From Bradyrhizobium sp. SZCCHNS1050 (GTDB taxonomy: Bacteria > Pseudomonadota > Alphaproteobacteria > Rhizobiales > Xanthobacteraceae): a stretch of 64,000 nucleotides of DNA. The notes beneath the pieces were generated by a model. It did no database searches, was not told the DNA's origin, and saw nothing but the letters and a program-made list of their open reading frames with translations. Made by a program: the position numbers and the translations under genes. Shown here piece after piece: positions 1 through 64,000 of this stretch. The stretch covers positions 3,599,501-3,663,500 of the forward strand of contig NZ_JAUETR010000001.1 of assembly GCF_032484785.1 (NCBI RefSeq). Direction: 5' to 3'. Position 1 is the first letter of the stretch. Each line of letters opens with the position of its first letter.

Positions 1-111
1 CGCTGGGACCGCTTCAGCCATTTCACGCCGTTCCCGAAATATGCGCGGTCCGGCTGGCCGAATCTGTGGTGGTACGATGCCGACAAGGCCGCCAAGGTGA
101 AGCGCTCTTGA
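1..111 (+). CDS. Extracellular peptide-binding protein, 3' end only
   Basis: Only the last 36 codons are inside the window. The translation ends with NLWWYDADKAAKVKRS and closely resembles the C-terminus of the next gene (IWWYDAAKAAKLEQAK). It is therefore the end of a paralogous periplasmic solute-binding protein of the oligopeptide/YejA type. It probably serves the same ABC importer. Its TGA overlaps the TTG start of the next gene by four bases, which indicates translational coupling. Nothing can be said about its N-terminus. Confidence 0.85.
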   Translation, partial: RWDRFSHFTPFPKYARSGWPNLWWYDADKAAKVKRS

Positions 112-1985
112 GCCGGCTCCCGCATCTGTCGCGCCGCGGCGTGCTCGGGCTTGGGTTCGGCGCGCTCAGCTATCCGCTGCTGACGCCGGCCGTGGCCGCG
201 GAGTTCGGCCCCGAGTCGCACGGCACGTCGGCCTTCGGCGACCTGAAATATCCAGCCGACTTCCATCATTTCGATTACGTCAATATCGACGCTCCGAAGG
301 GCGGGATGTTCTCGCTGATCCCCTCGGTGCGCGCCTATAACCAGTCCTATCAGACCTTCAACTCGTTCAATGCCTACGTCCTGAAAGGTGAGGGCGCGCA
401 GGGCATGGACATGACGTTCGCGACCCTGATGGTGCGCGCGAGCGACGAGCCGGACGCGGTGTACGGGCTCGTCGCGAAATCCGTGGCGGTCTCCGCGGAC
501 AAGCTGGCCTACCGCTTCACCTTGCGGCCCGAGGCGCGCTTCCATGACGGCAGCAGGATCACCGCGCAAGACGTCGCCTTCTCGCTGAACACGCTGAAGG
601 AGAAGGGCCATCCACTGATCGTTGTTCAGCTGCGCGACTTCGTGAAGGCCGAGGCGATCGACGATGCGACCGTCGTGGTGAGCTTCGTCGAGAAGCGCGC
701 GCGCGACGTGCCGCTCTATGTCGTGACCCTGCCGATCTTCTCCAAGGCCTGGTACGCCAACCGCGCGTTCGACGAGGGTCCGCTCGACGTGCCGCTCGGC
801 TCGGGGCCGTACAAGGTCGGCAAATACGAGATCAACCGCTACGTCGAGTTCGAGCGTGTCAAGGACTGGTGGGCGGCCGATCTGCCGGTCAGCCGCGGCA
901 TGTATAATTTCGACATCGTGCGCTACGAGTTCTATCGTGACCGCGACGTCGCCTTCGAGGGCTTCACGGCCAAGAGCTATCTGTTCCGCGAGGAGTTCAC
1001 CGCGCGCATCTGGGCCACGCGCTACGACTTCCCGGCGATCAAGGACGGCCGCGTCAAGCGCGAGCTCTTGCCGGACGAGACGCCGTCCGGCGGGCAGGGC
1101 TGGTTCATCAACACCCGCCGCGACAAGTTCAAGGATCCCCGCGTCCGCCAGGCGTTGACCTACGCGTTCGACTTCGAGTGGACCAACAAGACCATCATGT
1201 ACGGCGCCTATGCGCGCACGGTGTCGCCGTTCCAGAACTCGGACATGGTCGCGGTCGGGCCGCCCTCGCCCGAGGAGCTGAAGCTGCTCGAGCCGTTCCG
1301 CGGCCAGGTGCCCGACGATGTGTTCGGCGAGCCGTTCGTGCCGCCGGTCTCGGACGGCTCCGGCCAGGATCGCGCGCTGCTGCGCAAGGCGACGCAACTG
1401 CTGCAGCAGGCCGGCCTGCCGGTCAAGGACGGCAAGCGGCTGCTGCCGTCCGGCGAGGTGTTCGCGATCGAGTTCCTGATCGACGAGGTCTCGTTCAAGC
1501 CGCACCACGGCACGCTGATCAAGAACCTGCAGACGCTCGGCATCGACGCCGATCTGCGGATCGTCGACGCCGTGCAATATCGCGCGCGGGTCGAGGACTT
1601 CGACTTCGACATCGCCATTCAGCGGATGTCGATGTCGCCGACCCCCGGCGACGGCCTCCGGGCTTACTTCACCTCGGACACGGCCAAAACCAAGGGCTCC
1701 TACAATCTCGCAGGGATCAGCAATCCCGCGATCGACGCGCTGGTCGCCAACGCGATCGCCGCGGAGACGCGCAGCGAGCTGACCTTGGCCTGCCGGGCGC
1801 TCGACCGCGTGTTCCGCGCCGGCCACTACTGGATACCGCAATGGTATCGCCAGACCCACCCGATTGCCTATTGGGATCAGTTCGACCATCCGCCGAAGCC
1901 GCCGAAATACGCCTCGGGCGTCGGCGCTCCCGACATCTGGTGGTACGATGCCGCCAAGGCCGCAAAGTTGGAGCAGGCGAAGTAG
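108..1985 (+). CDS. yejA: Peptide ABC transporter substrate-binding protein (YejA-like)
   Basis: Periplasmic receptor of an oligopeptide-type ABC importer (SBP family 5), about 625 aa. I chose the TTG at 108 because AAGGTGA lies 7 bases upstream and the codon overlaps the preceding stop (TTGA). The protein then starts directly with a twin-arginine-like leader (SRRGVLGLGFGALSYPLL, cleavage near AVAA), as expected for an exported protein. A longer reading from the ATG at 66 would add residues copied from the overlapping gene and bury the signal. The mature part has typical family-5 features, such as an RFHDGSRITAQDV segment. It is followed after 3 bases by the permease gene, so the operon is SBP-SBP-permease-permease-ATPase. 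Substrate is probably peptides or microcin C-like compounds by analogy with YejABEF; the exact ligand is not visible. Confidence 0.9.
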   Translation: MSRLPHLSRRGVLGLGFGALSYPLLTPAVAAEFGPESHGTSAFGDLKYPADFHHFDYVNIDAPKGGMFSLIPSVRAYNQSYQTFNSFNAYVLKGEGAQGMDMTFATLMVRASDEPDAVYGLVAKSVAVSADKLAYRFTLRPEARFHDGSRITAQDVAFSLNTLKEKGHPLIVVQLRDFVKAEAIDDATVVVSFVEKRARDVPLYVVTLPIFSKAWYANRAFDEGPLDVPLGSGPYKVGKYEINRYVEFERVKDWWAADLPVSRGMYNFDIVRYEFYRDRDVAFEGFTAKSYLFREEFTARIWATRYDFPAIKDGRVKRELLPDETPSGGQGWFINTRRDKFKDPRVRQALTYAFDFEWTNKTIMYGAYARTVSPFQNSDMVAVGPPSPEELKLLEPFRGQVPDDVFGEPFVPPVSDGSGQDRALLRKATQLLQQAGLPVKDGKRLLPSGEVFAIEFLIDEVSFKPHHGTLIKNLQTLGIDADLRIVDAVQYRARVEDFDFDIAIQRMSMSPTPGDGLRAYFTSDTAKTKGSYNLAGISNPAIDALVANAIAAETRSELTLACRALDRVFRAGHYWIPQWYRQTHPIAYWDQFDHPPKPPKYASGVGAPDIWWYDAAKAAKLEQAK

Positions 1986-1988
1986 TTC

Positions 1989-3101
1989 ATGGCTGCCTAT
2001 ATTGCCCGTCGCATCTTGCTGATGCTCCCGACCCTGCTCGGGATCCTCTTCATCTCCTTCGTCGTGGTGCAGTTCGCGCCGGGCGGTCCGGTGGAGCGCG
2101 TCATCGCGCAATTGACCGGCGCCGACACCGGCGGGACCTCGCGGATTTCAGGCGGCAGCGGTTCGGATTTCGGCGCGCGGCCGCCGGGACAGGTGGGATC
2201 CGGCAGCGAGCTGAACTCGAAATACCGCGGCGCGCAGGGGCTCGATCCCGCCTTCATCAAGCAGCTCGAAAAGCAGTTCGGCTTCGACAAGCCGGCGCCG
2301 GAGCGGTTCGCGCTGATGGTCTGGAACTTCGCGCGCTTCGATTTCGGCAAGAGCTATTTCCGCGACACGTCAGTGCTGCAGCTCATCAAGGAGAAGCTGC
2401 CGGTGTCAATGTCGCTCGGCATCTGGATGACCTTGCTGACCTATTTGATCTCGATTCCGCTGGGGATCCGCAAGGCGGTGCAGGATGGCTCGCGCTTCGA
2501 CGTCTGGACCTCGGCCGTGATCATCGTCGGCTACGCCATTCCGGGCTTCCTGTTCGCGATCCTGCTGATCATCCTGCTCGCTGGCGGCTCGTTCCTCAAC
2601 ATCTTCCCGCTGCGCGGGCTGACCTCGGATGGCTGGTCGGACTTCCCGTGGTACTGGAAGATCATCGACTATTTCTGGCATCTCACTTTGCCGCTGGTGT
2701 CGATGGCGCTCGGCGCCTTCGCGACCATGACCTTGCTGACCAAGAACTCGTTTCTCGACGAGATCCGCAAGCAATATGTCATGACTGCGCGCGCCAAGGG
2801 CTGCAGCGAGAACCAGGTGCTGTACGGCCACGTCTTCCGTAACGCCATGCTGATCGTGATCGCCGGCTTTCCGGGCACCTTCATCCACGCGTTCTTTTCC
2901 GGCTCGCTGCTGATCGAGACCATCTTCTCGCTGGATGGGCTCGGCCTGCTCTCGTTCGAGAGCATTCTGAATCGTGATTATCCCGTTGTGTTCGGCAATC
3001 TCTTCATCTTTTCGCTGCTCGGCCTCGCCATCAACCTGGTCTCGGATCTGACCTACATGTGGATCGATCCGCGGATCGACTTCGAGGCGCGGGAGGTCTG
3101 A
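1989..3101 (+). CDS. yejB: Peptide ABC transporter permease (YejB-like)
   Basis: Inner-membrane permease, 370 aa, of the DppB/OppB/YejB family. It starts with a short cytoplasmic stretch and a first membrane helix (LLMLPTLLGILFISFVVVQF). A long periplasmic loop rich in Gly/Ser follows (about residues 50-90), then five further hydrophobic segments. The EAA-type loop that contacts the ATPase is visible as TARAKGCSENQVLYGHVFRNA. The PGGPVERV motif near the N-terminus is typical of YejB. It begins 3 bases after yejA and its TGA overlaps the ATG of the second permease by one base, so the genes are one transcription unit. Confidence 0.92.
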   Translation: MAAYIARRILLMLPTLLGILFISFVVVQFAPGGPVERVIAQLTGADTGGTSRISGGSGSDFGARPPGQVGSGSELNSKYRGAQGLDPAFIKQLEKQFGFDKPAPERFALMVWNFARFDFGKSYFRDTSVLQLIKEKLPVSMSLGIWMTLLTYLISIPLGIRKAVQDGSRFDVWTSAVIIVGYAIPGFLFAILLIILLAGGSFLNIFPLRGLTSDGWSDFPWYWKIIDYFWHLTLPLVSMALGAFATMTLLTKNSFLDEIRKQYVMTARAKGCSENQVLYGHVFRNAMLIVIAGFPGTFIHAFFSGSLLIETIFSLDGLGLLSFESILNRDYPVVFGNLFIFSLLGLAINLVSDLTYMWIDPRIDFEAREV

Positions 3102-4279
3102 TGACGATCACAGCCCCCCCTCCGGTCGAGACCACGACGCAGGCCCCGCTCGGCGAGGCCGTGCCGCCGACGCGGCATCGTTTCCGGCCGTCGCCGCTCA
3201 ATCAGCGCCGCTGGCAGAACTTCAAGGCCAACCGCCGCGGCTACTGGTCGCTGTGGCTGTTCCTGTTCCTGTTCGTCGTGTCGCTGTTCGCCGAGCTGAT
3301 CGCCAACGACCGGCCGTTCCTGATCAAGTTCGACGGCCACCTTTACTTCCCTGCGTTCGTCTCCTATCCGGAAACGGCATTCGGCGGCGACTTCGAGACC
3401 GCGGCCGACTACCGCGATCCCTATTTGCAGAAGCTGATCGCCGACAAGGGCGGTACGGTGATCTGGCCTTTGATCCGCTATTCCTACGCCACGCATAATC
3501 TCGACCTGCCGACGCCCGCGCCGTCGCCGCCGACCTGGATGCTGAAGGAATCGCAGTGCAAGGCGGTGGTCGAGAGAAAGGGGCTGAAGAGCTGCCGGGA
3601 TCTCGAATACAACTGGCTCGGCACCGATGATCAGGGTCGCGACGTCGTCGCGCGGCTGATCTACGGTTTCCGCATCTCCGTCCTGTTCGGCCTGTCCCTG
3701 ACGTTCTTCTCCTCGATCATCGGCATCGCCGCCGGCGGCGTGCAGGGCTATTTCGGCGGCTGGGTCGATCTCCTGTTCCAGCGCTTCATCGAGATCTGGA
3801 ACGCGATTCCCTATCTCTATCTGCTGCTGATCCTGTCGGCGGTGCTGGTGCCCGGCTTCTTCACGCTGCTCGGGATCATGCTGCTGTTCTCCTGGGTGTC
3901 GCTGGTCGGCCTGGTCCGCGCCGAATTCCTGCGCGGCCGCAATTTCGAATACATCCAGGCCGCGCGCGCGCTCGGCGTCTCCAATGCCGTCATCATGTGG
4001 CGGCATCTCCTGCCGAACGCGATGGTCGCGACCATGACCTTCCTGCCCTTCATCGTGTCGAGCTCGGTGATGACCTTGACCGCGCTCGACTTCCTCGGCT
4101 TCGGCCTGCCGCCCGGCTCGCCGTCGCTGGGCGAGATGCTGTCGCAGGCCAAAGCGAATGTGCAGGCGCCGTGGCTCGGCCTGACCGGCTTCTTCTCGGT
4201 CGCGATCATGCTGTCGCTGCTCATCTTCATCGGCGAGGCCGTGCGCGACGCGTTCGATCCGCGCAAGACGTTCAGGTGA
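3101..4279 (+). CDS. yejE: Peptide ABC transporter permease (YejE-like)
   Basis: Second inner-membrane permease of the importer, 392 aa, DppC/OppC/YejE family. I use the ATG at 3101, which overlaps the yejB stop (TGATG); in-frame codons further upstream lie inside yejB. The N-terminal hydrophilic tail is about 45 residues and leads to a helix (LWLFLFLFVVSLFAELI). A large periplasmic domain with GTDDQGRDVVARLIYG, the hallmark of the OppC family, comes next, then the remaining helices and the EAA loop (QAARALGVSNAVIMWRHLLP). The C-terminus EAVRDAFDPRKTFR is family-typical. The ATPase gene starts 5 bases downstream. Confidence 0.92.
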   Translation: MTITAPPPVETTTQAPLGEAVPPTRHRFRPSPLNQRRWQNFKANRRGYWSLWLFLFLFVVSLFAELIANDRPFLIKFDGHLYFPAFVSYPETAFGGDFETAADYRDPYLQKLIADKGGTVIWPLIRYSYATHNLDLPTPAPSPPTWMLKESQCKAVVERKGLKSCRDLEYNWLGTDDQGRDVVARLIYGFRISVLFGLSLTFFSSIIGIAAGGVQGYFGGWVDLLFQRFIEIWNAIPYLYLLLILSAVLVPGFFTLLGIMLLFSWVSLVGLVRAEFLRGRNFEYIQAARALGVSNAVIMWRHLLPNAMVATMTFLPFIVSSSVMTLTALDFLGFGLPPGSPSLGEMLSQAKANVQAPWLGLTGFFSVAIMLSLLIFIGEAVRDAFDPRKTFR

Positions 4280-4284
4280 CCGAC

Positions 4285-5922
4285 ATGGATGCGATCAGCC
4301 AGCCGCTGCTCTCGGTCAGCGATCTCTCGGTGGCCTTCCACCAGCAGGGCCGCGTGTCGACCGCCGTCGACCACGTCTCGTTCGACATCAGGCGCGGCGA
4401 GTGCGTTGCCCTCGTCGGCGAGTCCGGCTCGGGCAAATCGGTCAGCGCGCTGTCGGTGCTGAAGCTGCTGCCCTATCCGGTCGCCTCGCACCCGTCGGGT
4501 AGCATCCGCTTCAACGGCCGCGATCTGCTGCCGCTGTCGGAGGGCGAGATGCGCGGCATCCGCGGCAGCGACATCTCCATCATCTTCCAGGAGCCGATGA
4601 CCTCGCTCAATCCGCTGCACACGATCGAGCGGCAGATCGGCGAGATCCTGCATCTGCATCGACCGATCTCGAACGGCGCGGCGCGGGCGCGCGTGCTCGA
4701 GCTGCTCACGCAGGTCGGCATCCCCGAGCCGGAAACGCGGCTCGGCAGCTATCCGCATCAGCTCTCCGGCGGCCAGCGCCAACGCGTGATGATCGCGATG
4801 GCGCTCGCCAACGAGCCGGATCTGCTGATCGCCGACGAGCCGACCACCGCGCTCGACGTCACCGTGCAGGCGCAGATCCTGGCGCTGCTCGCCGACATCC
4901 GCGCGCGGCTCGGCATGAGCCTGCTCTTCATCACCCACGATCTCGGCATCGTCCGGCGCATCGCCGATCGCGTCTGCGTCATGAACGGTGGCAAGATCGT
5001 CGAGCAGGGGCCGGTGGAGCAGGTGTTCACCGCGCCCTCCCATCCCTACACCAAGGCGCTGCTCGCGGCCGAGCCGAAGCCGGACCCGGCGCCGCCGCGG
5101 CCCGATCAGCCGGTCGTGATGCAGGCCAGGGACCTCAAGGTCTGGTTTCCGATCAAGCGCGGCCTGTTCCGCTCCACGGTCGGCCACATCAAGGCCGTGG
5201 ACGGCGTCAGCATCGCCGTACGCAAGGGCGAGACGCTTGGTGTCGTCGGCGAGTCCGGCTCCGGCAAGACCACGTTGGGCCTGGCGCTGCTGCGGCTGAT
5301 CTCCTCCGACGGCCCGATCGTGTTCCTGGGCAAGGAGATCCAGGGCCTGTCCTTCAAGGATGTCCGGCCGTTCCGCCGCGACATGCAGATCGTGTTTCAG
5401 GATCCGTTCGGCTCGCTCAGCCCGCGCATGTCGGTCGGCGACATCATCGCCGAGGGCATCAGCGTGCATCAGCCCAGGCTCAGCGAAGAGGAGCGGGAGG
5501 CCAAGGTCATCAAGGCGCTGAACGAGGTCGGGCTCGATCCGACGACGCGCTTCCGCTATCCGCACGAATTCTCCGGCGGCCAGCGCCAGCGCATCTCGGT
5601 CGCGCGCGCCGTCGTGCTCGAGCCGAGCTTCGTCGTGCTGGACGAGCCGACCTCGGCGCTCGACATGCTGTTTCAGGCGCAAATGGTCGCACTGCTGCGC
5701 GACCTGCAGCGCAAGCTCGATCTCACCTACATGTTCATCTCGCATGATCTGCGCGTGGTCGCCTCACTCGCCAGCCACCTGATCGTGATGCGCCACGGCA
5801 AGGTGGTGGAGGAGGGGCCGGCGGTGGAGCTGTTCAAGGCGCCGAAGACCGACTACACTCGCGCGCTGTTTGCGGCGGCGTTCCGGAACGAGACGGCGGG
5901 GAACGGCGCGGCGGCTTCGTAG
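4285..5922 (+). CDS. yejF: Peptide ABC transporter ATPase, two fused domains (YejF-like)
   Basis: Cytoplasmic ATP-hydrolysing subunit, 545 aa, with two complete ABC domains in one chain as in YejF. Domain 1 has Walker A GESGSGKS, signature LSGGQRQRV and Walker [10 protein letters not shown]. Domain 2 has Walker [10 protein letters not shown], signature FSGGQRQRI and Walker [10 protein letters not shown]. Each domain ends with an H-loop (ITHDLG, ISHDLR). Each is followed by the SHPYTKAL or KTDYTRAL segment of the oligopeptide-transporter C-terminal extension. The ATG at 4285 lies 5 bases after the yejE stop; longer in-frame readings run back into yejE. Last gene of the importer operon. I see no clear terminator after it. 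Confidence 0.93.
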
Positions 5923-5961
5923 AGGATCAGCGGACCTCCGCAGCCGAGCAATCGCGAGACA

Positions 5962-6243
5962 ATGCCATCCAAGCTGGATCTCATCAGAGCTCTTCTGCTG
6001 TCCGAGTGGGACCCGATCGGTGTTTCGGGCTGCGAGGGCGCCGAAGACGAATATGACCGCTACGCTCTGCAGGTCTTCAGCATGCTTGACGATGGTGCCG
6101 ATGCCGAGTCGATCGCGAACTATCTCACCGAAGTCGTCACCGACAGAATGTCACTTCCGGGTCGTCCTGAAGCGGATCGCCTGATCGCGGCCAGGGCAGT
6201 CATGATCCATCAAAGCCAAGCCGCCGGCGACGACGGCGGATAG
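5962..6243 (+). CDS. Small conserved-looking hypothetical protein
   Basis: A 93-aa acidic soluble protein with no signal peptide or membrane segment. It contains a WDPIG motif near residue 16, then EDEYDRYALQVFSML and an amphipathic helical C-terminal half. The pattern 'LLL.EWDPIGV...DEYD.Y' recalls small DUF1871-like proteins, but I am not certain of the family. It starts 39 bases after yejF on the same strand and could be read through from that operon. No function is proposed. The codon pattern (mostly G/C at third positions) supports a real gene. Confidence 0.6.
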   Translation: MPSKLDLIRALLLSEWDPIGVSGCEGAEDEYDRYALQVFSMLDDGADAESIANYLTEVVTDRMSLPGRPEADRLIAARAVMIHQSQAAGDDGG

Positions 6244-6249
6244 GTGTGA

Positions 6250-6378
6250 TGATTTGCCCGACGGGTCGTGTCTGCGAAAGCCCGTCCAGCCCCTCCTGAA
6301 AAAATATTTCTGTTTCTTATTTTCGGAAGTCGTGCGTGCTCCGCCCCGTCCTGCCCACGAGAGGGACGTACGCGTCGT
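6250..6378 (+). repeat. Interspersed repeat A, truncated copy 1
   Basis: This stretch, beginning TGATTTGCCCGACGGG and including an A/T-rich core (AAAAAATATTTCTG) and the block GAGGGACGTACGCGTCGTCA, is about 80% identical by eye to the first 130 bases of the longer repeat at 11778-12220. It also matches the inverted copy at 59254-59682. It stops exactly where a fragment of tadC begins, so this copy lacks the structured 3' part of the other two. It has no coding potential of its own; ORFs across it are repeat translations. Confidence 0.85.
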
Positions 6379-6446
6379 CAGCGATTGCCCGAGCGGGGTG
6401 CCGTAGCGCTCCGGTTGCTGGAGCGCGAGGCAGACCGACTTCACGC
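6379..6446 (-). pseudogene. 68-bp fragment of tadC next to repeat A
   Basis: The 68 bases match tadC bases 17221-17288 at 67 of 68 positions and lie in the same orientation. They encode roughly tadC residues 248-270 (the VCLALQQ-ERYGTPLGQSL segment, with Ser changed to Pro). Neither side of the fragment resembles tadC, so this is a displaced piece of coding sequence and not a domain of a local gene. It is joined directly to truncated repeat A. The near-perfect identity suggests recent duplication or strong sequence conservation between donor and copy. Confidence 0.85.
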
Positions 6447-6547
6447 GAGGCGCAACGCCGCGCCATCGTCGCGAAGCTCGCTGCACCATTTCGAGCTCGA
6501 TCAGCGAGCTCGCCTGCAGCGCTCAAATCCCCATAGAGCCTGCCGCG

Positions 6548-6662
6548 CCAGTCCTGCCCACCATGCACGGTGTCCTCCCTTGGAGGCTTTCGGACGCCGG
6601 CCGCCCGAATATGCCGCGCCGTCAATCGTGCTGCCGGCATCCGAAACCCTTCACAGCAGCGG
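6548..6662 (+). repeat. Interspersed repeat B, copy 1
   Basis: This 115-bp block (begins CCAGTCCTGCCCACCATGC, ends TTCACAGCAGCGG) matches 11542-11656 at about 94% (7 differences, no gaps) in the same orientation. The two copies bracket the three-gene minus-strand unit at 6725-11331. The reverse strand gives an arginine-rich open frame (KGFRMPAARLTARHIRAAG-like), which I take to be a chance translation of a repeat. The bases between the tadC fragment and this repeat (6447-6547) have no recognisable content. Confidence 0.88.
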
Positions 6663-6724
6663 ACTCGCGCGCTGCACAAATCGAGACCTCGGGCGTCGAT
6701 GCATGTCTTCGCGATCGGAGCGTA

Positions 6725-7531
6725 CTACTGGCGAGCCTGCTGAATTCTGGCCTTCAGCGTGGCAAGTCCGACCGCGCCGACGATGACATTGCCGCCGATG
6801 ACATAGCTCGGCGTCCCGTTCAATCCCAATTTCTGCGCAAGATTGCCGCTCTCATCGAGGCTTTGGCGCACCTCCAGGCTGTCCATGTCCTTTTCAAGCT
6901 GAGCAACGTCGAGACCGATCGTCTGCGCGATGGCCAACGCGCGCGCCTTGTCGGCGGGTCCGCTGCTTTGGAGCAGCCGCTGATGAAAGTCGAGGTATTT
7001 CGCGCCCGTCGGGTCTTGCATGCGTACCGCTACCGCGACGCGCGCCGCCTCCAGCGAGCCGGGGCCGAGGATCGGAAATTCCTTGAGCACGATCTTGAGC
7101 TTGGGGTCGCTCTTCAACAATTCGAGTATCTCGCCGAGCGCGCGCTTGCAGTAGCCGCAGCTGTAATCGAAGAACTCGACCAGGGTGACATCACCCAGCG
7201 GGTTGCCGAGCGTGACCTGGTGCGCGGACGCGAACAAGGCCGGCGCATTTTGCTTGACCAGTGCGGTCTTGTCGGAGCCGGGCGCTGCCGCCGGCATCGC
7301 GGCTTGCCGCTTCTTGATCAGGTCGGAGATGGCCTGTTGCACGGCTTCGGGGTGCTTGGCGAGGTAGTCCTTCACGACCTGCTCGATTTCTTCGGGATGG
7401 GTCGCTATGTAGTCCTTGACGATCGCCTCGATGTCGCTGCGCGAACTCTCCGCTCGGCCGGGCTGCACGCAAAGCAAAGACAGCGTGAAGACGGCAGCCG
7501 CCGTGGCAACGCTACGGATCAAATTGGTCAT
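6725..7531 (-). CDS. DsbA-like periplasmic thiol-disulfide oxidoreductase
   Basis: A 268-aa exported thioredoxin-fold protein. A signal peptide (LIRSVATAAAVFTLSLLC, cleavage after GRA) is followed by a charged helical stretch, about residues 30-75, with two HPE[EA] repeats (YIATHPEEIEQVV, YLAKHPEAVQQAI). This resembles the N-terminal oligomerisation region of ScsC-type proteins. The DsbA domain follows with the active site FFDYSCGYCKRA and the cis-proline loop NGTPSYVIGG. The mature protein has only the two active-site cysteines. It is the last gene of a minus-strand unit whose two upstream genes encode very cysteine-rich exported proteins. The likely job, by inference, is to form or reshuffle disulfides in those partners. 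The gap to the upstream gene is 87 bases. Confidence 0.88.
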   Translation of the reverse strand: MTNLIRSVATAAAVFTLSLLCVQPGRAESSRSDIEAIVKDYIATHPEEIEQVVKDYLAKHPEAVQQAISDLIKKRQAAMPAAAPGSDKTALVKQNAPALFASAHQVTLGNPLGDVTLVEFFDYSCGYCKRALGEILELLKSDPKLKIVLKEFPILGPGSLEAARVAVAVRMQDPTGAKYLDFHQRLLQSSGPADKARALAIAQTIGLDVAQLEKDMDSLEVRQSLDESGNLAQKLGLNGTPSYVIGGNVIVGAVGLATLKARIQQARQ

Positions 7532-7618
7532 CGGTCATCCTCCATATGGCTGCCGACTTCCGCAGTTGGCGTGCAGTAATGATTTGCGAATTCGTGTCCT
7601 CGTGCATCGCTGCTTCCT

Positions 7619-10150
7619 TCATCGTCGCGGCATCATCATGCCGGGCGGGGGGGCCGGTCTGACCCCCGGCATGCGCGGCGCAAATCGGCCGGTCGGCCGG
7701 CAGCGCGCGCCAAGCGGCCCCGGAATCCAACCGGGGGGGCAGACGATCGGGCGACCGACATCCGGCGCCCGCCGGTCCCGCGTCACCCCCGGCTTGCGTG
7801 CCACGCACACGCCGTCGGCATTGCGCCGCTCACCAGGTTGGCACGTCGTCGGCAGCTTCGGAATCACGGGGACGACCGTGGTGGACTTCTTCTCGATCGT
7901 CTTGGAGCACTGGCTTCGATCCTTTGGGTCGACCGGGGCCGCGCAGCACTCGCCGCTCGTCGTCAGATTCGCGGACGCGCAGCATTTGCTATTCGCAGTC
8001 GGCACGAAGCCCGAGGCGCAACACTGTGAAAGTCTCGGCAGCCAGTGCAGCGGTATGCATAGCGTGCCGTCGGGGCTCGCAATCTGGCCGGCCGGGCAGC
8101 ACTGTCCCTTCGACGTCGCCTGGCTCTTGAGACAGCACTTGCCGGCGATCTTCACATAGCCGGTTGCACAGCAGCTGGGGCATTTCCAGTCCGGGATTTT
8201 CGGCTTCAACGGATCGCACACGCCGTTCACCACGGTCGTCCCGCAGCAAAGTTGTTGGCCAATCGGGCCGGAATAGATCTGGCTGTTCTCGCAGCATTCA
8301 TTGTTCGGGCCGATCGCCGTCTGGTTGACGCCGCACATCGGCTTGCCGATATCAGTCGACGGATTGTTGTTCGAACAGATGCCCCCCGGCTGCAGGTCTT
8401 TGGGCGAGCAGCATTGGCCATTGACCAGAACATTGGGCGGGGCGCAGCTCGACGCGCAGCTCTTGGTCTTGATGATCCAGATCTGATTGGGCGGACAAAC
8501 CGATCCGTCCGAACCGCAGACATGGGTCTTGCAGGTCTGCAGACCCGGCGGCTTCGGCATGCCGGCGGGAGGCGGCGCGCCGGCTGGACGCGGCGCCAGC
8601 CGTATCCGTGCGGCTTCCCTTGTACACGCGCGCAAGATGGCGATATCTCCCATGTGCCCGCGAGCTGATAGATCGGGCGGCGCGTCGGCATAGTCGATGA
8701 AGTAGCTGAGCAGCGGTGGCTCATCGCCGCGGCGGATGCGCCAGATCGGATTCCCCTGCAGTCCGTCGATCGCAAGCGCGTCGTTCTGGCCGAGTTGAGC
8801 CACGAGCTTGGGATCGGTGGCGTTGCGCAATTGTTCGCCGGTGGTCCAGACGAAGCCGCCGCAGGAGGCCGGATTCATGGTCCCGCCCATGTCGTAGCTG
8901 TAGCCGATCGCGACGCCGCCATTGCCATTGCGGAAACGTTCGGGGAATCCCACCGCATATTCGTCCGGCAAGGGCTGCCAGATCGGCTGCCTGATCTCAG
9001 TGACACCGATCAGCGTATAGCGCAGCACGCGGCCGATCGACGGCGCGGACAATGCCTCGAAATCCTGCGCCCCGGTCGGAGCCGGCCGCTCGGCCAAAAA
9101 CATCCGTCCCTCATCGTCGAAAGTAATCCTGGAGATCTCGGTGGGACCGGCGGCGGGCGGTGCGACGACTTCGATTCTGGCGTCCGCACCGAACGAGCCG
9201 TTCGCGTTGAGCCCGACCGACCACACCCGCAAGCCCTCGGCGACCGCGTAGTAGAGCCGGCCGTCGCGAATGGCGAGGCCGAACACTCGCCGAACCGGTG
9301 CCGCGTAGCCCCAGGTCTCGGGCTGCGCGCTGTCGAATTGAGGACTCGTAATATCGACGCCTGGCCCGGCTGGCGCCGGCGCCGTTGGAAGTTCCGCGGC
9401 TGCGTTGCCGGCGACGCCGTGATCATAGACACCGAGGTCGACGCCGTTCGGGCCGAAGCGATGGATCAGCCCGGTCTCACGGTCGGCGACGAACAGAGAC
9501 TTGGTCGCCGGATCATAGGCCAATCCCCCGAGTGCCGCGCCCGAATTGGCCTTGTCGCCCGTGGTGACATTCGCGAACAGCGTCACCGCGCCGGTGGCGC
9601 CATTGATCTTCCAGATCGATCCCGGACCGCCGCCCGGCCCCCATTGTGCCGGCATGAAGGTCGCGCCGCTAGTCCCGAGCCTGACATGTTGCGGTCGACC
9701 TTCAGGTCCCGGCGCGACGATCGAGAGACCATAGGCGGATGTCGCCGCGACGTAAATGTTGGCGGGGGAACTGTCGTCCAGAGCGACGCCAAACACCTGC
9801 CCGATCGACTTCGCGCTGACAGTGAACGGCTTCGGCGCACCGACCAATTGCGCCTGGGGCGGACCGCCCATGCGTCTTAGATCGACGATGCGCAGCGACG
9901 GCCCTCCAGGATCGATGATGGTCCGAACGTCGGGATCCTGACCGGGCTCGATCTCGAACGGGCGAATAGCCCCGGAGAATCCGGTGACTGCAGCATCGCC
10001 GGGGGTGTAAACGCCGGGCGGCGTTTGCGCCGACGCGGGCCCCCCGAGTGCGAGAGGCAGGATCAGCAGCCAGGCGAGGCGCCGCATCGCACGGACGGCG
10101 GCTGTCAAGGACGTCTGTCGGCCGAGCTCAATCATGTCCGTCCGCCTCAT
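7619..10150 (-). CDS. Exported beta-propeller-like protein with cysteine-rich C-terminus
   Basis: An 843-aa protein that I cannot assign to a named family. The ATG at 10150 overlaps the upstream stop (ATGA), so I chose it; a second ATG at 10135 is possible. A signal peptide (LAWLLILPLALGGPASA) precedes about 490 residues with repeated beta-propeller-like strands (GLAYDPATKSLFVADR, VFGLAIRDGRLYYAV, ITFDDEGRMFLAER) reminiscent of NHL/SMP-30 blades. From about residue 537 the protein changes character. The last 307 residues hold 33 cysteines including nine CC pairs (for example NGQCC, AGKCC, GQCC, SGECC), and it ends in a Pro/Arg-rich tail. It is probably surface-exposed or secreted. The cysteine content and the DsbA gene downstream suggest disulfide-dependent folding. 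No catalytic motif is seen. Confidence 0.75.
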   Translation of the reverse strand: MRRTDMIELGRQTSLTAAVRAMRRLAWLLILPLALGGPASAQTPPGVYTPGDAAVTGFSGAIRPFEIEPGQDPDVRTIIDPGGPSLRIVDLRRMGGPPQAQLVGAPKPFTVSAKSIGQVFGVALDDSSPANIYVAATSAYGLSIVAPGPEGRPQHVRLGTSGATFMPAQWGPGGGPGSIWKINGATGAVTLFANVTTGDKANSGAALGGLAYDPATKSLFVADRETGLIHRFGPNGVDLGVYDHGVAGNAAAELPTAPAPAGPGVDITSPQFDSAQPETWGYAAPVRRVFGLAIRDGRLYYAVAEGLRVWSVGLNANGSFGADARIEVVAPPAAGPTEISRITFDDEGRMFLAERPAPTGAQDFEALSAPSIGRVLRYTLIGVTEIRQPIWQPLPDEYAVGFPERFRNGNGGVAIGYSYDMGGTMNPASCGGFVWTTGEQLRNATDPKLVAQLGQNDALAIDGLQGNPIWRIRRGDEPPLLSYFIDYADAPPDLSARGHMGDIAILRACTREAARIRLAPRPAGAPPPAGMPKPPGLQTCKTHVCGSDGSVCPPNQIWIIKTKSCASSCAPPNVLVNGQCCSPKDLQPGGICSNNNPSTDIGKPMCGVNQTAIGPNNECCENSQIYSGPIGQQLCCGTTVVNGVCDPLKPKIPDWKCPSCCATGYVKIAGKCCLKSQATSKGQCCPAGQIASPDGTLCIPLHWLPRLSQCCASGFVPTANSKCCASANLTTSGECCAAPVDPKDRSQCSKTIEKKSTTVVPVIPKLPTTCQPGERRNADGVCVARKPGVTRDRRAPDVGRPIVCPPGWIPGPLGARCRPTGRFAPRMPGVRPAPPPGMMMPRR

Positions 10151-11331
10151 TTCGGCTGCTTGGGCCGCGGCTCGCAGGAGCCGGTCTTGACGTTGGGCAC
10201 GGTGTCCGGCGGGCAACATTCTCCACAATTGGTCATCTGCGCGGGATTGCAGCAGCTTCCGTCAAAGGCCATTCCCTGGCTCTTGTCGGAGCAGGGCGTG
10301 ACACAGGGGCTGTTCTTGTCGCCGCCGAGTCTTGTCTGTCCGGCCGGGCAGGCCGCGGGCGGACACATGCCGTAGGGCGCAAAGCCGAAGACCGCCACCT
10401 GGTTGGTGTCGTCGCACAGGCACTCGGAGAGCCCGTTCGACTTCAACACGCCGGGATGGGTGTCCTTCGGGCAATCGCACGAGAACACGTACTTGCTATC
10501 GCCGGATCCGGGGTTGGGGACCTGTTGCCAGTGCGGCACCATCGGTTTCGGACAGGTGCAGTAACTGCTCCCTGTGTGGCAGGCGTAGGCGCCGGGATCC
10601 GTGACCACCAGCGTCCCGTCACCGGTTTCCACCATGCCCACGCCATATCGATCGTATTGATCCTGATAGACGCCTTTGCTGGAAGGGCTGAAGATCGAGC
10701 CGGGACCGCCGATGCCTTGACATTCCGGGTACCTCCACCACTCCATGTAAGGTACTTTTTCGCACGTCGCGTTGATCGCGGCGCATGTGGCTTGAGCAGG
10801 CGGAAGGACCTCGCAATCGCCGCAGGACTGCATGCCAAGCTCTTCCTGCCCCCAGCACAACACCTCCTGAAGACATGAGCCGATTTCGGAACCCAATCCA
10901 ACGGTGCTCTGCTCGCTCTTGCAGGCGCATTTCACGACGTCTGCGGCCGCGCCAATGGCTGCGAGCTCCTTGGAAAGATCGCCGAGAACATTTTCTGCGA
11001 TCGCGTTGCCAAAGATCGTGTTCAGCTTGCTGACGACTTGGTCGGCGTCGCCCTGCGCCTCTGCGCAGAATTGATTGACCAGGGCTTGCCCTTTCCCCGT
11101 GTCCGACCCTGACAAGGCGACGCCGCTGAGTGCTGCGGTCAGTGCAATCGCTGCGTAGCGGCTTGCGTCATTCTCATAGACCGACTTGCACACATATGCG
11201 GCGGACAGCGTCCCGATAAAGGCATCCGCGATGTCTTCTGGACTGCAGCCCGCTCGCGCCGGCGACGCTAGTAGAATCATCGCGGCGACGATGGCCGCTC
11301 CTTGAACCCGCCAGCGTCCTGCGCACACCAT
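10147..11331 (-). CDS. Exported cysteine-rich protein of unknown function
   Basis: A 394-aa protein, first gene of the three-gene minus-strand unit. The N-terminus is a signal peptide (GAAIVAAMILLASPARA, then GC). The start could be the ATG at 11331 or the later ATG at 11280; the first gives a conventional n-region. The mature chain contains 29 cysteines. The first half is helical and Ala-rich. The second half has spaced C-x-C and CC motifs (YCTCPKP, FSCDCPKD, ECLCDD, GSCCNPAQ, CGECCPPD) like those at the end of the next gene's product. The TGA overlaps the next ATG by four bases, so the two proteins are translationally coupled and probably work together. I do not recognise the family. Residue -3 before GC is Arg, so it is not a lipoprotein. 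Confidence 0.75.
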   Translation of the reverse strand: MVCAGRWRVQGAAIVAAMILLASPARAGCSPEDIADAFIGTLSAAYVCKSVYENDASRYAAIALTAALSGVALSGSDTGKGQALVNQFCAEAQGDADQVVSKLNTIFGNAIAENVLGDLSKELAAIGAAADVVKCACKSEQSTVGLGSEIGSCLQEVLCWGQEELGMQSCGDCEVLPPAQATCAAINATCEKVPYMEWWRYPECQGIGGPGSIFSPSSKGVYQDQYDRYGVGMVETGDGTLVVTDPGAYACHTGSSYCTCPKPMVPHWQQVPNPGSGDSKYVFSCDCPKDTHPGVLKSNGLSECLCDDTNQVAVFGFAPYGMCPPAACPAGQTRLGGDKNSPCVTPCSDKSQGMAFDGSCCNPAQMTNCGECCPPDTVPNVKTGSCEPRPKQPK

Positions 11332-11541
11332 GGTCCGCCCCTCTGTCGCATCAACGTGGGCGTTCTTCTCAATTCCAGCCTTGCGCTAGATCAACAGAGG
11401 CGATGGCAATCGCGCCATCAACCGACTGCGCCAACCGGCGCCATCAGGATCGACACCTCATCACCGCACGACCGCCATTCTGCAAAGCTGCTCGTCGTGC
11501 CCGCCGCTCATCGACCGGCCACGGTGGAAAGCGCCTCCGCA

Positions 11542-11656
11542 CCAGTCCTGCCCACCATGCGCGGCTTCCTCCCTTGGAAGCTTTCGGACGCCGGCCGCCC
11601 GAACATGCCGCGCCGTCAATCGTGCGGCCGGCATCCGAAACCCTTCACAGAAGCGG
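11542..11656 (+). repeat. Interspersed repeat B, copy 2
   Basis: A 115-bp block that differs from 6548-6662 at about seven positions, in the same orientation. It lies about 210 bases upstream of the first cysteine-rich gene, on the far side of the island from copy 1. The bases between the gene start and this repeat (11332-11541) and between it and repeat A (11657-11777) show no gene. The promoter of the cysteine-rich/DsbA operon should lie in the first of these, but I see no clear -35/-10 pair. Confidence 0.88.
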
Positions 11657-11777
11657 CAATCGTCTGCCGGGCCACGAATCGGTCACTATACTCTCGAGAT
11701 CGGGCGAATTACCAAAAGCGCCGACAGTCAGAATCTCAGCTCTCTTGGGCTGCGGCGAGAACCCACGCGATTGCGGG

Positions 11778-12220
11778 TGATTTGGCCGACGGGCGCGGTC
11801 CGCGAACGCCTGTCCAGTCCTCTCGCGAAAAATATTCATCTTTCTTTTTTTCGGAAATCGTGCATACTCCGCCCCGTCCTGCCCCACGAGAGGGACGTAC
11901 GCGTCGTCACGGACGTCGGGTGCGGGATGCGATGGCCGCGATGATGTTGCAGTGTGCATGTGCGCACCGACGAACGGCGTCATGCGGACGACGAAGTCGT
12001 GTGGTCCTGGCGCCCCGATGCTGGCGTCAAGGTCGCGGGAGCCGATGAGGCCTGCGGCCGACAGGGGCAAGAAAGCCGGTCCCTGGGGAGATCACGAAGT
12101 AAGTCGCAAAACATCGCGCAGGGAAGGCCGGATGTTCGGCCCGTACCTGTGGTGACTACCGCGTGCTTGTTGCACGCAACCACGGGTGCGGTCGGCACCC
12201 GGCCTTCCCTGCGCCCTCTC
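11778..12220 (+). repeat. Interspersed repeat A, full-length copy with structured 3' end
   Basis: About 440 bp, matching the reverse complement of 59254-59682 over its whole length and 6250-6378 over its first 130 bases. It has an A/T core near its 5' end (GAAAAATATTCATC) and a highly structured 3' end. A perfect 16-bp inverted repeat (12116-12131 with 12199-12214) encloses two small hairpins. These are GCGTGC-ttgtt-GCACGC (12161-12177) and GGGTGC-ggtcg-GCACCC (12184-12200). No transposase is present, so it looks like a non-autonomous element or a structured RNA/DNA repeat. Open frames within it are not supported as genes. Confidence 0.85.
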
Positions 12221-12353
12221 ATGTTGCCGAGGGCGGATGATTGCAGCAGGACTCGGACCGATGCGGCCGCGAGAATGCGGATGCTTGCCCTGCTGTTTGG
12301 CGCGGCCTGTTGCTGTTTGATAGGTATATCGGACTCTTGCGCCGCTCTCTCCG

Positions 12354-12430
12354 CGTCATTGCGAGCGCAGCGAAACAATCCAGAGTCGTGGGCGGGCCTC
12401 TGGATTGCTTCGCTTACGATCGCAATGACG
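12354..12430. repeat. Palindromic repeat (CGTCATTGCGAGCG family)
   Basis: An imperfect palindrome of 77 bp. The left arm CGTCATTGCGAGCGCAGCGA pairs with the right arm ending CGATCGCAATGACG, and CAATCCAGAG pairs with CTCTGGATTG. It sits between repeat A and the NlpC/P60 gene. Such palindromes are typical dispersed extragenic repeats of bradyrhizobia and related genera (general knowledge). It could act as a transcriptional stop for the convergent side, but there is no T tract. Confidence 0.8.
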
Positions 12431-12490
12431 GAGGAGGGAGCCTGCGTCTCAAAACCTCATCGGGAGGACGCGCCAGCGCGATGAGGCGAG

Positions 12491-13330
12491 TCAATCCAGC
12501 CGCTTGATCGCGAGCACATCGCTCCCGCTCGCCTTGATACGGGCAATCGCTTCGCCGATCGGCTCGATCTGCGTGGCCATATGAAACGCGTTGGCGTGGA
12601 CGATCGTGTCAGCATCGCGCACGATGGCGACGTGGCCCTTCCAGAACATCAGATCGCCGCGGCGAAGCGGCTCTCCCCCGTCGAGCAAGCGCCCCAGCGC
12701 GGCGAGCTGCATGTCGCTGTCGCGCGGGCACGGCACACCCGCAGCATTCAACGGCACCTGCACCAGGCCCGAGCAGTCGATGCCGAGGCTGCTTTTGCCG
12801 CCCCACAGATAGGGCGTGCCGACAAAGCGCTCGGCGACTGCGACGAAATCGGACTCGACATGGTCGAGACCGACGACATGCTGCTTCGGCACGAACCAGC
12901 CCTCGGCCGTCACGACGAAGCTCGACTCCTCGCGGACCACCGCGACAGCGGACCCCATCGGCAGCGTCGCGACCGGCGGCAGCTTGATCGACGGACCCGG
13001 GAACGCGAAGCTGCGCAGCGCGCTGATCTTGTGCGTTGGCGCCGCAGCCGGCGTTGCCAGCGCCGCCTCCGGCAGCCAGCCGACATACTGATCGGCTGCA
13101 AGCTGGCCCCAGGCCCAGCCCTCGCCATTGCGGTCGTAGACCGTGACGCGCTCGCCCTTCAGCGCCTGCGTCGCCAGCTCGGCGCCGGAATATGGCTGCT
13201 GGCGCGCCGGCGCGATCGGATCGATGACCACGAGCGCCTCGCCCTCGACGAAGCGCTGAGCGGTCACCTGTCCCCTGAGATGCTTGGCCGCGATGTCGCC
13301 GCGCGCGGGCGTGAGGCGCGGATCAGGCAT
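12491..13330 (-). CDS. NlpC/P60-family cell-wall peptidase (C40)
   Basis: A 279-aa protein with an N-terminal SH3-like bacterial region (about residues 25-150; TVYDRNGEGWAWGQL, VVTAEGWFVPKQHV) and a C-terminal NlpC/P60 domain. The catalytic Cys is in GIDCSGLVQ and the His in KGHVAIV, with a following HANAFHM segment. The family cleaves gamma-D-glutamyl-diaminopimelate or related peptidoglycan peptide bonds, often in murein-peptide recycling. No signal peptide is seen, so it is likely cytoplasmic and acts on imported muropeptides. Its start overlaps the 3' end of the aminopeptidase gene by 8 bases. That pairing with an M17 peptidase fits peptide breakdown and is a common alphaproteobacterial arrangement. 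Confidence 0.9.
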   Translation of the reverse strand: MPDPRLTPARGDIAAKHLRGQVTAQRFVEGEALVVIDPIAPARQQPYSGAELATQALKGERVTVYDRNGEGWAWGQLAADQYVGWLPEAALATPAAAPTHKISALRSFAFPGPSIKLPPVATLPMGSAVAVVREESSFVVTAEGWFVPKQHVVGLDHVESDFVAVAERFVGTPYLWGGKSSLGIDCSGLVQVPLNAAGVPCPRDSDMQLAALGRLLDGGEPLRRGDLMFWKGHVAIVRDADTIVHANAFHMATQIEPIGEAIARIKASGSDVLAIKRLD

Positions 13331-14705
13331 AGCGCTCGCTCAGCAGCTTATAGAGCGCGCGCGCGGCCTGGCACTCGCCGCCTTCGGGCCGGCCCGGCTT
13401 GGCGGACGGCGTCCAGGCGAAGATGTCGAGATGCAGCCAGCTCTTCGCGTGCTCGACGAAGCGCTGCAGGAACAGCGCGCAGGTGATCGAGCCGGCGAAG
13501 CCGCCCGAGGGCGCGTTGTTGAGGGTCGCGACCTTGGAGTCGAGCCACGAGTCGTAGGGCGCCCATAGCGGCATCCGCCACAGCGGATCGTTCTCGGCGG
13601 CCGCGCAGCGCGCGACGTCCGCGGCGAGCGCCTCGTCCTGGGTGTAGAACGGCGGCAGGTCGGGACCGAGTGCGACGCGCGCGGCGCCGGTCAGCGTGCC
13701 CATGTCGATCAGCAGGTCCGGCTTGTCCTCGTCGGCCAGCGCCAGCGCGTCAGCCAGGACCAGCCGGCCCTCGGCATCGGTATTGCCGATCTCGACCGTG
13801 ATGCCCTTGCGCGAGGGAAACACGTCGAGCGGACGGAAGGCGTTGCCGGCGACCGCGTTCTCGACCGCTGGAATCAGTACGCGCAGATGCAGCTTGAGCT
13901 TGGCATCCATCACCATCTGCGCCAGCGCCAGCACGTTGGCGGCGCCGCCCATGTCCTTCTTCATCAGGAGCATGCTGCTCGACGGCTTCAGGTCGAGCCC
14001 GCCGGTATCGAAGCAGACGCCCTTGCCGACCAGGGTCACCTTGGGATGCGATGGATCGCCCCAGACGAGCTCGATCAGGCGCGGCGCGCGGGTCGAGGCG
14101 CGACCGACGGCATGGATCAGCGGATGGCTCTGGCGCAGCAGATCGTCGCCGACTATGCTGGTGAAGCGCGCGCCGAAGCGGTCGGCGACCTGCTCCGCCG
14201 CGGCCTCGAGCTCCTCGGGTCCCATGTCGTTGGACGGCGTGTTGACGAGGTCGCGCGCCAATGTCGCCGCGTCGGCAAGGCGGTTCAGCTCGGCGGCGTC
14301 GACGCCATCGGGCGGAACGAGGCGGACCTCCGGCGTCTCGGTCTTGCGGTAGCGGCCGAAGCGGTAGCTGCCGAGCGCAAAGGCGAGCGCGGCGAGCCGT
14401 GCATCGTGCGGCGCATTGGCGAAGCGGTAGGTGCCGGCGGGCAGCAGGCCGGGCAGGGCGCCCGGCCGGAACAGGTCACGGTGCTTGGCGTCGTCGTCCT
14501 CGAGGCCGAACAGCACCCGCGCGATGTGGCCGTCGGCGGTGGGCAACGCCAGATAGCTGCCGGGCTTGGCGGCGTAGACGTTGGCCTCGGCGAAGTTGCG
14601 TGCTTCAGCCGACAGGCTCTCCTTGATCCCCGGCCAGCTCGCCTTCGTTACGAAGGTGATCGGGATGGCGGACGTTGTGGAGGCGGTCTCGAACATCGAC
14701 GGCAT
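13323..14705 (-). CDS. Leucyl aminopeptidase family protein (M17)
   Basis: A 460-aa di-metal aminopeptidase. The M17 fingerprint NTDAEGRL is present, as are the metal-binding KGVCFDTGGLDLKP and KKDMGGAA segments. The N-terminal domain is about 150 residues and less conserved. I chose ATG 14705 (MPSMFETAS), with AGGGA about 10 bases upstream; ATG 14696 is an alternative, and the longer reading from 14768 adds a low-complexity leader. The enzyme releases N-terminal residues from peptides in the cytoplasm. It is the first gene of a two-gene unit with the NlpC/P60 hydrolase. It is divergent from the TPR lipoprotein gene, with a 193-bp gap. Confidence 0.92.
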   Translation of the reverse strand: MPSMFETASTTSAIPITFVTKASWPGIKESLSAEARNFAEANVYAAKPGSYLALPTADGHIARVLFGLEDDDAKHRDLFRPGALPGLLPAGTYRFANAPHDARLAALAFALGSYRFGRYRKTETPEVRLVPPDGVDAAELNRLADAATLARDLVNTPSNDMGPEELEAAAEQVADRFGARFTSIVGDDLLRQSHPLIHAVGRASTRAPRLIELVWGDPSHPKVTLVGKGVCFDTGGLDLKPSSSMLLMKKDMGGAANVLALAQMVMDAKLKLHLRVLIPAVENAVAGNAFRPLDVFPSRKGITVEIGNTDAEGRLVLADALALADEDKPDLLIDMGTLTGAARVALGPDLPPFYTQDEALAADVARCAAAENDPLWRMPLWAPYDSWLDSKVATLNNAPSGGFAGSITCALFLQRFVEHAKSWLHLDIFAWTPSAKPGRPEGGECQAARALYKLLSERYA

Positions 14706-14830
14706 GCCTAATGGTTCCCTAACTGGCGCGCGGCAGCCAGACTTCGCAGAGTTTGAAGGCCGCTGCAATCACGCCGGCCGCCTAGCCCGCAAACCGACGC
14801 GGATGTGACGATGGCGCCGTGGCCGCGCCA

Positions 14831-14846
14831 TTAACCGGCTGTTAGC
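14831..14846 (+). promoter_or_regulatory. Candidate CtrA box upstream of the TPR lipoprotein gene
   Basis: TTAAC-CGGCTG-TTAGC matches the alphaproteobacterial CtrA consensus TTAAC-N6-TTAAC with one mismatch. A further GTTAAC follows at 14848. It lies about 55 bases upstream of the tadD-like start, a plausible position for cell-cycle control of pilus genes as described in Caulobacter. A single site read by eye is weak evidence. Confidence 0.3.
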
Positions 14847-14898
14847 GTTAACAGTTTATTGCTGGCGCGTTCAATTCGCTCGTTCGAGTCCACGTGAC

Positions 14899-15705
14899 AT
14901 GCGTCAACCGCCTTTCATTCCCCGGCTGCTTGCGTCCGTTGTCCTCACCGCGCTCGTCGCTGCGGGCCTCGGCGGCTGCCAGACCATGTCCGACGTCACG
15001 GGCTCGCTGCGCGGTCGGGCCGAGCCGCCGCCGCCCGCGACCCCGCAGCGCGCGGTCGAGGTGTATGGCGAGCGCTACCGCGCCAACCCCAAGGATGCGG
15101 CCATCGCAGTCGCCTACGGCCAGGCGCTGCGCAACAACGGCCAGCGCGAGCAGGCGGTTGCGGTGCTGGAGCAGGCGACGCTCGCCAACGCCGGCAACAA
15201 GACCGTGCTCGCGGCCTATGGCCGAGCGCTGGCCGACAACGGCAATTTCAAGCTCGCCTTCGACGTGCTGTCGCGCGCGCACTCGCCGGACAATCCCGAT
15301 TGGAAGCTGCTGTCGGTGCAGGGCACGGTGCTTGACCAGATGGGCCGCCACGAGGAGGCGCGGCGCTATTACGATAGCGCGCTGAAGATCGTGCCCGGCG
15401 AGCCCTCGGTGCTGTCCAATCTCGGCCTGTCCTACATGCTGACGCGGGAGCTGCCGAAGGCCGAGGAGGTGCTGCGGCAGGCCTACGGCTCGCAGGGGGC
15501 GGACGCGCGGGTGCGCCAGAACCTCGCGCTCGTCGTTGGCCTGCAGGGACGCTTCGCGGAGGCCGAGCAGATCGCACGGGCCGATCTGCCGCCGGACGAG
15601 GCCGCCGCCAACGTCGCCTATCTCAAGCAGATGATTCAGGGGCAGAGCCAGGGCAAAGGCAAGGCGCGCAATGCGCCGATCGCCGCGCTCAACCAGCCGG
15701 ACTGA
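14899..15705 (+). CDS. tadD: TPR lipoprotein, TadD-like
   Basis: A 268-aa protein with a lipoprotein signal peptide (SVVLTALVAAGLGGC, lipobox LGGC at about residue 27) and at least five TPR-like helical pairs. Examples are AIAVAYGQALRNNGQREQAV, VLAAYGRALADNGNFKLAF and VLDQMGRHEEARRYYDSAL. TadD is the predicted outer-membrane-associated TPR lipoprotein that helps assemble or target the CpaC secretin of Flp pili. It is placed 1.3 kb from tadC but on the opposite strand, separated by an M20 gene. The role is inferred from fold and location; generic TPR lipoproteins look similar. Confidence 0.75.
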   Translation: MRQPPFIPRLLASVVLTALVAAGLGGCQTMSDVTGSLRGRAEPPPPATPQRAVEVYGERYRANPKDAAIAVAYGQALRNNGQREQAVAVLEQATLANAGNKTVLAAYGRALADNGNFKLAFDVLSRAHSPDNPDWKLLSVQGTVLDQMGRHEEARRYYDSALKIVPGEPSVLSNLGLSYMLTRELPKAEEVLRQAYGSQGADARVRQNLALVVGLQGRFAEAEQIARADLPPDEAAANVAYLKQMIQGQSQGKGKARNAPIAALNQPD

Positions 15706-15729
15706 CGACGTGCCTCGCTGATGACCCGC

Positions 15730-16971
15730 CTATCGTGTCGCGCCTGTCAGCAGGCGGCGGCAGGTGTCGACGAACACGTCGGCGCCGGTGACGATGTCGG
15801 CATCGGAGGTGTTCTCGGTCCAGTGATGGCTGATGCCGCCGATCGACGGCACGAACAGCATGCCGGCCGGCATGATGGTGGCCAGCACCTGCGCGTCGTG
15901 TCCGGCGCCGCTCGGCATCCGCAGCGACTTGCCGGCCGCGAGATCGCGGCTGGCGGCCTCGACCGCATCCTGGAACGTGCCGTCCATCATGGCCGGCGCG
16001 CCGGTCCGGATGCGCTCGACGGCGACATGGCAGGGACCTGCGTCTGACGCCTGCGCAGCCACCTCACGCAGCAGCTCTTCGAGCCGGTCGACCACGGCGG
16101 CATTGTCGTCGCGGATCTGGAACAGCATCTCGGCCTGGCCGGGGATGATGCTCGGTGCGCCGGGATCGAGCGTGATGCGTCCCGTGGTCCACACCGTGCG
16201 CGGGCCGCAGGCGGCCGGAAAGCGCGCATCGATCGCCACACAGAACTTGGCGAGCGCGAGCCCGGCATCCTTGCGCACCGCCATCCGCGTCGTACCGGCA
16301 TGGTTCTGCTCGCCGGTGAAGGTGATGCGGTATTGCCAGATGCCGACGATCGAGGTGACGACACCGATCTTGAGCCCGCCCGCCTCGAGCGTGTCGCCTT
16401 GCTCGATATGAGCTTCGAGATAGCCGATATGCCGGCCGCGCTCGGCCTGCAGGCGCGGCCGTCCGGCGAGGCCCATCTCGGCAAGCGCCTCCCGCATCGT
16501 GCGCGGGCTGCTGCGGTCGCGGGCAGCATCGATTTCGGCCTCGCTGACGTCGCCGACATAGGACCGGCTGCCGAGCATGCTGCCGAAATGGCCCTCCTCG
16601 TCGCACCAGGAGGCGACCTCCACCGCACCGACAATGGACGGATCGGGATTGAGCACGCGCGCAGCCTCCAGCGCGTAGACGACACCGAGCGGGCCATCGA
16701 GCCAGCCGGCCTGGTTCTGGCTCTCCAGATGCGATCCGGCCAGCAGCTTGGGGCCTGGCTTGGCGCTGGTGCCCAGCACGTTGCCGATGCCGTCGATATC
16801 AGGCGTCAGTTGCGCGTCGGGCAGGCGCTCGGCGAGCCAAGCGAGAGATTGACGATGGGCGTCGGAGAAGGTCGGCCGGTGCACGCCGGTCTTGTAGGTG
16901 CCGAAGGCGCGCAGTGCGTTCAGATCGGCCAGGACGCGGGCGCCATCGGCGCGGCGGAGCTTGTCGGACAT
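15730..16971 (-). CDS. M20-family Zn-dependent amidohydrolase (allantoate amidohydrolase / N-carbamoylase type)
   Basis: A 413-aa cytoplasmic metallohydrolase. Visible family features are GSHLESQNQAGWLDGPLGV (metal His plus Asp), CDEEGHFG (catalytic and metal Glu), YLEAHIEQGDTLEAGG, and a C-terminal SGAGHDAQ with a distal His (GISHH). The EQG and AGHDA motifs are shared by allantoate amidohydrolases, ureidoglycolases and N-carbamoyl-L-amino-acid hydrolases, which the sequence alone does not separate. The classical SHLD(S/T) position reads SHLES. It is a single gene between tadD (convergent) and tadC. A nitrogen-salvage role would fit the urease genes elsewhere in the window, but that is inference. 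Confidence 0.85.
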   Translation of the reverse strand: MSDKLRRADGARVLADLNALRAFGTYKTGVHRPTFSDAHRQSLAWLAERLPDAQLTPDIDGIGNVLGTSAKPGPKLLAGSHLESQNQAGWLDGPLGVVYALEAARVLNPDPSIVGAVEVASWCDEEGHFGSMLGSRSYVGDVSEAEIDAARDRSSPRTMREALAEMGLAGRPRLQAERGRHIGYLEAHIEQGDTLEAGGLKIGVVTSIVGIWQYRITFTGEQNHAGTTRMAVRKDAGLALAKFCVAIDARFPAACGPRTVWTTGRITLDPGAPSIIPGQAEMLFQIRDDNAAVVDRLEELLREVAAQASDAGPCHVAVERIRTGAPAMMDGTFQDAVEAASRDLAAGKSLRMPSGAGHDAQVLATIMPAGMLFVPSIGGISHHWTENTSDADIVTGADVFVDTCRRLLTGATR

Positions 16972-17055
16972 CAGGCGGAGACCTCGATCATGCTCCGCCT
17001 AGCTTCCAGCGTAGAGCCGCGACCGCAAGCGAAATTTCTCGCGAGCGGTCTACCT

Positions 17056-18030
17056 CTACTGCATGGCCGCGACCTTGATGCCGGTCGGTCCCAGAATGAC
17101 CACGAACAGCACCGGCAGGAAGAACAGGATCATCGGCACCGTCAGCTTCGGCGGCAGCGCGGCCGCCTTCTTCTCGGCCTCGTTCATGCGCATGTCGCGA
17201 TTTTCCTGCGCCATCACGCGCAGCGATTGCCCGAGCGGGGTGCCGTAGCGCTCCGATTGCTGGAGCGCGAGGCAGACCGACTTCACGCCTTCGAGGCCGG
17301 TGCGGCGGGCGAGGTTCTCGTAGGCCACCTTGCGGTCCTGCAGGTAGGAGAGCTCCGCGGTGGTCAGCGTGAACTCCTCCGACAGCGCGATCGACTGGCT
17401 CGAGATCTCGATCGCCACGCGGCGGAAGGCGGCCTCGATCGACATGCCGGATTCGATGCAGATCAGCAGCAGGTCCAGCGCGTCGGGAAACGCGCGCTTG
17501 ATCGACAGCTGCCGCTTGGAAATCGCGTTGCTGAGGAACAGCATCGGAGCCTGCAGGCCGAGATAGGCCATGCCGACGCAGATGCCGATCTTGACCGGCA
17601 TCGATTTCTGCAGATGCGCGATCACGAAGACGTACAGCACGGAACCGACGAACAGAACCAGCGGCGTCACCAGGCGCGCGAACAGGAAGGTGATATAGGG
17701 CGCCTGGCCGCGGTAGCCCGCCATGATGAGCTTCTCGCGGGCCGCCTCCTGAGCGAGCCATTTGGTGAGGTTGAAATCCTCCACCACACGAGAGATGAGC
17801 TGCTTCGGCGTCTGCCGCAACGAGACCTTCTCGCCGGCGTTCAACCGCTCGCGCTCGCGCTGCTTGATCCGCTCGCGTTCGCTGGCGACCGCCTTCATGC
17901 GCTTGTTCAGGTTCTCGCCTGCGAACAGCGGCATGATCAGCGTATAGACGGTGGCCGTCGCCGCGATGGCGGCGAAGAACATCGTCATGAAGTGCGGGTC
18001 GTGCAGCTTGGAGACCAGAATGTCGACCAT
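17056..18030 (-). CDS. tadC: Flp pilus inner-membrane platform protein TadC
   Basis: A 324-aa type II secretion F-domain protein. It has an N-terminal membrane helix, charged cytoplasmic linkers (RERIKQRERERL), a paired helix region and a C-terminal hydrophobic helix (MILFFLPVLFVVILGPTGI). The GspF-like core is seen in ALDLLLICIESGMSIEAAFRR. With TadB it forms the inner-membrane platform on which CpaF drives pilin assembly. It is the last gene of the minus-strand pilus operon, 8 bases after tadB. A 68-bp copy of its codons 248-270 lies at 6379-6446. Confidence 0.93.
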   Translation of the reverse strand: MVDILVSKLHDPHFMTMFFAAIAATATVYTLIMPLFAGENLNKRMKAVASERERIKQRERERLNAGEKVSLRQTPKQLISRVVEDFNLTKWLAQEAAREKLIMAGYRGQAPYITFLFARLVTPLVLFVGSVLYVFVIAHLQKSMPVKIGICVGMAYLGLQAPMLFLSNAISKRQLSIKRAFPDALDLLLICIESGMSIEAAFRRVAIEISSQSIALSEEFTLTTAELSYLQDRKVAYENLARRTGLEGVKSVCLALQQSERYGTPLGQSLRVMAQENRDMRMNEAEKKAAALPPKLTVPMILFFLPVLFVVILGPTGIKVAAMQ

Positions 18031-18038
18031 GGTCCACC

Positions 18039-19013
18039 TCAGAAATCGAAATTGATCATCTTCTTCATGACCAGGATGCCCATCGACATCCAGATCACGC
18101 AGCCGACCAGCATCAGCTGGCCGGTCGGATGGGTCCAGAGCAACGAGATGTAGTCGGGCGTGCTCAGATAGACCAGCAGCATCACGATCGGTGGCAGCGA
18201 TCCGATGATGCCCGCGGACGCCTTGGCCTCCATCGACATCGCCTGGATCTTCTCGCTCATCTTCTTGCGGTCGCGCAGCACCTTCGAGAGGTTGCCGAGC
18301 GCCTCGGAGAGATTGCCGCCCGACTTCTGCTGGATCGCGATGACGATGCCGAAGAAGTTGGCTTCGGGAAGCGGCATCCGTTCATAGAGCCGCGCACAAG
18401 CCTCGCCGAGCGGCATGCCGATCGCCTGGGTCTCGATGATCCCGAGGAACTCGCTGCGCAAAGGCTCCGGCGCGTCGGCGGCGACGACCTTGATGGATTC
18501 GAACAGCGGCAGGCCTGCCTTGATGCCGCGCACGATCACGTCGACGGCGTCCGGCAATGCCGCCAGGAATTTCTTCTCGCGCCGCTTCTTGAGGTAGCCG
18601 AGGATCCAACGCGGCAGACCGAGACCGGCGGCGAAGCCGAGCCCGAGCGCGCCGAGCGGGCCGCCACCGGCGAAGAAGGCAACGGCGCAGACGACGAAGC
18701 CGAGGACACCGGAAACGATCCAGAATTTCTGCACGGTCCAGTCGAGTCCGGCCTGCGAAATCCGCATGTTCAGCGGGACTTTACTCTGCTTCTGGGCCTT
18801 CGCCTCGAGATCCTTCAGCGAGGACTCGACCTGCTCGCGGCGCGAGCGTTGGCTGCGTTCGGCCTGTCGGACCACCGGCTCGGACTTGGCGACGGTGCTG
18901 CGCCGCTGCTCGGCCTTCCGCTCACCCGACAGCAGGGGATAAAGGAACACCCAGGCGATGCCGCCGATCGCGGTGGCGGCGAGGAAGGCAAGGGCGAGAG
19001 CCTGAAGCTTCAT
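18039..19013 (-). CDS. tadB: Flp pilus inner-membrane platform protein TadB
   Basis: A 324-aa protein of the same F-domain family as TadC. It opens with a membrane helix (ALALAFLAATAIGGIAWVFLY) and a basic linker rich in Arg/Gln. Two central helices (FWIVSGVLGFVVCAVAFFAGG) and the platform motif VDVIVRGIKAGLPLFESIKVVA follow, and a terminal hydrophobic segment ends the chain. It starts 11 bases after cpaF. TadB and TadC probably form a heteromeric platform; the paired genes of equal length are typical of tad loci. Confidence 0.93.
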   Translation of the reverse strand: MKLQALALAFLAATAIGGIAWVFLYPLLSGERKAEQRRSTVAKSEPVVRQAERSQRSRREQVESSLKDLEAKAQKQSKVPLNMRISQAGLDWTVQKFWIVSGVLGFVVCAVAFFAGGGPLGALGLGFAAGLGLPRWILGYLKKRREKKFLAALPDAVDVIVRGIKAGLPLFESIKVVAADAPEPLRSEFLGIIETQAIGMPLGEACARLYERMPLPEANFFGIVIAIQQKSGGNLSEALGNLSKVLRDRKKMSEKIQAMSMEAKASAGIIGSLPPIVMLLVYLSTPDYISLLWTHPTGQLMLVGCVIWMSMGILVMKKMINFDF

Positions 19014-19024
19014 GGGGTCTCTCC

Positions 19025-20488
19025 TCAGTCCTTGCTCGCAACTTCGGCGGCATCGAGTGCAGCCGCAAGCCGCTTCTCTTCGCCGTAGTAGCGCGCACGT
19101 TCCCAGAACCGCGGCCGGCCGATTCCGGTCGAGCGGTGGCGCCCGATGATCTTGCCGTTCGCGTCCTCGCCGATCATGTCGTAGAGGAAGATGTCCTGGG
19201 TGATGATGGTGTCGCCTTCCATGCCCATCACCTCGGTGATGTGCGTGATGCGGCGGGAGCCGTCGCGCAGTCGCGCCGCCTGGACGATGACGTCGATCGA
19301 GGCGCAGATCATCTCACGGATGGTCCGCGACGGCAGCGAGAAGCCGCCCATCGTGATCATGGATTCGCAGCGGGACAACGCTTCGCGCGGGTTGTTGGCG
19401 TGCAGCGTGCCCATCGATCCGTCGTGACCGGTGTTCATGGCCTGCAGCAGGTCGAAGGCCTCGGGTCCGCGGACCTCGCCGACGATGATGCGCTCGGGCC
19501 GCATACGCAGGCAGTTTCTCACCAGCTCGCGCATCGTCACCTGGCCTTCGCCCTCGATGTTGGGCGGCCGGGTTTCGAGGCGCACCACATGTGGCTGCTG
19601 CAGTTGGAGCTCGGCGGCGTCCTCGCAGGTGATGACGCGCTCGTCGTGATCGATATAATTGGTCAGACAGTTCAGCAGCGTGGTCTTGCCCGAACCGGTA
19701 CCGCCGGAGATCAGCACGTTGCAGCGGACGCGGCCGATGATCTGCAGGATCTCCGCGCCCTCCGGCGAGATCGCGCCGAACTTGACGAGCTGATCGAGCG
19801 TCAGCTTGTCCTTCTTGAACTTACGAATGGTGAGCGCGGGGCCGTCGATCGCCAGCGGCGGAACGATGGCGTTGACGCGCGAGCCGTCGGCGAGACGCGC
19901 GTCGCAGATCGGTGACGATTCGTCGACGCGGCGGCCGACCTGGCTGACGATGCGCTGGCAGATGTTCAGGAGCTGTTGGTTGTCGCGGAACCGGATGCCC
20001 GTGCGCTGGATCTTGCCGTTGACTTCGATAAAGACCGTACCGGCGCCGTTGACCATGATGTCAGCGATGTCGTCACGCGACAGCAGCGGCTCCAGCGGGC
20101 CATAGCCGAGCACGTCGTTGCAGATATCGTCGAGCAGCTCTTCCTGCTCGGCGATCGACATCACGATATTCTTGATCGCGATGATCTCGTTGACGATGTC
20201 GCGGATTTCCTCGCGCGCGGATTCGCCGTCGAGCTTGGCCAGCTGAGCGAGATCGATCGCCTCGATCAGCGCCCCGAAGATCGTCGCCTTGACCTGATAG
20301 TAACTGTCCGAACGCCGGGCCTCGACAACCGGTGGTGGCGGCGGCGGAGCCTGCCGGGTCGGAGCCAGAGGTGGCGACGGCACGGCCGGAGACGCCGCGC
20401 GTGGTGCAGCCGGCGCCGGCTCGGGCGCCGGCGCGGCCGGCCTGAGGGCCCTGGTATCGTTGTCCAATCCGCTACGCTTACCAAACAC
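19025..20488 (-). CDS. cpaF: Flp pilus assembly ATPase CpaF/TadA
   Basis: A 487-aa secretion ATPase of the VirB11/GspE superfamily. A Pro/Ala-rich N-terminus (about 55 residues) leads to the conserved core. Walker A is [15 protein letters not shown], the Asp box is [15 protein letters not shown], Walker B is [16 protein letters not shown], and the His box is [14 protein letters not shown]. It powers extension of the pilus from the cytoplasmic face of the TadB/TadC platform. It sits 21 bases after cpaE in the same operon. The sequence appears complete. Confidence 0.96.
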
Positions 20489-20509
20489 GACTTAGAACTC
20501 CACGCGTGC

Positions 20510-21778
20510 TTACTTCGCCCTCAGCTTGTCCAGCAGAGGCGACAGGAAGGAGCCTTTCGGCTTCTTTGTCTCGCTGCGGCCGGTGAGCCGCTGCGCGATC
20601 TGGAGAAACATCTCCGTCGTCCGATGGCTGGGAGACATCTCCGCAATCATCTGGCCGTTGTTGGCGGCCGCGCCGAAGATCTGCGGCTCGAACGGGATCG
20701 TTGCGATCGGCGGGCTTTCGATCGCCTTGGCGAACTCGCTCGCATTGATCTCGGGCCGCTTGGGAACGCCGACCTGGTTCAAGCAGTAGAGCGGCATGCG
20801 ATCGTTCGGCCGGGCGGCCTTGAGGAGATCGAACATGTTCTTGGTGTTGCGCAGCGAGGCGAGATCCGGCGCCGCGACGATCAGGATATCATCCGCGGAG
20901 ATCAGCGCCCGCTTGGTCCAGCCTGCCCATTGATGCGGAACATCGAGCACGATGCATGGCATCGAGGCCCGCAGCGTGTCGAAGACCGCATCGAATGCCT
21001 CGGCGCCGAAATCGTAGACCCGGTCGAGCGTCGCAGGCGCGGCCAGCAGGCTCAGATGATCGGTGCATTTCGACAACAGCCGGTCCATGAAGGCGATGTC
21101 GATCCGGTCCGGTGAGAAGACGGCGTCCGCGATGCCCTGCGCGGGATCCTGGTTGTAGTCGAGGCCGGCGGTGCCGAACGCCAAATCGAGATCTGCCACC
21201 ACGGAGTCCATCGACAGGTCGCGCGCGATCGCCCAGGCAATGTTATGGGCCAGGGTCGAGGCTCCGACGCCGCCCTTGGCGCCGACGACGGCAACGATGC
21301 GCCCGACGGCCTTGGCTTCCGGCGCGGAGAATAGGTTGCAGATCGAGCGGACGACGTCGATCGGCGTCACTGGCGACAGCACATAGTCGCTGACGCCGCG
21401 CCGAACGAGCTCGCGATACAGCGTGACGTCGTTGACGCGGCCGATCACGACGACGCGCGTGCCCGGGTCGCAAACCGTCGCGAGCTGATCCAGGCCGGCC
21501 AGGATGTCGGTGCGTGCATCCGTCTCCAGAATGATGACGTTCGGGGTCGGGGCAGACCGGTAGGCCTCGATCGCCGCCGCCATGCCACCCATCTGAACCT
21601 TCAGATGGGCCTTGCCGAGGCGCCGGTCCTCACCGGCGGCCTGGACCGTCGCGGCGGTTTCCACCGTCTCACAGAACGCCTGCACGGACACGCGCGGCGC
21701 GGGCGCGATGTGATCGTCGGCCGGCGGCGGCACGACGTCAGGCTGCTCCTCTTGGGTCTGTCGGGCGTAGCTGATCAT
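20510..21778 (-). CDS. cpaE: Pilus localisation ATPase CpaE/TadZ
   Basis: A 422-aa protein with an N-terminal receiver-like domain (about residues 60-150; PNVIILETDARTDI, VSDYVLSPVTPIDVV) and a C-terminal ParA/MinD-like P-loop domain. The deviant Walker A is VVGAKGGVGASTLAHNIAWA. CpaE/TadZ directs the pilus apparatus to a cell pole. Its ATG overlaps the cpaD stop by four bases. The P-loop keeps the Lys-Gly-Gly-Val-Gly pattern but the catalytic Asp regions are less conserved, as is usual for this family. Confidence 0.93.
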   Translation of the reverse strand: MISYARQTQEEQPDVVPPPADDHIAPAPRVSVQAFCETVETAATVQAAGEDRRLGKAHLKVQMGGMAAAIEAYRSAPTPNVIILETDARTDILAGLDQLATVCDPGTRVVVIGRVNDVTLYRELVRRGVSDYVLSPVTPIDVVRSICNLFSAPEAKAVGRIVAVVGAKGGVGASTLAHNIAWAIARDLSMDSVVADLDLAFGTAGLDYNQDPAQGIADAVFSPDRIDIAFMDRLLSKCTDHLSLLAAPATLDRVYDFGAEAFDAVFDTLRASMPCIVLDVPHQWAGWTKRALISADDILIVAAPDLASLRNTKNMFDLLKAARPNDRMPLYCLNQVGVPKRPEINASEFAKAIESPPIATIPFEPQIFGAAANNGQMIAEMSPSHRTTEMFLQIAQRLTGRSETKKPKGSFLSPLLDKLRAK

Positions 21779-22515
21779 TTGCCTGTGTCGCTGAGTTTGG
21801 CCTTGTCGGCCTCTGGATACGTGATCGCGGTTGATTGTCCCTTGCGATATTTGTCGAACAATGCCGTGCGCCGGGTGGTATAGGACGGCGTTTCGGATCG
21901 CGGCTGCACGAGATCCGACGGGTTGGCGACCATTGCCGCCATGTTGCGCTGGTAGGCGCAGCCGTAGTTCCAGTCAGGCTTGTTGTCGAACCAGTTCTTG
22001 TTCTTGATCGACGGCCCGAGGTCATCCGGCCAGATCCCGCAGGGCCCCACCGTGGCCGACATTTTTGGGTAGCTCAGCCGGATCGCGGCCATCTGGCGCG
22101 GGTCCTTCGGCTGATAGTTGCGTACGGTGATGCCGTGCGGCGGGACGCCGGCGGCGGCCAGCAGGGAGTGGATCTCCCGCATCGAGTCGGCGGCCGCCCG
22201 TGCGTTGGGGGTGCCGCTCGGCACGTCGGCGCTGATCGCGCCCGTGCCTTGGCGAATCCAGCTCTGGGCCAGTCCCATCACGTCGGCGCGCTGCTCGGCC
22301 GTCAGGCCGCCACGACCCTGGCCGACGAAGACCACCAGGGAGTCCGGGGCCTCCTGGATCGCGATCGGGTGGCGCAGCCGGTAGTCGTCGGGGATGCTCG
22401 CCGTGGTGGCGGCGTCTCTGGTGTAGTTGCAGGCGCCGAGCAGGGCTGCGGCTCCGGCGAGCGCTGCGGCAAGGGGCAGGCGTCGGTATCGGGCGGGGCT
22501 GGATGTGGTGGTCAT
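21775..22515 (-). CDS. cpaD: Pilus assembly lipoprotein CpaD
   Basis: A 246-aa outer-membrane lipoprotein. I chose the ATG at 22515 (MTTTSSPARYRR), because the chain then opens with a lipoprotein signal (AAALAGAAALLGAC, Cys about residue 27); the longer frame from 22659 overlaps cpaC. The mature part contains DDYRLRHPIAIQEAP and the central NYGCAYQRNMAAMVANPSDL block, both hallmarks of CpaD. It probably stabilises the CpaC secretin. It sits 22 bases after cpaC and overlaps cpaE (ATGA). Confidence 0.92.
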   Translation of the reverse strand: MTTTSSPARYRRLPLAAALAGAAALLGACNYTRDAATTASIPDDYRLRHPIAIQEAPDSLVVFVGQGRGGLTAEQRADVMGLAQSWIRQGTGAISADVPSGTPNARAAADSMREIHSLLAAAGVPPHGITVRNYQPKDPRQMAAIRLSYPKMSATVGPCGIWPDDLGPSIKNKNWFDNKPDWNYGCAYQRNMAAMVANPSDLVQPRSETPSYTTRRTALFDKYRKGQSTAITYPEADKAKLSDTGK

Positions 22516-22537
22516 CGTTGCAGGTCCTTGTCCCGGC

Positions 22538-24040
22538 TCAGTCCGTGATGAAGCCATAGGTGCCGCGATAGTTGCGTCCGGGTTCGACCCGGCCGGGTAC
22601 GCCGTAGATGCGGTTGATGCTACCCAGGAGATCGGCCTGGGGGTCGGACGCGGCCGCAAAGCCGTCGTCTGGGCGGGAGAGATCCTTCTGTGCCACGGCG
22701 CGGACGACGAACGGCGTCACCAGAACCATCAGTTCGGTCTGGTTGTTGACGTAGTCGCGGCTGCGGAACAGCGCGCCGAGGACCGGCAGCTGCATCAGGC
22801 CCGGCATGCCGCTGATCGCCTGCTTGGTCTGCTGCTGGATCAGGCCGGCCATCGCCATGGCGCCGCCGGAGGGAATTTCGAGCGTGGTCTCGGCGCGCCG
22901 GGTCTTGATCGATGGAACCGTCAACGAGTTGACCGTCGTCGAGCTGACGGCTTGCGACAGCGTGATCGAGTTCTCGTTTGAGAGCTCCGAGACCTCGGTC
23001 ATCACCCGCATCGAGATCCGGCCCTCGCTGAGCACGACGGGCGTGAAGTTGAGCGAGATGCCGAACTTCTTGAAGCTGATCTGCGTCGTACAGACATGGG
23101 TCGTCGGATCACAGGAGTAACCGGCGGGAACCGGAAACTCGCCGCCGGCGATGAAGGTCGCGGACTCGCCCGAGATGGCGGTCAGATTGGGTTCGGCGAG
23201 CGTACGGATCACGCCCGCGTTCTCCATGGCGCGCAGTGTCGCCTGCACCGTCGGGGTCGCCCCGCCCAACGCTGCGGTCACGGCGTTGTTGGAGACGAGA
23301 TTGCTACCGTAGGCGGTGAACGGATTGGAGTTCGCGAATTTGACGACAGCAGTTCCGTAGTTGAGCTGGCCGGAGAGATCGATGCCAAGCTGCTTGACGA
23401 CCGAGCGCTGCACCTCGGCGACCGTCACCTTCAGCATCACCTGGTCCCGGCCGCGCACGGTGATCGAGTTGACGACCTTGTCGGCGCCGCCGGCGAGCCG
23501 GGCGGCCAGTTCGCCGGCCTGCTGGGCTTCGATCTGGCTCGACGCCGAGCCGGTCAGCACGATGCTGTCGGCGAGGCCCTCGATCTGGATATCGGCATTC
23601 GGCAGCAACTGCTTCAGCGCCGCCCGGGCGCCGTTCAGGTCGCGCTTGACCGCGATGTCGTAGGCCGCGATCTGCTGGCCCTGCGCGTCGAAGAAGACGA
23701 TATTCGTCTGACCGATCGCCGCACCAATGATGTAGGCGCGCTGAGAGGAGCGCACGACGGCATTCGCGATCTTCGGATCAGCGACAAGAACGTCCTTGAT
23801 GTCGCGCGGCAGATCGATGACGACGGACTTGCCGATGCCGAGCGCAAGGAAACGTGCATTGATCTGGCCGTCCGCGGCGGCGGCTGCAGTCGCCGGGCGA
23901 TAGTCTGCCGCGATCACCGGCGCGATCGCCGGATTGAGGGTCAGCGCAGCGGCGGCCGAAAACGACAGCGCGCGGACCAGCAGGGTCCGCATCTTACGCT
24001 GATTTTCGCTGCAGGTCATCTGGGTGGTCCTCTTGCTCAC
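22538..24040 (-). CDS. cpaC: Pilus secretin CpaC/RcpA
   Basis: A 500-aa outer-membrane secretin. A signal peptide (LSFSAAAALTLNPAIAPVIA) precedes the pilus N-domain (SVVIDLPRDIKDVLVADPKI), a BON-like segment (QIEGLADSIVLTGSASS) and the secretin domain. The latter has GISLNFTPVVLSEGRISMRV and VPSIKTRRAETTLEIPSGGAM with the terminal LPVLGALFRSRDYVNNQTEL motif. It forms the ring through which the pilus exits. Its ATG overlaps the cpaB stop by four bases. The window also has a second protein carrying only the pilus N-domain (27404-27904). Confidence 0.95.
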   Translation of the reverse strand: MSKRTTQMTCSENQRKMRTLLVRALSFSAAAALTLNPAIAPVIAADYRPATAAAAADGQINARFLALGIGKSVVIDLPRDIKDVLVADPKIANAVVRSSQRAYIIGAAIGQTNIVFFDAQGQQIAAYDIAVKRDLNGARAALKQLLPNADIQIEGLADSIVLTGSASSQIEAQQAGELAARLAGGADKVVNSITVRGRDQVMLKVTVAEVQRSVVKQLGIDLSGQLNYGTAVVKFANSNPFTAYGSNLVSNNAVTAALGGATPTVQATLRAMENAGVIRTLAEPNLTAISGESATFIAGGEFPVPAGYSCDPTTHVCTTQISFKKFGISLNFTPVVLSEGRISMRVMTEVSELSNENSITLSQAVSSTTVNSLTVPSIKTRRAETTLEIPSGGAMAMAGLIQQQTKQAISGMPGLMQLPVLGALFRSRDYVNNQTELMVLVTPFVVRAVAQKDLSRPDDGFAAASDPQADLLGSINRIYGVPGRVEPGRNYRGTYGFITD

Positions 24041-24837
24041 TTCTGCGTCGTCATCGTGCTGGGAATGCCGAAGCGGACGACGGCAACGCTGTCGCTGCGC
24101 TTGCGGCTGGTCTCGTCCGTGCGGCGCTCGGCCACGTTGACGTCGGCGATGCTGCGGAGCGCCAGGGACAGCGTTCCGGTTTGACGGGCACGCGCGAGCG
24201 TCTCGGCCTGTTCCGGCTTCAGCTCCAGCGTGACGGTCTTGCCGACCACCGTGGTCTGGCCGTCCTTTTCCTTGGGGGCCTGATCGATCGCCAGCACACG
24301 GATGTTCGACAGGATGATATCGGAGCTGACGACGTCGCCCGCGTTGGGCTGATCCGGATTGCGTTCGCGCTTGGACAGGATCACGTCGACGCGGTCGTTC
24401 GGCAGGATGAAGCCGCCGGCGCCGGTCTCCGGAGAAATCTCGGTGGAAACGGCGCGCATGCCGGCCGGCAGGATCGCGGCCATGAAGCCCGAGCCGTCGG
24501 CCTTGACGAGCTTTTGTTCGCGGATGGGCTCGCCGGCAATGAACGGCGCCCGCGCGATCGTGCCGGTTATCTGCGTCTGTCCTTCAGGCCGCTCGTTGCG
24601 GCGGATGAAGCTGGCACTAGCCGTGGCCGCCGGCCAGCTCTGCCACTGCAGATCTTCGGGCTTGAGGGATTGGCCGAGGGCGATGTCGCCCTTGGCGACG
24701 AGAACGTCGACGGTCGGCATCTGCGGCGCGGGCGCGGCGACTTGAGCCGGCCGGTCGTCGGACCCGCTCGCGAGATATGCGGCCACGCCGCCAGCGCCTA
24801 CAGCGATGGTCAGAACCACAATGCGTGCGGTATTCAT
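24037..24837 (-). CDS. cpaB: Pilus assembly protein CpaB/RcpC
   Basis: A 266-aa periplasmic protein with one N-terminal membrane helix (ARIVVLTIAVGAGGVAAYLA). An SAF-like domain follows (VDVLVAKGDIALGQSLKPED, then GFILPNDRVDVILSK). CpaB-type proteins with this fold are thought to bind peptidoglycan or help assemble the secretin. I prefer ATG 24837, which has GGAAAGTGAAG upstream; ATG 24855 is an in-frame alternative six codons earlier. It overlaps cpaC and is separated from cpaA by about 126 bases, where a promoter could lie. Confidence 0.93.
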   Translation of the reverse strand: MNTARIVVLTIAVGAGGVAAYLASGSDDRPAQVAAPAPQMPTVDVLVAKGDIALGQSLKPEDLQWQSWPAATASASFIRRNERPEGQTQITGTIARAPFIAGEPIREQKLVKADGSGFMAAILPAGMRAVSTEISPETGAGGFILPNDRVDVILSKRERNPDQPNAGDVVSSDIILSNIRVLAIDQAPKEKDGQTTVVGKTVTLELKPEQAETLARARQTGTLSLALRSIADVNVAERRTDETSRKRSDSVAVVRFGIPSTMTTQK

Positions 24838-24963
24838 ACGCTTCACTTTCCACATGACGCCGCGACGTTTCCGCCGCCGTGATGGGAGTTGAGCAGTTAT
24901 TCGTCAAAGCATGGTTAATGAGGCGTATCTAAATCGCCTTAACACCGCGTTGACACGGTGTGT

Positions 24964-25488
24964 TCAGAGCAATGCAAGGCGCGCGGCGTCGATCGCCTTC
25001 ACCCAATCGGTCTCCGGATAGACCATCAGAGCGCCCAGGGCGAGCGCGATGCCATAGGGCACGCCGCTCTCCTTGGCGTGCAGGCGTGCAAGCCAGGGTT
25101 GCCCCGCCAGCATGTAGGGCAACGGCCATTGCCGGAACTGCATGAGGGCGAGGGTGAGCACGCCGCCGAAGATCGAGGCGTACAACAGGTAGTTCATCAG
25201 GTGGGCGAAGCCGAACCACAGGGCGGCGGCGGATGCGACCTTGGCGTCACCGCCGCCGATCCAGCCGAATGCAAAGCAGCTGAAAGCAATCACCAGCAGG
25301 GTCGCGCCCGCGCCCAGATGCATCAGCATGTCAGCCATGCTCATCCCGCTCAGCGGCGCCAGAACCAGGAAGCCGGCGACGAGCGCCAGGGAGACCCGGT
25401 TCGAAATGGTCATCGTGAACAGGTCGCTCGCCGCGGCAAAGGCCATCAGGGCCGGAAACAGCAGAAGGCGCGCGAGATCGAGGGTCAT
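24964..25488 (-). CDS. cpaA: Prepilin peptidase CpaA/TadV
   Basis: A 174-aa polytopic membrane aspartyl protease of the A24 family. The two catalytic Asp residues are visible in AAASDLFTMTISN (about residue 22) and GWIGGGDAKVASA. There are about five hydrophobic segments. It cleaves the leader of the Flp pilin PilA and of TadE/TadG-type pseudopilins before assembly. It lies between the 44-aa membrane protein and cpaB on the minus strand. Confidence 0.92.
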   Translation of the reverse strand: MTLDLARLLLFPALMAFAAASDLFTMTISNRVSLALVAGFLVLAPLSGMSMADMLMHLGAGATLLVIAFSCFAFGWIGGGDAKVASAAALWFGFAHLMNYLLYASIFGGVLTLALMQFRQWPLPYMLAGQPWLARLHAKESGVPYGIALALGALMVYPETDWVKAIDAARLALL

Positions 25489-25597
25489 GGGCTCTCAATG
25501 GCATCGACGCGGGGCATGGGTGCGCCGCTGCGCCAGAGCCTAGCTGCAAGAAATAAACGATCGGGAAACAGCCGGAATGGCTGGCTGGTTGTCATTC

Positions 25598-25732
25598 TCA
25601 CCAGACGCTGACGATGCGGGCCGCCAGAGCGAGGATGGACAGGCCGAGGCCGCCGCAGATCCAACGCAAGGCGACGTCGGCCCCGCTGGACGGAGGCCGG
25701 GACGCGGCTGCGGACAAAACGTGGTTACGCAT
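25598..25732 (-). CDS. Possible 44-aa membrane protein between pilA and cpaA
   Basis: An open frame of 44 codons (ATG 25732, TGA 25598), short enough to be missed by usual length cut-offs. It reads MRNHVLSAAAS, a Pro/Ser linker, then one hydrophobic helix with flanking charges (RWICGGLGLSILALAARIV) and the end SVW. Third codon positions are mostly G or C, like real genes here. It lies in the pilin-peptidase gap on the same strand, after the pilA terminator. No good Shine-Dalgarno is visible. I suspect a small accessory membrane protein of the pilus, without further support. Confidence 0.45.
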   Translation of the reverse strand: MRNHVLSAAASRPPSSGADVALRWICGGLGLSILALAARIVSVW

Positions 25733-25766
25733 CACTGAACGCCGCGAAGCTGAATGTGGAAATGAT

Positions 25767-25796
25767 AAAGGCCCCGGATGTCCGGGGCCTTTTTTG
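25767..25796 (-). terminator. Intrinsic terminator after pilA
   Basis: A stem GGCCCCGGA/TCCGGGGCC (25770-25778 with 25781-25789) extended by flanking A/T pairs. On the minus strand it is followed by TTTATCATTT. It lies 19 bases past the pilA stop and probably allows pilin mRNA to be made in excess over the downstream assembly genes. Confidence 0.8.
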
Positions 25797-25814
25797 CTCG
25801 GCCGTGACGACCGC

Positions 25815-25979
25815 TTACTTCAGCGAGGTGTTGATCGCGCCGAACTTGGAGCTCAGGCTGGAGCCGAGACCGTTCACCGCGGCAATGATCGCGAGCGAGA
25901 TGCCGGCGGCGATCAGACCGTATTCGATCGCGGTCGCGCCGGATTCATCCTTCACGAAGCGAGCAAGAAGATTCTTCAT
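25815..25979 (-). CDS. pilA: Flp-type major pilin subunit
   Basis: A 54-aa Flp prepilin. The start ATG 25979 has GGAG about 8 bases upstream; six codons further upstream is an alternative ATG without support. The leader MKNLLARFVKDESG precedes the cleavage site and the hydrophobic helix ATAIEYGLIAAGISLAIIAAV, which carries the conserved Glu and Tyr (the Glu-Tyr processing motif of Flp pilins). It is processed by CpaA and polymerised by CpaF/TadB/TadC. The gene has its own terminator. Its promoter must lie in the 460-bp upstream gap. Confidence 0.95.
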   Translation of the reverse strand: MKNLLARFVKDESGATAIEYGLIAAGISLAIIAAVNGLGSSLSSKFGAINTSLK

Positions 25980-26441
25980 AGGTAACTCCATGTACACGTG
26001 GCTGGTCGAACAAACTCTGGTCGTTGCGGCGTTCTCAGCACCGTGACCATGCGGCCACCGTAGGGGGCAGGAATTTCGGCGTAGTTAATTCGGTCGCCGA
26101 AACACGGCGACAAATGGCTGTTATTGTGCAGAGTAAACATTGGATGAAGTGCAGCACGACCATTCGAAATAACGCATGGCCACGCCGCAGTCGGTCTCGC
26201 TGAAAAGACGAGCGCAGGGTTTTGGCCGTCATGCCCGGCCCCATCCATCGCCAGGCCTGCTCCGCATTCCACACTATCCACACGATATGCATGGGGCCGT
26301 GTCGACCTGGCTGGTGGAGCATGTGGCTCGATGTCGATCGCGCTGGGCCGATCGGCAGAGCGGTTCTGCGGGCGCGCAGGTTCACGGCTCCTTAAGCGCC
26401 TGGGAGTACCCCTCGGAACAGTTCATGAGATGAGGAATGTG
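25980..26441. other. Gene-free 460-bp region between pilA and the desaturase gene
   Basis: The region separates two divergent genes and should hold the pilA promoter. I looked for a paired TTAA-N7-TTAA CtrA motif, GGAAC-type sites, hairpins and small coding frames and found none that is convincing. Open frames here show no codon bias. The stretch is slightly less GC-rich near 26080-26160. Confidence 0.6.
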
Positions 26442-27269
26442 ATGTCCGGTCTGCCATGGGAAGTCGCGCTGATGCTCGGCCAGACCATCGAGAAGGTGTT
26501 GCCGATCACCTTGATGCTGGCAGTGGTGTTCTCGGTGCTCAGTCACTTCTGGGCCTGCAATCCCGGCAAGCCGTGGTGGCAGAAGCGCGAGCTCGTCACC
26601 GACGTGGTCTACTGGTTCTTCGTGCCGGTGTTCGCGCGGGTGCTCCGCATCGGCTTTCTCGTGCTCGGCGCCAGCGTTGTCTTCAAGATCCGCGACGCCG
26701 ACGAGTTGATCGCCTTCTATGAAAACGGGCACGGCCCGCTGGCGCAGCTTCCCGAATGGCTGCAGGGGGGGCTCTTCCTCGTGCTCTCCGACTTCATGCT
26801 GTACTGGACGCATCGTCTGTTCCATGGCGGCGAGTTCTGGAAATACCACGCGGTTCACCATTCGTCGGAGGATCTCGAGTGGATTTCGGCGGCCCGCTTC
26901 CATCCGATCAACCTGATCCTCGGCACGATCGCGGTCGACGTCATCCTCTTGATGGCCGGCATCTCGCCCAACGTCATGATCTGGGTCGGACCGTTCACGA
27001 CGTTCCATTCGGCCTTCGTCCACGCCAATCTCAACTGGACGCTGGGCCCGCTGAAATATGTCCTCGCCACACCCGTCTTCCATCGCTGGCACCACACGTC
27101 GATGGAGCAGGGCGGCAACACCAATTTCGCCGGCACGTTCCCGATCTGGGACATCCTGTTCGGCACGTTTCGGATGCCGGAGGGGCAGTTGCCCATGGCC
27201 TACGGCAAGGACGAGGCGACGATGCCCGGTGAGTTCGGCGGTCAGCTCGCCTTTCCGTTCCGAAGATGA
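26442..27269 (+). CDS. Sterol-desaturase/fatty-acid-hydroxylase family membrane protein
   Basis: A 275-aa integral membrane di-iron oxygenase. The three histidine clusters are WTHRLFH, HAVHHSSEDLEW and VFHRWHHTS. The Shine-Dalgarno GAGGA six bases upstream decides for ATG 26442 over the longer readings. Hydrophobic segments occur at about residues 15-35, 60-85 and 110-130. Bacterial members act on carotenoids, hopanoids, ornithine lipids or sterol-like lipids; the substrate cannot be read here. It lies inside the pilus region but has no evident pilus role. Confidence 0.87.
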   Translation: MSGLPWEVALMLGQTIEKVLPITLMLAVVFSVLSHFWACNPGKPWWQKRELVTDVVYWFFVPVFARVLRIGFLVLGASVVFKIRDADELIAFYENGHGPLAQLPEWLQGGLFLVLSDFMLYWTHRLFHGGEFWKYHAVHHSSEDLEWISAARFHPINLILGTIAVDVILLMAGISPNVMIWVGPFTTFHSAFVHANLNWTLGPLKYVLATPVFHRWHHTSMEQGGNTNFAGTFPIWDILFGTFRMPEGQLPMAYGKDEATMPGEFGGQLAFPFRR

Positions 27270-27403
27270 CGTGTTCTGCAACCGCCCGAGGCTTCGTCGC
27301 GACGTTTGCAGATCATTCACCAATTGAGCGCAGATTTGCCGCGTCGGGCGCCGTCACCGCTGCGTATCGCTTGAGACGGCTCGTCAATGTCCCGGGGTTG
27401 AGT

Positions 27404-27904
27404 ATGTCGTTCTTTGTGTCGTGTCGTCCTAGTGTTTCCTTCGCATTGCGGGCGGCCGTCGCCGCGGTGCTGCTGTGGCCGGCTGCCGTCTCGGCGGAGC
27501 CTGATCCCGCCATCGCCGTGAATGTCGACCAGGCCAAGCTGGTCAAGTTGCCCGACCGGGTCGCGACGCTCGTCGTCGGCAATCCGATGATCGCCGATGT
27601 GACCTTGCAGAGCGGCGGCATCATCGTCGTCACCGGCAAGAGCTACGGTGCCACCAACTTCATTGCGATGGATCGCGGCGGACAGGTGCTGATCGATCGC
27701 CAGATCCAGGTCGCCGGACCCACCGACCAGCTCGTGACGGTGTATCGGGGCGTCGATCGTGAGACCTATAGCTGCATGCCGATCTGCCAGCGCCGGGTGA
27801 CCTTGGGCGACGGCGACAACTACTTCAAATCGGTGCTCGACCAGGCTGGAACGATGTCCAGCACGGCGAGCGGCAACGCGGCAGCGGCCTCGAAGACCAA
27901 CTGA
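27404..27904 (+). CDS. Stand-alone pilus/secretin N-terminal domain protein
   Basis: A 166-aa exported protein. A signal peptide (RAAVAAVLLWPAAVSA) is followed by a domain matching the N-terminus of CpaC. Compare VNVDQAKLVKLPDRVATLVV and NPMIADVTLQSGGIIVVTGK with the SVVIDLPRDIKDVLVADPKIAN region of the CpaC in this window. No secretin domain follows; the C-terminus is polar with one CMPIC pair. I used ATG 27404, which places the signal at the N-terminus. It precedes the two pseudopilin genes on the same strand, so it may be a pilus accessory that interacts with the CpaC ring. Confidence 0.8.
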   Translation: MSFFVSCRPSVSFALRAAVAAVLLWPAAVSAEPDPAIAVNVDQAKLVKLPDRVATLVVGNPMIADVTLQSGGIIVVTGKSYGATNFIAMDRGGQVLIDRQIQVAGPTDQLVTVYRGVDRETYSCMPICQRRVTLGDGDNYFKSVLDQAGTMSSTASGNAAAASKTN

Positions 27905-28190
27905 GCGCTGGCCTGGCCATGCTTGGCCGGGTCGATGGCAGCGCCTGACCGGATCTCCACGCGCCTCCGCACCGACGATGCGGTGAGCCTTGCCGCCGGT
28001 GCTGCGGCTGGATCGCCCGATTCGTTTGGTTTCGATGATCGGGTCGGGCAGGTGGCGCGCTGCCTCGAAGGGCTGGCTGCGAGCGAACCCCCAAGCATGG
28101 TTAGCGGGACGTTGATGCGGCGGGCCATACTGTCCGTATTGTAGGAAACTCTTTCCCAAGGAGTTTCCGCTATTCGTTTCACCCAGGTTG

Positions 28191-28760
28191 ATGCCTTCCA
28201 GTCCGGATGACCCCATGCAAGCCCCCGTCTCCTTGACCGCTTCGATGCGCCGGCTGTTGCGCCGCTTCCGGCGTAACCGGCGGGCATCGGCCGCGCTCGA
28301 ATTCGCGCTGGTCGCGCCGGTCTTCTTTGCGCTGCTGTTCGCGATCATCGAAACGGCGCTGATGTTCTTTGCCGGCCAGGTGCTCGAGACGATCACGCAG
28401 GACTCGGCGCGCATGATCCTGACCGGACAGGCGCAACAGGGCGCCTATACGCAGTCGCAGTTCGCGAGTTACGTCTGCACCCAGGTTCCCGCGCTGTTCG
28501 ACTGCAACAAGATCTATATCGACGTGAAGAGCTACTCCTCGTTCGGGAGCGTCTCCATCAGCAACCAGATCGACAACAGCGGCAACTTCGTCAACAACAT
28601 GACCTACAGCCCGGGCGCGGCCGGAGACATCGTCGTCGTCAGGCTGTTCTATCAATGGCCGATCTTCGTGACGGGGCTCGGCTACAACATCGCCAATCTG
28701 AGCGGCAGTAAGCGCCTGCTGGTGGGTACGGCCGCATTCAAGAACGAGCCGTATTCATAA
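28191..28760 (+). CDS. tadE: TadE-type pseudopilin
   Basis: A 189-aa protein. A basic N-terminus (RRLLRRFRRNRRASA) precedes the TadE motif ALEFALVAPVFFALLFAIIET, with the conserved Glu of pilin-like processing. The rest is an extracytoplasmic beta-rich region with one cysteine pair (YVCTQ, FDCNK). Starts at 28191 and 28215 are both possible; GGATGACCCC just before 28215 favours the shorter form. The gene is 44 bases upstream of a second pseudopilin. The 286 bases before it hold only a small hairpin (GGAAACTC...GAGTTTCC, 28145-28168). Confidence 0.88.
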   Translation: MPSSPDDPMQAPVSLTASMRRLLRRFRRNRRASAALEFALVAPVFFALLFAIIETALMFFAGQVLETITQDSARMILTGQAQQGAYTQSQFASYVCTQVPALFDCNKIYIDVKSYSSFGSVSISNQIDNSGNFVNNMTYSPGAAGDIVVVRLFYQWPIFVTGLGYNIANLSGSKRLLVGTAAFKNEPYS

Positions 28761-28804
28761 CGCTGACCTCGCGAGCTTCTTCTGAGGGACACCAGGAATT
28801 CATC

Positions 28805-29389
28805 ATGCCGTTGGGAAGAATGCCGGGTATGTCTTCGAGCCTGCGCCTGTGGCGTCGCATCGACGCCTTCGCTGCCGATTGTCGCGGTGTCGCGGCCACC
28901 GAGTTCGCATTCATCGTGCCGCTGATGCTGGTGATGTTCTTCGGCACGGTCGAATTCTGCTCGGCCATCGCCGTCGACCGCAAGGTCACCCTGATGGCGC
29001 GCACCCTGTCGGATCTGACCTCGCAATCGACCTCGGTTGGCGACAGCGACATGTCGAACTTCTTCGCCGCCTCGACCGGCATCATGTACCCGTATTCCAC
29101 GACGCCGGTGAATGCGACGATCACCGAGCTCTATGTCGATCCCACCACCAAGCAGGCGACGGTGAAGTGGAGCAAGGGATCGACGCCGCGAACCGTCGGC
29201 ATGACGGTCGGCGTGCCGGCTGAATTGCTGGTGTCCGGCACCTATCTGATCTTCAGCGAGGTGAACTACCAGTACGTTCCGACGATCGGCTACGTCATGG
29301 GCAAGACGGGCGTCAATCTCAGCGACGTCGCCTATACCCGCCCGCGGCAGTCGACCTGTGTGATGTATAGCCCGGCGACTTCCTGCTGA
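28805..29389 (+). CDS. TadE/TadG-family pseudopilin
   Basis: A 194-aa protein with a positively charged N-terminus and the motif VAATEFAFIVPLMLVMFFGTVE typical of TadE/TadG minor pilins. The mature part is Ser/Thr-rich and ends with CVMYSPATSC. AGGA lies 8 bases upstream of the ATG. It is shorter than the long TadG proteins with a von Willebrand domain, so I leave the symbol open. It is the last plus-strand pilus gene and converges with cspA. Confidence 0.85.
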   Translation: MPLGRMPGMSSSLRLWRRIDAFAADCRGVAATEFAFIVPLMLVMFFGTVEFCSAIAVDRKVTLMARTLSDLTSQSTSVGDSDMSNFFAASTGIMYPYSTTPVNATITELYVDPTTKQATVKWSKGSTPRTVGMTVGVPAELLVSGTYLIFSEVNYQYVPTIGYVMGKTGVNLSDVAYTRPRQSTCVMYSPATSC

Positions 29390-29517
29390 GGTGAGGGCTG
29401 CCGCAACGGAGCCCGCCCGGCCCCGGGGCCGCAGTCGCATACGCGCCTGCGAACCGGAGCGACCGACACTACGGTCATTTGGACGAGCAGAACTCGGCGG
29501 CAAACAATCAAGGCAAT

Positions 29518-29543
29518 AAAAAAGGCCGCGCAAGGCGGCCTTT
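29518..29543 (-). terminator. Intrinsic terminator of cspA
   Basis: Stem AAAGGCCGC/GCGGCCTTT (29521-29529 with 29535-29543). On the minus strand it is followed by TTTATTGCC, giving a six-T run after the stem. It lies 44 bases past the cspA stop in the convergent gap and may also limit read-through from the pseudopilin gene. Confidence 0.85.
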
Positions 29544-29587
29544 CGTTGTCCAGATGGGCAATCGCATGCGCGATCGCCCGGCGTCGC

Positions 29588-29800
29588 TCAATTGGCGGCG
29601 CGGAGATTGTCGGCCGACGACTTGCCCGAACGGCGGTCCGCCACGATCTCGTAGGAGATCTTCTGGCCTTCCCGCAGCGTGCCGAGACCAGCGCGCTCGA
29701 CGGCGCTGATGTGCACGAACACGTCGTTGCCGCCGTCGTCCGGCTGAATGAAGCCATAGCCCTTGGTTGCGTTAAACCACTTCACGGTTCCCATGCTCAC
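29588..29800 (-). CDS. cspA: Cold-shock protein
   Basis: A 70-aa single cold-shock domain. Both nucleic-acid-binding motifs are present: KGYGFIQP (RNP1) and VFVHIS (RNP2). It begins GTG-AGC-ATG with AGGGAA 7 bases before the GTG, so I use the GTG (MSMGTVKW); ATG 29794 is the alternative. The protein binds single-stranded RNA and DNA as an RNA chaperone. The flanking infA and helicase genes are also translation and RNA-structure functions. Confidence 0.95.
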
Positions 29801-30100
29801 GGGGTAGTTCCCTTCTCAGATACCAAATGCGTAGCCCAGTCTCCTGGGCTGGTTAGATCGAATTTTTGGAAGGGTCGTCAGCGTCTGAACCGGCTGTACC
29901 GGTAATAGCTAATCTCGTCCGGCCGAAAATCGATTGCGGGATATATTATTGGAAATGCCCGCGCAAAACAATCCTGAGCTGCGCGAGAGTGCATGATTTT
30001 TTGACGCGCCGGCTCGACGCCGACGCGCTGAATTGTCGCTGATTGCGCAAGGCTTGATCAATCCGCCGGGCCGGGCGGAACATTGCTCCGCCCAATGCCC
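29801..30100. other. 300-bp leader/promoter region of cspA
   Basis: No gene is seen. The stretch near 29926-29960 is A/T-rich for this genome (GGGATATATTATTGG) and could carry the promoter. If so, the cspA mRNA would have a long 5' leader of about 130-150 bases. Long structured leaders are known for cold-shock genes in other bacteria. I see a short CAGTCTCCTGGGCTGG hairpin near 29836-29851 but cannot fold the whole leader by hand. Confidence 0.45.
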
Positions 30101-30391
30101 CTAGCGCCGACGGAACTGGCCGCCGCGCTGCGCTGCGCCACGCGGAGGACCGCCGGGCGAGCTGGCACGCTCGTCCTTGTGGCGGAAGATCAGCCGGCCC
30201 TTTTCGAGGTCGTAGGGCGACATCTCGACCGTCACGCGGTCTCCCGCGAGCGTCTTGATGCGATTCTTTTTCATCTTGCCCGCGGTGTAGGCGACGATCT
30301 CGTGCCCCGCGTCGAGTTGTACCCGATAGCGTGCGTCGGGAAGGATTTCGGTGACCAGCCCTTCGAACTGGATCAGCTCTTCCTTAGCCAT
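30101..30391 (-). CDS. infA: Translation initiation factor IF-1, extended form
   Basis: A 96-aa protein. Residues 1-72 are a typical IF-1 OB fold ([52 protein letters not shown]). The usual protein ends there; this one has about 24 extra residues rich in Arg/Gly/Pro ([15 protein letters not shown]). GGAGAAAGAC immediately upstream fixes the start. It is 24 bases after the helicase stop, so the two genes are probably cotranscribed. Many alphaproteobacteria carry two infA genes; this may be the extended second copy (inference). Confidence 0.93.
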
Positions 30392-30415
30392 GTCTTTCTC
30401 CAGATCGATAGACGT

Positions 30416-31825
30416 CTAGTTTGGCCGTTGGTTGCGGTTTTGAGCGTGGTTTTTGGGTCTGCCCTCGCGATGCAGGAAAGCAACGCCTTGAATCGACCCG
30501 GCCTTACCGCCGCCTTGCGACGGCCGCTGGGGCTCCTGACGATTGCCTGGCAGAGACGCCATCTTAGCATTGGAACGACGGTGACGGCGAGGGCCTTTTG
30601 CGGCGGTGCCACCCTCGTTGGTCCGCGCATTCTGCATGCCAGGACGGCCACCGCGCTGAGGCGGCTTGGCCGGTGCAGCGGCCTCGCGGAGGCCGGGCGT
30701 GCGGCGATCGTCGCGCGGCAGCGAGATCTTGATCAGCCGTTCGATGTCGCGAAGGTAGGACAGCTCGTCCGATCCGGCCACGAGCGAAATCGCAACGCCC
30801 TCGGCGCCGGCGCGCGCCGTGCGGCCGATCCGGTGGACGTAGGTCTCGGGCACGTTCGGCAGGTCGAAATTGACGACATGGCTGACGCCGTCGACGTCGA
30901 TGCCGCGGGCCGCGATGTCGGTTGCGACGAGGGTTCGGATCTCGCCGGTGCGGAACGCCGCCAGGGTGCGCTCGCGATGGTTCTGCGACTTGTTGCCGTG
31001 AATCGCCTGGGCGGGGATGCCGGCTCTTTCGAGGCTCTTCACGACCTTGTCGGCGCCGTGCTTGGTGCGGGTGAACACCAGCGCGCGGTTGACCGGCTCC
31101 TGCTTGAGCAACTGAGCCAGAAGGTTCGGCTTGGCCGAGTGGTCAACGTGGATGACGCGCTGGGCAATGCGCTCGACCGTCGAGGAGACGGGGGTCACCG
31201 CGACCCGCGCGGGGTCGCGCAGCATGGCGTCCGCGAGCTCGGCGATGTCCTTAGGCATGGTGGCCGAGAAGAACAGCGTCTGCCGCTTGATCGGCAGCTT
31301 GGCCACGATCTTCCGGATGTCGTTGATGAAGCCCATGTCGAGCATGCGGTCGGCTTCGTCGAGCACCAGGAACTCGACATGGGTCAGCTTCAAAGCGTTG
31401 CTCTGAACCAGATCGAGCAACCGGCCAGGGGTGGCAACCAGCACTTCGAGGCCGGGCATGATAGCGCGGACCTGGCGCCCCATCGGCACGCCGCCGATCG
31501 CGAGCGCCGAGCTCAGCCGGATGTGCCGGCCATAGGTGTTGAAGCTGTCGAGGATCTGACCCGACAATTCGCGGGTCGGGCTCAGCACCAGCACGCGTGC
31601 CGTCTTCGGCTGCGGCTTGATCCGGTTCTGCAGCAAGCGGTGCAGGATCGGCAGCGCAAACGAGGCCGTTTTGCCGGTTCCCGTCTGGGCGATGCCGATC
31701 ACGTCGCGGCCTTCGAGCGCGAGCGGGATGGTCTGGGCCTGGATCGGGGTAGGGGTGGTGTAGTTCTCTTCCTTCAGCGCGCGCGTCAGCGCGTCGGCGA
31801 GGTTAAAATCCTGGAAGGATGTCAA
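30416..31825 (-). CDS. rhlE: DEAD-box RNA helicase, RhlE-like
   Basis: A 469-aa ATP-dependent RNA helicase. The start is a TTG at 31825 (reads MTSFQDFNLADALTRAL), which matches the usual N-terminus of the family; GGAAAG lies about 10 bases upstream, and an earlier ATG at 31984 would add 53 atypical residues. Motifs in order: Q motif TPTPIQAQTIP, Walker A AQTGTGKT, PTREL, TPGRLLD, VLDEADRMLD, SAT, and in domain 2 ARGIDVDGV and HRIGRTARAG. The C-terminal 100 residues are a basic, low-complexity tail. It probably remodels structured RNA at low temperature, in line with cspA nearby. Confidence 0.93.
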   Translation of the reverse strand: MTSFQDFNLADALTRALKEENYTTPTPIQAQTIPLALEGRDVIGIAQTGTGKTASFALPILHRLLQNRIKPQPKTARVLVLSPTRELSGQILDSFNTYGRHIRLSSALAIGGVPMGRQVRAIMPGLEVLVATPGRLLDLVQSNALKLTHVEFLVLDEADRMLDMGFINDIRKIVAKLPIKRQTLFFSATMPKDIAELADAMLRDPARVAVTPVSSTVERIAQRVIHVDHSAKPNLLAQLLKQEPVNRALVFTRTKHGADKVVKSLERAGIPAQAIHGNKSQNHRERTLAAFRTGEIRTLVATDIAARGIDVDGVSHVVNFDLPNVPETYVHRIGRTARAGAEGVAISLVAGSDELSYLRDIERLIKISLPRDDRRTPGLREAAAPAKPPQRGGRPGMQNARTNEGGTAAKGPRRHRRSNAKMASLPGNRQEPQRPSQGGGKAGSIQGVAFLHREGRPKNHAQNRNQRPN

Positions 31826-32334
31826 AAGATGGGGCTTTCCATAAGAGGATAAGGCCCGTGTCGGCAGGCAGCCGGACGCGGGTGGGTGGTTGAGAGACAC
31901 CCGCGTGTTTGGAGCGCCTAGATTGGATGGGTGAGAATGCGAAGCCAGAAGCTCTGGTCGAGCTAAAGAACACGCGGCTTGCAAAGATCCGGCCGATTCG
32001 CCCTGATCTACCAGCTATATGGAACAGATGGACGGCACTTTCAAGGCCGGTGCGCAACGGATTGGCTTTCCGGGTGGTACTCGGCTGCTTTAAATTTAGC
32101 CATTCAAAACAAAGTGCACAAATCCTGCGCTGTATGCCATCTGATTAATCATCGGGCTTGCTCAATCCGGCAGCAGAAGGTCGCGGTACCTCTCTGCGAG
32201 AACGCCTAGTTCCACTTTTATGTCAATGCCTTACCAGATGTGCACGGCATGGCACACTTCTTGCGATTCCTGCCTGCGCAGACCGCCGGCCGCCTTGGCT
32301 GCGAAGCAGGTCTGCGTCAGGGAGATATTACCTC
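31826..32334. other. 509-bp divergent promoter region, rhlE and urt
   Basis: No gene is supported. It contains the sigma-54-type site at 32250-32264 for the urt operon and must contain the rhlE promoter. A/T content rises around 32085-32150. A sequence near 32111-32128 (TGCACAAATCCTGCGCT) loosely resembles an NtrC half-site pair but is too divergent to call. Confidence 0.55.
32250..32264 (+). promoter_or_regulatory. Sigma-54 (RpoN) promoter of the urt operon
   Basis: TGGCAC-ACTTC-TTGC matches the -24/-12 consensus TGGCAC-N5-TTGC exactly, with GG and GC separated by the required 10 bases. Transcription should start near 32275, about 60 bases upstream of urtA. Since urea uptake is classically activated by NtrC under nitrogen limitation, this is the expected promoter class. 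An enhancer-binding site is not clearly visible. Confidence 0.85.
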
Positions 32335-33657
32335 ATGCTTACTCGACTCACTCGGGAATTAACGGCGCCGTTCAGCCGCCGTCGCTGGCTGGCTGCTGCT
32401 GCCGGCCTGGCGCTCGGCGCAGCCGGCTTTGGCCCGGCCAAGGCCGCTGACGACACCATCAAGATTGGCGTTCTGCATTCTCTGTCCGGCACCATGGCCA
32501 TCAGCGAGACCACGCTGAAGGACACGATCCTGTTCTTGATCGACGAACAGAACAAGAAGGGCGGCGTGCTCGGCAAGAAGCTCGAGGCCGTCGTGGTCGA
32601 CCCCGCTTCGAACTGGCCGCTGTTCGCCGAGAAGGCGCGTGAGCTGATCACCAAGGACAAGGTCGCGGTCGTGTTCGGCTGCTGGACCTCGGTGTCGCGC
32701 AAGTCGGTGCTGCCAGTGTTCAAGGAGCTGAACAGCATCCTGTTCTACCCGGTCCAGTACGAAGGCGAGGAGAGCGAGCGCAACGTGTTCTACACCGGTG
32801 CGGCGCCGAACCAGCAGGCGATCCCGGCGGTCGACTACCTGATGAAGGAAGAGAAGGTGAAGCGCTGGGTGCTGGCCGGCACCGACTACGTCTATCCGCG
32901 CACCACCAACAAGATCCTCGAAGCCTACCTGAAGTCCAAGGGCGTGGCTCAGGACGACATCATGATCAACTACACGCCGTTCGGTCATTCCGACTGGCAG
33001 ACCATCGTCGCCGACATCAAGAAGTTCGGCTCGGCCGGCAAGAAGACCGCCGTGGTCTCGACCATCAACGGCGACGCCAACGTTCCGTTCTACAAGGAGC
33101 TCGGCAACCAGGGCATCAAGGCCAAGGACATTCCGGTCGTCGCATTCTCGGTGGGTGAGGAAGAGCTCGCCGGCATCGACACCAAGCCGCTGGTCGGCCA
33201 TCTCGCCGCCTGGAACTACTTCGAGTCGATCAAGACCCCGGCGAACGAGAAGTTCATCAAGGACTGGCAGGCCTACACCAAGAACCCGAAGCGCGTGACC
33301 AACGACCCGATGGAAGCGCATGTGATCGGCTTCAACATGTGGGTGAAGGCGGTGGAGAAGGTGAAGTCGACCGATCCGGACAAGGTCATCGACGCTCTCC
33401 CGGGCACCGAGGCGCCGAATCTGACCGGCGGCGTGTCGAAGATGCTGCCGAACCACCACATCACCAAGCCGGTGTTCATCGGCGAGATCAAGGGCGATGG
33501 CCAGTTCAGTGTCGTCTACAAGACCAAGGACCTCGTCCCCGGCGACGCCTGGTCGAAGGAGCTCGAGGGCTCGAAGGACCTGATCGGCGACTGGGTCGGC
33601 AAGAAGTGCGGCAATTTCAACGTCAAGACCAACAAGTGCCTGGGCTCGGGCTCCTGA
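32335..33657 (+). CDS. urtA: Urea ABC transporter substrate-binding protein
   Basis: A 440-aa periplasmic urea receptor. The start ATG 32335 has GGGAG about 10 bases upstream. It opens with a twin-arginine-like signal (SRRRWLAAAAGLALGAAGF). The mature chain has family-typical IKIGVLHSLSGTMAISE, VFGCWTSVSRKSVLPV, YPVQYEGEESERNVFYTGA and DPMEAHVIGFNMWV. It delivers urea to the UrtBC channel. First gene of urtABCDE, controlled by the sigma-54 site upstream, and separated from urtB by a hairpin. Confidence 0.95.
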   Translation: MLTRLTRELTAPFSRRRWLAAAAGLALGAAGFGPAKAADDTIKIGVLHSLSGTMAISETTLKDTILFLIDEQNKKGGVLGKKLEAVVVDPASNWPLFAEKARELITKDKVAVVFGCWTSVSRKSVLPVFKELNSILFYPVQYEGEESERNVFYTGAAPNQQAIPAVDYLMKEEKVKRWVLAGTDYVYPRTTNKILEAYLKSKGVAQDDIMINYTPFGHSDWQTIVADIKKFGSAGKKTAVVSTINGDANVPFYKELGNQGIKAKDIPVVAFSVGEEELAGIDTKPLVGHLAAWNYFESIKTPANEKFIKDWQAYTKNPKRVTNDPMEAHVIGFNMWVKAVEKVKSTDPDKVIDALPGTEAPNLTGGVSKMLPNHHITKPVFIGEIKGDGQFSVVYKTKDLVPGDAWSKELEGSKDLIGDWVGKKCGNFNVKTNKCLGSGS

Positions 33658-33684
33658 TCTCGGCCTGACGCGACCATGACGACA

Positions 33685-33714
33685 GGAGAAGGCGGCGATG
33701 TTGCCGCCTTCTCC
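33685..33714 (+). terminator. Intercistronic hairpin between urtA and urtB
   Basis: A perfect 12-bp inverted repeat, GGAGAAGGCGGC with GCCGCCTTCTCC, and a 6-base loop. There is no T tract after it, so it is more likely an mRNA-stabilising or attenuating structure than a full terminator. Such structures often give excess binding protein over permease. The left arm includes GGAGAAGG, which would otherwise serve as Shine-Dalgarno for an ATG in the loop (33698). Confidence 0.6.
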
Positions 33715-33745
33715 CGACCTCCTGAACTCCTGCCGGGGTTGTCCA

Positions 33746-35359
33746 GTGCCTGCTCTTTTTCTGGCGATCATTCGCCGTCTGCTTGTTTTGCTCGCCCTGA
33801 TCGCCGTTTCCGTTCCCGCCTTCGCAGCCAGTTTCGAAGAGTCCGTCGCGAAGTTCGCGAACGATGATTTCTCGGACACGGACGAGGCCGTCGGCGAGAT
33901 CGCCGTGTCGGGCAACCCGCTGGCTTTCCCGATCATCAGCGCGCTCCAGGACGAGCGGCTGATGTTCGATGCCGACACCAAGAAGGTCTTCATCAAGCAG
34001 GCCGACGGCAGGATCATCGATGCTGCCACCGGCGCCGCCGTCGACAAACTGCCCGACAATGCCGCCGCCGTCAGCCTCAACAACCGGCTGCGCCGCAGCG
34101 TCGATGCCGCGCTCGGTGGTTTGACGCTGCTGTCGCCGGATACCAACACGCGCCTGACCGCCGCAAGATCGGTGTTCAAGTCGCATGACGAGGCGACGTT
34201 GCCGACGGTGGAGTCGGCGCTCGCCAAGGAAACCAATCGCGCCGTGAAGCAGGCGCTGACCGAGGCGCGTGCCGCCATCCTCCTGTTCAAGTCTGACGCC
34301 AGCGAGGTCGACAAGCTCGAAGCCGTCGCCACCGTGAGGGCGCGCGGCGACCAGGAAGCCCTGGCGCTGCTGACGGAGATCGGCGGCGCGGACCAGCCGG
34401 CAACCGTCGCCAAGGCCGCGGCGAGCGCGATCTCGTCGATCCAGAGCTCGCTCGCAATCTGGTCCGGCGTGCAGAACGCCTGGTACGGCCTGTCGCTCGG
34501 CTCGGTGCTGCTGCTGGCGGCCATCGGCCTTGCCATCACCTTCGGCGTCATGGGTGTCATCAACATGGCCCATGGTGAGATGGTGATGCTCGGCGCCTAC
34601 ACCACCTTCGTCGTCCAGGAGGTCATCCGCACGCGCTACCCGGCGCTGTTCGACTATTCGCTGCTGATTGCCGTCCCGCTCGCCTTCCTGGTGGCCGGCG
34701 CGATCGGCGTGCTGATCGAGCGTACCATCATTCGCTTCCTCTACGGGCGTCCGCTGGAGACGCTGCTCGCCACCTGGGGCCTGTCGCTGATCCTGCAGCA
34801 GGCGGTGCGCACGGCGTTCGGTCCGACCAACCGCGAGGTCGGCAATCCCTCCTGGATGAGCGGTGCGTTCGAACTCGGCCAGATCACCATCACCTACAAC
34901 CGGCTCTGGATCCTCTGCTTCACGATGGCCGTGTTCGCCATCCTGCTGGCGATGCTGCGTTACACCGCGCTCGGCCTGGAGATGCGTGCAGTGACGCAGA
35001 ACCGGCGCATGGCGGCGTCGATGGGCATCGCGACCTCGCGGGTCGATGCGCTCACCTTCGGGCTCGGCTCCGGTATTGCCGGCATCGCCGGGGTGGCGCT
35101 GTCGCAGATCGACAATGTCAGTCCGAATCTCGGCCAGAGCTACATCATCGACTCCTTCATGGTCGTGGTGTTCGGCGGCGTCGGCAATCTCTGGGGCACC
35201 TTGGTCGGCGCCTTCACGCTCGGCATTGCCAACAAGTTCCTGGAGCCGGTCGCCGGCGCCGTGCTCGGCAAGATCGCGATCCTGGTGCTGATCATCCTGT
35301 TCATTCAAAAGCGCCCGCGCGGGCTGTTCGCGCTCAAGGGCCGGGCGGTGGAAGCATGA
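33746..35359 (+). CDS. urtB: Urea ABC transporter permease UrtB
   Basis: A 537-aa inner-membrane permease of the LivH-like branch. UrtB proteins are longer than LivH because of an N-terminal periplasmic domain; here it spans about residues 30-230 after a signal helix. The permease core follows (GLSLGSVLLLAAIGLAITFG, VMGVINMAHGEMVMLGAY, and VVVFGGVGNLWGTLVGAFTL). I use the GTG at 33746 (reads MPALFLAII) because the earlier ATG at 33698 lies in the loop of a stable hairpin. The ATG remains possible. Its stop overlaps urtC by four bases. Confidence 0.9.
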   Translation: MPALFLAIIRRLLVLLALIAVSVPAFAASFEESVAKFANDDFSDTDEAVGEIAVSGNPLAFPIISALQDERLMFDADTKKVFIKQADGRIIDAATGAAVDKLPDNAAAVSLNNRLRRSVDAALGGLTLLSPDTNTRLTAARSVFKSHDEATLPTVESALAKETNRAVKQALTEARAAILLFKSDASEVDKLEAVATVRARGDQEALALLTEIGGADQPATVAKAAASAISSIQSSLAIWSGVQNAWYGLSLGSVLLLAAIGLAITFGVMGVINMAHGEMVMLGAYTTFVVQEVIRTRYPALFDYSLLIAVPLAFLVAGAIGVLIERTIIRFLYGRPLETLLATWGLSLILQQAVRTAFGPTNREVGNPSWMSGAFELGQITITYNRLWILCFTMAVFAILLAMLRYTALGLEMRAVTQNRRMAASMGIATSRVDALTFGLGSGIAGIAGVALSQIDNVSPNLGQSYIIDSFMVVVFGGVGNLWGTLVGAFTLGIANKFLEPVAGAVLGKIAILVLIILFIQKRPRGLFALKGRAVEA

Positions 35360-36519
35360 TGCCGCACGTCCTCACCCGGTCGCTGGACCGCGCTGCGACC
35401 GTCTTCGTGCTCGTCGTCGCCGCCTGCGGCGTGCTGATCCCGCTGTCCAACCTGCTGCTGCCGGCCGGTTCGGCGCTGCAGGTGCCGACCTATCTGGTCG
35501 CGCTGTGGGGAAAATATGTCTGCTACGCGATCCTGGCGCTCTCCATCGACCTGATCTGGGGTTATTGCGGCATCCTCTCGCTCGGTCACGGCGCGTTCTT
35601 CGCGCTCGGCGGCTATGCGATGGGCATGTATCTGATGCGCCAGATCGGCACCCGGGGCGTCTATGGCAATCCGATCCTGCCGGACTTCATGGTGTTCCTG
35701 AATTATTCCAAGCTGCCCTGGTACTGGCACGGCTTCGACATGTTCTGGTTCGCGGCTTTGATGGTGCTCGTGGTGCCCGGCCTGCTCGCCTTCTGCTTCG
35801 GCTGGCTCGCCTTCCGCTCGCGCGTCACCGGCGTGTATCTGTCGATCATCACCCAGGCGATGACCTACGCGCTGCTGCTCGCCTTCTTCCGCAATGATTT
35901 CGGCTTCGGCGGCAACAACGGCCTGACGGACTTCAAGGACATCCTCGGCTTCAACGTCCAGGCGGAAGGCACCCGCGCCGCGCTGTTCGCGCTGAGCTGT
36001 CTCGCGCTCATTCTGGCGTTCCTGATCTGCCGGGCCGTCGTGTCGTCGAAGCTCGGCAAGGTGCTGATCGCGATCCGCGACGCCGAGTCGCGGACGCGTT
36101 TCCTCGGTTATCGTGTCGAGTCCTACAAGCTGTTCGTGTTCACGCTGTCGGCGTGCATGGCCGGCGTCGCAGGCGCGCTCTACGTTCCTCAGGTCGGCAT
36201 CATCAATCCGTCCGAGTTCGCGCCCGGCAATTCGATCGAGGCCGTGATCTGGGTCGCGGTCGGCGGCCGAGGCACGCTGGTAGGTGCTGCGCTCGGCGCC
36301 GTCGTCGTGAACTACGCGAAGACGTTCTTCACCTCGGGCGTGCTGGCGCCGTACTGGCTGTTCATGCTCGGCGCATTGTTCGTGCTCGTCACTCTGCTGC
36401 TGCCCAAAGGCATCATCGGCACCTTCAATTCCTGGTGGGATCAGCTCGGCAGCAGGAGGCTGAACGCCGAGAGCGCCGCCCGCGAGGACGGCGTCACCGA
36501 ACCCAAGATGGCGGAGTGA
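35356..36519 (+). CDS. urtC: Urea ABC transporter permease UrtC
   Basis: A 387-aa LivM-like permease, partner of UrtB. Characteristic segments are CYAILALSIDLIWGYCGILS, LGHGAFFALGGYAMGMYL, NNGLTDF and EAVIWVAVGGRGTLVGAALG. There are about ten hydrophobic stretches. The ATG overlaps the urtB stop and the gene ends 4 bases before urtD. The length matches the family. Confidence 0.95.
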   Translation: MMPHVLTRSLDRAATVFVLVVAACGVLIPLSNLLLPAGSALQVPTYLVALWGKYVCYAILALSIDLIWGYCGILSLGHGAFFALGGYAMGMYLMRQIGTRGVYGNPILPDFMVFLNYSKLPWYWHGFDMFWFAALMVLVVPGLLAFCFGWLAFRSRVTGVYLSIITQAMTYALLLAFFRNDFGFGGNNGLTDFKDILGFNVQAEGTRAALFALSCLALILAFLICRAVVSSKLGKVLIAIRDAESRTRFLGYRVESYKLFVFTLSACMAGVAGALYVPQVGIINPSEFAPGNSIEAVIWVAVGGRGTLVGAALGAVVVNYAKTFFTSGVLAPYWLFMLGALFVLVTLLLPKGIIGTFNSWWDQLGSRRLNAESAAREDGVTEPKMAE

Positions 36520-36523
36520 GCGC

Positions 36524-37285
36524 ATGAACGTGATGGACACCCGCGCGACGTCGTCGCTGCTCTATCTCGACGGCGTGCACGTCTCGTTCGACGGCTTCCA
36601 CGCCATCAACAATCTCTCGCTGACGCTCGAGCCCGGCGAGATGCGCGCCATCATCGGCCCGAACGGGGCCGGCAAGACCACGATGATGGACATCATCACC
36701 GGCAAGACCAAGCCCGACGAGGGCACGGTGCTGTTCGACGGCAAGACGGATCTCACCCGCCTCGACGAGACCCGCATCGCCGAGCTCGGGATCGGCCGCA
36801 AGTTTCAGAAGCCGACGGTGTTCGAGAGCCAGTCGGTCGAGGACAACCTGCTGCTCGCGCTCAATGTCGATCACAGCGTCAAGGGCACGCTGTTCTGGCG
36901 CGGCTCGAGGAGCGAGTCCGAGCAGATCGACCGGGTGCTCGAGACCGTGCGGCTCAAGGATGCCAGACGCAAGCTCGCCGGCAGCCTGTCGCACGGCCAG
37001 AAGCAGTGGCTGGAGATCGGCATGCTCCTGGCACAGGACCCGAAGCTGCTGCTGGTCGACGAACCGGTCGCTGGCATGACCGACGTCGAGACGCATCAGA
37101 CGGCTGAGCTGCTCAAGGAAATCAACAAGGATCATACCGTCATGGTCGTCGAGCACGACATGACCTTCGTGCGCGAGCTCGGCGTCAAGGTCACCTGCCT
37201 CCACGAAGGCACGGTGCTGGCCGAGGGTACCATCGATCAGGTGTCGTCGAACGATCGGGTGATCGAAGTGTATCTGGGGCGCTAG
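36524..37285 (+). CDS. urtD: Urea ABC transporter ATPase UrtD
   Basis: A 253-aa cytoplasmic ATPase of the LivG type. Walker A is GPNGAGKTT, the Q-loop region is KFQKPTVFESQSVEDNL, the signature is LSHGQKQWLEI and Walker B is LLLVDEPVAGM. The sequence LSHGQKQWLEIGMLLAQDPK separates urea UrtD from amino-acid LivG proteins. It sits in a tight operon with urtC and urtE. Confidence 0.95.
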   Translation: MNVMDTRATSSLLYLDGVHVSFDGFHAINNLSLTLEPGEMRAIIGPNGAGKTTMMDIITGKTKPDEGTVLFDGKTDLTRLDETRIAELGIGRKFQKPTVFESQSVEDNLLLALNVDHSVKGTLFWRGSRSESEQIDRVLETVRLKDARRKLAGSLSHGQKQWLEIGMLLAQDPKLLLVDEPVAGMTDVETHQTAELLKEINKDHTVMVVEHDMTFVRELGVKVTCLHEGTVLAEGTIDQVSSNDRVIEVYLGR

Positions 37286-37288
37286 GCG

Positions 37289-37984
37289 ATGTTGGACGTC
37301 AAGGACATCAACCTCTATTACGGCGCCGCCCAGGCGCTGCGCGGCGTCTCGATCGCGGCGGAGCCCGGCAAGGTCACCTGCGTGCTCGGCCGCAACGGCG
37401 TCGGCAAGACCTCGCTGCTGCGGGCGCTGGTCGGACAATATCCGCTGGCCTCCGGCAGCATCACCTTCGATGGCGCCGACATCACCCATCTCAAGCCCTA
37501 TGAACGGGCGCGCAAGGGCATCGGCTTCGTGCCGCAGGGGCGCGAGATCTTCCCGCTGCTCACGGTGGAGGAGAACCTCAAGACCGGCTTCGGACCGCTG
37601 AAGCGCAGCGATCGCAGCATCCCGGACGACGTGTTCTCGCTGTTTCCGGTGCTGGAATCGATGCTCGGCCGCCGCGGCGGCGATCTTTCCGGCGGCCAAC
37701 AGCAGCAGCTTGCGATCGGCCGTGCCATGGTGATGCGGCCAAAGCTCCTGCTTCTCGACGAGCCGACCGAGGGCATCCAGCCCTCGATCATCAAGGACAT
37801 CGGCCGGGCGATCTCGTATCTGCGCAATCTCGGCAACATCGCGATCGTCCTGGTCGAGCAGTATCTCGACTTTGCCTGCGAACTCGGCGACAACTTCGCC
37901 GTCATGGATCGCGGCGCGGTGAAGTTCACCTGCACCCGCGCCAATCTCGATCAGGCCGAGATCAGCCGCCAGATGGCGCTGTGA
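37289..37984 (+). CDS. urtE: Urea ABC transporter ATPase UrtE
   Basis: A 231-aa LivF-type ATPase. Walker A is GRNGVGKTS, the signature is LSGGQQQQLAIGRAM and Walker B is LLLLDEPTEGIQPS. UrtE begins 3 bases after urtD, and it completes the UrtABCDE importer. The ureD gene begins 58 bases later on the same strand, so import and urease assembly may be cotranscribed. I see no terminator in the gap. Confidence 0.95.
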   Translation: MLDVKDINLYYGAAQALRGVSIAAEPGKVTCVLGRNGVGKTSLLRALVGQYPLASGSITFDGADITHLKPYERARKGIGFVPQGREIFPLLTVEENLKTGFGPLKRSDRSIPDDVFSLFPVLESMLGRRGGDLSGGQQQQLAIGRAMVMRPKLLLLDEPTEGIQPSIIKDIGRAISYLRNLGNIAIVLVEQYLDFACELGDNFAVMDRGAVKFTCTRANLDQAEISRQMAL

Positions 37985-38042
37985 TCATCACGTAGCTTCT
38001 CGACGCGGTCTCGCCCGCGTCTGGTCCCAGGGGAGGGGATCG

Positions 38043-38879
<837 letters not shown>

Positions 38880-38927
38880 ACGTTTACCAACTGATGACTA
38901 CCAAAAGACCATCACCAGAGAGTCCGC

Positions 38928-39230
38928 ATGAACCTGTCTCCCCGCGAAAAGGACAAGCTCCTGATCTCGATGGCCGCCATCGTGGCCCGCCGCAGGCTCG
39001 ATCGCGGCGTCAAGCTGAACCACCCCGAAGCGGTCGCGATCATCTCCGACTTCATCCTGGAAGGCGCGCGTGACGGCCGCACCGTGGCCGAGCTGATGCA
39101 GGCCGGCGCCCAGGTCCTGACCCGTGACCAGGTGATGCCCGGCATCCCCGAGATGATCCACGACATCCAGGTCGAGGCGACGTTTCCGGACGGCACCAAG
39201 CTGGTCACGGTGCACGAGCCGATCCGCTAA
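38928..39230 (+). CDS. ureA: Urease gamma subunit
   Basis: A 100-aa subunit, the smallest of the alpha-beta-gamma enzyme. The chain contains [40 protein letters not shown] and [20 protein letters not shown], all family-typical. It ends 129 bases before ureB. The gap between ureA and ureB is filled by a palindromic repeat, whereas in most operons ureB follows almost at once. Confidence 0.97.
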
Positions 39231-39239
39231 GTCATTGCA

Positions 39240-39345
39240 CGTCATTCGGGGACAGCGCGCAGCGCTGGGCCCGGAATCCAGAGGTGGCTTGAAAACAATC
39301 GTTTGAGATTCCGGGCTCGGTCCTGCGGACCGCCCCGGAATGACG
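39240..39345. repeat. Palindromic repeat between ureA and ureB
   Basis: A 106-bp interrupted palindrome. The left arm is CGTCATTCGGGG...CCCGGAATC and the right arm is GATTCCGGG...CCCCGGAATGACG. The same family occurs at 63899-63967. It sits inside a tightly packed operon, so it will be transcribed and may fold in the mRNA. ORFs through it are not real. Confidence 0.85.
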
Positions 39346-39358
39346 GAGAAAAAGCGAA

Positions 39359-39664
39359 ATGATCCCCGGCGAACTCTTCATCCAGGACGGCGAGATCGAG
39401 CTCAATGCCGGCCGCAAGACCGTGACCCTGTCGGTCGCAAATACCGGCGACCGGCCGATCCAGGTCGGCTCGCACTACCATTTCTTCGAGACCAATCCGG
39501 CGCTGAAGTTCGATCGCAGACGCGCGCGCGGCATGCGGCTCGACATCGCGGCCGGCACGGCCGTGCGCTTCGAGCCTGGCCAGACCCGCGACGTGCAACT
39601 GGTGGCGCTCGCCGGCAAGCGCATGGTCTACGGCTTTCGCGGCGACGTCATGGGCAAGTTGTAA
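39359..39664 (+). CDS. ureB: Urease beta subunit
   Basis: A 101-aa structural subunit with the hallmark [17 protein letters not shown] start, then [38 protein letters not shown] and [19 protein letters not shown]. Length is normal. It ends 4 bases before the HD-hydrolase gene, so that gene is read as part of the operon. Confidence 0.97.
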
Positions 39665-39668
39665 GCCG

Positions 39669-40208
39669 ATGCTGACCGGATTACGCCTCGTCTCCGAAGC
39701 CGCCGAGCTGGCGGCGCGCCGTCACGCCGGCCAGCAGCGCAAGGGCCGCGACGAGGAGCCTTACATCAATCATCTCGCCGAGGTCGCAAACATCCTGTCG
39801 GCAACCTGCGACGGCGAGGACGCCGAGCTCGTCGCGGCAGGCTGGCTGCACGACACCATCGAGGACACCGATACGGCCTCTGACGAGCTCGCGGAGCGCT
39901 TTGGGCGTCGTGTTGCCGACCTCGTCGTGGAAGTCACAGATGACATGACCCTGCCGAAGAGCGAGCGGCGCCAGGTCCAGGTCATCGCCGCGCCCGGCAA
40001 GTCCGCTGGTGCCAAGCAGATCAAGATCGCCGACAAGATCAGCAACATCCGCGCCCGAATCTTCTTCGAGCCGGACCTGGAGCAGCAGCTCGAGCTGATG
40101 GAGTATCTCGGCTGGGCCGAGCAGGTCGTCGCCGGCTGCCGCGGTGTCAACGCGCGGCTCGATGTGCTGTTCGATGAGACGGTTGCGAATGCGAGGGCGA
40201 CGTTGTGA
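39669..40208 (+). CDS. HD-domain hydrolase, MESH1/small alarmone hydrolase-like
   Basis: A 179-aa protein with HD-type hydrolase motifs: HAGQQRKGRDEEPYINHLAEVA near the N-terminus (metal His), WLHDTIEDTD (HD pair plus the ED of alarmone hydrolases) and KIADKISNIR. This set is that of single-domain (p)ppGpp hydrolases (MESH1/SAH) and the N-terminal part of SpoT. No synthetase domain is present. It begins 4 bases after ureB and its TGA overlaps the next GTG by four bases. Why it lies in a urease operon is unclear; a link to nitrogen stress is possible but only inferred. Confidence 0.82.
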   Translation: MLTGLRLVSEAAELAARRHAGQQRKGRDEEPYINHLAEVANILSATCDGEDAELVAAGWLHDTIEDTDTASDELAERFGRRVADLVVEVTDDMTLPKSERRQVQVIAAPGKSAGAKQIKIADKISNIRARIFFEPDLEQQLELMEYLGWAEQVVAGCRGVNARLDVLFDETVANARATL

Positions 40209-40735
40209 GCGTATTGGCTCGCATGCGCCCTGCTGCTGTCTGCGGCCTGCGTGCGGCATCGGCTCTTGCAGCATTTGCCTCTGCTGCTTGGGCGGCCGAC
40301 GATCAGCGCTGGCGCATTTTCGAACAGGACGGGGGAGCGCTGCTATCTCCGAGTCATAGCGATGAGGCCACCGACGATGTCGGTTCGCCCTCCTTTCGCT
40401 GCAAGGCCAAATCCGGGACCATCGCCGTCACGGGAGATGCCGGCCAGGAGCTTCGCAATGCGGTCGCTGATCTTCTGCGGTCCAACGGCTATCCGCAGGT
40501 CGAGATGGTCCCGGCGAGCCGGTTCGGGCAAGCCCTCCTGAGCGTGTCCTACAGCGAGGCGGGATCGGTCTGGGAGTATAGCTTTGAGTTGGAGGCGGAT
40601 GCGCCCGCCTTCGATGCGTTTAAGCGGTCCGGACGATTGACGTTCAAAGTCGGCAAGACCGTCGTTCGCGAGGAGTTCAAGGCGGGTCTTGAGAACGTCG
40701 CCAAGTTTCAATCGATCTGCGCGCGTCCCAAATGA
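40205..40735 (+). CDS. Exported protein of unknown function in the urease operon
   Basis: A 176-aa protein. The GTG start at 40205 overlaps the HD-hydrolase stop (GTGA). A signal peptide (GLRAASALAAFASAAWA) is followed by an acidic, two-cysteine chain (SFRCKAKSG, SICARPK) with beta-like strands. I do not recognise the family. The translational coupling to the HD gene and the position just before ureC place it in the operon, but nothing links it to urease activity. Confidence 0.68.
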   Translation: MSVLARMRPAAVCGLRAASALAAFASAAWAADDQRWRIFEQDGGALLSPSHSDEATDDVGSPSFRCKAKSGTIAVTGDAGQELRNAVADLLRSNGYPQVEMVPASRFGQALLSVSYSEAGSVWEYSFELEADAPAFDAFKRSGRLTFKVGKTVVREEFKAGLENVAKFQSICARPK

Positions 40736-40777
40736 GCCGCACCGGATATATTTGAGAGCTAGAGGCTGGAGCACGAC

Positions 40778-42493
40778 ATGTCCGTCAAGATCAAGCGTTC
40801 CGTCTACGCCGACATGTTCGGCCCGACCACCGGTGACAAGGTCCGGCTCGCCGACACCGACCTGATCATCGAGGTCGAGAAGGACTTCACCACCTATGGT
40901 GAGGAGGTGAAGTTCGGCGGCGGCAAGGTCATCCGTGACGGCATGGGCCAGTCGCAGGCGACCAACAAGCAGGGCGCCGCCGACACGGTCATCACCAATG
41001 CGTTGATCGTGGATCACTGGGGTGTCGTGAAGGCCGACGTCGCGATCAAAGAGGGCATGATCTCAGCGATCGGCAAGGCCGGCAATCCGGACATCCAGCC
41101 CGGCGTCACCATCGTGATCGGCCCGGGCACCGACGTGATCGCGGGCGAGGGCAAGATCCTCACCGCCGGCGGTTTCGACAGCCACATCCATTTCATCTGC
41201 CCGCAGCAGATCGAGCACGCGCTGATGAGTGGCGTCACCTCGCTGCTCGGCGGCGGCACCGGCCCGTCGCACGGCACCTTCGCCACCACCTGCACGCCCG
41301 GCCCCTGGCACATCGGGCGCATGATGCAGTCGTTCGACGCGTTCCCTGTGAACCTCGGCATCTCCGGCAAGGGCAACGCGTCGCGCCCGGCCGCGCTGGT
41401 CGAGATGGTCAAGGCCGGCGCCTGCGCGCTGAAGCTGCACGAGGACTGGGGCACGACGCCGGCGGCGATCGACAATTGTCTCTCGGTCGCCGACGATCAC
41501 GACGTGCAGGTCATGCTGCACTCGGACACGCTGAACGAGTCGGGCTTCGTCGAGGACACCATCAAGGCCTTCAAGGGCCGCACCATCCACGCCTTCCACA
41601 CCGAAGGCGCCGGCGGCGGGCACGCGCCTGATATCATCAAGGTCGCCGGGCTGAAGAACGTGCTGCCGTCGTCGACCAACCCGACGCGTCCGTTCACGCG
41701 CAACACCATCGACGAGCATCTGGACATGCTGATGGTGTGTCACCATCTCGACCCGTCGATCGCAGAGGATCTCGCCTTCGCCGAGAGCCGCATCCGCAAG
41801 GAGACGATCGCGGCGGAGGACATCCTGCACGATCTCGGCGCGCTCTCGATGATGTCATCGGATTCGCAGGCGATGGGCCGGCTCGGCGAGGTCATCATCC
41901 GGACCTGGCAGACCGCCGACAAGATGAAGAAGCAGCGCGGCGCGCTGCCGCAGGACAAGGGCAAGGACAACGACAATTTCCGCGTCAAGCGCTACATCGC
42001 CAAATACACGATCAACCCGGCGATTGCGCATGGCGTGTCGAAGCTGATCGGCTCGGTCGAGAAGGGCAAGCTCGCCGACCTCGTGCTGTGGTCGCCCGCC
42101 TTCTTCGGCGTCAAGCCGGACTGCGTCATCAAGGGCGGCACCATCGTCGCCGCGCCCATGGGCGATCCGAACGCCTCGATCCCGACCCCGCAGCCGGTGC
42201 ATTACCAGCCGATGTTCGGCGCGTTCGGCAAGTCGTTGACGGCTTCGTCCGTGATCTTCACCTCGAAGGCGGCCATCACCGGCGGGCTCGCCCGCAAGCT
42301 CGGCCTTTCGAAGAAGCTCTACGCGGTGCAGAACACCCGCGGCAGGATCTCGAAGAAGAGCATGATCCACAATGATGCGACGCCCAATATCGAGGTCGAT
42401 CCGGAGACATACGAGGTGCGGGCCGACGGCGAGCTCCTGACCTGCGAGCCGGCCGAGGTGCTGCCCATGGCGCAGCGCTACTTCATGTACTAA
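40778..42493 (+). CDS. ureC: Urease alpha (catalytic) subunit
   Basis: A 571-aa nickel amidohydrolase that splits urea into ammonia and carbamate. It contains the nickel-binding HIHFICPQQ, the carbamylated lysine in [15 protein letters not shown], the [10 protein letters not shown] and [15 protein letters not shown] segments, and the active-site flap [20 protein letters not shown]. The conserved start ([20 protein letters not shown]) and end ([10 protein letters not shown]) are intact. It is separated from ureB by two non-urease genes. The sequence looks fully functional. Confidence 0.98.
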
Positions 42494-42540
42494 GCTCCCG
42501 CCCGGTACCAGAACCAGAAAAGTACCGGGAGGACGAGTTC

Positions 42541-42840
42541 GTGATCTATGTCGTTGCCACCTTGACCATCAAGCCCGAAACCCGTGCGGAATTCATCGCC
42601 GCTGCGGCTGCCTGCATTGCGGGGACCCGCAAAGAACCCGGCAATATCGCCTATGATTTGCATGAGAGCGTCACCGACCCGAGCAAGATGGTCTTCGTCG
42701 AGCAGTGGGAGAACGCCGAGGCCTTGGTGCCGCACCGCGCGACCGAGCACATGAAGACGTTCGGGCGCGTCGCGGTCAAATGCATGTCGGCCCCGCCGAA
42801 GATCGAGATCATCACGCCTGAGAAGGTCGATGTCCGCTGA
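42541..42840 (+). CDS. Antibiotic-biosynthesis-monooxygenase-like (ABM) protein
   Basis: A 99-aa ferredoxin-like-fold protein of the YgiN/ABM family. It contains IYVVATLTIKPETRAEFIAA, CIAGTRKEPGNIAYDLHES and VFVEQWENAEALVPHRATEH, typical of this group of small dimeric quinol or aromatic oxygenases and stress proteins. The GTG start follows GGGAGG. It lies between ureC and ureE; its relevance to urease is not evident. Confidence 0.85.
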   Translation: MIYVVATLTIKPETRAEFIAAAAACIAGTRKEPGNIAYDLHESVTDPSKMVFVEQWENAEALVPHRATEHMKTFGRVAVKCMSAPPKIEIITPEKVDVR

Positions 42841-42882
42841 GCGGAATAAGAGTGAGCGCAATAAGAGAATGAGAGTTTCAGC

Positions 42883-43500
42883 ATGATCCGCGCGACACGC
42901 GTGCTCGGGCAGCATCGTTGGAAGGAGGCTGCCGCCGATTCCATCCTGCTCGATTTCGATGACCGGCACCGGCGGCGGCTGGTGATGACCGGAACGCGTG
43001 GGCTGGAGTTTCTGCTGGACCTCGAGCACGCTACCGCATTGCGCGGTGGCGATGCCCTGGTGCTGGAGGACGGCCGGCTGATCGAGGTCGTGGCGGCGGC
43101 CGAGCCGCTGCTCGAGATCCGGGCTTCCGATCCGCATCATCTGGTGCGGCTGGCCTGGCACCTCGGCAACCGGCACCTGCCGACGCAGATCATGGCCAAG
43201 AGCCTGCGCATCCGCCGCGACCACGTGATCGAGGCCATGGTCAAGGGTCTCGGCGCGCGCGTCATCGAGATCGAGGCACCGTTCGATCCGGAAGGCGGCG
43301 CCTACGCCGAGCCCAGCCATGCGCACGGCCACGATGATCATGATCACCACGGTCACGATCATCATCACGATCATGCCGGGCACGATCACGCGCATCACGG
43401 CCACGACGACGGCCATGCACATGATCATCACGTGCATGACGAGCACTGCGGCCATGACCATCACGATCACGGTCATTCCCATGCTCATGAGCACAAATGA
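42883..43500 (+). CDS. ureE: Urease nickel chaperone UreE with histidine-rich tail
   Basis: A 205-aa protein. Residues 1-140 are the UreE core ([22 protein letters not shown], then [20 protein letters not shown] and [19 protein letters not shown] with a nickel-binding His). The last 60 residues are a low-complexity His/Asp/Gly tail with about 30 histidines and one Cys, for example [17 protein letters not shown]. Long His-rich tails are known in some UreE proteins and store or buffer nickel. The ureF start overlaps the end of the tail by 14 bases. Confidence 0.94.
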
Positions 43501-44209
43501 GGAGGGGGCTCGGCCGGCTGCAATCAGGGCCGCGGATTCGGCTGCGCTGTATCGGCTGCTGACATGGCTGTCGCCGGCGTTTCCGATCGGCGGCTTCTCC
43601 TATTCGAGCGGCATCGAATGGGCCGTGGAGGCAGGCGACATCGGCGATGCGGCGGAGCTGCGCGGCTGGCTCGCGACGATGCTGACCAACGGCTCCGGCT
43701 TCTGCGACGCGGCTTTCCTCGCGCACGCGTATCGCGCGGTCGAGCTCGACGATATGGCCAGCCTCCGCGAGGTGGCCGAGCTTGCGGCCGCGTTCGTACC
43801 GTCGCGCGAGCGTCAGCTCGAAACCACCGCGCAGGGCCGGGCCTTCATCGAGATCGCGCGGTCCGCCTGGAACTGCGCAGGCCTCGACGAGGCGGTGGCG
43901 CGCTGTGAGACCATCGTCTATCCGGTCGCCGTGGGGCTGGTCGGCGCGCTTCACGGCGTTCCTCTGGGACCCCTGCTGCACGGCTTTCTGCACGCCCTGA
44001 CGTCGAACTGGATTTCCGCCGGCAGTCGTCTCGTACCGTTGGGGCAGACCGACAGCCAGCGCGTGCTCGCCGCGTTGGAACCTGTCGTCGCCGCGACGGC
44101 GGACCGCGCTCTGCTCGCCTCGCTCGATCACATCGGCGGCGCAACGTTCCGCTCCGATCTCGCAAGCCTTCATCACGAGACGCAATATACAAGGCTGTTT
44201 CGGTCGTGA
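43487..44209 (+). CDS. ureF: Urease accessory protein UreF
   Basis: A 240-aa partner of UreD and UreG in nickel insertion. Family motifs: [59 protein letters not shown] and IPLG-like [13 protein letters not shown]. The frame continues upstream through the UreE tail, but that part is a shadow of the His-rich codons. I chose ATG 43487 ([10 protein letters not shown]) within the end of ureE; ATG 43481 is also possible. Confidence 0.93.
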
Positions 44210-44277
44210 TGAAGCGGGGCAACGGCTGCTCGATCACGGCCCCGCGCGGTCGCGCGCACGACAGAAGGATAAATGAC

Positions 44278-44901
44278 ATGGCATCGTCTCACGGTCCGCT
44301 CCGCGTTGGCGTCGGTGGCCCGGTCGGGTCCGGCAAGACTGCGTTGATGGATCTGCTCTGCAAGTCGATGCGGGAGCACTACGACATCGCTGCGATCACC
44401 AACGACATCTACACCAAGTGGGACGCGGAGTTTCTCGTTCGCTCGGGATCGCTGACTCCGGATCGTATCGCCGGCGTGGAGACCGGCGGCTGCCCGCATA
44501 CTGCGATCCGCGAGGACGCGTCCATGAACCTCGCCGCCGTGGCCGACATGCGAGCCAAGTTTCCCGGACTCGACCTGGTGTTGATCGAGTCGGGCGGCGA
44601 CAACCTCGCCGCAACGTTCTCGCCGGAACTCGCCGATATCACGATCTACGTCATCGACGTCGCGGCGGGCGACAAGATCCCGTCGAAGGGCGGACCGGGT
44701 ATCACCCGCTCCGACCTTCTGGTGATCAACAAGATTGACTTGGCACCCCATGTGGGCGCTTCTCTGGAGAAGATGGAGACGGATGCCAAGCGCATGCGCG
44801 GCTCACGGCCCTTCGTCATGACCAACCTGAAGAAGAGCCAGGGGCTTGACCGGATCATCGGCTTCATCGAAGCCAAGGGCGGTCTGAAGCCGTCGGCCTG
44901 A
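44278..44901 (+). CDS. ureG: Urease accessory GTPase UreG
   Basis: A 207-aa SIMIBI GTPase that supplies energy for nickel loading. Walker A is [14 protein letters not shown], and the CPH nickel-binding motif ([11 protein letters not shown]) and the base-recognition [12 protein letters not shown] are visible. ATG 44278 with AGAAGGA upstream was chosen; the longer frame from 44206 lacks a signal. It is the last gene of the urease cluster. Confidence 0.96.
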
Positions 44902-44986
44902 GCGCGGGGACGGATCTGCGTCGCACGGCTCTTCGTTGCTCGATGCGTCTGCTGGAATGACCGACGCAAAAAAGCCTCATCCGGCC

Positions 44987-45011
44987 GGAACAACTTGAGC
45001 CCTCGGGTGTT
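44987..45011 (+). promoter_or_regulatory. Candidate EcfG promoter upstream of the sensor kinase
   Basis: GGAAC (44987-44991), 16-base spacer, TGTT (45008-45011). The EcfG consensus is GGAAC-N16/17-CGTT, so the -10 box has one mismatch. It would give a leader of about 175 bases before the kinase start at 45195. The kinase would then belong to its own regulon. Moderate support only. Confidence 0.45.
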
Positions 45012-45194
45012 GCCTCGACCCGGGGTGCGCCTTGCCCAAGGCGTCTCGGCGCCGATGCACCGGTATCCTGGGATCGCTATCCGCTGATCGCTCCGATCAC
45101 TTCCGATCGCCCCGAGGTGCGTCCTTGAGTTGCAGGCCCGGTTATTGGATGACTCGTCTCCTCCTTCGCCAACCCTTTACTTCAGAGTGAACGA

Positions 45195-46850
45195 GTGCTC
45201 CGGCTGGGTGTCATCATCGGTTTGATCGCGCTGGTCGGGACGGCGCTGTCCGGCTTGGCCGCCTATCGCGTACACGACCAGGAGCTGGCGCTCGATCGCA
45301 TTGCGCTGGCCCGTGCCATCGACGTCCATGCCAGCCTCGTCCAGGACCGGCTGACCGAACGTGAGCTGCTGGCCCGGGTGGCCTCCGGGCTGTTCCGCGC
45401 TCCCTCCGTGATCAAGGCAAATATGCTGGAGCCGCTGCGATCGTCGATCTACGCGTTCAAGACCGACTTCGTGGTGGCATCGTGGATCGCACGGCTGCGG
45501 CCGGATGAGCTCCCCATCGCGCAAGCCGAGCTGCGTCAGGCTGGCTTCCCGAATCCAACCATTCGCAATTTCGACGACATGCCGCTCGGGCCGAACGTCG
45601 ATCGTCCGTTGGACGTTCTGATGGATCTCGAGCCACGCAATGCCGAGACCTCGAAGCTTCCCGGTATCGCACTCGACCGGCAGCCGATCGTCGGACCGAT
45701 GCTCGCGCGTGCCATGGCCGAGGGCAAGCCGGTCGCATCCGATCCCACTCCGCTGGTGCGGAGCGATGGTCCGATCGGGATCGTGCTGGCAGCCCCGGTT
45801 GTCCCGCAAGGTGCCACTGCGCCGGCGGGCTTCGTGACGTTTTCCTACGAGATCGGGCCACTGCTGCTCACCAATGACGATCTGTCGTTGTTCTCGGTGG
45901 CGTTGAAGGATCCGCGCAACGCCTCGGATGAGCTGGTTGCCAACGATCAGGGGGCGGTGACGAGCCGGACCCGCAGGCCGGACGATCCTGCTCCGTCGTC
46001 GACCCGCACCGTGGCCTTCGGCAATCACGACTGGTCGCTGGTCTATTACGCCAAGGGCAATGCGGTCCGGCGCGCGCAACAGACCGCGGCGATCGTCGGC
46101 GTCATCGGGATGGCGCTGACCGGTATCATCTGCGGCCTGTTCGGCTACGTCGCCTACAACAATCTGCGCCTGAGCCGCGAAATCCAGGTGCGGATCGGCT
46201 TCGAGCGCCGACTGACGGCGGTCATCGACGAGCTGAACCACCGGGTCAAGAACATCCTGGCGGTGATCCAGTCCATCGTGACGCGCACGCTGCGTCATGG
46301 CAGCGACATGGACGTCGCACGCGAGCTGCTGATCGGACGGATCCATGCGATGTCGAACGTCGTCACGCTGCTCAGCGAGAGCCAATGGCAAGGCGTGCAA
46401 TTGCGCGGACTGTTCGAAGCTCGCGCGATCCCGCATGCGGACAGGATTGCGGTCAACGGACCCGACATCACCGTGAGCGCGCGTGCCGCGCAGAGCCTGT
46501 CGCTGCTGTTTTTCGAACTCGCCTCGCACTCGGACGAAGGCCTCTCGCTCGTGGGAAAGCACCCGCACATCACCGCCAAATGGGAGGTGACCGGCGAGGA
46601 GCCGAATGCCGTCTTCCACTTCCGTTGGGAGGAATTGAACACCAGTGAAGCAACGCGGCGGCCGGACAGCGATTTCGGACTGATCCTGCTCGATCGCGTG
46701 GCACCGGAGGCGCTCGGCGGCACGTCAAAGCGCTTCTTCACCGAGGCGAGCTATGTGTATGAGCTGACCGCTCCGATGGAGACGGTGATCGACATGACCG
46801 AGCGCGATCGCACCGAGCAATTCTCCGCGCCGGTGCATCCGGCGCGATAG
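45195..46850 (+). CDS. CHASE-domain HWE/HisKA_2 sensor histidine kinase, PhyK-like
   Basis: A 551-aa membrane kinase. An N-terminal helix (LGVIIGLIALVGTALSGLAAY) and a second helix near residues 295-320 (IVGVIGMALTGIICGLFGYV) enclose a CHASE-type sensor (AIDVHASLVQDRLTERE, and KTDFVVASWIARLRPDEL). The phosphoacceptor box is ELNHRVKNILAVIQSI. The ATPase part has DFGLILLDRVAPEALGG. The usual N-box ELATNA-KYG reads ELASHSDEG, so the Mg-binding Asn is missing. Its place beside ecfG-nepR and phyR suggests that it is the kinase for PhyR, though the altered N-box raises doubt about catalysis. The gene starts at a GTG. Confidence 0.85.
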   Translation: MLRLGVIIGLIALVGTALSGLAAYRVHDQELALDRIALARAIDVHASLVQDRLTERELLARVASGLFRAPSVIKANMLEPLRSSIYAFKTDFVVASWIARLRPDELPIAQAELRQAGFPNPTIRNFDDMPLGPNVDRPLDVLMDLEPRNAETSKLPGIALDRQPIVGPMLARAMAEGKPVASDPTPLVRSDGPIGIVLAAPVVPQGATAPAGFVTFSYEIGPLLLTNDDLSLFSVALKDPRNASDELVANDQGAVTSRTRRPDDPAPSSTRTVAFGNHDWSLVYYAKGNAVRRAQQTAAIVGVIGMALTGIICGLFGYVAYNNLRLSREIQVRIGFERRLTAVIDELNHRVKNILAVIQSIVTRTLRHGSDMDVARELLIGRIHAMSNVVTLLSESQWQGVQLRGLFEARAIPHADRIAVNGPDITVSARAAQSLSLLFFELASHSDEGLSLVGKHPHITAKWEVTGEEPNAVFHFRWEELNTSEATRRPDSDFGLILLDRVAPEALGGTSKRFFTEASYVYELTAPMETVIDMTERDRTEQFSAPVHPAR

Positions 46851-46922
46851 CCGCAGCGCTCGTCGGCAAACAGGATGCCAGGGCGCACGATGCCCGAGTG
46901 CAAGTGATCAACAACAACAAGA

Positions 46923-46952
46923 AGAGGCGGCTCTTTCGCGAGCCGCCTCTTT
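46923..46952. terminator. Bidirectional hairpin terminator, kinase and ecfG
   Basis: An 11-bp perfect stem (AGAGGCGGCTC with GAGCCGCCTCT) and 6-base loop in the gap between the convergent kinase and ecfG genes. It is followed by TTT on the plus strand and TTCTTGTTGTTG on the minus strand. It probably ends both transcripts. Confidence 0.75.
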
Positions 46953-46980
46953 GCTGGTTCGGTTGCGACGGCTTGGCTGA

Positions 46981-47529
46981 TCAGCCGCCGCTGCCGCCGA
47001 TCACCGCCCGCACGGTCTCGTCCGGGCCGAAATCCTCGGCGCCTTCGACATAGAGCAGCGCTGCCAGCTTCGAGCGCGCGCGGTTCACGCGGCTCTTGAT
47101 GGTGCCCACCGCGCAGCCGCAGATCGCTGCCGCATCCTCGTAGGAGAAGCCCGATGCACCGACCAGGATCAGCGCCTCGCGCTGGTCCTGAGGCAGCTTC
47201 TCGAGCGCCGCGCGGAACTCCTCGAACTCGAGATGCGCGCCCTGCGAGGGATGCGTCTTGAGCGTCTTGGCGTAGTTCCCTTCGGCATCCTCCACTTCGC
47301 GCCGGCGTTTGCGGTAGTCGGATCGGAACAGGTTGCGCAGGATCGTGAACAGCCAGGCAGGCAGATTCGATCCCGGTTGAAACGAGTCGATGTTGGCCAG
47401 CGCCCGGAGCAGGGTTTCCTGCACGAGGTCGTCGGCACGATCGCTGTTACCACTCAAGGAAATCGCAAATGCGCGAAGGCTGGGGACGGCCGCGAGGATA
47501 TCGTCCCTCAAGGAATCAGTGAGAGGCAT
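46981..47529 (-). CDS. ecfG: ECF sigma factor EcfG, general stress response
   Basis: A 182-aa ECF15-type sigma factor. Sigma region 2 is DRADDLVQETLLRALANIDS and LPAWLFTILRNLFRSDYRK; region 4 is ALEKLPQDQREALILVGASG and YEDAAAICGCAVGTIKSRVNRAR. Together these match EcfG/RpoE2 proteins. It directs RNA polymerase to GGAAC-N16/17-CGTT promoters. It is held inactive by NepR, whose gene directly precedes it (0 bases between stop and ATG), so the two are translationally coupled. Confidence 0.96.
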   Translation of the reverse strand: MPLTDSLRDDILAAVPSLRAFAISLSGNSDRADDLVQETLLRALANIDSFQPGSNLPAWLFTILRNLFRSDYRKRRREVEDAEGNYAKTLKTHPSQGAHLEFEEFRAALEKLPQDQREALILVGASGFSYEDAAAICGCAVGTIKSRVNRARSKLAALLYVEGAEDFGPDETVRAVIGGSGG

Positions 47530-47766
47530 TCACTCCCTCCCGTCGGTTTGGTCGTTGGATCCCCCGCCGTTCTCCACGTGGGACTGTGCTGCCGGCGCAT
47601 CAAGCTTCCGCACCAGTTCCGCGAAGCGGTCCGGCACTCCCTGACGGACGACGTCGTCGTACATCGCGCGGAGTTGATGACCGATTCTGGATTGAATTTC
47701 CGCGTTCAGTCCGCCGGGCTTGCGCGGTGCCGCATTCTTGCTGGCTTGAGACTTTACATCTTTCAT
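47530..47766 (-). CDS. nepR: Anti-sigma factor NepR
   Basis: A 78-aa anti-sigma factor. The helical core GLNAEIQSRIGHQLRAMYDD followed by VRQGVPDRFAELVRKLD is the NepR signature (two helices joined by the VPDRF turn). I use ATG 47766, which has GGAAAAGG just upstream; a TTG at 47811 is an alternative. NepR binds EcfG in unstressed cells and is sequestered by phosphorylated PhyR. The gene lies between its sigma factor and phyR, transcribed away from phyR. Confidence 0.94.
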   Translation of the reverse strand: MKDVKSQASKNAAPRKPGGLNAEIQSRIGHQLRAMYDDVVRQGVPDRFAELVRKLDAPAAQSHVENGGGSNDQTDGRE

Positions 47767-47848
47767 GACCTTTTCCACGTTTCCCCGAGAGTTAAGTCCC
47801 TGAAGCTTCAAGAATTATTCTCGCCACCGAGAGGGTCTGTCGGGAACT

Positions 47849-47873
47849 AATGCGACGGGGCGATAAAAGTTCC
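47849..47873 (-). promoter_or_regulatory. Candidate EcfG promoter of nepR-ecfG
   Basis: On the minus strand: GGAAC (47873-47869), 16-base spacer, CATT (47852-47849). Three of four -10 bases match CGTT. It is 83 bases upstream of nepR and would give autoregulation, as known for EcfG operons. Confidence 0.5.
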
Positions 47874-47883
47874 ACGCGTTTGG

Positions 47884-47908
47884 GGAACTTTTCGTCGGTT
47901 CGGGCGTA
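47884..47908 (+). promoter_or_regulatory. Candidate EcfG promoter of phyR
   Basis: GGAAC (47884-47888), 16-base spacer, CGTA (47905-47908), about 55 bases upstream of phyR. It is arranged back-to-back with the nepR-side site, with only 10 bases between the two GGAAC boxes. Confidence 0.5.
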
Positions 47909-47962
47909 ATCAGCCCATCATGGAACCCGGGCGGGAAGCCCAGATGACCGAATGGAGTGGGG

Positions 47963-48766
47963 ATGAGCCGATCACAGCTTGTTGCTGAACATTTGCCGCT
48001 GTTGCGCCGGTATGCGAGGGCCCTCACCGGTAGCCAGGGTTCCGGAGACGCCTATGTCGGAGCGATGCTCGAGGCGCTGATTCAGGATCCCGCTCTGCTG
48101 GACGAGCGCTATGGCCCGCGGGCTGCGCTGTTCCGGCTGTTCACGCAGATCTGGAACTCGGTGGCGCTCAACGACGACGCCGAAGTGGCGACTCTGCCGA
48201 TGCCGCCGGAGCGGCGCCTCTCCAACATCACCCCCTTGCCCCGCCAGGCCTTCCTGCTGCTCTCGCTCGAGGGTTTTCCCGAGGAGGAAGTGGCCTTCAT
48301 CCTCGACATCGACGTCGCGGAAACCCGCCGGCTGGCGGATGCAGCCGGACGTGAGCTCGCCGCCGAGATCGCCACCGATGTCCTGATCATCGAGGATGAG
48401 ACCTTCATCGCGATGGACCTCGAGAGCCTCGTCAAGAACCTCGGTCACAACGTGATCGGCGTGGCCCGCACCCATGCCGACGCGGTGGCTCTGGCCAAGA
48501 ACAAGAAGCCCGGTCTGATCCTGGCTGATATTCAGCTCGCGGATGGTTCGTCCGGCCTGGATGCCGTCAACGAGCTGCTGCGCACCTTCGAAGTGCCGGT
48601 GGTCTTCATTACCGCCTATCCGGAGCGCTTCCTCACGGGTGAGCGGCCCGAACCGGCGTTCCTGATCTCAAAGCCGTTCCAGCCGGCCATGGTGTCGGCA
48701 GTCGCCAGCCAGGCTCTGTTCTTCCAGCGCAACTCGCGCAACAGGATGCCGAAGCCGGCGGCCTGA
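47963..48766 (+). CDS. phyR: General stress response regulator PhyR
   Basis: A 267-aa protein with an N-terminal sigma-like domain (about residues 1-125; LLRRYARALTGSQGSGDAYV, LSLEGFPEEEVAFILDIDVA) and a C-terminal receiver domain. The receiver has VLIIEDETFIAMDLE, the phosphorylation Asp in GLILADIQLADGSSG, and VVFITAYPE with the Lys in LISKPFQP. When phosphorylated, the sigma-like part binds NepR and frees EcfG. ATG 47963 with GGAG 5 bases upstream was chosen over GTG 47957. The sigma-like region is a mimic, not a true sigma. Confidence 0.97.
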   Translation: MSRSQLVAEHLPLLRRYARALTGSQGSGDAYVGAMLEALIQDPALLDERYGPRAALFRLFTQIWNSVALNDDAEVATLPMPPERRLSNITPLPRQAFLLLSLEGFPEEEVAFILDIDVAETRRLADAAGRELAAEIATDVLIIEDETFIAMDLESLVKNLGHNVIGVARTHADAVALAKNKKPGLILADIQLADGSSGLDAVNELLRTFEVPVVFITAYPERFLTGERPEPAFLISKPFQPAMVSAVASQALFFQRNSRNRMPKPAA

Positions 48767-48790
48767 TCAAGCCGCGCGCACAACGTCGCC

Positions 48791-48822
48791 CCGGCGCGTT
48801 CCTCACGGAGCGCGCCGGATTT
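48791..48822 (+). terminator. Hairpin terminator after phyR
   Basis: Stem CCGGCGCG/CGCGCCGG (48791-48798 with 48811-48818), extended by TCC/GGA in the loop, followed by ATTTCGTT. It lies 24 bases past the phyR stop, between convergent genes. Confidence 0.6.
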
Positions 48823-48844
48823 CGTTGCAGCATCGAAGACGAGA

Positions 48845-49330
48845 TCAGCAGCCGCGGCACACGCCGTTGAGCCGTGCCTTCAGCGTCGCGTCATTCGGCT
48901 TGGTCTCTTGGAGCTTCAACGTTGTCTCCTCAAGCCGGATGATTGCGGACGTCCGTCGAGGCGCGAACACGATCGGCACGAGAAAAGTGAGATCGCCGTC
49001 CGCCAGTTCCGGCGGCGGTGGCGCAAATGGTTGGGCTCGCTCCACCATGGCGAGCGCTTCCCGGTCGAGCGCGGGGTCACCGGTCGTTTCGGCCAGCACC
49101 GCCGAGATCAGGTGGCCTTCGCGGTCGATGTGAAACAGGACCTTGGCCGTCCCGCCCTGATCCGAGGCCTGCAGCGGATAGCGACGCTGAACCTTCAATT
49201 GTGCGACGAGGTTCTTGATCCAAGTGTCCCTGGCGCCGTCGGCCGCTGCAATCCCGGGAAACAGGCACACGAGAACCAGCGCCAGTCCAAACCCTCTCCA
49301 TACGCCGACGCGATCCAGCGAGCTCAGCAT
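48845..49330 (-). CDS. TonB C-terminal-domain exported protein
   Basis: A 161-aa protein with a signal peptide (GFGLALVLVCLFPGIAAA). It carries a TonB-like C-terminal domain (YPLQASDQGGTAKVLFHIDR, EGHLISAVLAETTGDPALDR, EALAMVERAQPFAPPP). The long proline-rich spacer and membrane anchor of true TonB are missing, so it is probably a periplasmic TonB-domain protein of unknown role. It ends RLNGVCRGC. ATG 49330 was chosen, with GGGCAGGG upstream. Confidence 0.82.
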   Translation of the reverse strand: MLSSLDRVGVWRGFGLALVLVCLFPGIAAADGARDTWIKNLVAQLKVQRRYPLQASDQGGTAKVLFHIDREGHLISAVLAETTGDPALDREALAMVERAQPFAPPPPELADGDLTFLVPIVFAPRRTSAIIRLEETTLKLQETKPNDATLKARLNGVCRGC

Positions 49331-49459
49331 CCCTGCCCCCACGCGCGCGGACCATGAACGCAGCCGCGCTGCTTCAACATATAACCGGGACGAAAAGGGG
49401 ATAAAGCGCCGCGAATGTCGGGGCAGCGATCTGACCGGAAGGGCGGATCAGAAAAGAAT

Positions 49460-49496
49460 GCGGGGCACCGCCGGCATCACCACGGCGGTGCCCCGC
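49460..49496. terminator. Perfect 14-bp hairpin in a gene-free gap
   Basis: GCGGGGCACCGCCG (49460-49473) pairs with CGGCGGTGCCCCGC (49483-49496) across a 9-base loop. On the minus strand it is followed by ATTCTTTTCTGATC, so it looks like an intrinsic terminator for a leftward transcript. However, no leftward gene lies within 700 bases to its right. The gap 49331-49708 (378 bases) holds nothing else that I recognise. Confidence 0.5.
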
Positions 49497-49708
49497 GTCG
49501 CCGGTCAATGGGGCAGGGGGAATAACCGGCTGCCGAGATGACGCGCGACCCGAAAAGTCGTTCCGCGTGAGATCGAATTTTTTGGCGCCATGAAATTGAA
49601 GAATACCGCCGCAGTTTACACACGGTTAAGTGATTTGCCCAACCGAGAACCCAGTTCCTGCGACTTACGTTGGTATGCCGATCGCCTTACGGCGAGGGGA
49701 GCAGAGAC

Positions 49709-50149
49709 ATGTCGCAGACCAGGAAGGTTATCGTTTTGGGTTCGCTTGCGGCTTCCGCGATGCTCGTGGGCGCAATGCAACTGGCTTCAGGCCATGATCT
49801 TGGCGCCAACCTGCCGGTTCAGAGCCCCTCTCCCCAGCCGATCGTCGCAACCGCGAATGACGTGAACCGGGCCGCCAAGGCTGACCGCGCCAAACAAAAC
49901 GGTACTGCGGCGCCGTCGCAGACTGTGTCGATCAAGCTGGCAGCCTTCGCGGAGACCTCCTTCTTGGTGCGGCTTCCCTTCAACCCCACGGGTGTAAGCG
50001 CGGGCTCGTTACCATCGCCGCAGGGATCGCAGCTCATCACCACCGGCAACGAGCGGCAGGCCGTCAAGCATCCGGTGGCGTGCGAGCCGTCGGTGTCCGT
50101 GCTGACGGAGATCGCCAAGCGCCTGCAACCGGGACGGTGTGTGACTTAG
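49709..50149 (+). CDS. Small exported hypothetical protein
   Basis: A 146-aa protein with an N-terminal signal segment (VIVLGSLAASAMLVGAMQL). The mature part is polar with no recognisable motifs except a late Cys pair (ACEPSV, GRCVT). AGGGGAG lies about 8 bases before ATG 49709. It stands alone in a 900-bp interval. I do not recognise the family; signal peptide and codon bias support a real gene. Confidence 0.6.
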   Translation: MSQTRKVIVLGSLAASAMLVGAMQLASGHDLGANLPVQSPSPQPIVATANDVNRAAKADRAKQNGTAAPSQTVSIKLAAFAETSFLVRLPFNPTGVSAGSLPSPQGSQLITTGNERQAVKHPVACEPSVSVLTEIAKRLQPGRCVT

Positions 50150-50240
50150 TTACAGCCCCTCGCACCAGGCCCGCGGCTCAAGCGGCGGATCAACGCCTGG
50201 CAAATGATAAAAGCCGTCCGATGACGGTCAGGGGCAGTCC

Positions 50241-50684
50241 TCACTCTGCGGGAGTTTGCTCCTCCGCGGCTGGGCGGCTGACCATGAATCCGAGCGCCAG
50301 ACCGCCCAAAGCCAGAATGGGAATCAGCCGCTTGATGCCAATCATGCGGACGATCTGCAGGCCGCTAGCCAACAACATCGGGTCTGCGAAAGCAGATTGG
50401 ACTGCCGACCGCGCCGTTTCCGCGGTCCGCGCGGCACGACTCTCGATTGCGCGCTTGCGCGCCATGTAGCTGATTGCGGCCATCAACGTCACCACGAAGA
50501 AGATGGCGGCACCTGTGAGGCACGCGGCCACGAGCCCGTAACGATCCAGGACGGCGACAAAAGCTGCGGCGCACAGAAAGCTCGTGGTTACGAACAGTCC
50601 GACCGCTGCAGCGATTGCGAGCGATGTGAGCCGAACGGCATGCCCGGTCGATTCCTGGAAGTCCGCAATCAGGCGCTGCAGCAT
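50241..50684 (-). CDS. Small membrane protein, phage-holin-3_6-like
   Basis: A 147-aa protein with two adjacent hydrophobic hairpins near residues 18-70 (LAIAAAVGLFVTTSFLCAAA, LTGAAIFFVVTLMAAISYM). A charged linker then leads to a third helix (LIPILALGGLALGFM). Proteins of this kind often accompany DUF883/YqjD-like proteins, as here (next gene upstream, 102 bases). Probably an envelope stress protein. No enzymatic motif is present. Confidence 0.75.
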   Translation of the reverse strand: MLQRLIADFQESTGHAVRLTSLAIAAAVGLFVTTSFLCAAAFVAVLDRYGLVAACLTGAAIFFVVTLMAAISYMARKRAIESRAARTAETARSAVQSAFADPMLLASGLQIVRMIGIKRLIPILALGGLALGFMVSRPAAEEQTPAE

Positions 50685-50786
50685 GTCATTCTCCTCCTCG
50701 TCTCGTTCATCTGCGCAACAAACTCAAATCGGCGCCGATAACGCGGCGCCGAAACAAGACGACCTCTGGATTTCAGGGGCCAACCC

Positions 50787-51158
50787 TCAGCGTCTCCAGG
50801 CGGCGCCGATGAGAAATCCGAGTCCGAGCGCAAGACCCACGGTGGCGAGTGGGCGATGGGAGATCACGTCCTCAAGGCGCTCCTCCAGCGAGTTTGCGGC
50901 ATCCTGGGCTGCACCAAACATCGCAGTGCCGCGCTCGGACATGTCGTCGAACGTCTGGTCTACGTTCTCGCGTGCCTGACGATAGCCGCTGCGGGCCTGC
51001 TTGCTGGCCTGCCCAGCGAAAGCATTGAGCGCGTCGGTGATCTGTTCGGTGAGAGCTGCGATATCGTTTTTCACGGCGTGGACATCCTTCTGCAGGCGTT
51101 CGTAGTTCGCTTTGTCGACGAGATCTTTCAGGGCGGTCTCACCGTCAGTCGGTGGCAT
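50787..51158 (-). CDS. DUF883/YqjD-ElaB-like membrane-anchored protein
   Basis: A 123-aa protein. Residues 1-90 are predicted amphipathic helix (DVHAVKNDIAALTEQITDAL, RENVDQTFDDMSE). A C-terminal membrane anchor with the family motif SHRPLATVGLALGLGFLIGA follows. YqjD-type proteins tether ribosomes to the membrane in stationary phase in E. coli. ATG 51158 has GGGAG 7 bases upstream. A perfect EcfG promoter lies just upstream, so stress induction is expected. Confidence 0.88.
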   Translation of the reverse strand: MPPTDGETALKDLVDKANYERLQKDVHAVKNDIAALTEQITDALNAFAGQASKQARSGYRQARENVDQTFDDMSERGTAMFGAAQDAANSLEERLEDVISHRPLATVGLALGLGFLIGAAWRR

Positions 51159-51197
51159 GGCAAGCTCCCGGAGCAAGGTGATTGCGTCTGCTCGACA

Positions 51198-51222
51198 AAC
51201 GCGGGGTCTCAGCCGAAGTTCC
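51198..51222 (-). promoter_or_regulatory. EcfG promoter of the DUF883 gene (perfect match)
   Basis: On the minus strand: GGAAC (51222-51218), 16-base spacer, CGTT (51201-51198), 40 bases upstream of the DUF883 start. This matches the consensus exactly in both boxes and in spacing. It probably also drives the downstream membrane-protein gene. Confidence 0.8.
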
Positions 51223-51238
51223 GACGGTGGAAACCGAA

Positions 51239-52360
51239 TTAGTCTGCCGGCAGTTGCGGCGAGTCGTCCGGCAGCAGATGCTCCTTGACGATGAGGGCGA
51301 CGATCAGGAGCGGCGAGGCAAGGAAGGCTCCCATCGGGCCCCACAGCCAGGTCCAGAATGCCAGCGCGATGAACACCGCGAGTGCGTTGAGAGCCAGCCG
51401 CCTGCCGATGATGGTCGGCGTGACGAAGTGGCCTTCCATGAAGGTGATCACGGCGAAGATGGCGGGCGCGACCATGCCGGCGCTCAAGGTCGGGAATGCG
51501 ATTGCGCCGACCAGGACGAGCACCGCGAACATCGCGATCGGCCCGATGATGGGGATGAAGTTCAGCGTTGCCGCAAGCGCCCCGAGGCCGGCGGGATTGG
51601 GCATGCCGGCGAGGGCGCAGGCGAGGCCGGCTGCAATACCGACACCGGTGTTGATGAGCGTCACTGTCAGGAGGTAGTTGCCGAGGTGCAGCTCGAGCTC
51701 ATTGAGGATGCGCAGCGTCCGCAGCCGTGCCTCGTGATCACCAAAGGTCATGATCAGCGCTCGCCGGAGATCGCGCCAGCTTGCGATGAACAGCACGAGC
51801 GTCGCGAAGAACAGTAGGAATTCGGTGAAGGTCGGCGACAGGAATTCGATCGTTGGCTGAACCCAATCGAACTTGGGGAGCTCCAGGCTGGCCGAGGCTT
51901 GTGCGCTTCCGCCGCCGACGGCCGCCTGCATTTCGTGCCACAGCGCCAGCGGTCGATCGAAGACGTGCAGCTTGGCCTTGAGCGTCGTGGCAAGCTCGGG
52001 AAGGCGATTGGTCCAGTCGAGCACAGGCGCCGAAATCAGGCCAATGATGAAGGCGAGCCCGGTGGCAACGGCGATCACGATCAACACGGCGCCGACGCCG
52101 CGCGGCACGTGATGGCGTTCGAGAAAGTTGGCGGCCGGCGACAGCATGGTGCCGACCACGAAGGCCATGACGATCGGCAGGAAAAACCCCCGGGCGACAT
52201 AGAGGACACCCGTCACGCAGACGGCCGTGAGGATGACGAGAGCGATGGCGACGACGTCAGCCCGCCTAATCACGGGCGGTACTTCTTGGCGACTTTCATT
52301 CAAGGCTGAATCGTCGTTCCCGCTGGCGAGCAGCCGCTCGGTGGGAAGTACACGCACCAT
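51239..52360 (-). CDS. AI-2E family transporter (permease)
   Basis: A 373-aa inner-membrane protein with about eight hydrophobic segments. The family features are VVAIALVILTAVCVTGVLYV, SPAANFLERHHVPRG, and late FIPIIGPIAMFAVLVLVGAI and VTPTIIGRRLALNALAVFIA. AI-2E (PerM-like) proteins have been linked to signal-molecule or ion export; the substrate is unknown here. ATG 52360 has GGGAG five bases upstream. A candidate EcfG promoter is 57 bases upstream. Confidence 0.88.
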   Translation of the reverse strand: MVRVLPTERLLASGNDDSALNESRQEVPPVIRRADVVAIALVILTAVCVTGVLYVARGFFLPIVMAFVVGTMLSPAANFLERHHVPRGVGAVLIVIAVATGLAFIIGLISAPVLDWTNRLPELATTLKAKLHVFDRPLALWHEMQAAVGGGSAQASASLELPKFDWVQPTIEFLSPTFTEFLLFFATLVLFIASWRDLRRALIMTFGDHEARLRTLRILNELELHLGNYLLTVTLINTGVGIAAGLACALAGMPNPAGLGALAATLNFIPIIGPIAMFAVLVLVGAIAFPTLSAGMVAPAIFAVITFMEGHFVTPTIIGRRLALNALAVFIALAFWTWLWGPMGAFLASPLLIVALIVKEHLLPDDSPQLPAD

Positions 52361-52416
52361 GAATCTCCCGATCGAGTCGTTCGCGCACAGCTCGCGTGGT
52401 GACGTTCTCGTCATCC

Positions 52417-52441
52417 AACAGCCGAGGGGCCATCCGGTTCC
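52417..52441 (-). promoter_or_regulatory. Candidate EcfG promoter of the AI-2E gene
   Basis: On the minus strand: GGAAC (52441-52437), 16-base spacer, TGTT (52420-52417). One mismatch to CGTT. It shares a divergent gap with the perfect site at 52499. Confidence 0.55.
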
Positions 52442-52498
52442 GTCGCGCAAACGTGAGAACTCATACGCTTGACTGACGCAGGGCGACCACACCGGGCC

Positions 52499-52524
52499 GG
52501 AACTACGGCGAGACGTTCGGCGTT
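52499..52524 (+). promoter_or_regulatory. EcfG promoter of the L,D-transpeptidase gene (perfect match)
   Basis: GGAAC (52499-52503), 17-base spacer, CGTT (52521-52524), 51 bases upstream of the gene. Both boxes match consensus and the spacing is within the accepted 16-17. Confidence 0.78.
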
Positions 52525-52575
52525 TGGAAAGCAATCACGCATCGTACCGCGATGCTCGTCTGACAGGGGCACTCC

Positions 52576-53325
52576 ATGACACAGCTCGTTTCCGATCACC
52601 GCAGCTTTGCGCGGACCGCTTCGCTGATCGCCGGCGTCGCGGTTCTTCTTGTTGCTGGTCCCACCGCGTCTCACGCACAGAGCCTCGGATATGCGTCGGT
52701 CGAACAGCAGCAGGCCTTCCCGCCGGACGAGGCGACTGCACCCGCCGTGGAGCAGGACGAGGACAGCCGGCTGCCCGACAGGTTGCGGCGCACGATCGTC
52801 AATCTCGATACGCGGGAGGCGCCGGGGACGATCATCATCGATACCGGCAATACCTATCTGTACTACGTGCTCGGCGGCGGCCGCGCGCTGCGCTACGGCG
52901 TCGGCGTGGGGCGCCAGGGCTTCACCTGGTCGGGTGTCCAGACGGTGACGCGCAAGGCGGAATGGCCGGACTGGCATCCGCCGGCGCAGATGATCGCGCG
53001 CCAGCCCTATCTGCCGCGATTCATGGCCGGCGGCCCAGGCAATCCGCTCGGCGCCCGGGCCATGTATCTCGGGTCCAGCGAGTATCGCATCCATGGCACC
53101 AACGACCCCACGACGATCGGCAAGTTCGTGTCGTCGGGCTGCATCCGCCTGACCAATGAGGATGTTTCCGACCTGTTCAGCCGCGTGCAGGTGGGGACGA
53201 AGGTCGTGGTGCTGCCGAAGGCCGCCTTGCTGCAGGCGCGCACCAATGCCGGCCGTACGCCGCGCGTGACGTCGCTGCCGTCGGGGCGGCAGGCGATGTC
53301 GCTGCCCGTCTCGGCCGTCAATTGA
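52576..53325 (+). CDS. L,D-transpeptidase (YkuD domain)
   Basis: A 249-aa exported enzyme. A signal peptide (ASLIAGVAVLLVAGPTASHA) and a linker precede the YkuD domain, about residues 85-225. The active-site block is IHGTNDPTTIGKFVSSGCIR, with the catalytic Cys in SSGCIRL and the His in IHGT. It makes 3-3 peptide crosslinks or attaches proteins to murein in the periplasm. A perfect EcfG promoter precedes it. The DUF2865 gene follows after 12 bases. Confidence 0.92.
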   Translation: MTQLVSDHRSFARTASLIAGVAVLLVAGPTASHAQSLGYASVEQQQAFPPDEATAPAVEQDEDSRLPDRLRRTIVNLDTREAPGTIIIDTGNTYLYYVLGGGRALRYGVGVGRQGFTWSGVQTVTRKAEWPDWHPPAQMIARQPYLPRFMAGGPGNPLGARAMYLGSSEYRIHGTNDPTTIGKFVSSGCIRLTNEDVSDLFSRVQVGTKVVVLPKAALLQARTNAGRTPRVTSLPSGRQAMSLPVSAVN

Positions 53326-53337
53326 CATGGGAGCGGA

Positions 53338-54000
53338 ATGATGAACGGTCGACGTGCACTCGCCGCCATTGCAGTGGCAACCATGGCAACCGCGGGTGCG
53401 TTGGCAGCGCCGACCACAGCGGGCGCGCAGGATTTTTTCTCGGCGCTGTTCGGTGGCTTCAACGCACCGCAGCGTCAGGCGCCCTATATCCGGATGCCGT
53501 TCGCCGACGAGGCGCCACCGGCGCCACGGCCGGCCCCGCGGGGCGACGTCACCTATCGCGGCGGCAGCAGCAGCGTCGCCTGGTGTGTCCGCACCTGTGA
53601 TGGCCGCTACTTCCCGCTCGGCGCGACCGGCGACCAGAGCAAGGAAGCCGCCTGCAACAGCTTCTGCCCGGCGGCCAAGACCGAGATTGTCTATGGCAGC
53701 TCGATCGACGGTGCCGAGACCGATGGCGGCAAGCCGTATTCGGCGCTGCCCAACGCCTTCAAGTATCGCACCGAGATCGTCGACGGCTGCACCTGCAACG
53801 GCAAGGACCATTTCGGCCTTGCCAAGGTGTCGATCGACAACGATCCGACCCTGCGCAAGGGCGACGTCGTTGCCAGCGACGACGGCCTCAAGGTCGCCAA
53901 CCGGACCGGCAGCGGCAAGCGCGCCGAGCTGAACTTCTCGCCGGCGCCCGCGGCGTTGCGCGCGAAATACGAGCGCGCGCCGGTGACGGCGTCCGACTGA
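53338..54000 (+). CDS. DUF2865-like exported protein
   Basis: A 220-aa protein. A signal peptide (ALAAIAVATMATAGALAAPT) leads to a Pro-rich segment and a compact cysteine-containing domain (AWCVRTCDGRYFPL, CNSFCPAAKTEIVYGSSI and GCTCNGKD), with six cysteines in all. This pattern, with RYFPL and YGSSID, is that of the DUF2865 family common in Rhizobiales. Function unknown. The 12-base gap suggests co-transcription with the L,D-transpeptidase. Confidence 0.85.
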   Translation: MMNGRRALAAIAVATMATAGALAAPTTAGAQDFFSALFGGFNAPQRQAPYIRMPFADEAPPAPRPAPRGDVTYRGGSSSVAWCVRTCDGRYFPLGATGDQSKEAACNSFCPAAKTEIVYGSSIDGAETDGGKPYSALPNAFKYRTEIVDGCTCNGKDHFGLAKVSIDNDPTLRKGDVVASDDGLKVANRTGSGKRAELNFSPAPAALRAKYERAPVTASD

Positions 54001-54013
54001 TCCTGCGAGGTCG

Positions 54014-56107
54014 TCAGGCGGCGCGGATCTTGCCGAGGAAGTCCCTGACCTGATGACCGAGATTCCTGCTCTGGCTCTCCAGCGTCTCTGAGGCGGAGCG
54101 CACGTTGTCGGCCGCCGCCGCAGCGGCATCGGCGTCCGACTTGACGCCGGTGATGTTGTCGGAAACGTTCTTGGTGCCGTCGGCGGCGAACTGGGTGCTG
54201 CGTGAGATCTCCTGCGTCGCCGCCCCTTGCTCCTGCACCGCCGCGGCGATCGCGGTCGCCACCTCGTTGACCTCGCCAATGATGCCGCCGATGCGCTTGA
54301 TCGCGTCGATCGCGTCATTGGCGACGCGCTGGATGTCGGCGATCTGCTCGGAAATCTCGTCGGTCGCCTTCGCGGTCTGGCTCGCCAGCGTCTTCACCTC
54401 GGAGGCGACGACCGCAAAACCCTTGCCGGCCTCGCCGGCGCGCGCTGCCTCGATGGTCGCGTTCAGCGCGAGCAGGTTGGTCTGCGAGGCGATGCTGTTG
54501 ATCAGCCCGACCACCTCGCCGATCCGATTGGCCGATTGTGCCAGCCCCTGCACCGTGCCGTCGGTCATGCGGGCCTGCTCCACCGCGCGGCTGGCGATTC
54601 CGGCCGCATGCGACGCCTGCTTGCTGATGTCGGCGATCGAGGCGTTCAGTTCCTCCGCGGCCGAGGCGACCGTCTGCACGCTCGTCGACGCATCGCTGGA
54701 GGCCTTCGAGGCCTCCTCGGCGCGGGCATTGGTCTGCCGCGAGACGTTGGTCAGTCCGGCGGACGTCGCCTGCATGTCGGTGGAGGCGCGGCCGAGCTGC
54801 TCGAGCGAGTCGCGGACCAGCCCCTCGAACTCGCTCACATAGCTTTCGATCGCCCGCTGGCGCGCGACCGTCGTTTCGTTGCGTTGGCGCTCCTGGGCCT
54901 CGATCGCGAGCTTGTCCTTGGCCTGCTGCTTGAACGTTTCGAGCGCGCCCGCCAGCGCACCGATCTCGTCCTGTCGCTGCATGTAGCCCGTCTCGACGCT
55001 GAGGTCGCCGCCCGCAACCGCCAGCATGGCATCGCGCATCCTGTTGAGTGGCTGGATCACCCGGCGGCTCACCAGCATCAGCGCGGTGCCGCCGATCATG
55101 GTCGCAGCGATCAGGAGGCAGAGTTCGACCCCAAGGGTCCGCATGGCCGCCGCATGCTGCTCCTCGATATAGGTCCTTGCGGTCTCGAGCGCGGTCTCGG
55201 CGACCGCAACCGCCGCATTGAGGCGCCCGACCGTGAATGGGCTCCATTTGTTGGCGACCATCTCTGGCGTCTCGCCGCTCGCGAGCGCGTTGACGAGGCG
55301 ATCGCGCAGCGCCGTGTACTCGGTCTCGAAATAGGCCTTGCGCGTGGCCTCCAGCGCGGCCGTCATCGCGGCCGGCCATTTTGCGCCGGTGGTCGCGAGT
55401 TCGAGCGCCTTCCATGCGGCCTCGGCGCCGCCGACCGCCTTGGTATAGTTCAGCCGCGCCTCGGGCGTGATCTTGCCTGCGGCGAGGCCATTCGAAACCA
55501 GGAAGGATGCGTCGCCGGCGGTGTTGCGCAGCAGCCATGCGATCTGCTTGATCTGCAACAGCTGATCGATGGTCGGATCCGCATGGTTGACCTCGGCCGC
55601 GAGAATGGCCTGGATCTTCTCCAGCGTCTCCAGCAGCCTGTCCTCGGTCTGCATGTATTCCTTGCCGAGCGCCAATCGGCGCGACGCCTTCGGCTTGGCG
55701 ACCTCCTGCCAGAATTCCTTCTGCTGATCGCTCAGCGTTGTCAGCAGTTGCTGGAATTGCGAGAGCAGCGCCGCCTTGTCGGCAAACTCGATGCCCGGAA
55801 GGGTGCCCAGCGCGCGGCCCATGGCGGGCATGGCGACGTCGCGCAGGCTGCGGACGTATCGCTCGGTCTCTGGCTCGACCTTCTCGTCCACAGTCACCAT
55901 GCGGTTCGAGGTCGAGCGGTCGGCCCGCAGCTTGTCCATCGCCTTGAACATGCTTTCGGAGGCATCGACGATCGAGCTGATGCGCGCGGTGAGCTCGAGC
56001 TGCTGCCACGAATTGTAGGCCCGCGAGGCGAACAGGCCGACAAACAGGCATGCCGTCACCAGGATGATGGCCTTCAACGTCGTGGAAATGGTCAGGCGGT
56101 TCAGCAT
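54014..56107 (-). CDS. Methyl-accepting chemotaxis protein
   Basis: A 697-aa transducer. A first helix ([20 protein letters not shown]) and a second near residue 335 ([19 protein letters not shown]) bracket a long helical periplasmic sensor. HAMP follows ([40 protein letters not shown]), then the signalling domain. The hairpin tip is [20 protein letters not shown] followed by [20 protein letters not shown]. No C-terminal CheR-binding pentapeptide is seen. The ligand is unknown. It converges with the DUF2865 gene, 13 bases apart. Confidence 0.95.
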
Positions 56108-56214
56108 GTTGATCTCCGATTCACCGCATTTGACCGCAGAGCCGTAAAAATCTGGATGAGGGCTGGCTCCGTTGAACTACGGAGACAGTCGCTGAGCACC
56201 CAGGTTCCGGGAGT

Positions 56215-56239
56215 GGAACTACCAGCCGCCGAGCGTGTT
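56215..56239 (+). promoter_or_regulatory. Candidate EcfG promoter of the 51-aa membrane protein
   Basis: GGAAC (56215-56219), 16-base spacer, TGTT (56236-56239), 46 bases before the small gene. One mismatch in the -10 box. A mirrored GGAAC on the minus strand (56208-56204) has TGTC at N16 and is too weak to call. Confidence 0.55.
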
Positions 56240-56285
56240 AGCTGATCACCGCCAGCGCATCCTCCTCTCGTTCAGGGGCTCATTC

Positions 56286-56441
56286 ATGCTCGTCAGTGCT
56301 CTCGTCACCTTTCTCGTCGTCATCCTGATCCTCTATTTGATCAACCTGCTGCCGATCGACGGCCGGGCCAAGCAGATCTGCCGCGTGATCGTCATCGTGC
56401 TCGGCGTGATCTCGCTGCTTCGATTCATCGCGGTGATATGA
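56286..56441 (+). CDS. 51-aa membrane protein, Thivi_2564-like
   Basis: A two-helix membrane protein. Helix 1 is VSALVTFLVVILILYLINLL, followed by the conserved LPIDGRAKQICRV turn and helix 2 (IVIVLGVISLLRFIAVI). The LPID turn between two helices matches the small Thivi_2564 family as I know it. ATG 56286 has AGGGG about 9 bases upstream. Function is unknown; a stress role is suggested by the GGAAC-type promoter. Confidence 0.78.
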   Translation: MLVSALVTFLVVILILYLINLLPIDGRAKQICRVIVIVLGVISLLRFIAVI

Positions 56442-56473
56442 TCCAGCATCATGTTACCTTCGGCAGATCAAAA

Positions 56474-56500
56474 AAAGCCCCGGCGGATGGCCGGGGCTTT
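56474..56500. terminator. Bidirectional terminator between the small membrane gene and glcB
   Basis: Stem AAAGCCCCGGC/GCCGGGGCTTT (56474-56484 with 56490-56500). The plus strand continues T-rich (TTTTCGC). The minus strand has a seven-T run (TTTTTTTGATC). It is 5 bases past the malate synthase stop. Strong in both directions. Confidence 0.9.
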
Positions 56501-56505
56501 TCGCA

Positions 56506-58668
56506 TCAGGCGCTTGCCTTCGCCTCGCGGCGCCGCGCCGTGAGGATGTATTCGGTGTAGCCGTTCGGCTGGGTGCGGCCTTCGAACACGAGGTCGCAGG
56601 CCGCCTTGAACGCCACGCCGTCGAACGACGGCGCCATCGGCTGATAGAGCGCGTCGCCGGCATTCTGCTTGTCGACCACGACGGCCATGCGCTTCAGCGA
56701 ATCCATCACCTGCTCCTTGCTGACCACGCCATGGTGCAGCCAGTTGGCGAGATGCTGGCTCGAGATGCGCAAGGTGGCGCGGTCCTCCATCAGGCCGACA
56801 TCGTGGATGTCGGGCACCTTGGAGCAGCCGACGCCCTGGTCGATCCAGCGCACGACGTAGCCGAGAATGCCCTGGCAGTTGTTGTCGATCTCCTGGCGCA
56901 CGTCGTCGGGCGCCCAGTTCGATTGCGACACCGGAATGGTGAGGATGTCGCCGAGCTTGGCGCGCGGGCCGCCCTTCGCGAGTTCCGCCTGGCGGGCGTG
57001 AACGTTGACCTGGTGATAGTGCAAAGCGTGCAGCGTCGCCGCGGTCGGCGACGGCACCCAGGCGGTGGTGGCGCCGGCCTGCGGGTGGCCGATCTTCTGC
57101 GCCAGCATGTCGGCCATCTTGTCCGGCGCCGCCCACATGCCCTTGCCGATCTGGGCATGGCCGGGCAGGCCGCAGGTCAGGCCGTTGTCGACGTTCCAAT
57201 CCTCGTAGGCCTTGATCCAGGGCTGCGCCTTCATCTCGTTCTTGCGGATCATCGGACCGGCTTCCATCGAGGTGTGGATCTCGTCGCCAGTGCGGTCGAG
57301 GAAGCCGGTGTTGATGAAGACGATGCGCTTGGACGCCTGCTGGATGCAGGCCTTGAGGTTCACCGTGGTGCGGCGCTCCTCGTCCATGATGCCGACCTTC
57401 ATGCTGTTCTCGGGCAGGCCGAGCATCTTCTCGACGCGCGCGAACAGCTCGACCGTCAGCGCCACCTCGTCCGGGCCGTGCATCTTCGGCTTGACGATGT
57501 AGATCGAGCCGGTGCGGCTGTTCCTGACCTTGGAGAGACCCTTGAGGTCGTGCATCGCGAGCAGGCCGGTGACCGCGGCGTCGAGAATGCCCTCCGGCAC
57601 CTCCTTGCCCTGGGAGTCGAGCACGGCGTCGGTGAACATGTGATGCCCGCAATTGCGGATCAGCAGCAGGCTGCGGCCGTGCAGCGTGAGGCTGCCGCCG
57701 GACGGCGTGGTGTAGCTGCGGTCGCTGTTCAGCGCGCGGGTGAGTGTCTTGCCGCCCTTCTCGAAGTCGGCCGACAGCGTGCCGTTCATCAGGCCGAGCG
57801 TGTTGCGGTAGACCAGCACCTTGTCCTCGGCGTCGACGGCGGCGACCGAGTCCTCCATGTCGAGGATGGTCGAGACCGCGGCTTCCAGGATCATGTCGGA
57901 GACGCCGGCCGGATCGTCCTTGCCGATGACATGGCTGCGGTCGATCACGACCTCGACGTGGAGGCCGTTGTTGGCAAGCAGGATGACGGAGGGCGCGTCG
58001 GCCGAGCCTTGATAGCCGGCGAACTGGTCGGCGTTCTTGAGCGCAGTGGCGTTGCCGCTCTTCAGCTTGGCCGAGAGCTGGCCGGCAATGACGCTGTAGG
58101 CGGTGACGTCGGTGTGGCTGCCGGTGGCGAGCGGCACGGCGGCGTCAAGGAAGGCCTTGGCCTTGGCGATCACCTTGTCGCCGCGGGCCTTGTTGTAGCC
58201 CTTGCCCGCTTCGCTCGGATCGTGCGGGATGGCGTCGGTGCCGTAGAACGCGTCGTAGAGCGAGCCCCAGCGCGCATTCGCCGCGTTCAGCGCGTAGCGG
58301 GCGTTGGTGAGCGGCACCACGAGCTGCGGCCCGCAGATCTTGCCGATCTCTTCGTCGATATTGGCGGTCTCGACCTTGTGCGTGGCCGGCTCGGGCAGCA
58401 GGTAGCCGATCTCCTTCAGGAATGCGGTGTAGGCGCCGAGGTCGAAGGCCTTGCCCTTGTTGGCGAGGTGCCAGGCGTCGATCTTGTGCTGCAGGGCGTC
58501 GCGGAAGGCGAGCAGCTCGCGGTTCTTAGGGCCGAGATCGCGCAGGATCGCGGCAAGGCCGGCCCAGAACGCGTCCGGATCGATCCCGGTCTTCGGCGCG
58601 GCCTCCTTGGCGATGAAGTCGAACAAAACGGGGGCGATCTTCAGTCCATGGGCGTCGATACGGGTCAT
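56506..58668 (-). CDS. glcB: Malate synthase G
   Basis: A 720-aa monomeric malate synthase, normal length for the G isoform. It condenses glyoxylate with acetyl-CoA to malate. Key segments are [55 protein letters not shown] and [20 protein letters not shown], with the catalytic Asp in the [18 protein letters not shown] region and the DEER metal site. ATG 58668 begins [15 protein letters not shown]; a far upstream ATG at 59253 is a spurious extension through repeats. Confidence 0.97.
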
Positions 58669-58932
58669 GATGAGACGTTTCTCTCGAATAGGGCGACGTT
58701 GCGCGTGTCTTGGGCGTGCTGAAATGGCCGCCTCGAAGGGCGGCGTGTGCAGTGCATTTAGCGCCAAAGCGGGGGCCACGAAAGGGGGGAGGGGTATCGC
58801 CGTTGGTCGGGGGAGGGCAGCGGACAGGCGGGCTGGTTCCGGGCGGAGTGATGACAAGTAATTTCGCAGGACCGCCTCAGAGTTCGGCCGCGAGCCCACA
58901 GCCGTGCAGAGCCCTCGGATCGGGCACGCTGC

Positions 58933-59094
58933 CACCCTCCCCTGGAGGGGGAGGGTCGACTCGCAACGAGCGAAGCGAGATGCGAGGCGGGGTGGGGTGA
59001 TCTCTCCACGAACGCCGGTGCCCGTGGCATCACCCCACCCCGCCGCGCATCGCTGCCGCGACGCGCGCCGACCCTCCCCCTCCAGGGTAGGGTG
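58933..59094. repeat. Long palindromic repeat (CACCCTCCCCTGG family)
   Basis: A 162-bp imperfect palindrome. Left arm: CACCCTCCCCTGGAGGGGGA...GCGGGGTGGGGTGAT. Right arm: ATCACCCCACCCCGC...TCCCCCTCCAGGGTAGGGTG. The arms fold back almost completely. It lies upstream of glcB among other repeats and codes for nothing. Confidence 0.85.
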
Positions 59095-59253
59095 ACAACG
59101 CACAGCGTGCCGCAAATGGCGTTTCGACGTACACCAAACGGCTGCGGACAACTCAACGAAGGTGATCGCTCGTGGTGGTGATGGCTCATGCAACTTCGTC
59201 CTCGCGGCGCCTGTTCGCGTCCGAGCTTTGCACACTTGCCGCCCCTCGATCAC

Positions 59254-59682
59254 GAGAGGCGCAGGGAAGGCCGGGTGCAGGCTGCACCCATGGCCCGCCT
59301 GCAGAAAAAAATGCAGGCGGCAGTCACCACAGGTACGAGCCGGACATCCGGCCTCCCCTGCGCGATGGCTCTACGGTTGCTCCGTGGTCTCCCCGGTGCG
59401 CCGGGCTTTCTGGTCACCGTTGCCTGCGCAGCGCGTTGGCGCTGTGCAGGCGTGGCATCGGCATCGGGATGCCAGGACCCCACGACTTGGCCGTGCGCCT
59501 CGGGGCTGTCCGTCGACATGATCGCTCACGCCGCAGCCCAAGACGCCCACCGCATCCCGCACCCGACGTCCGTGACGGTCGCGAACTGTCCCTCGTGTGG
59601 GACGGGATGTGGAGAGATAAGCATAAATTCGGGAAAAAAGAAAGAAGAATATTTTTGAGCCGGGGACTGGACAGGGCAAATC
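59254..59682 (-). repeat. Interspersed repeat A, full-length inverted copy
   Basis: The reverse complement matches 11778-12220 over the whole element. The structured end is kept: outer inverted repeat 59259-59274 with 59348-59363 (one mismatch that gives a G-T pair) and hairpin GGGTGC-aggct-GCACCC (59273-59289). The inner hairpin is CCGCCTGC/GCAGGCGG (59295-59302 with 59313-59320), where copy 2 has the different stem GCGTGC/GCACGC. The A/T core is at about 59625-59658. Gaps to either side (58669-58932, 59095-59253, 59683-59858) contain no gene. Confidence 0.85.
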
Positions 59683-59858
59683 AGGTTGATGCGGTTCGAG
59701 AATTCGGCTTTTCGGCGCAGGCAGATTTTGCGGACTTCGGGGCATGGCAAGCTGGCGAGCTAGTGCCGACCGAGCTTCCATCTGGTCTTGCCTGTTGGCT
59801 TTGTGAGAACCTTCGAATATGACGTCCGCGCCGGCAGAGTGTTCGCACAACGGAGCCC

Positions 59859-60218
59859 ATGCCGATGGCTCGCCTGAAAGATCGATACGAACTCAATGCG
59901 CTGCTGCCGGAAGATGCACGTCGTGCGGAGCTCCTGACACTGATTGATCGCCTCTGTCCGGGAGGATCAATCCATCATGTGCTGAGGCATATCCCCGAGC
60001 AGGCTGAAGACGTCTATACCATCCTTGTCGATGATCATTCTGTCGTGAGCTTCGATGTACCGCGCGGGCGTGATCCGATGACTCTAACGGGAGTCAGAAT
60101 TCAGAGCTTAAAGGAATTTCGCCATGAGATCGGCCAGGGCAAGGACCGGATCAGATTGGATCGCGCCGCTGACCAGGCGAGGAAGCTGCTCGGATCGACC
60201 TCCGCACCGCGCTCGTGA
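59859..60218 (+). CDS. Small hypothetical protein
   Basis: A 119-aa soluble protein with no signal or membrane segment. The sequence has an amphipathic N-terminal helix (KDRYELNALLPEDARRAELL), a beta-rich middle (VYTILVDDHSVVSFDVPRG) and a basic C-terminal helix. Codon third positions are less GC-biased than in neighbours (for example GAT, CAT, GAA), which may point to recent acquisition. ATG 59859 or ATG 59865 could be the start. I do not recognise the family. It stands alone, downstream of a repeat. Confidence 0.55.
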   Translation: MPMARLKDRYELNALLPEDARRAELLTLIDRLCPGGSIHHVLRHIPEQAEDVYTILVDDHSVVSFDVPRGRDPMTLTGVRIQSLKEFRHEIGQGKDRIRLDRAADQARKLLGSTSAPRS

Positions 60219-60426
60219 GCGCGGGTGCTCTGTAGGCGTGGTCCGGAAGCGGGCTTGGCCGCTCCTCAGGTCGATGGCGGCGTCCGGAATTGACTTGGTA
60301 GCGACTCCCCTCCGTGCTCCCAAATGCCAGCATTCGTGAAACGGTTGGGTTTTGCGGATGCAAAAAGCCATTCGTGACCGTCAGACGTGTCGCTGCGTCG
60401 ATCCGGGCCGTCCGTGCTATGCCTGC

Positions 60427-60540
60427 TCAGAGCCGGGCTAATGCGCGGAACGCCCTGAGGGTCGACGGTTTGACCAGGGTCGATAGCCTCGTTCCGCAAT
60501 AGGGGCAGACTTGGATTTGGAACGCGGCGGTCAGGCTCAC
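60427..60540 (-). CDS. Possible 37-aa CPYCG zinc-finger-like microprotein
   Basis: A short frame on the minus strand, GTG 60540 to TGA 60427. The GTG overlaps the stop of the acyl-carrier-like gene (GTGA), an arrangement typical of translational coupling. The peptide is MSLTAAFQIQVCPYCGTRLS, then a basic helix (LVKPSTLRAFRALARL). The single CPYCG pair could bind zinc as a dimer. It is too short for common gene finders. The rest of the gap to the left-hand gene (60219-60426) holds nothing recognised. Confidence 0.45.
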   Translation of the reverse strand: MSLTAAFQIQVCPYCGTRLSTLVKPSTLRAFRALARL

Positions 60541-60917
60541 ATCTCCGGCGGTGCCGTGCGGCCTTCCGGCGAGACGGCGATCGATGTCGCTTCATTGGGC
60601 CAGCGCTTCTGTCTCGCGGCATCGACGAGTGTGGCGATCGTCAGCGGCAACTGGGGGCGGCGCAGGCGAAGAACGGTCAGGACAAGCCGGGTCAGCGACA
60701 GGCCCTCCGGTCCGAAATGGCGGTCGAATTCGAAGCCGGACAGGTCGACGTCGAACGCCCGCTGGAATGCAAGCATGAATTCGCGCGCATCATCGCCGTC
60801 GACGCCGAGGTCTCCGGCGATGTCGGACTCGTCAGAGATTTGCTCGCGGATCCCGGTCTCGGCCCTGACGAAGTCCAGAATCTTCTGAAGGAGTTGGTCT
60901 GAAGTCTGTGACATCAT
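60537..60917 (-). CDS. DUF1493-like acyl-carrier-type protein
   Basis: A 126-aa protein (starts at 60917 and 60914 are adjacent ATGs). It has the DUF1493 pattern LLQKILDFVRAETGIREQIS, SDIAGDLGVDGDDAREFMLA and DVDLSGFEFDRHFGPEG, which resembles an acyl carrier protein fold. The usual DSL serine motif of carriers reads LGVDGDDA, so phosphopantetheine attachment is not evident. A basic, less conserved tail of about 40 residues follows. Function in this family is not established. Confidence 0.8.
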   Translation of the reverse strand: MMSQTSDQLLQKILDFVRAETGIREQISDESDIAGDLGVDGDDAREFMLAFQRAFDVDLSGFEFDRHFGPEGLSLTRLVLTVLRLRRPQLPLTIATLVDAARQKRWPNEATSIAVSPEGRTAPPEM

Positions 60918-61142
60918 CCAACTATCCGACACCTTCTGCTGCAGGCAAGCGCAGGTCGCTCGTGGGCCGGGCAAAGGCGCGGAGCGCCGTGCTCACCATG
61001 CTTCACCGGTTTGAGATGGGGGGCACGCGCCGCCTGCCCGCGCCGCTTTGCCCACCCGATGGTCGCAAAAGATCGCAGGCGCGTCGCTGAATGAATAGCA
61101 AACCATCAATCCGCATGGCGCTTTCCTTTGTCCGCGCCTAGG

Positions 61143-61395
61143 CTATCCAACGAGCTTGTCGTAGTCGGCATGCGAGCCGATCCAGAACCATAAGTAGCCG
61201 TCATCGATCTCGGTCACGAGGGCTCGGTAGCGAGTCCGACCCGAGCCGACCAGAAACGTCCGACCTTCTTAAACTGCAGAGAGGGTGACGCGGGTCGCGT
61301 TTCAGCAGCTCAGAAATTCTGATCGGCGAGCCTTTGATGGCTTCAGGCAGCAACTCGTAGGCCGCCCAAAATTTCGGGGATGCGAAATGGGTCAC
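61143..61395 (-). pseudogene. Frameshifted RelE/ParE-like toxin
   Basis: A GTG overlapping the antitoxin stop opens a frame that begins like an intact toxin (VTHFASPKFWAAYELLPEAI) and then jumps between frames. Reading across frames gives ...LADQNF, then ELLKRDPRHP, then LQFKKVGRFWSARVG, then TRYRALVTEIDDGYLWFWIG and SHADYDKLVG before the TAG at 61143. That composite is a typical RelE/ParE-superfamily toxin of about 85 residues. At least three to four single-base indels are needed, so no functional toxin can be made. Confidence 0.8.
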
Positions 61396-61592
61396 AATAG
61401 CCGGGAGCGGCCGGCCCGATGCGCGGCAAGAGCTTCGTCCGCCAAGGCGTCGAGTTTCCCCGTATGAGCATCACGCTCGATCGCAGCATCGAATGACGCA
61501 GCATCGAACCGTTCGAACCATGCGCGAAAGCGCGCGAGTTCGTCTGGATTGAGCTGTTGGACGGCCTTTTCGATCTCTTCTGCGGTTGTCAT
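61392..61592 (-). CDS. Small antitoxin, cognate of the broken toxin
   Basis: A 66-aa protein starting at ATG 61592 (MTTAEEIEKAVQQLNPDELA, then RFRAWFERFDAASFDAAIER). It ends AHRAGRSRLL. Its pattern is that of small antitoxins preceding RelE/ParE-like toxins; the stop overlaps the toxin GTG by four bases. It is intact although its toxin is degraded, so it may now act only as an orphan antidote. The longer frame from 61649 is probably not used. Confidence 0.75.
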   Translation of the reverse strand: MTTAEEIEKAVQQLNPDELARFRAWFERFDAASFDAAIERDAHTGKLDALADEALAAHRAGRSRLL

Positions 61593-61767
61593 GATGGGAA
61601 CATAGAACTGAACATTGAAGCCGAAAAGGTGGGGGCCCGATGGGACCATAAAACGGCATTGAGGGATCGCGTTGTCGAATGTGACGTAGGCGTGTTGCTT
61701 GAGCGTGCCGCGACACGGCAGGACCGGTCCCGGATGTCGCCGAGCTCATCCCGGCTACGCGCTACCC

Positions 61768-62496
61768 TCACGCTCTTGATGGCGCCAAGCGGAATTCGAC
61801 CACGTCTTGCGCGCTCGACAAATCGCGCGCCATCTGGGCGGTCTCGAACCGGCCGGCGGCCTGCAGCACCAGCTCGAAATGGAATTGCCGCTTCGCCTCG
61901 CTGTATTCGTAGCACCAGTCCAGCACGTCGAAGCCATAGGCCCGCATGCATTCGCGCAGTTCTGCCTCGCTCGGCTGCAGGCCGTGGCGGTAGACGACCG
62001 ACAGCGACAGCGTGGTCTGATGCGGCAGCCATTTCTCGACTTGGCCGAGCAGGGTCATCGCGGCCAGCGACAATGCCGTGGCGCACAGCGCGGTGCCGTA
62101 GAAGCCGATGCCGATGATGATGCCGATCGCCGACGTCATCCAGATCGAGGCGGCCGTCGACACGCCGCGGATGGTGAAGCCGTCCTTGATGATGACGCCG
62201 GCGCCGAGGAAGCCGATGCCGGTCATCAGGCCCTGGATCACGCGCGTCGGATCGGAGACGGTCGGCGACACCGCCATGCCGCCATACCAGCTGCCGGGAA
62301 AGCCGTTGATCGCCGTCAGCAAGGTCGATGCGACGCAAACCAGGGCGTAGGTCCGCATGCCGGCCGCGCGTCCGTGATAGGTGCGCTCGTAGCCCAGCAG
62401 CAGGCCGACGGCCGCCGCACCCATCAGGTGCAGCAGCAGAATCCCGTTCGTCTCCAGTTCGGCCGTCGACCAATAGGCCGCCAGATGCTCCATCAT
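61768..62496 (-). CDS. MgtC/SapB-family membrane protein
   Basis: A 242-aa protein. The N-terminal half has about five hydrophobic helices with the MgtC motifs LLLGYERTYHGRAAGMRTYA, LVCVASTLLTAING and GIGFLGAGVIIKDGFTIRGV. The C-terminal 90 residues form a soluble ACT-like domain (SLSVVYRHGLQPSEAELREC). MgtC proteins help growth at low magnesium and affect ATP synthase in pathogens; the role in free-living bacteria is less clear. Adjacent ATGs at 62496 and 62493 exist. Confidence 0.9.
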   Translation of the reverse strand: MMEHLAAYWSTAELETNGILLLHLMGAAAVGLLLGYERTYHGRAAGMRTYALVCVASTLLTAINGFPGSWYGGMAVSPTVSDPTRVIQGLMTGIGFLGAGVIIKDGFTIRGVSTAASIWMTSAIGIIIGIGFYGTALCATALSLAAMTLLGQVEKWLPHQTTLSLSVVYRHGLQPSEAELRECMRAYGFDVLDWCYEYSEAKRQFHFELVLQAAGRFETAQMARDLSSAQDVVEFRLAPSRA

Positions 62497-62877
62497 GCGC
62501 CTCGACCGCGTTGCTGCGGGTGGCGTGAACTGTGCGGATCAAGTGCTAATTTCTGCTTGCCGATGCGGCGGCCGCGCCGTGGGCAAGCTGCTGTCCAGGC
62601 ACGAGCCGGCGTACTCCTCCGTAGTTCTCCGGCCAGGATGCGCGCAGCGCCTGACGCGCCGACGCGCCGTCGTCGATGGAGGCGGCAGGTTCTCACATTC
62701 GCCGCGCCGGCTGTTCTCGACGCACGCCGGCATCGCGTCCGCCGATGGCGGTCAGGCCGGCGCACTGACGCCGCTCAATCCCGCCTGCGCCGATTCATTG
62801 CCCCCGCACAGTCCCACTTCGGACGCAAAAGCTATCGATAACGATTTGCATTAAGGGGATGTCGGGGGAGACGGGCG
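62497..62877. other. 381-bp divergent region before the cytochrome gene
   Basis: No gene is supported; a 119-codon frame on the plus strand lacks any recognisable motif and overlaps the MgtC start. The right end carries a Fur-like box (62837-62855). The rest is GC-rich and featureless to my eye. Confidence 0.5.
62837..62855 (+). promoter_or_regulatory. Fur-like operator upstream of the cytochrome gene
   Basis: GATAACGATTTGCATTAAG matches the Fur-box consensus GATAATGATAATCATTATC at 13 of 19 positions. It is 22 bases upstream of the cytochrome start. Iron or manganese regulators of the Fur/Mur/Irr group are plausible binders. A single hand match is weak. Confidence 0.35.
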
Positions 62878-63870
62878 ATGTCGTTCACGGGGCTGCGGTC
62901 AGTCGTCTTGTGTCTTGGCCTGCTCGCCCTGCCCGCGCTTGCGGCGGACAAATCTGTAGCGCCCTATCTCGCGGCAGCTCCGCAAAAGCCGACCTTGCTG
63001 CAAATGCTGGCTTCAGTGTTGAAGCCGAAATCGGCGCACGCGGCGCCGTCCGAGCACAGGCCGAGAATCCGCCACGCCACCGCGGCGGTGAGGAAGCAGC
63101 CGAAGGCGCCGTCAGCACCTGCCGTAACCGAGGCGCCGGTGGCTGAGCCCACCACGGTCGGCGCCGCCGTGGCGCCACCGGCCCAGCTCTCCGAAGCCGA
63201 GCTCGCCGCCAAGGGGCTGGAGCTGTTCAACGACGCGAGCCTCTCCGGCGGCGGCAAGGCGTCCTGCGCGACCTGCCACTTCTCGACCGGGCATACCAAC
63301 AACAAGACCTATGTCGGCCTCGACGTGGTCGCCGACGGCGATCCCAATGGCCGGAATACGCCGACGCTGTGGGGCGTCGGCGAGCGTGCGGTGTTCGGCT
63401 GGACCGGCCAGGCGCCGACCCTGGAGGACAGCATCCGCGGCATCATCGTCAATCGCATGAAGGGGCCGGAGCCGTCGCCGGAGACCCTGGCGGCGCTGGT
63501 CGCCTATGTGCGCACGCTGAACTACCCGGCGAACTGGCAGGTCAAGGGGGACGGCACGCCGAGGGAGGATGCCAGCGCGGCCGTCAGGCGCGGCTATGAG
63601 CTCTATATCGGCGACGGCGGTTGCGGCACCTGCCATCAATTGCCGAGCTTCGACAAGAAGAGCAAAGACGACATCGGCACCGGCGGCAAGTTCAAGGTGC
63701 CGACCCTGCATGCGGCCGCGTCGACCGCGCCGTATTTCCACGACGGCCGCACGGCGTCGCTGCGCGACGCCGTCAAGCTGATGTGGGAGTTCTATGCCAA
63801 GAAGATGGAGACGCGGCTGCCGACCGAGGCCGAGCTCGACGATCTCACCGCCTATGTCGGCGCGCTGTAG
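62878..63870 (+). CDS. Di-haem cytochrome c (CcpA/MauG-like)
   Basis: A 330-aa exported protein with a signal peptide (LRSVVLCLGLLALPALA) and a Pro/Ala-rich linker (about residues 45-100). Two c-type haem sites are visible: CATCH (in KASCATCHFSTGH) and CGTCH (in GGCGTCHQLPSF). The pattern RNTPTLWGVGERAVFGWTGQ and VPTLHAAASTAPYFHDGRTA is that of the bacterial di-haem cytochrome c peroxidase/MauG family. The reaction (peroxide reduction or oxidation of another substrate) cannot be told. GGGGGAGACGGGCG precedes the ATG. Confidence 0.9.
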   Translation: MSFTGLRSVVLCLGLLALPALAADKSVAPYLAAAPQKPTLLQMLASVLKPKSAHAAPSEHRPRIRHATAAVRKQPKAPSAPAVTEAPVAEPTTVGAAVAPPAQLSEAELAAKGLELFNDASLSGGGKASCATCHFSTGHTNNKTYVGLDVVADGDPNGRNTPTLWGVGERAVFGWTGQAPTLEDSIRGIIVNRMKGPEPSPETLAALVAYVRTLNYPANWQVKGDGTPREDASAAVRRGYELYIGDGGCGTCHQLPSFDKKSKDDIGTGGKFKVPTLHAAASTAPYFHDGRTASLRDAVKLMWEFYAKKMETRLPTEAELDDLTAYVGAL

Positions 63871-63898
63871 CGTCGGGCTGAGCTGGGTCGCGCTTCAC

Positions 63899-63967
63899 CG
63901 TCATTCCGGGGCGATCGGCAATGCGCAGCCGTGAAGCGGCTGTGCGTCGACGATCGAACCCGGAATC
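63899..63967. repeat. Palindromic repeat of the CGTCATTCCGGGG family
   Basis: CGTCATTCCGGGGCGATCGG at the start and CCCGGAATC at the end match the arms of the repeat at 39240-39345. An internal hairpin (GCAGCCGTGAAGCGGCTGTGC) is present. The window ends 33 bases later, so its full extent is not seen. Confidence 0.75.
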
Positions 63968-64000
63968 TCGAAGTGATTGGGGATTGAGCGCAAGGCAATG

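Follow-up and report, generated by a model that had tools for sequence, protein, structure and literature searches.

Propellers of the YWTD type with cysteine-rich neighbours are known from LDLR, LRP6 and nidogen, and oligomeric disulfide isomerase activity is known for some ScsC proteins. The substrates of ScsC-type proteins are, to our knowledge, mostly unknown, and we know of few exported Gram-negative proteins as disulfide-rich as those described here. In our study, a stretch of 64,000 nucleotides of Bradyrhizobium sp. SZCCHNS1050 (the window) was found to contain three adjacent genes, encoding a cysteine-rich protein (P1), a protein with a propeller head and a cysteine-rich tail (P2) and a DsbA/ScsC-like enzyme. 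The head of P2 shares its predicted fold with the YWTD propellers of LDLR, LRP6 and nidogen; unlike them, it is bacterial and has no Pfam match, the identity was only 8–15%, and the cysteine patterns of the tails differ. The likeness of the modelled head to these proteins is one of fold only and not of membership. When the head was compared with propellers of the SMP-30/DFPase/lactonase type, including RPA3624, the best match had an E value of 0.015, which is not significant, and no active site was shown. The enzyme shares the DSBA domain, the ScsC_N segment and the CGYC site with ScsC/Com1/DsbA-like oxidoreductases, whereas its gene, unlike those of the known enzymes, forms an operon-like unit with the genes of two cysteine-rich proteins.

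Gene layout and encoded proteins

The preliminary description of the locus had coupled P1 to P2 through an ATGA overlap and placed the gene of a CGYC-containing DsbA/ScsC-like protein downstream. The same layout was found here: the ATG start of P2 at 10150 shares the letters ATGA with the end of P1, and the DsbA-like gene begins 87 bases past P2 (Table 1). The signal peptides of the three proteins were called by eye from AxA sites. Cysteine accounted for 7.9% of the residues in mature P1 and for 10.7% of those in the P2 tail, versus 0.84% in 21 other window proteins of our own selection, and this richness is not due to chance. Among the matches listed, the closest named homologues of the two cysteine-rich proteins were 97% identical and came from Bradyrhizobium.

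Table 1. Coordinates of the features of the three-gene locus in the window.
Feature	Position	Strand	Description
P1	10147..11331	minus	394-aa cysteine-rich protein, predicted signal peptide
P2	7619..10150	minus	843 aa, signal peptide, propeller head and cysteine-rich tail
P2 propeller, six-bladed, YWTD/NHL-like	8615..10018	minus	residues 45-512, invariant Cys 430 and 509
P2 modular cysteine-rich tail	7622..8542	minus	residues 537-843, 33 Cys
P2 last conserved tail module	7907..8023	minus	residues 710-748, CC-CC-CC-C, seven invariant Cys
DsbA/ScsC/Com1-like thioredoxin-fold protein	6725..7531	minus	268 aa, signal peptide, CGYC, ScsC_N segment
Trio-bearing stretch, without counterpart in any of the nine Bradyrhizobium genomes examined	5923..12490		
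Flanking direct repeat, left copy	6535..6662		128 bp, 92% identical to the right copy
Flanking direct repeat, right copy	11530..11656		

P1 contained 30 cysteines, one in the predicted signal peptide and 29 beyond it, as had been counted before. Its N-terminal half was helical, followed by a beta, cysteine-rich C-terminal half, of which the last ~45 residues look like one P2 tail module. In an alignment of 36 sequences, 25 of the 29 cysteine columns were invariant, against nine of the 338 columns of other residues, and CXC motifs were present at positions 135/137, 258/260, 285/287 and 304/306. The database search returned 56 homologues, named hypothetical protein or equally uninformatively by their sources. 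No family was found for P1 in Pfam or NCBIfam, nor for the 36 aligned sequences in Pfam, and the comparison with solved structures gave no usable fold match.

The 35 cysteines of P2 were divided between the propeller (two) and the 307-residue tail, where nine CC pairs were present, in agreement with the preliminary count. Among 45 aligned sequences, 23 of the 29 cysteine columns between residues 537 and 760 were invariant, versus seven of the 195 others. The head, which had been called beta-propeller-like, was six-bladed in the predicted model, as YWTD propellers are. The window P2 matched no family in Pfam or NCBIfam, propeller families of Pfam included, so that the earlier statement that neither protein belongs to a known family still holds; one of the 45 aligned sequences had a marginal match to a Pfam propeller repeat (SBBP, E 0.0075). 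Of the 726 homologues found in the database, the best 120 were listed, and the names shown were uninformative. The last conserved tail module, with seven cysteines, was present in 20 of the 21 P1-bearing rows (the exception, L062, is truncated at the end of its contig), in 106 of the 112 full-length database P2 proteins and in none of the 46 P1-less rows.

In the DsbA-like protein, C125 and C128 form the CXXC active site CGYC. The DSBA domain scored 94.9 bits (curated cut-off 25.6) and ScsC_N (PF18312) scored 36.4 bits (cut-off 25.8), and the best sequence match in the PDB was 3gyk, a 27 kDa outer membrane protein, followed by DsbA-like and copper-resistance entries. With its ScsC-type N-terminal segment, the predicted enzyme would be a natural helper for the folding of some 60 cysteines.

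Gene order in other genomes and at the probable insertion site

The P1-bearing loci were collected from 198 genomes of the family, from a second sample of the family (391 genomes, with the propeller as query), and from a scan of genomes of 84,980 species that yielded 17 loci and, because a single short peptide pattern was used, covers only part of the P1 family. An intact P1 gene was followed directly by P2 in all 20 distinct loci where the contig permits the check (the window, L054-L065, L121, L122, L123, L127, L132, L175 and L176). Two places stand outside this count, namely L124, which ends ~200 bases past P1, and a contig-end fragment of the metagenome-assembled genome (MAG) G184. Two P1 genes in tandem, of 33 cysteines each, were found ahead of P2 in L122 and L123, from B. 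nitroreducens TSA1 and a Bradyrhizobiaceae MAG.

A DsbA gene was present behind P2 in 14 of the 19 P1-P2 loci with an uncut P2, in several genera (the window, L054, L057, L059, L061, L063, L064, L065, L121, L122, L123, L127, L132 and L176; in L065 the match is spread over two frames). The fetched stretches of the other five, L055, L056, L058, L060 and L175, contained no DsbA gene. These belong to three Rhodopseudomonas, the Xanthobacteraceae member Astr-EGSB and genome G1054, and in all four of the genomes searched (all but G1054) a DsbA paralogue of 58–61% identity was found elsewhere. The stretches fetched around 45 distinct P1-less loci of the P2 family gave no DsbA-like match; seven of these loci (L069, L074, L075, L085, L187, L189 and L196) have less than 1 kb behind P2. 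The preliminary description had proposed a disulfide-rich exported product with its own folding enzyme and named conserved three-gene synteny as a supporting result. P1 and P2 do look exported and disulfide-rich and the synteny recurs across genera, but the five loci with no DsbA nearby count in part against a dedicated enzyme.

In a tree of 35 DsbA rows, the linked genes clustered apart from the closest paralogue of the same genome, with 4 changes versus 11 in shuffles; the 14 rows scored as linked include L102, which is located before a P1 fragment and not behind P2. This clustering does not show that the linked DsbA genes go back to one origin. On contig 59 of G184 (L173) a P1 fragment was found at the contig end behind a DsbA gene, and on contig 135 (L209) a truncated P1-like frame of 183 aa was preceded by a DsbA fragment, and no P2 was found on this contig; in both, DsbA comes ahead of the P1 sequence and not, as is usual, after it. 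In genome G114, a DsbA fragment was found at the start of contig 71 (L172, 1-8000), and the P2 of the same genome runs off the end of another contig. As the fragment groups with the linked DsbAs in the tree, the unit of this genome may also have a DsbA.

The NlpC/P60 gene flanking the trio was present in all 60 Bradyrhizobium genomes searched. In the nine genomes whose neighbourhood was read, the ABC-transporter ATPase gene that flanks the trio in the window adjoins NlpC/P60 with no trio in between, and the other loci have different surrounding genes. The simplest reading is that the trio was inserted at this site as a unit; alternatively, it may have been lost here from the other Bradyrhizobium genomes. 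The 128-bp flanking repeat had three matches in the whole genome. A stretch of 68 bp to the left of the trio (6379-6446), lying between copies of the flanking repeats, was 98.5% identical to a part of the tadC-like gene in the nearby Tad locus (17221-17288). Carriage of the unit on plasmids was rejected: in a search of 72,556 plasmid records, P1 had no match and P2 had one weak match, in Ciceribacter, with 33% identity over half of its length.

Cysteine parity of P1, P2 and their relatives

The number of mature cysteines in P2 was odd in all 112 full-length proteins, with nine different values from 35 to 51. The set comprised 111 of the best 120 of the 726 homologues and the window's own protein; cysteines were counted from the conserved propeller start, and proteins shorter than 800 aa or lacking the N-terminal motif were left out, two of the short ones (P0095 and P0123) being even. 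When the alignment was shuffled column by column, 56 ± 5 odd proteins were expected, with a maximum of 74 in 2,000 shuffles. The counts of W, H, M, Y, F, N, Q and D were odd in only 38 to 63 of the same 112 proteins. Sixteen of 36 sister pairs differed in cysteine number, by 2, 4, 6, 10 or 12, and the variable cysteine columns were gained and lost in pairs.

In P1, the mature count was odd in 53 of 55 database proteins, the exceptions being P0021 (34) and P0041 (32), and two rows lacking an end (P0043 and P0057) were left out. At the loci, all 22 distinct P1 genes scored were odd, with 31 cysteines in the aligned protein of L055 and 33 in those of L063 and L065. Matches of 60 bits or less, namely L175 and the tail-only L083 and L084, were not scored; the divergent P1 of L175 has 33 cysteines by hand count. 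Odd totals together with paired changes are expected if all cysteines but one are engaged in disulfides, and these counts make it probable that a single cysteine stays unpaired in either chain. With P1 and P2 encoded side by side and both apparently exported, the simplest use of the two leftover cysteines would be a disulfide between the chains. As a tentative hint, the seven-cysteine module may be the place of the unpaired cysteine of P2. The parity is the new result of our study and suggests a covalently joined pair, which likely goes beyond the disulfide-rich product with an enzyme of the first, partly supported reading of the locus.

The P2-family proteins without P1 have a propeller head 35–59% identical to that of the window (alignment A4), with DUF11, DUF5979, VWA or repeat tails. 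They differ from the window P2 in having neither P1 nor, as far as the fetched stretches extend, a DsbA gene nearby, and in their parity: of the 34 closed and distinct loci that lack a P1 or F4 neighbour (F4 is described below), 32 had an even cysteine number (counts between 8 and 80), whereas P2 was odd in all 19 closed distinct rows of P1-bearing loci. The two odd exceptions were L085, a truncated frame, and L199, with 9 cysteines. Duplicates (L177 and L200), open frames (L062, L074 and L075) and four partial places (G921, two of G995, and G054 contig 36) were left out of these counts. The even pattern was first seen on eight loci, and the 19 later, previously unseen loci (L178-L196) were all even. 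Genomes G973, G1054 and G174 hold both kinds of P2, each obeying the parity rule. In a tree of 31 heads, the 11 P1-bearing ones formed one clade (100/99), so the switch from even to odd was probably one event coinciding with P1. Taken alone, the switch may be a mere coincidence with P1; the repeated element, as far as the counts go, is the upkeep of odd parity through dozens of changes in number.

In a second class of propeller proteins (L076-L082, L086 and L197), several members have SPxHxR or SVKH-like repeats as tails, and the downstream neighbour is F4, a conserved protein of ~380 aa with a signal peptide; the single F4 that was scanned had no Pfam match. The F4-linked propeller proteins were odd in eight of nine cases, and F4 contained two mature cysteines in each of the 8 proteins counted. 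A matching of F4 parity to that of its P2 neighbour fails, as F4 is even and the propeller odd. Odd parity therefore does not always match an odd partner, and that of the F4-linked class needs another reason.

Proposed two-chain protein and alternative explanations

We propose, with a confidence slightly above even, that the unit encodes a secreted or surface protein of two disulfide-linked chains, P1 and P2, with its own foldase and a propeller that binds a ligand. In P2, small cysteine-rich modules would form a rod that carries the six-bladed head, and P1 would be a second cysteine-rich chain. In the periplasm, all cysteines except one per chain would form disulfides within the chain, aided by the linked ScsC/DsbA-like enzyme; the leftover cysteines of P1 and P2 would then form one interchain disulfide, giving a covalent heterodimer, and the propeller would, like an adhesin, bind an extracellular ligand (a protein or a glycan). 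More broadly, there could be a whole family of such bacterial surface proteins, each a propeller-headed chain with a cysteine-rich rod joined through one disulfide to a co-encoded chain, in a mobile unit with a linked foldase and with parity alone revealing which proteins have a partner; we put this proposal a little below even. If true, this would be a two-chain system dependent on a genuine disulfide-shuffling enzyme, and the ScsC class would gain a natural substrate. Parity, being odd beside P1 and even in the absence of a partner, would also be a cheap sequence test for interchain disulfides that could be applied to other cysteine-rich families.

Since each chain is odd by itself, P1 and P2 could also each form disulfide-linked homodimers and be encoded together because they act in the same place, and the F4-linked class, odd although F4 has two cysteines, fits a homodimer in that class. 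The even counts in 32 of 34 P2-family proteins lacking P1 and F4 indicate that a homodimer is no general need of the head-and-tail design, and the change to odd coincides with P1, so that we regard homodimers as unlikely. Disulfides also bear on an exported metal-binding system, in which the CXC and CC motifs would be sites for copper or zinc, with the ScsC-like gene acting in a copper response. P1 does contain CXC motifs at four places, and the linked enzyme has ScsC_N, named in Pfam after copper resistance, but paired cysteine changes and a strict parity of the totals are explained by disulfides and not by metal sites, and this reading seems improbable. If P1 were a lipoprotein with its first mature cysteine lipid-modified, its disulfide cysteines would be even and only P2 would be odd. 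The first conserved cysteine of the aligned P1 proteins does lie a few residues past the AxA site; the three residues before it, however, vary (for example RAG, KPS, TPS, SSS and ADG) and, compared by eye with the lipobox consensus, do not fit a lipobox, which makes a lipid anchor hardly probable.

Two further alternatives concern the role of the unit. The propeller could be a secreted lactonase- or phosphotriesterase-like hydrolase of the SMP-30/DFPase type, stabilised or anchored by the cysteine-rich parts, and we consider this doubtful; the best sequence match to such enzymes is the non-significant one given above. It is very improbable that the unit belongs to the Tad pilus whose locus is 6 kb distant. 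Tad-like genes do lie on the same strand at 17056-24855, one with a T2SSF domain and the others named from our reading, but in the clustering of stretches of at most 20 kb they share no gene family with the 33 other loci, and none of the nine relatives examined has the trio at this position. A conserved linkage of the unit to Tad genes was accordingly rejected, and in the same clusters no secretion system was found to accompany it.

For the proposed P1-P2 protein, adhesion would be a role argued from the architecture. Three of the six P1-less relatives scanned contained DUF11, DUF5979 or VWA tails, which suggests a surface-binding role. The same propeller was also found in giant relatives of ~1,700–2,000 aa (L070, L072 and L186), of which L070 and L072 contain DUF11, DUF5979 or VWA.
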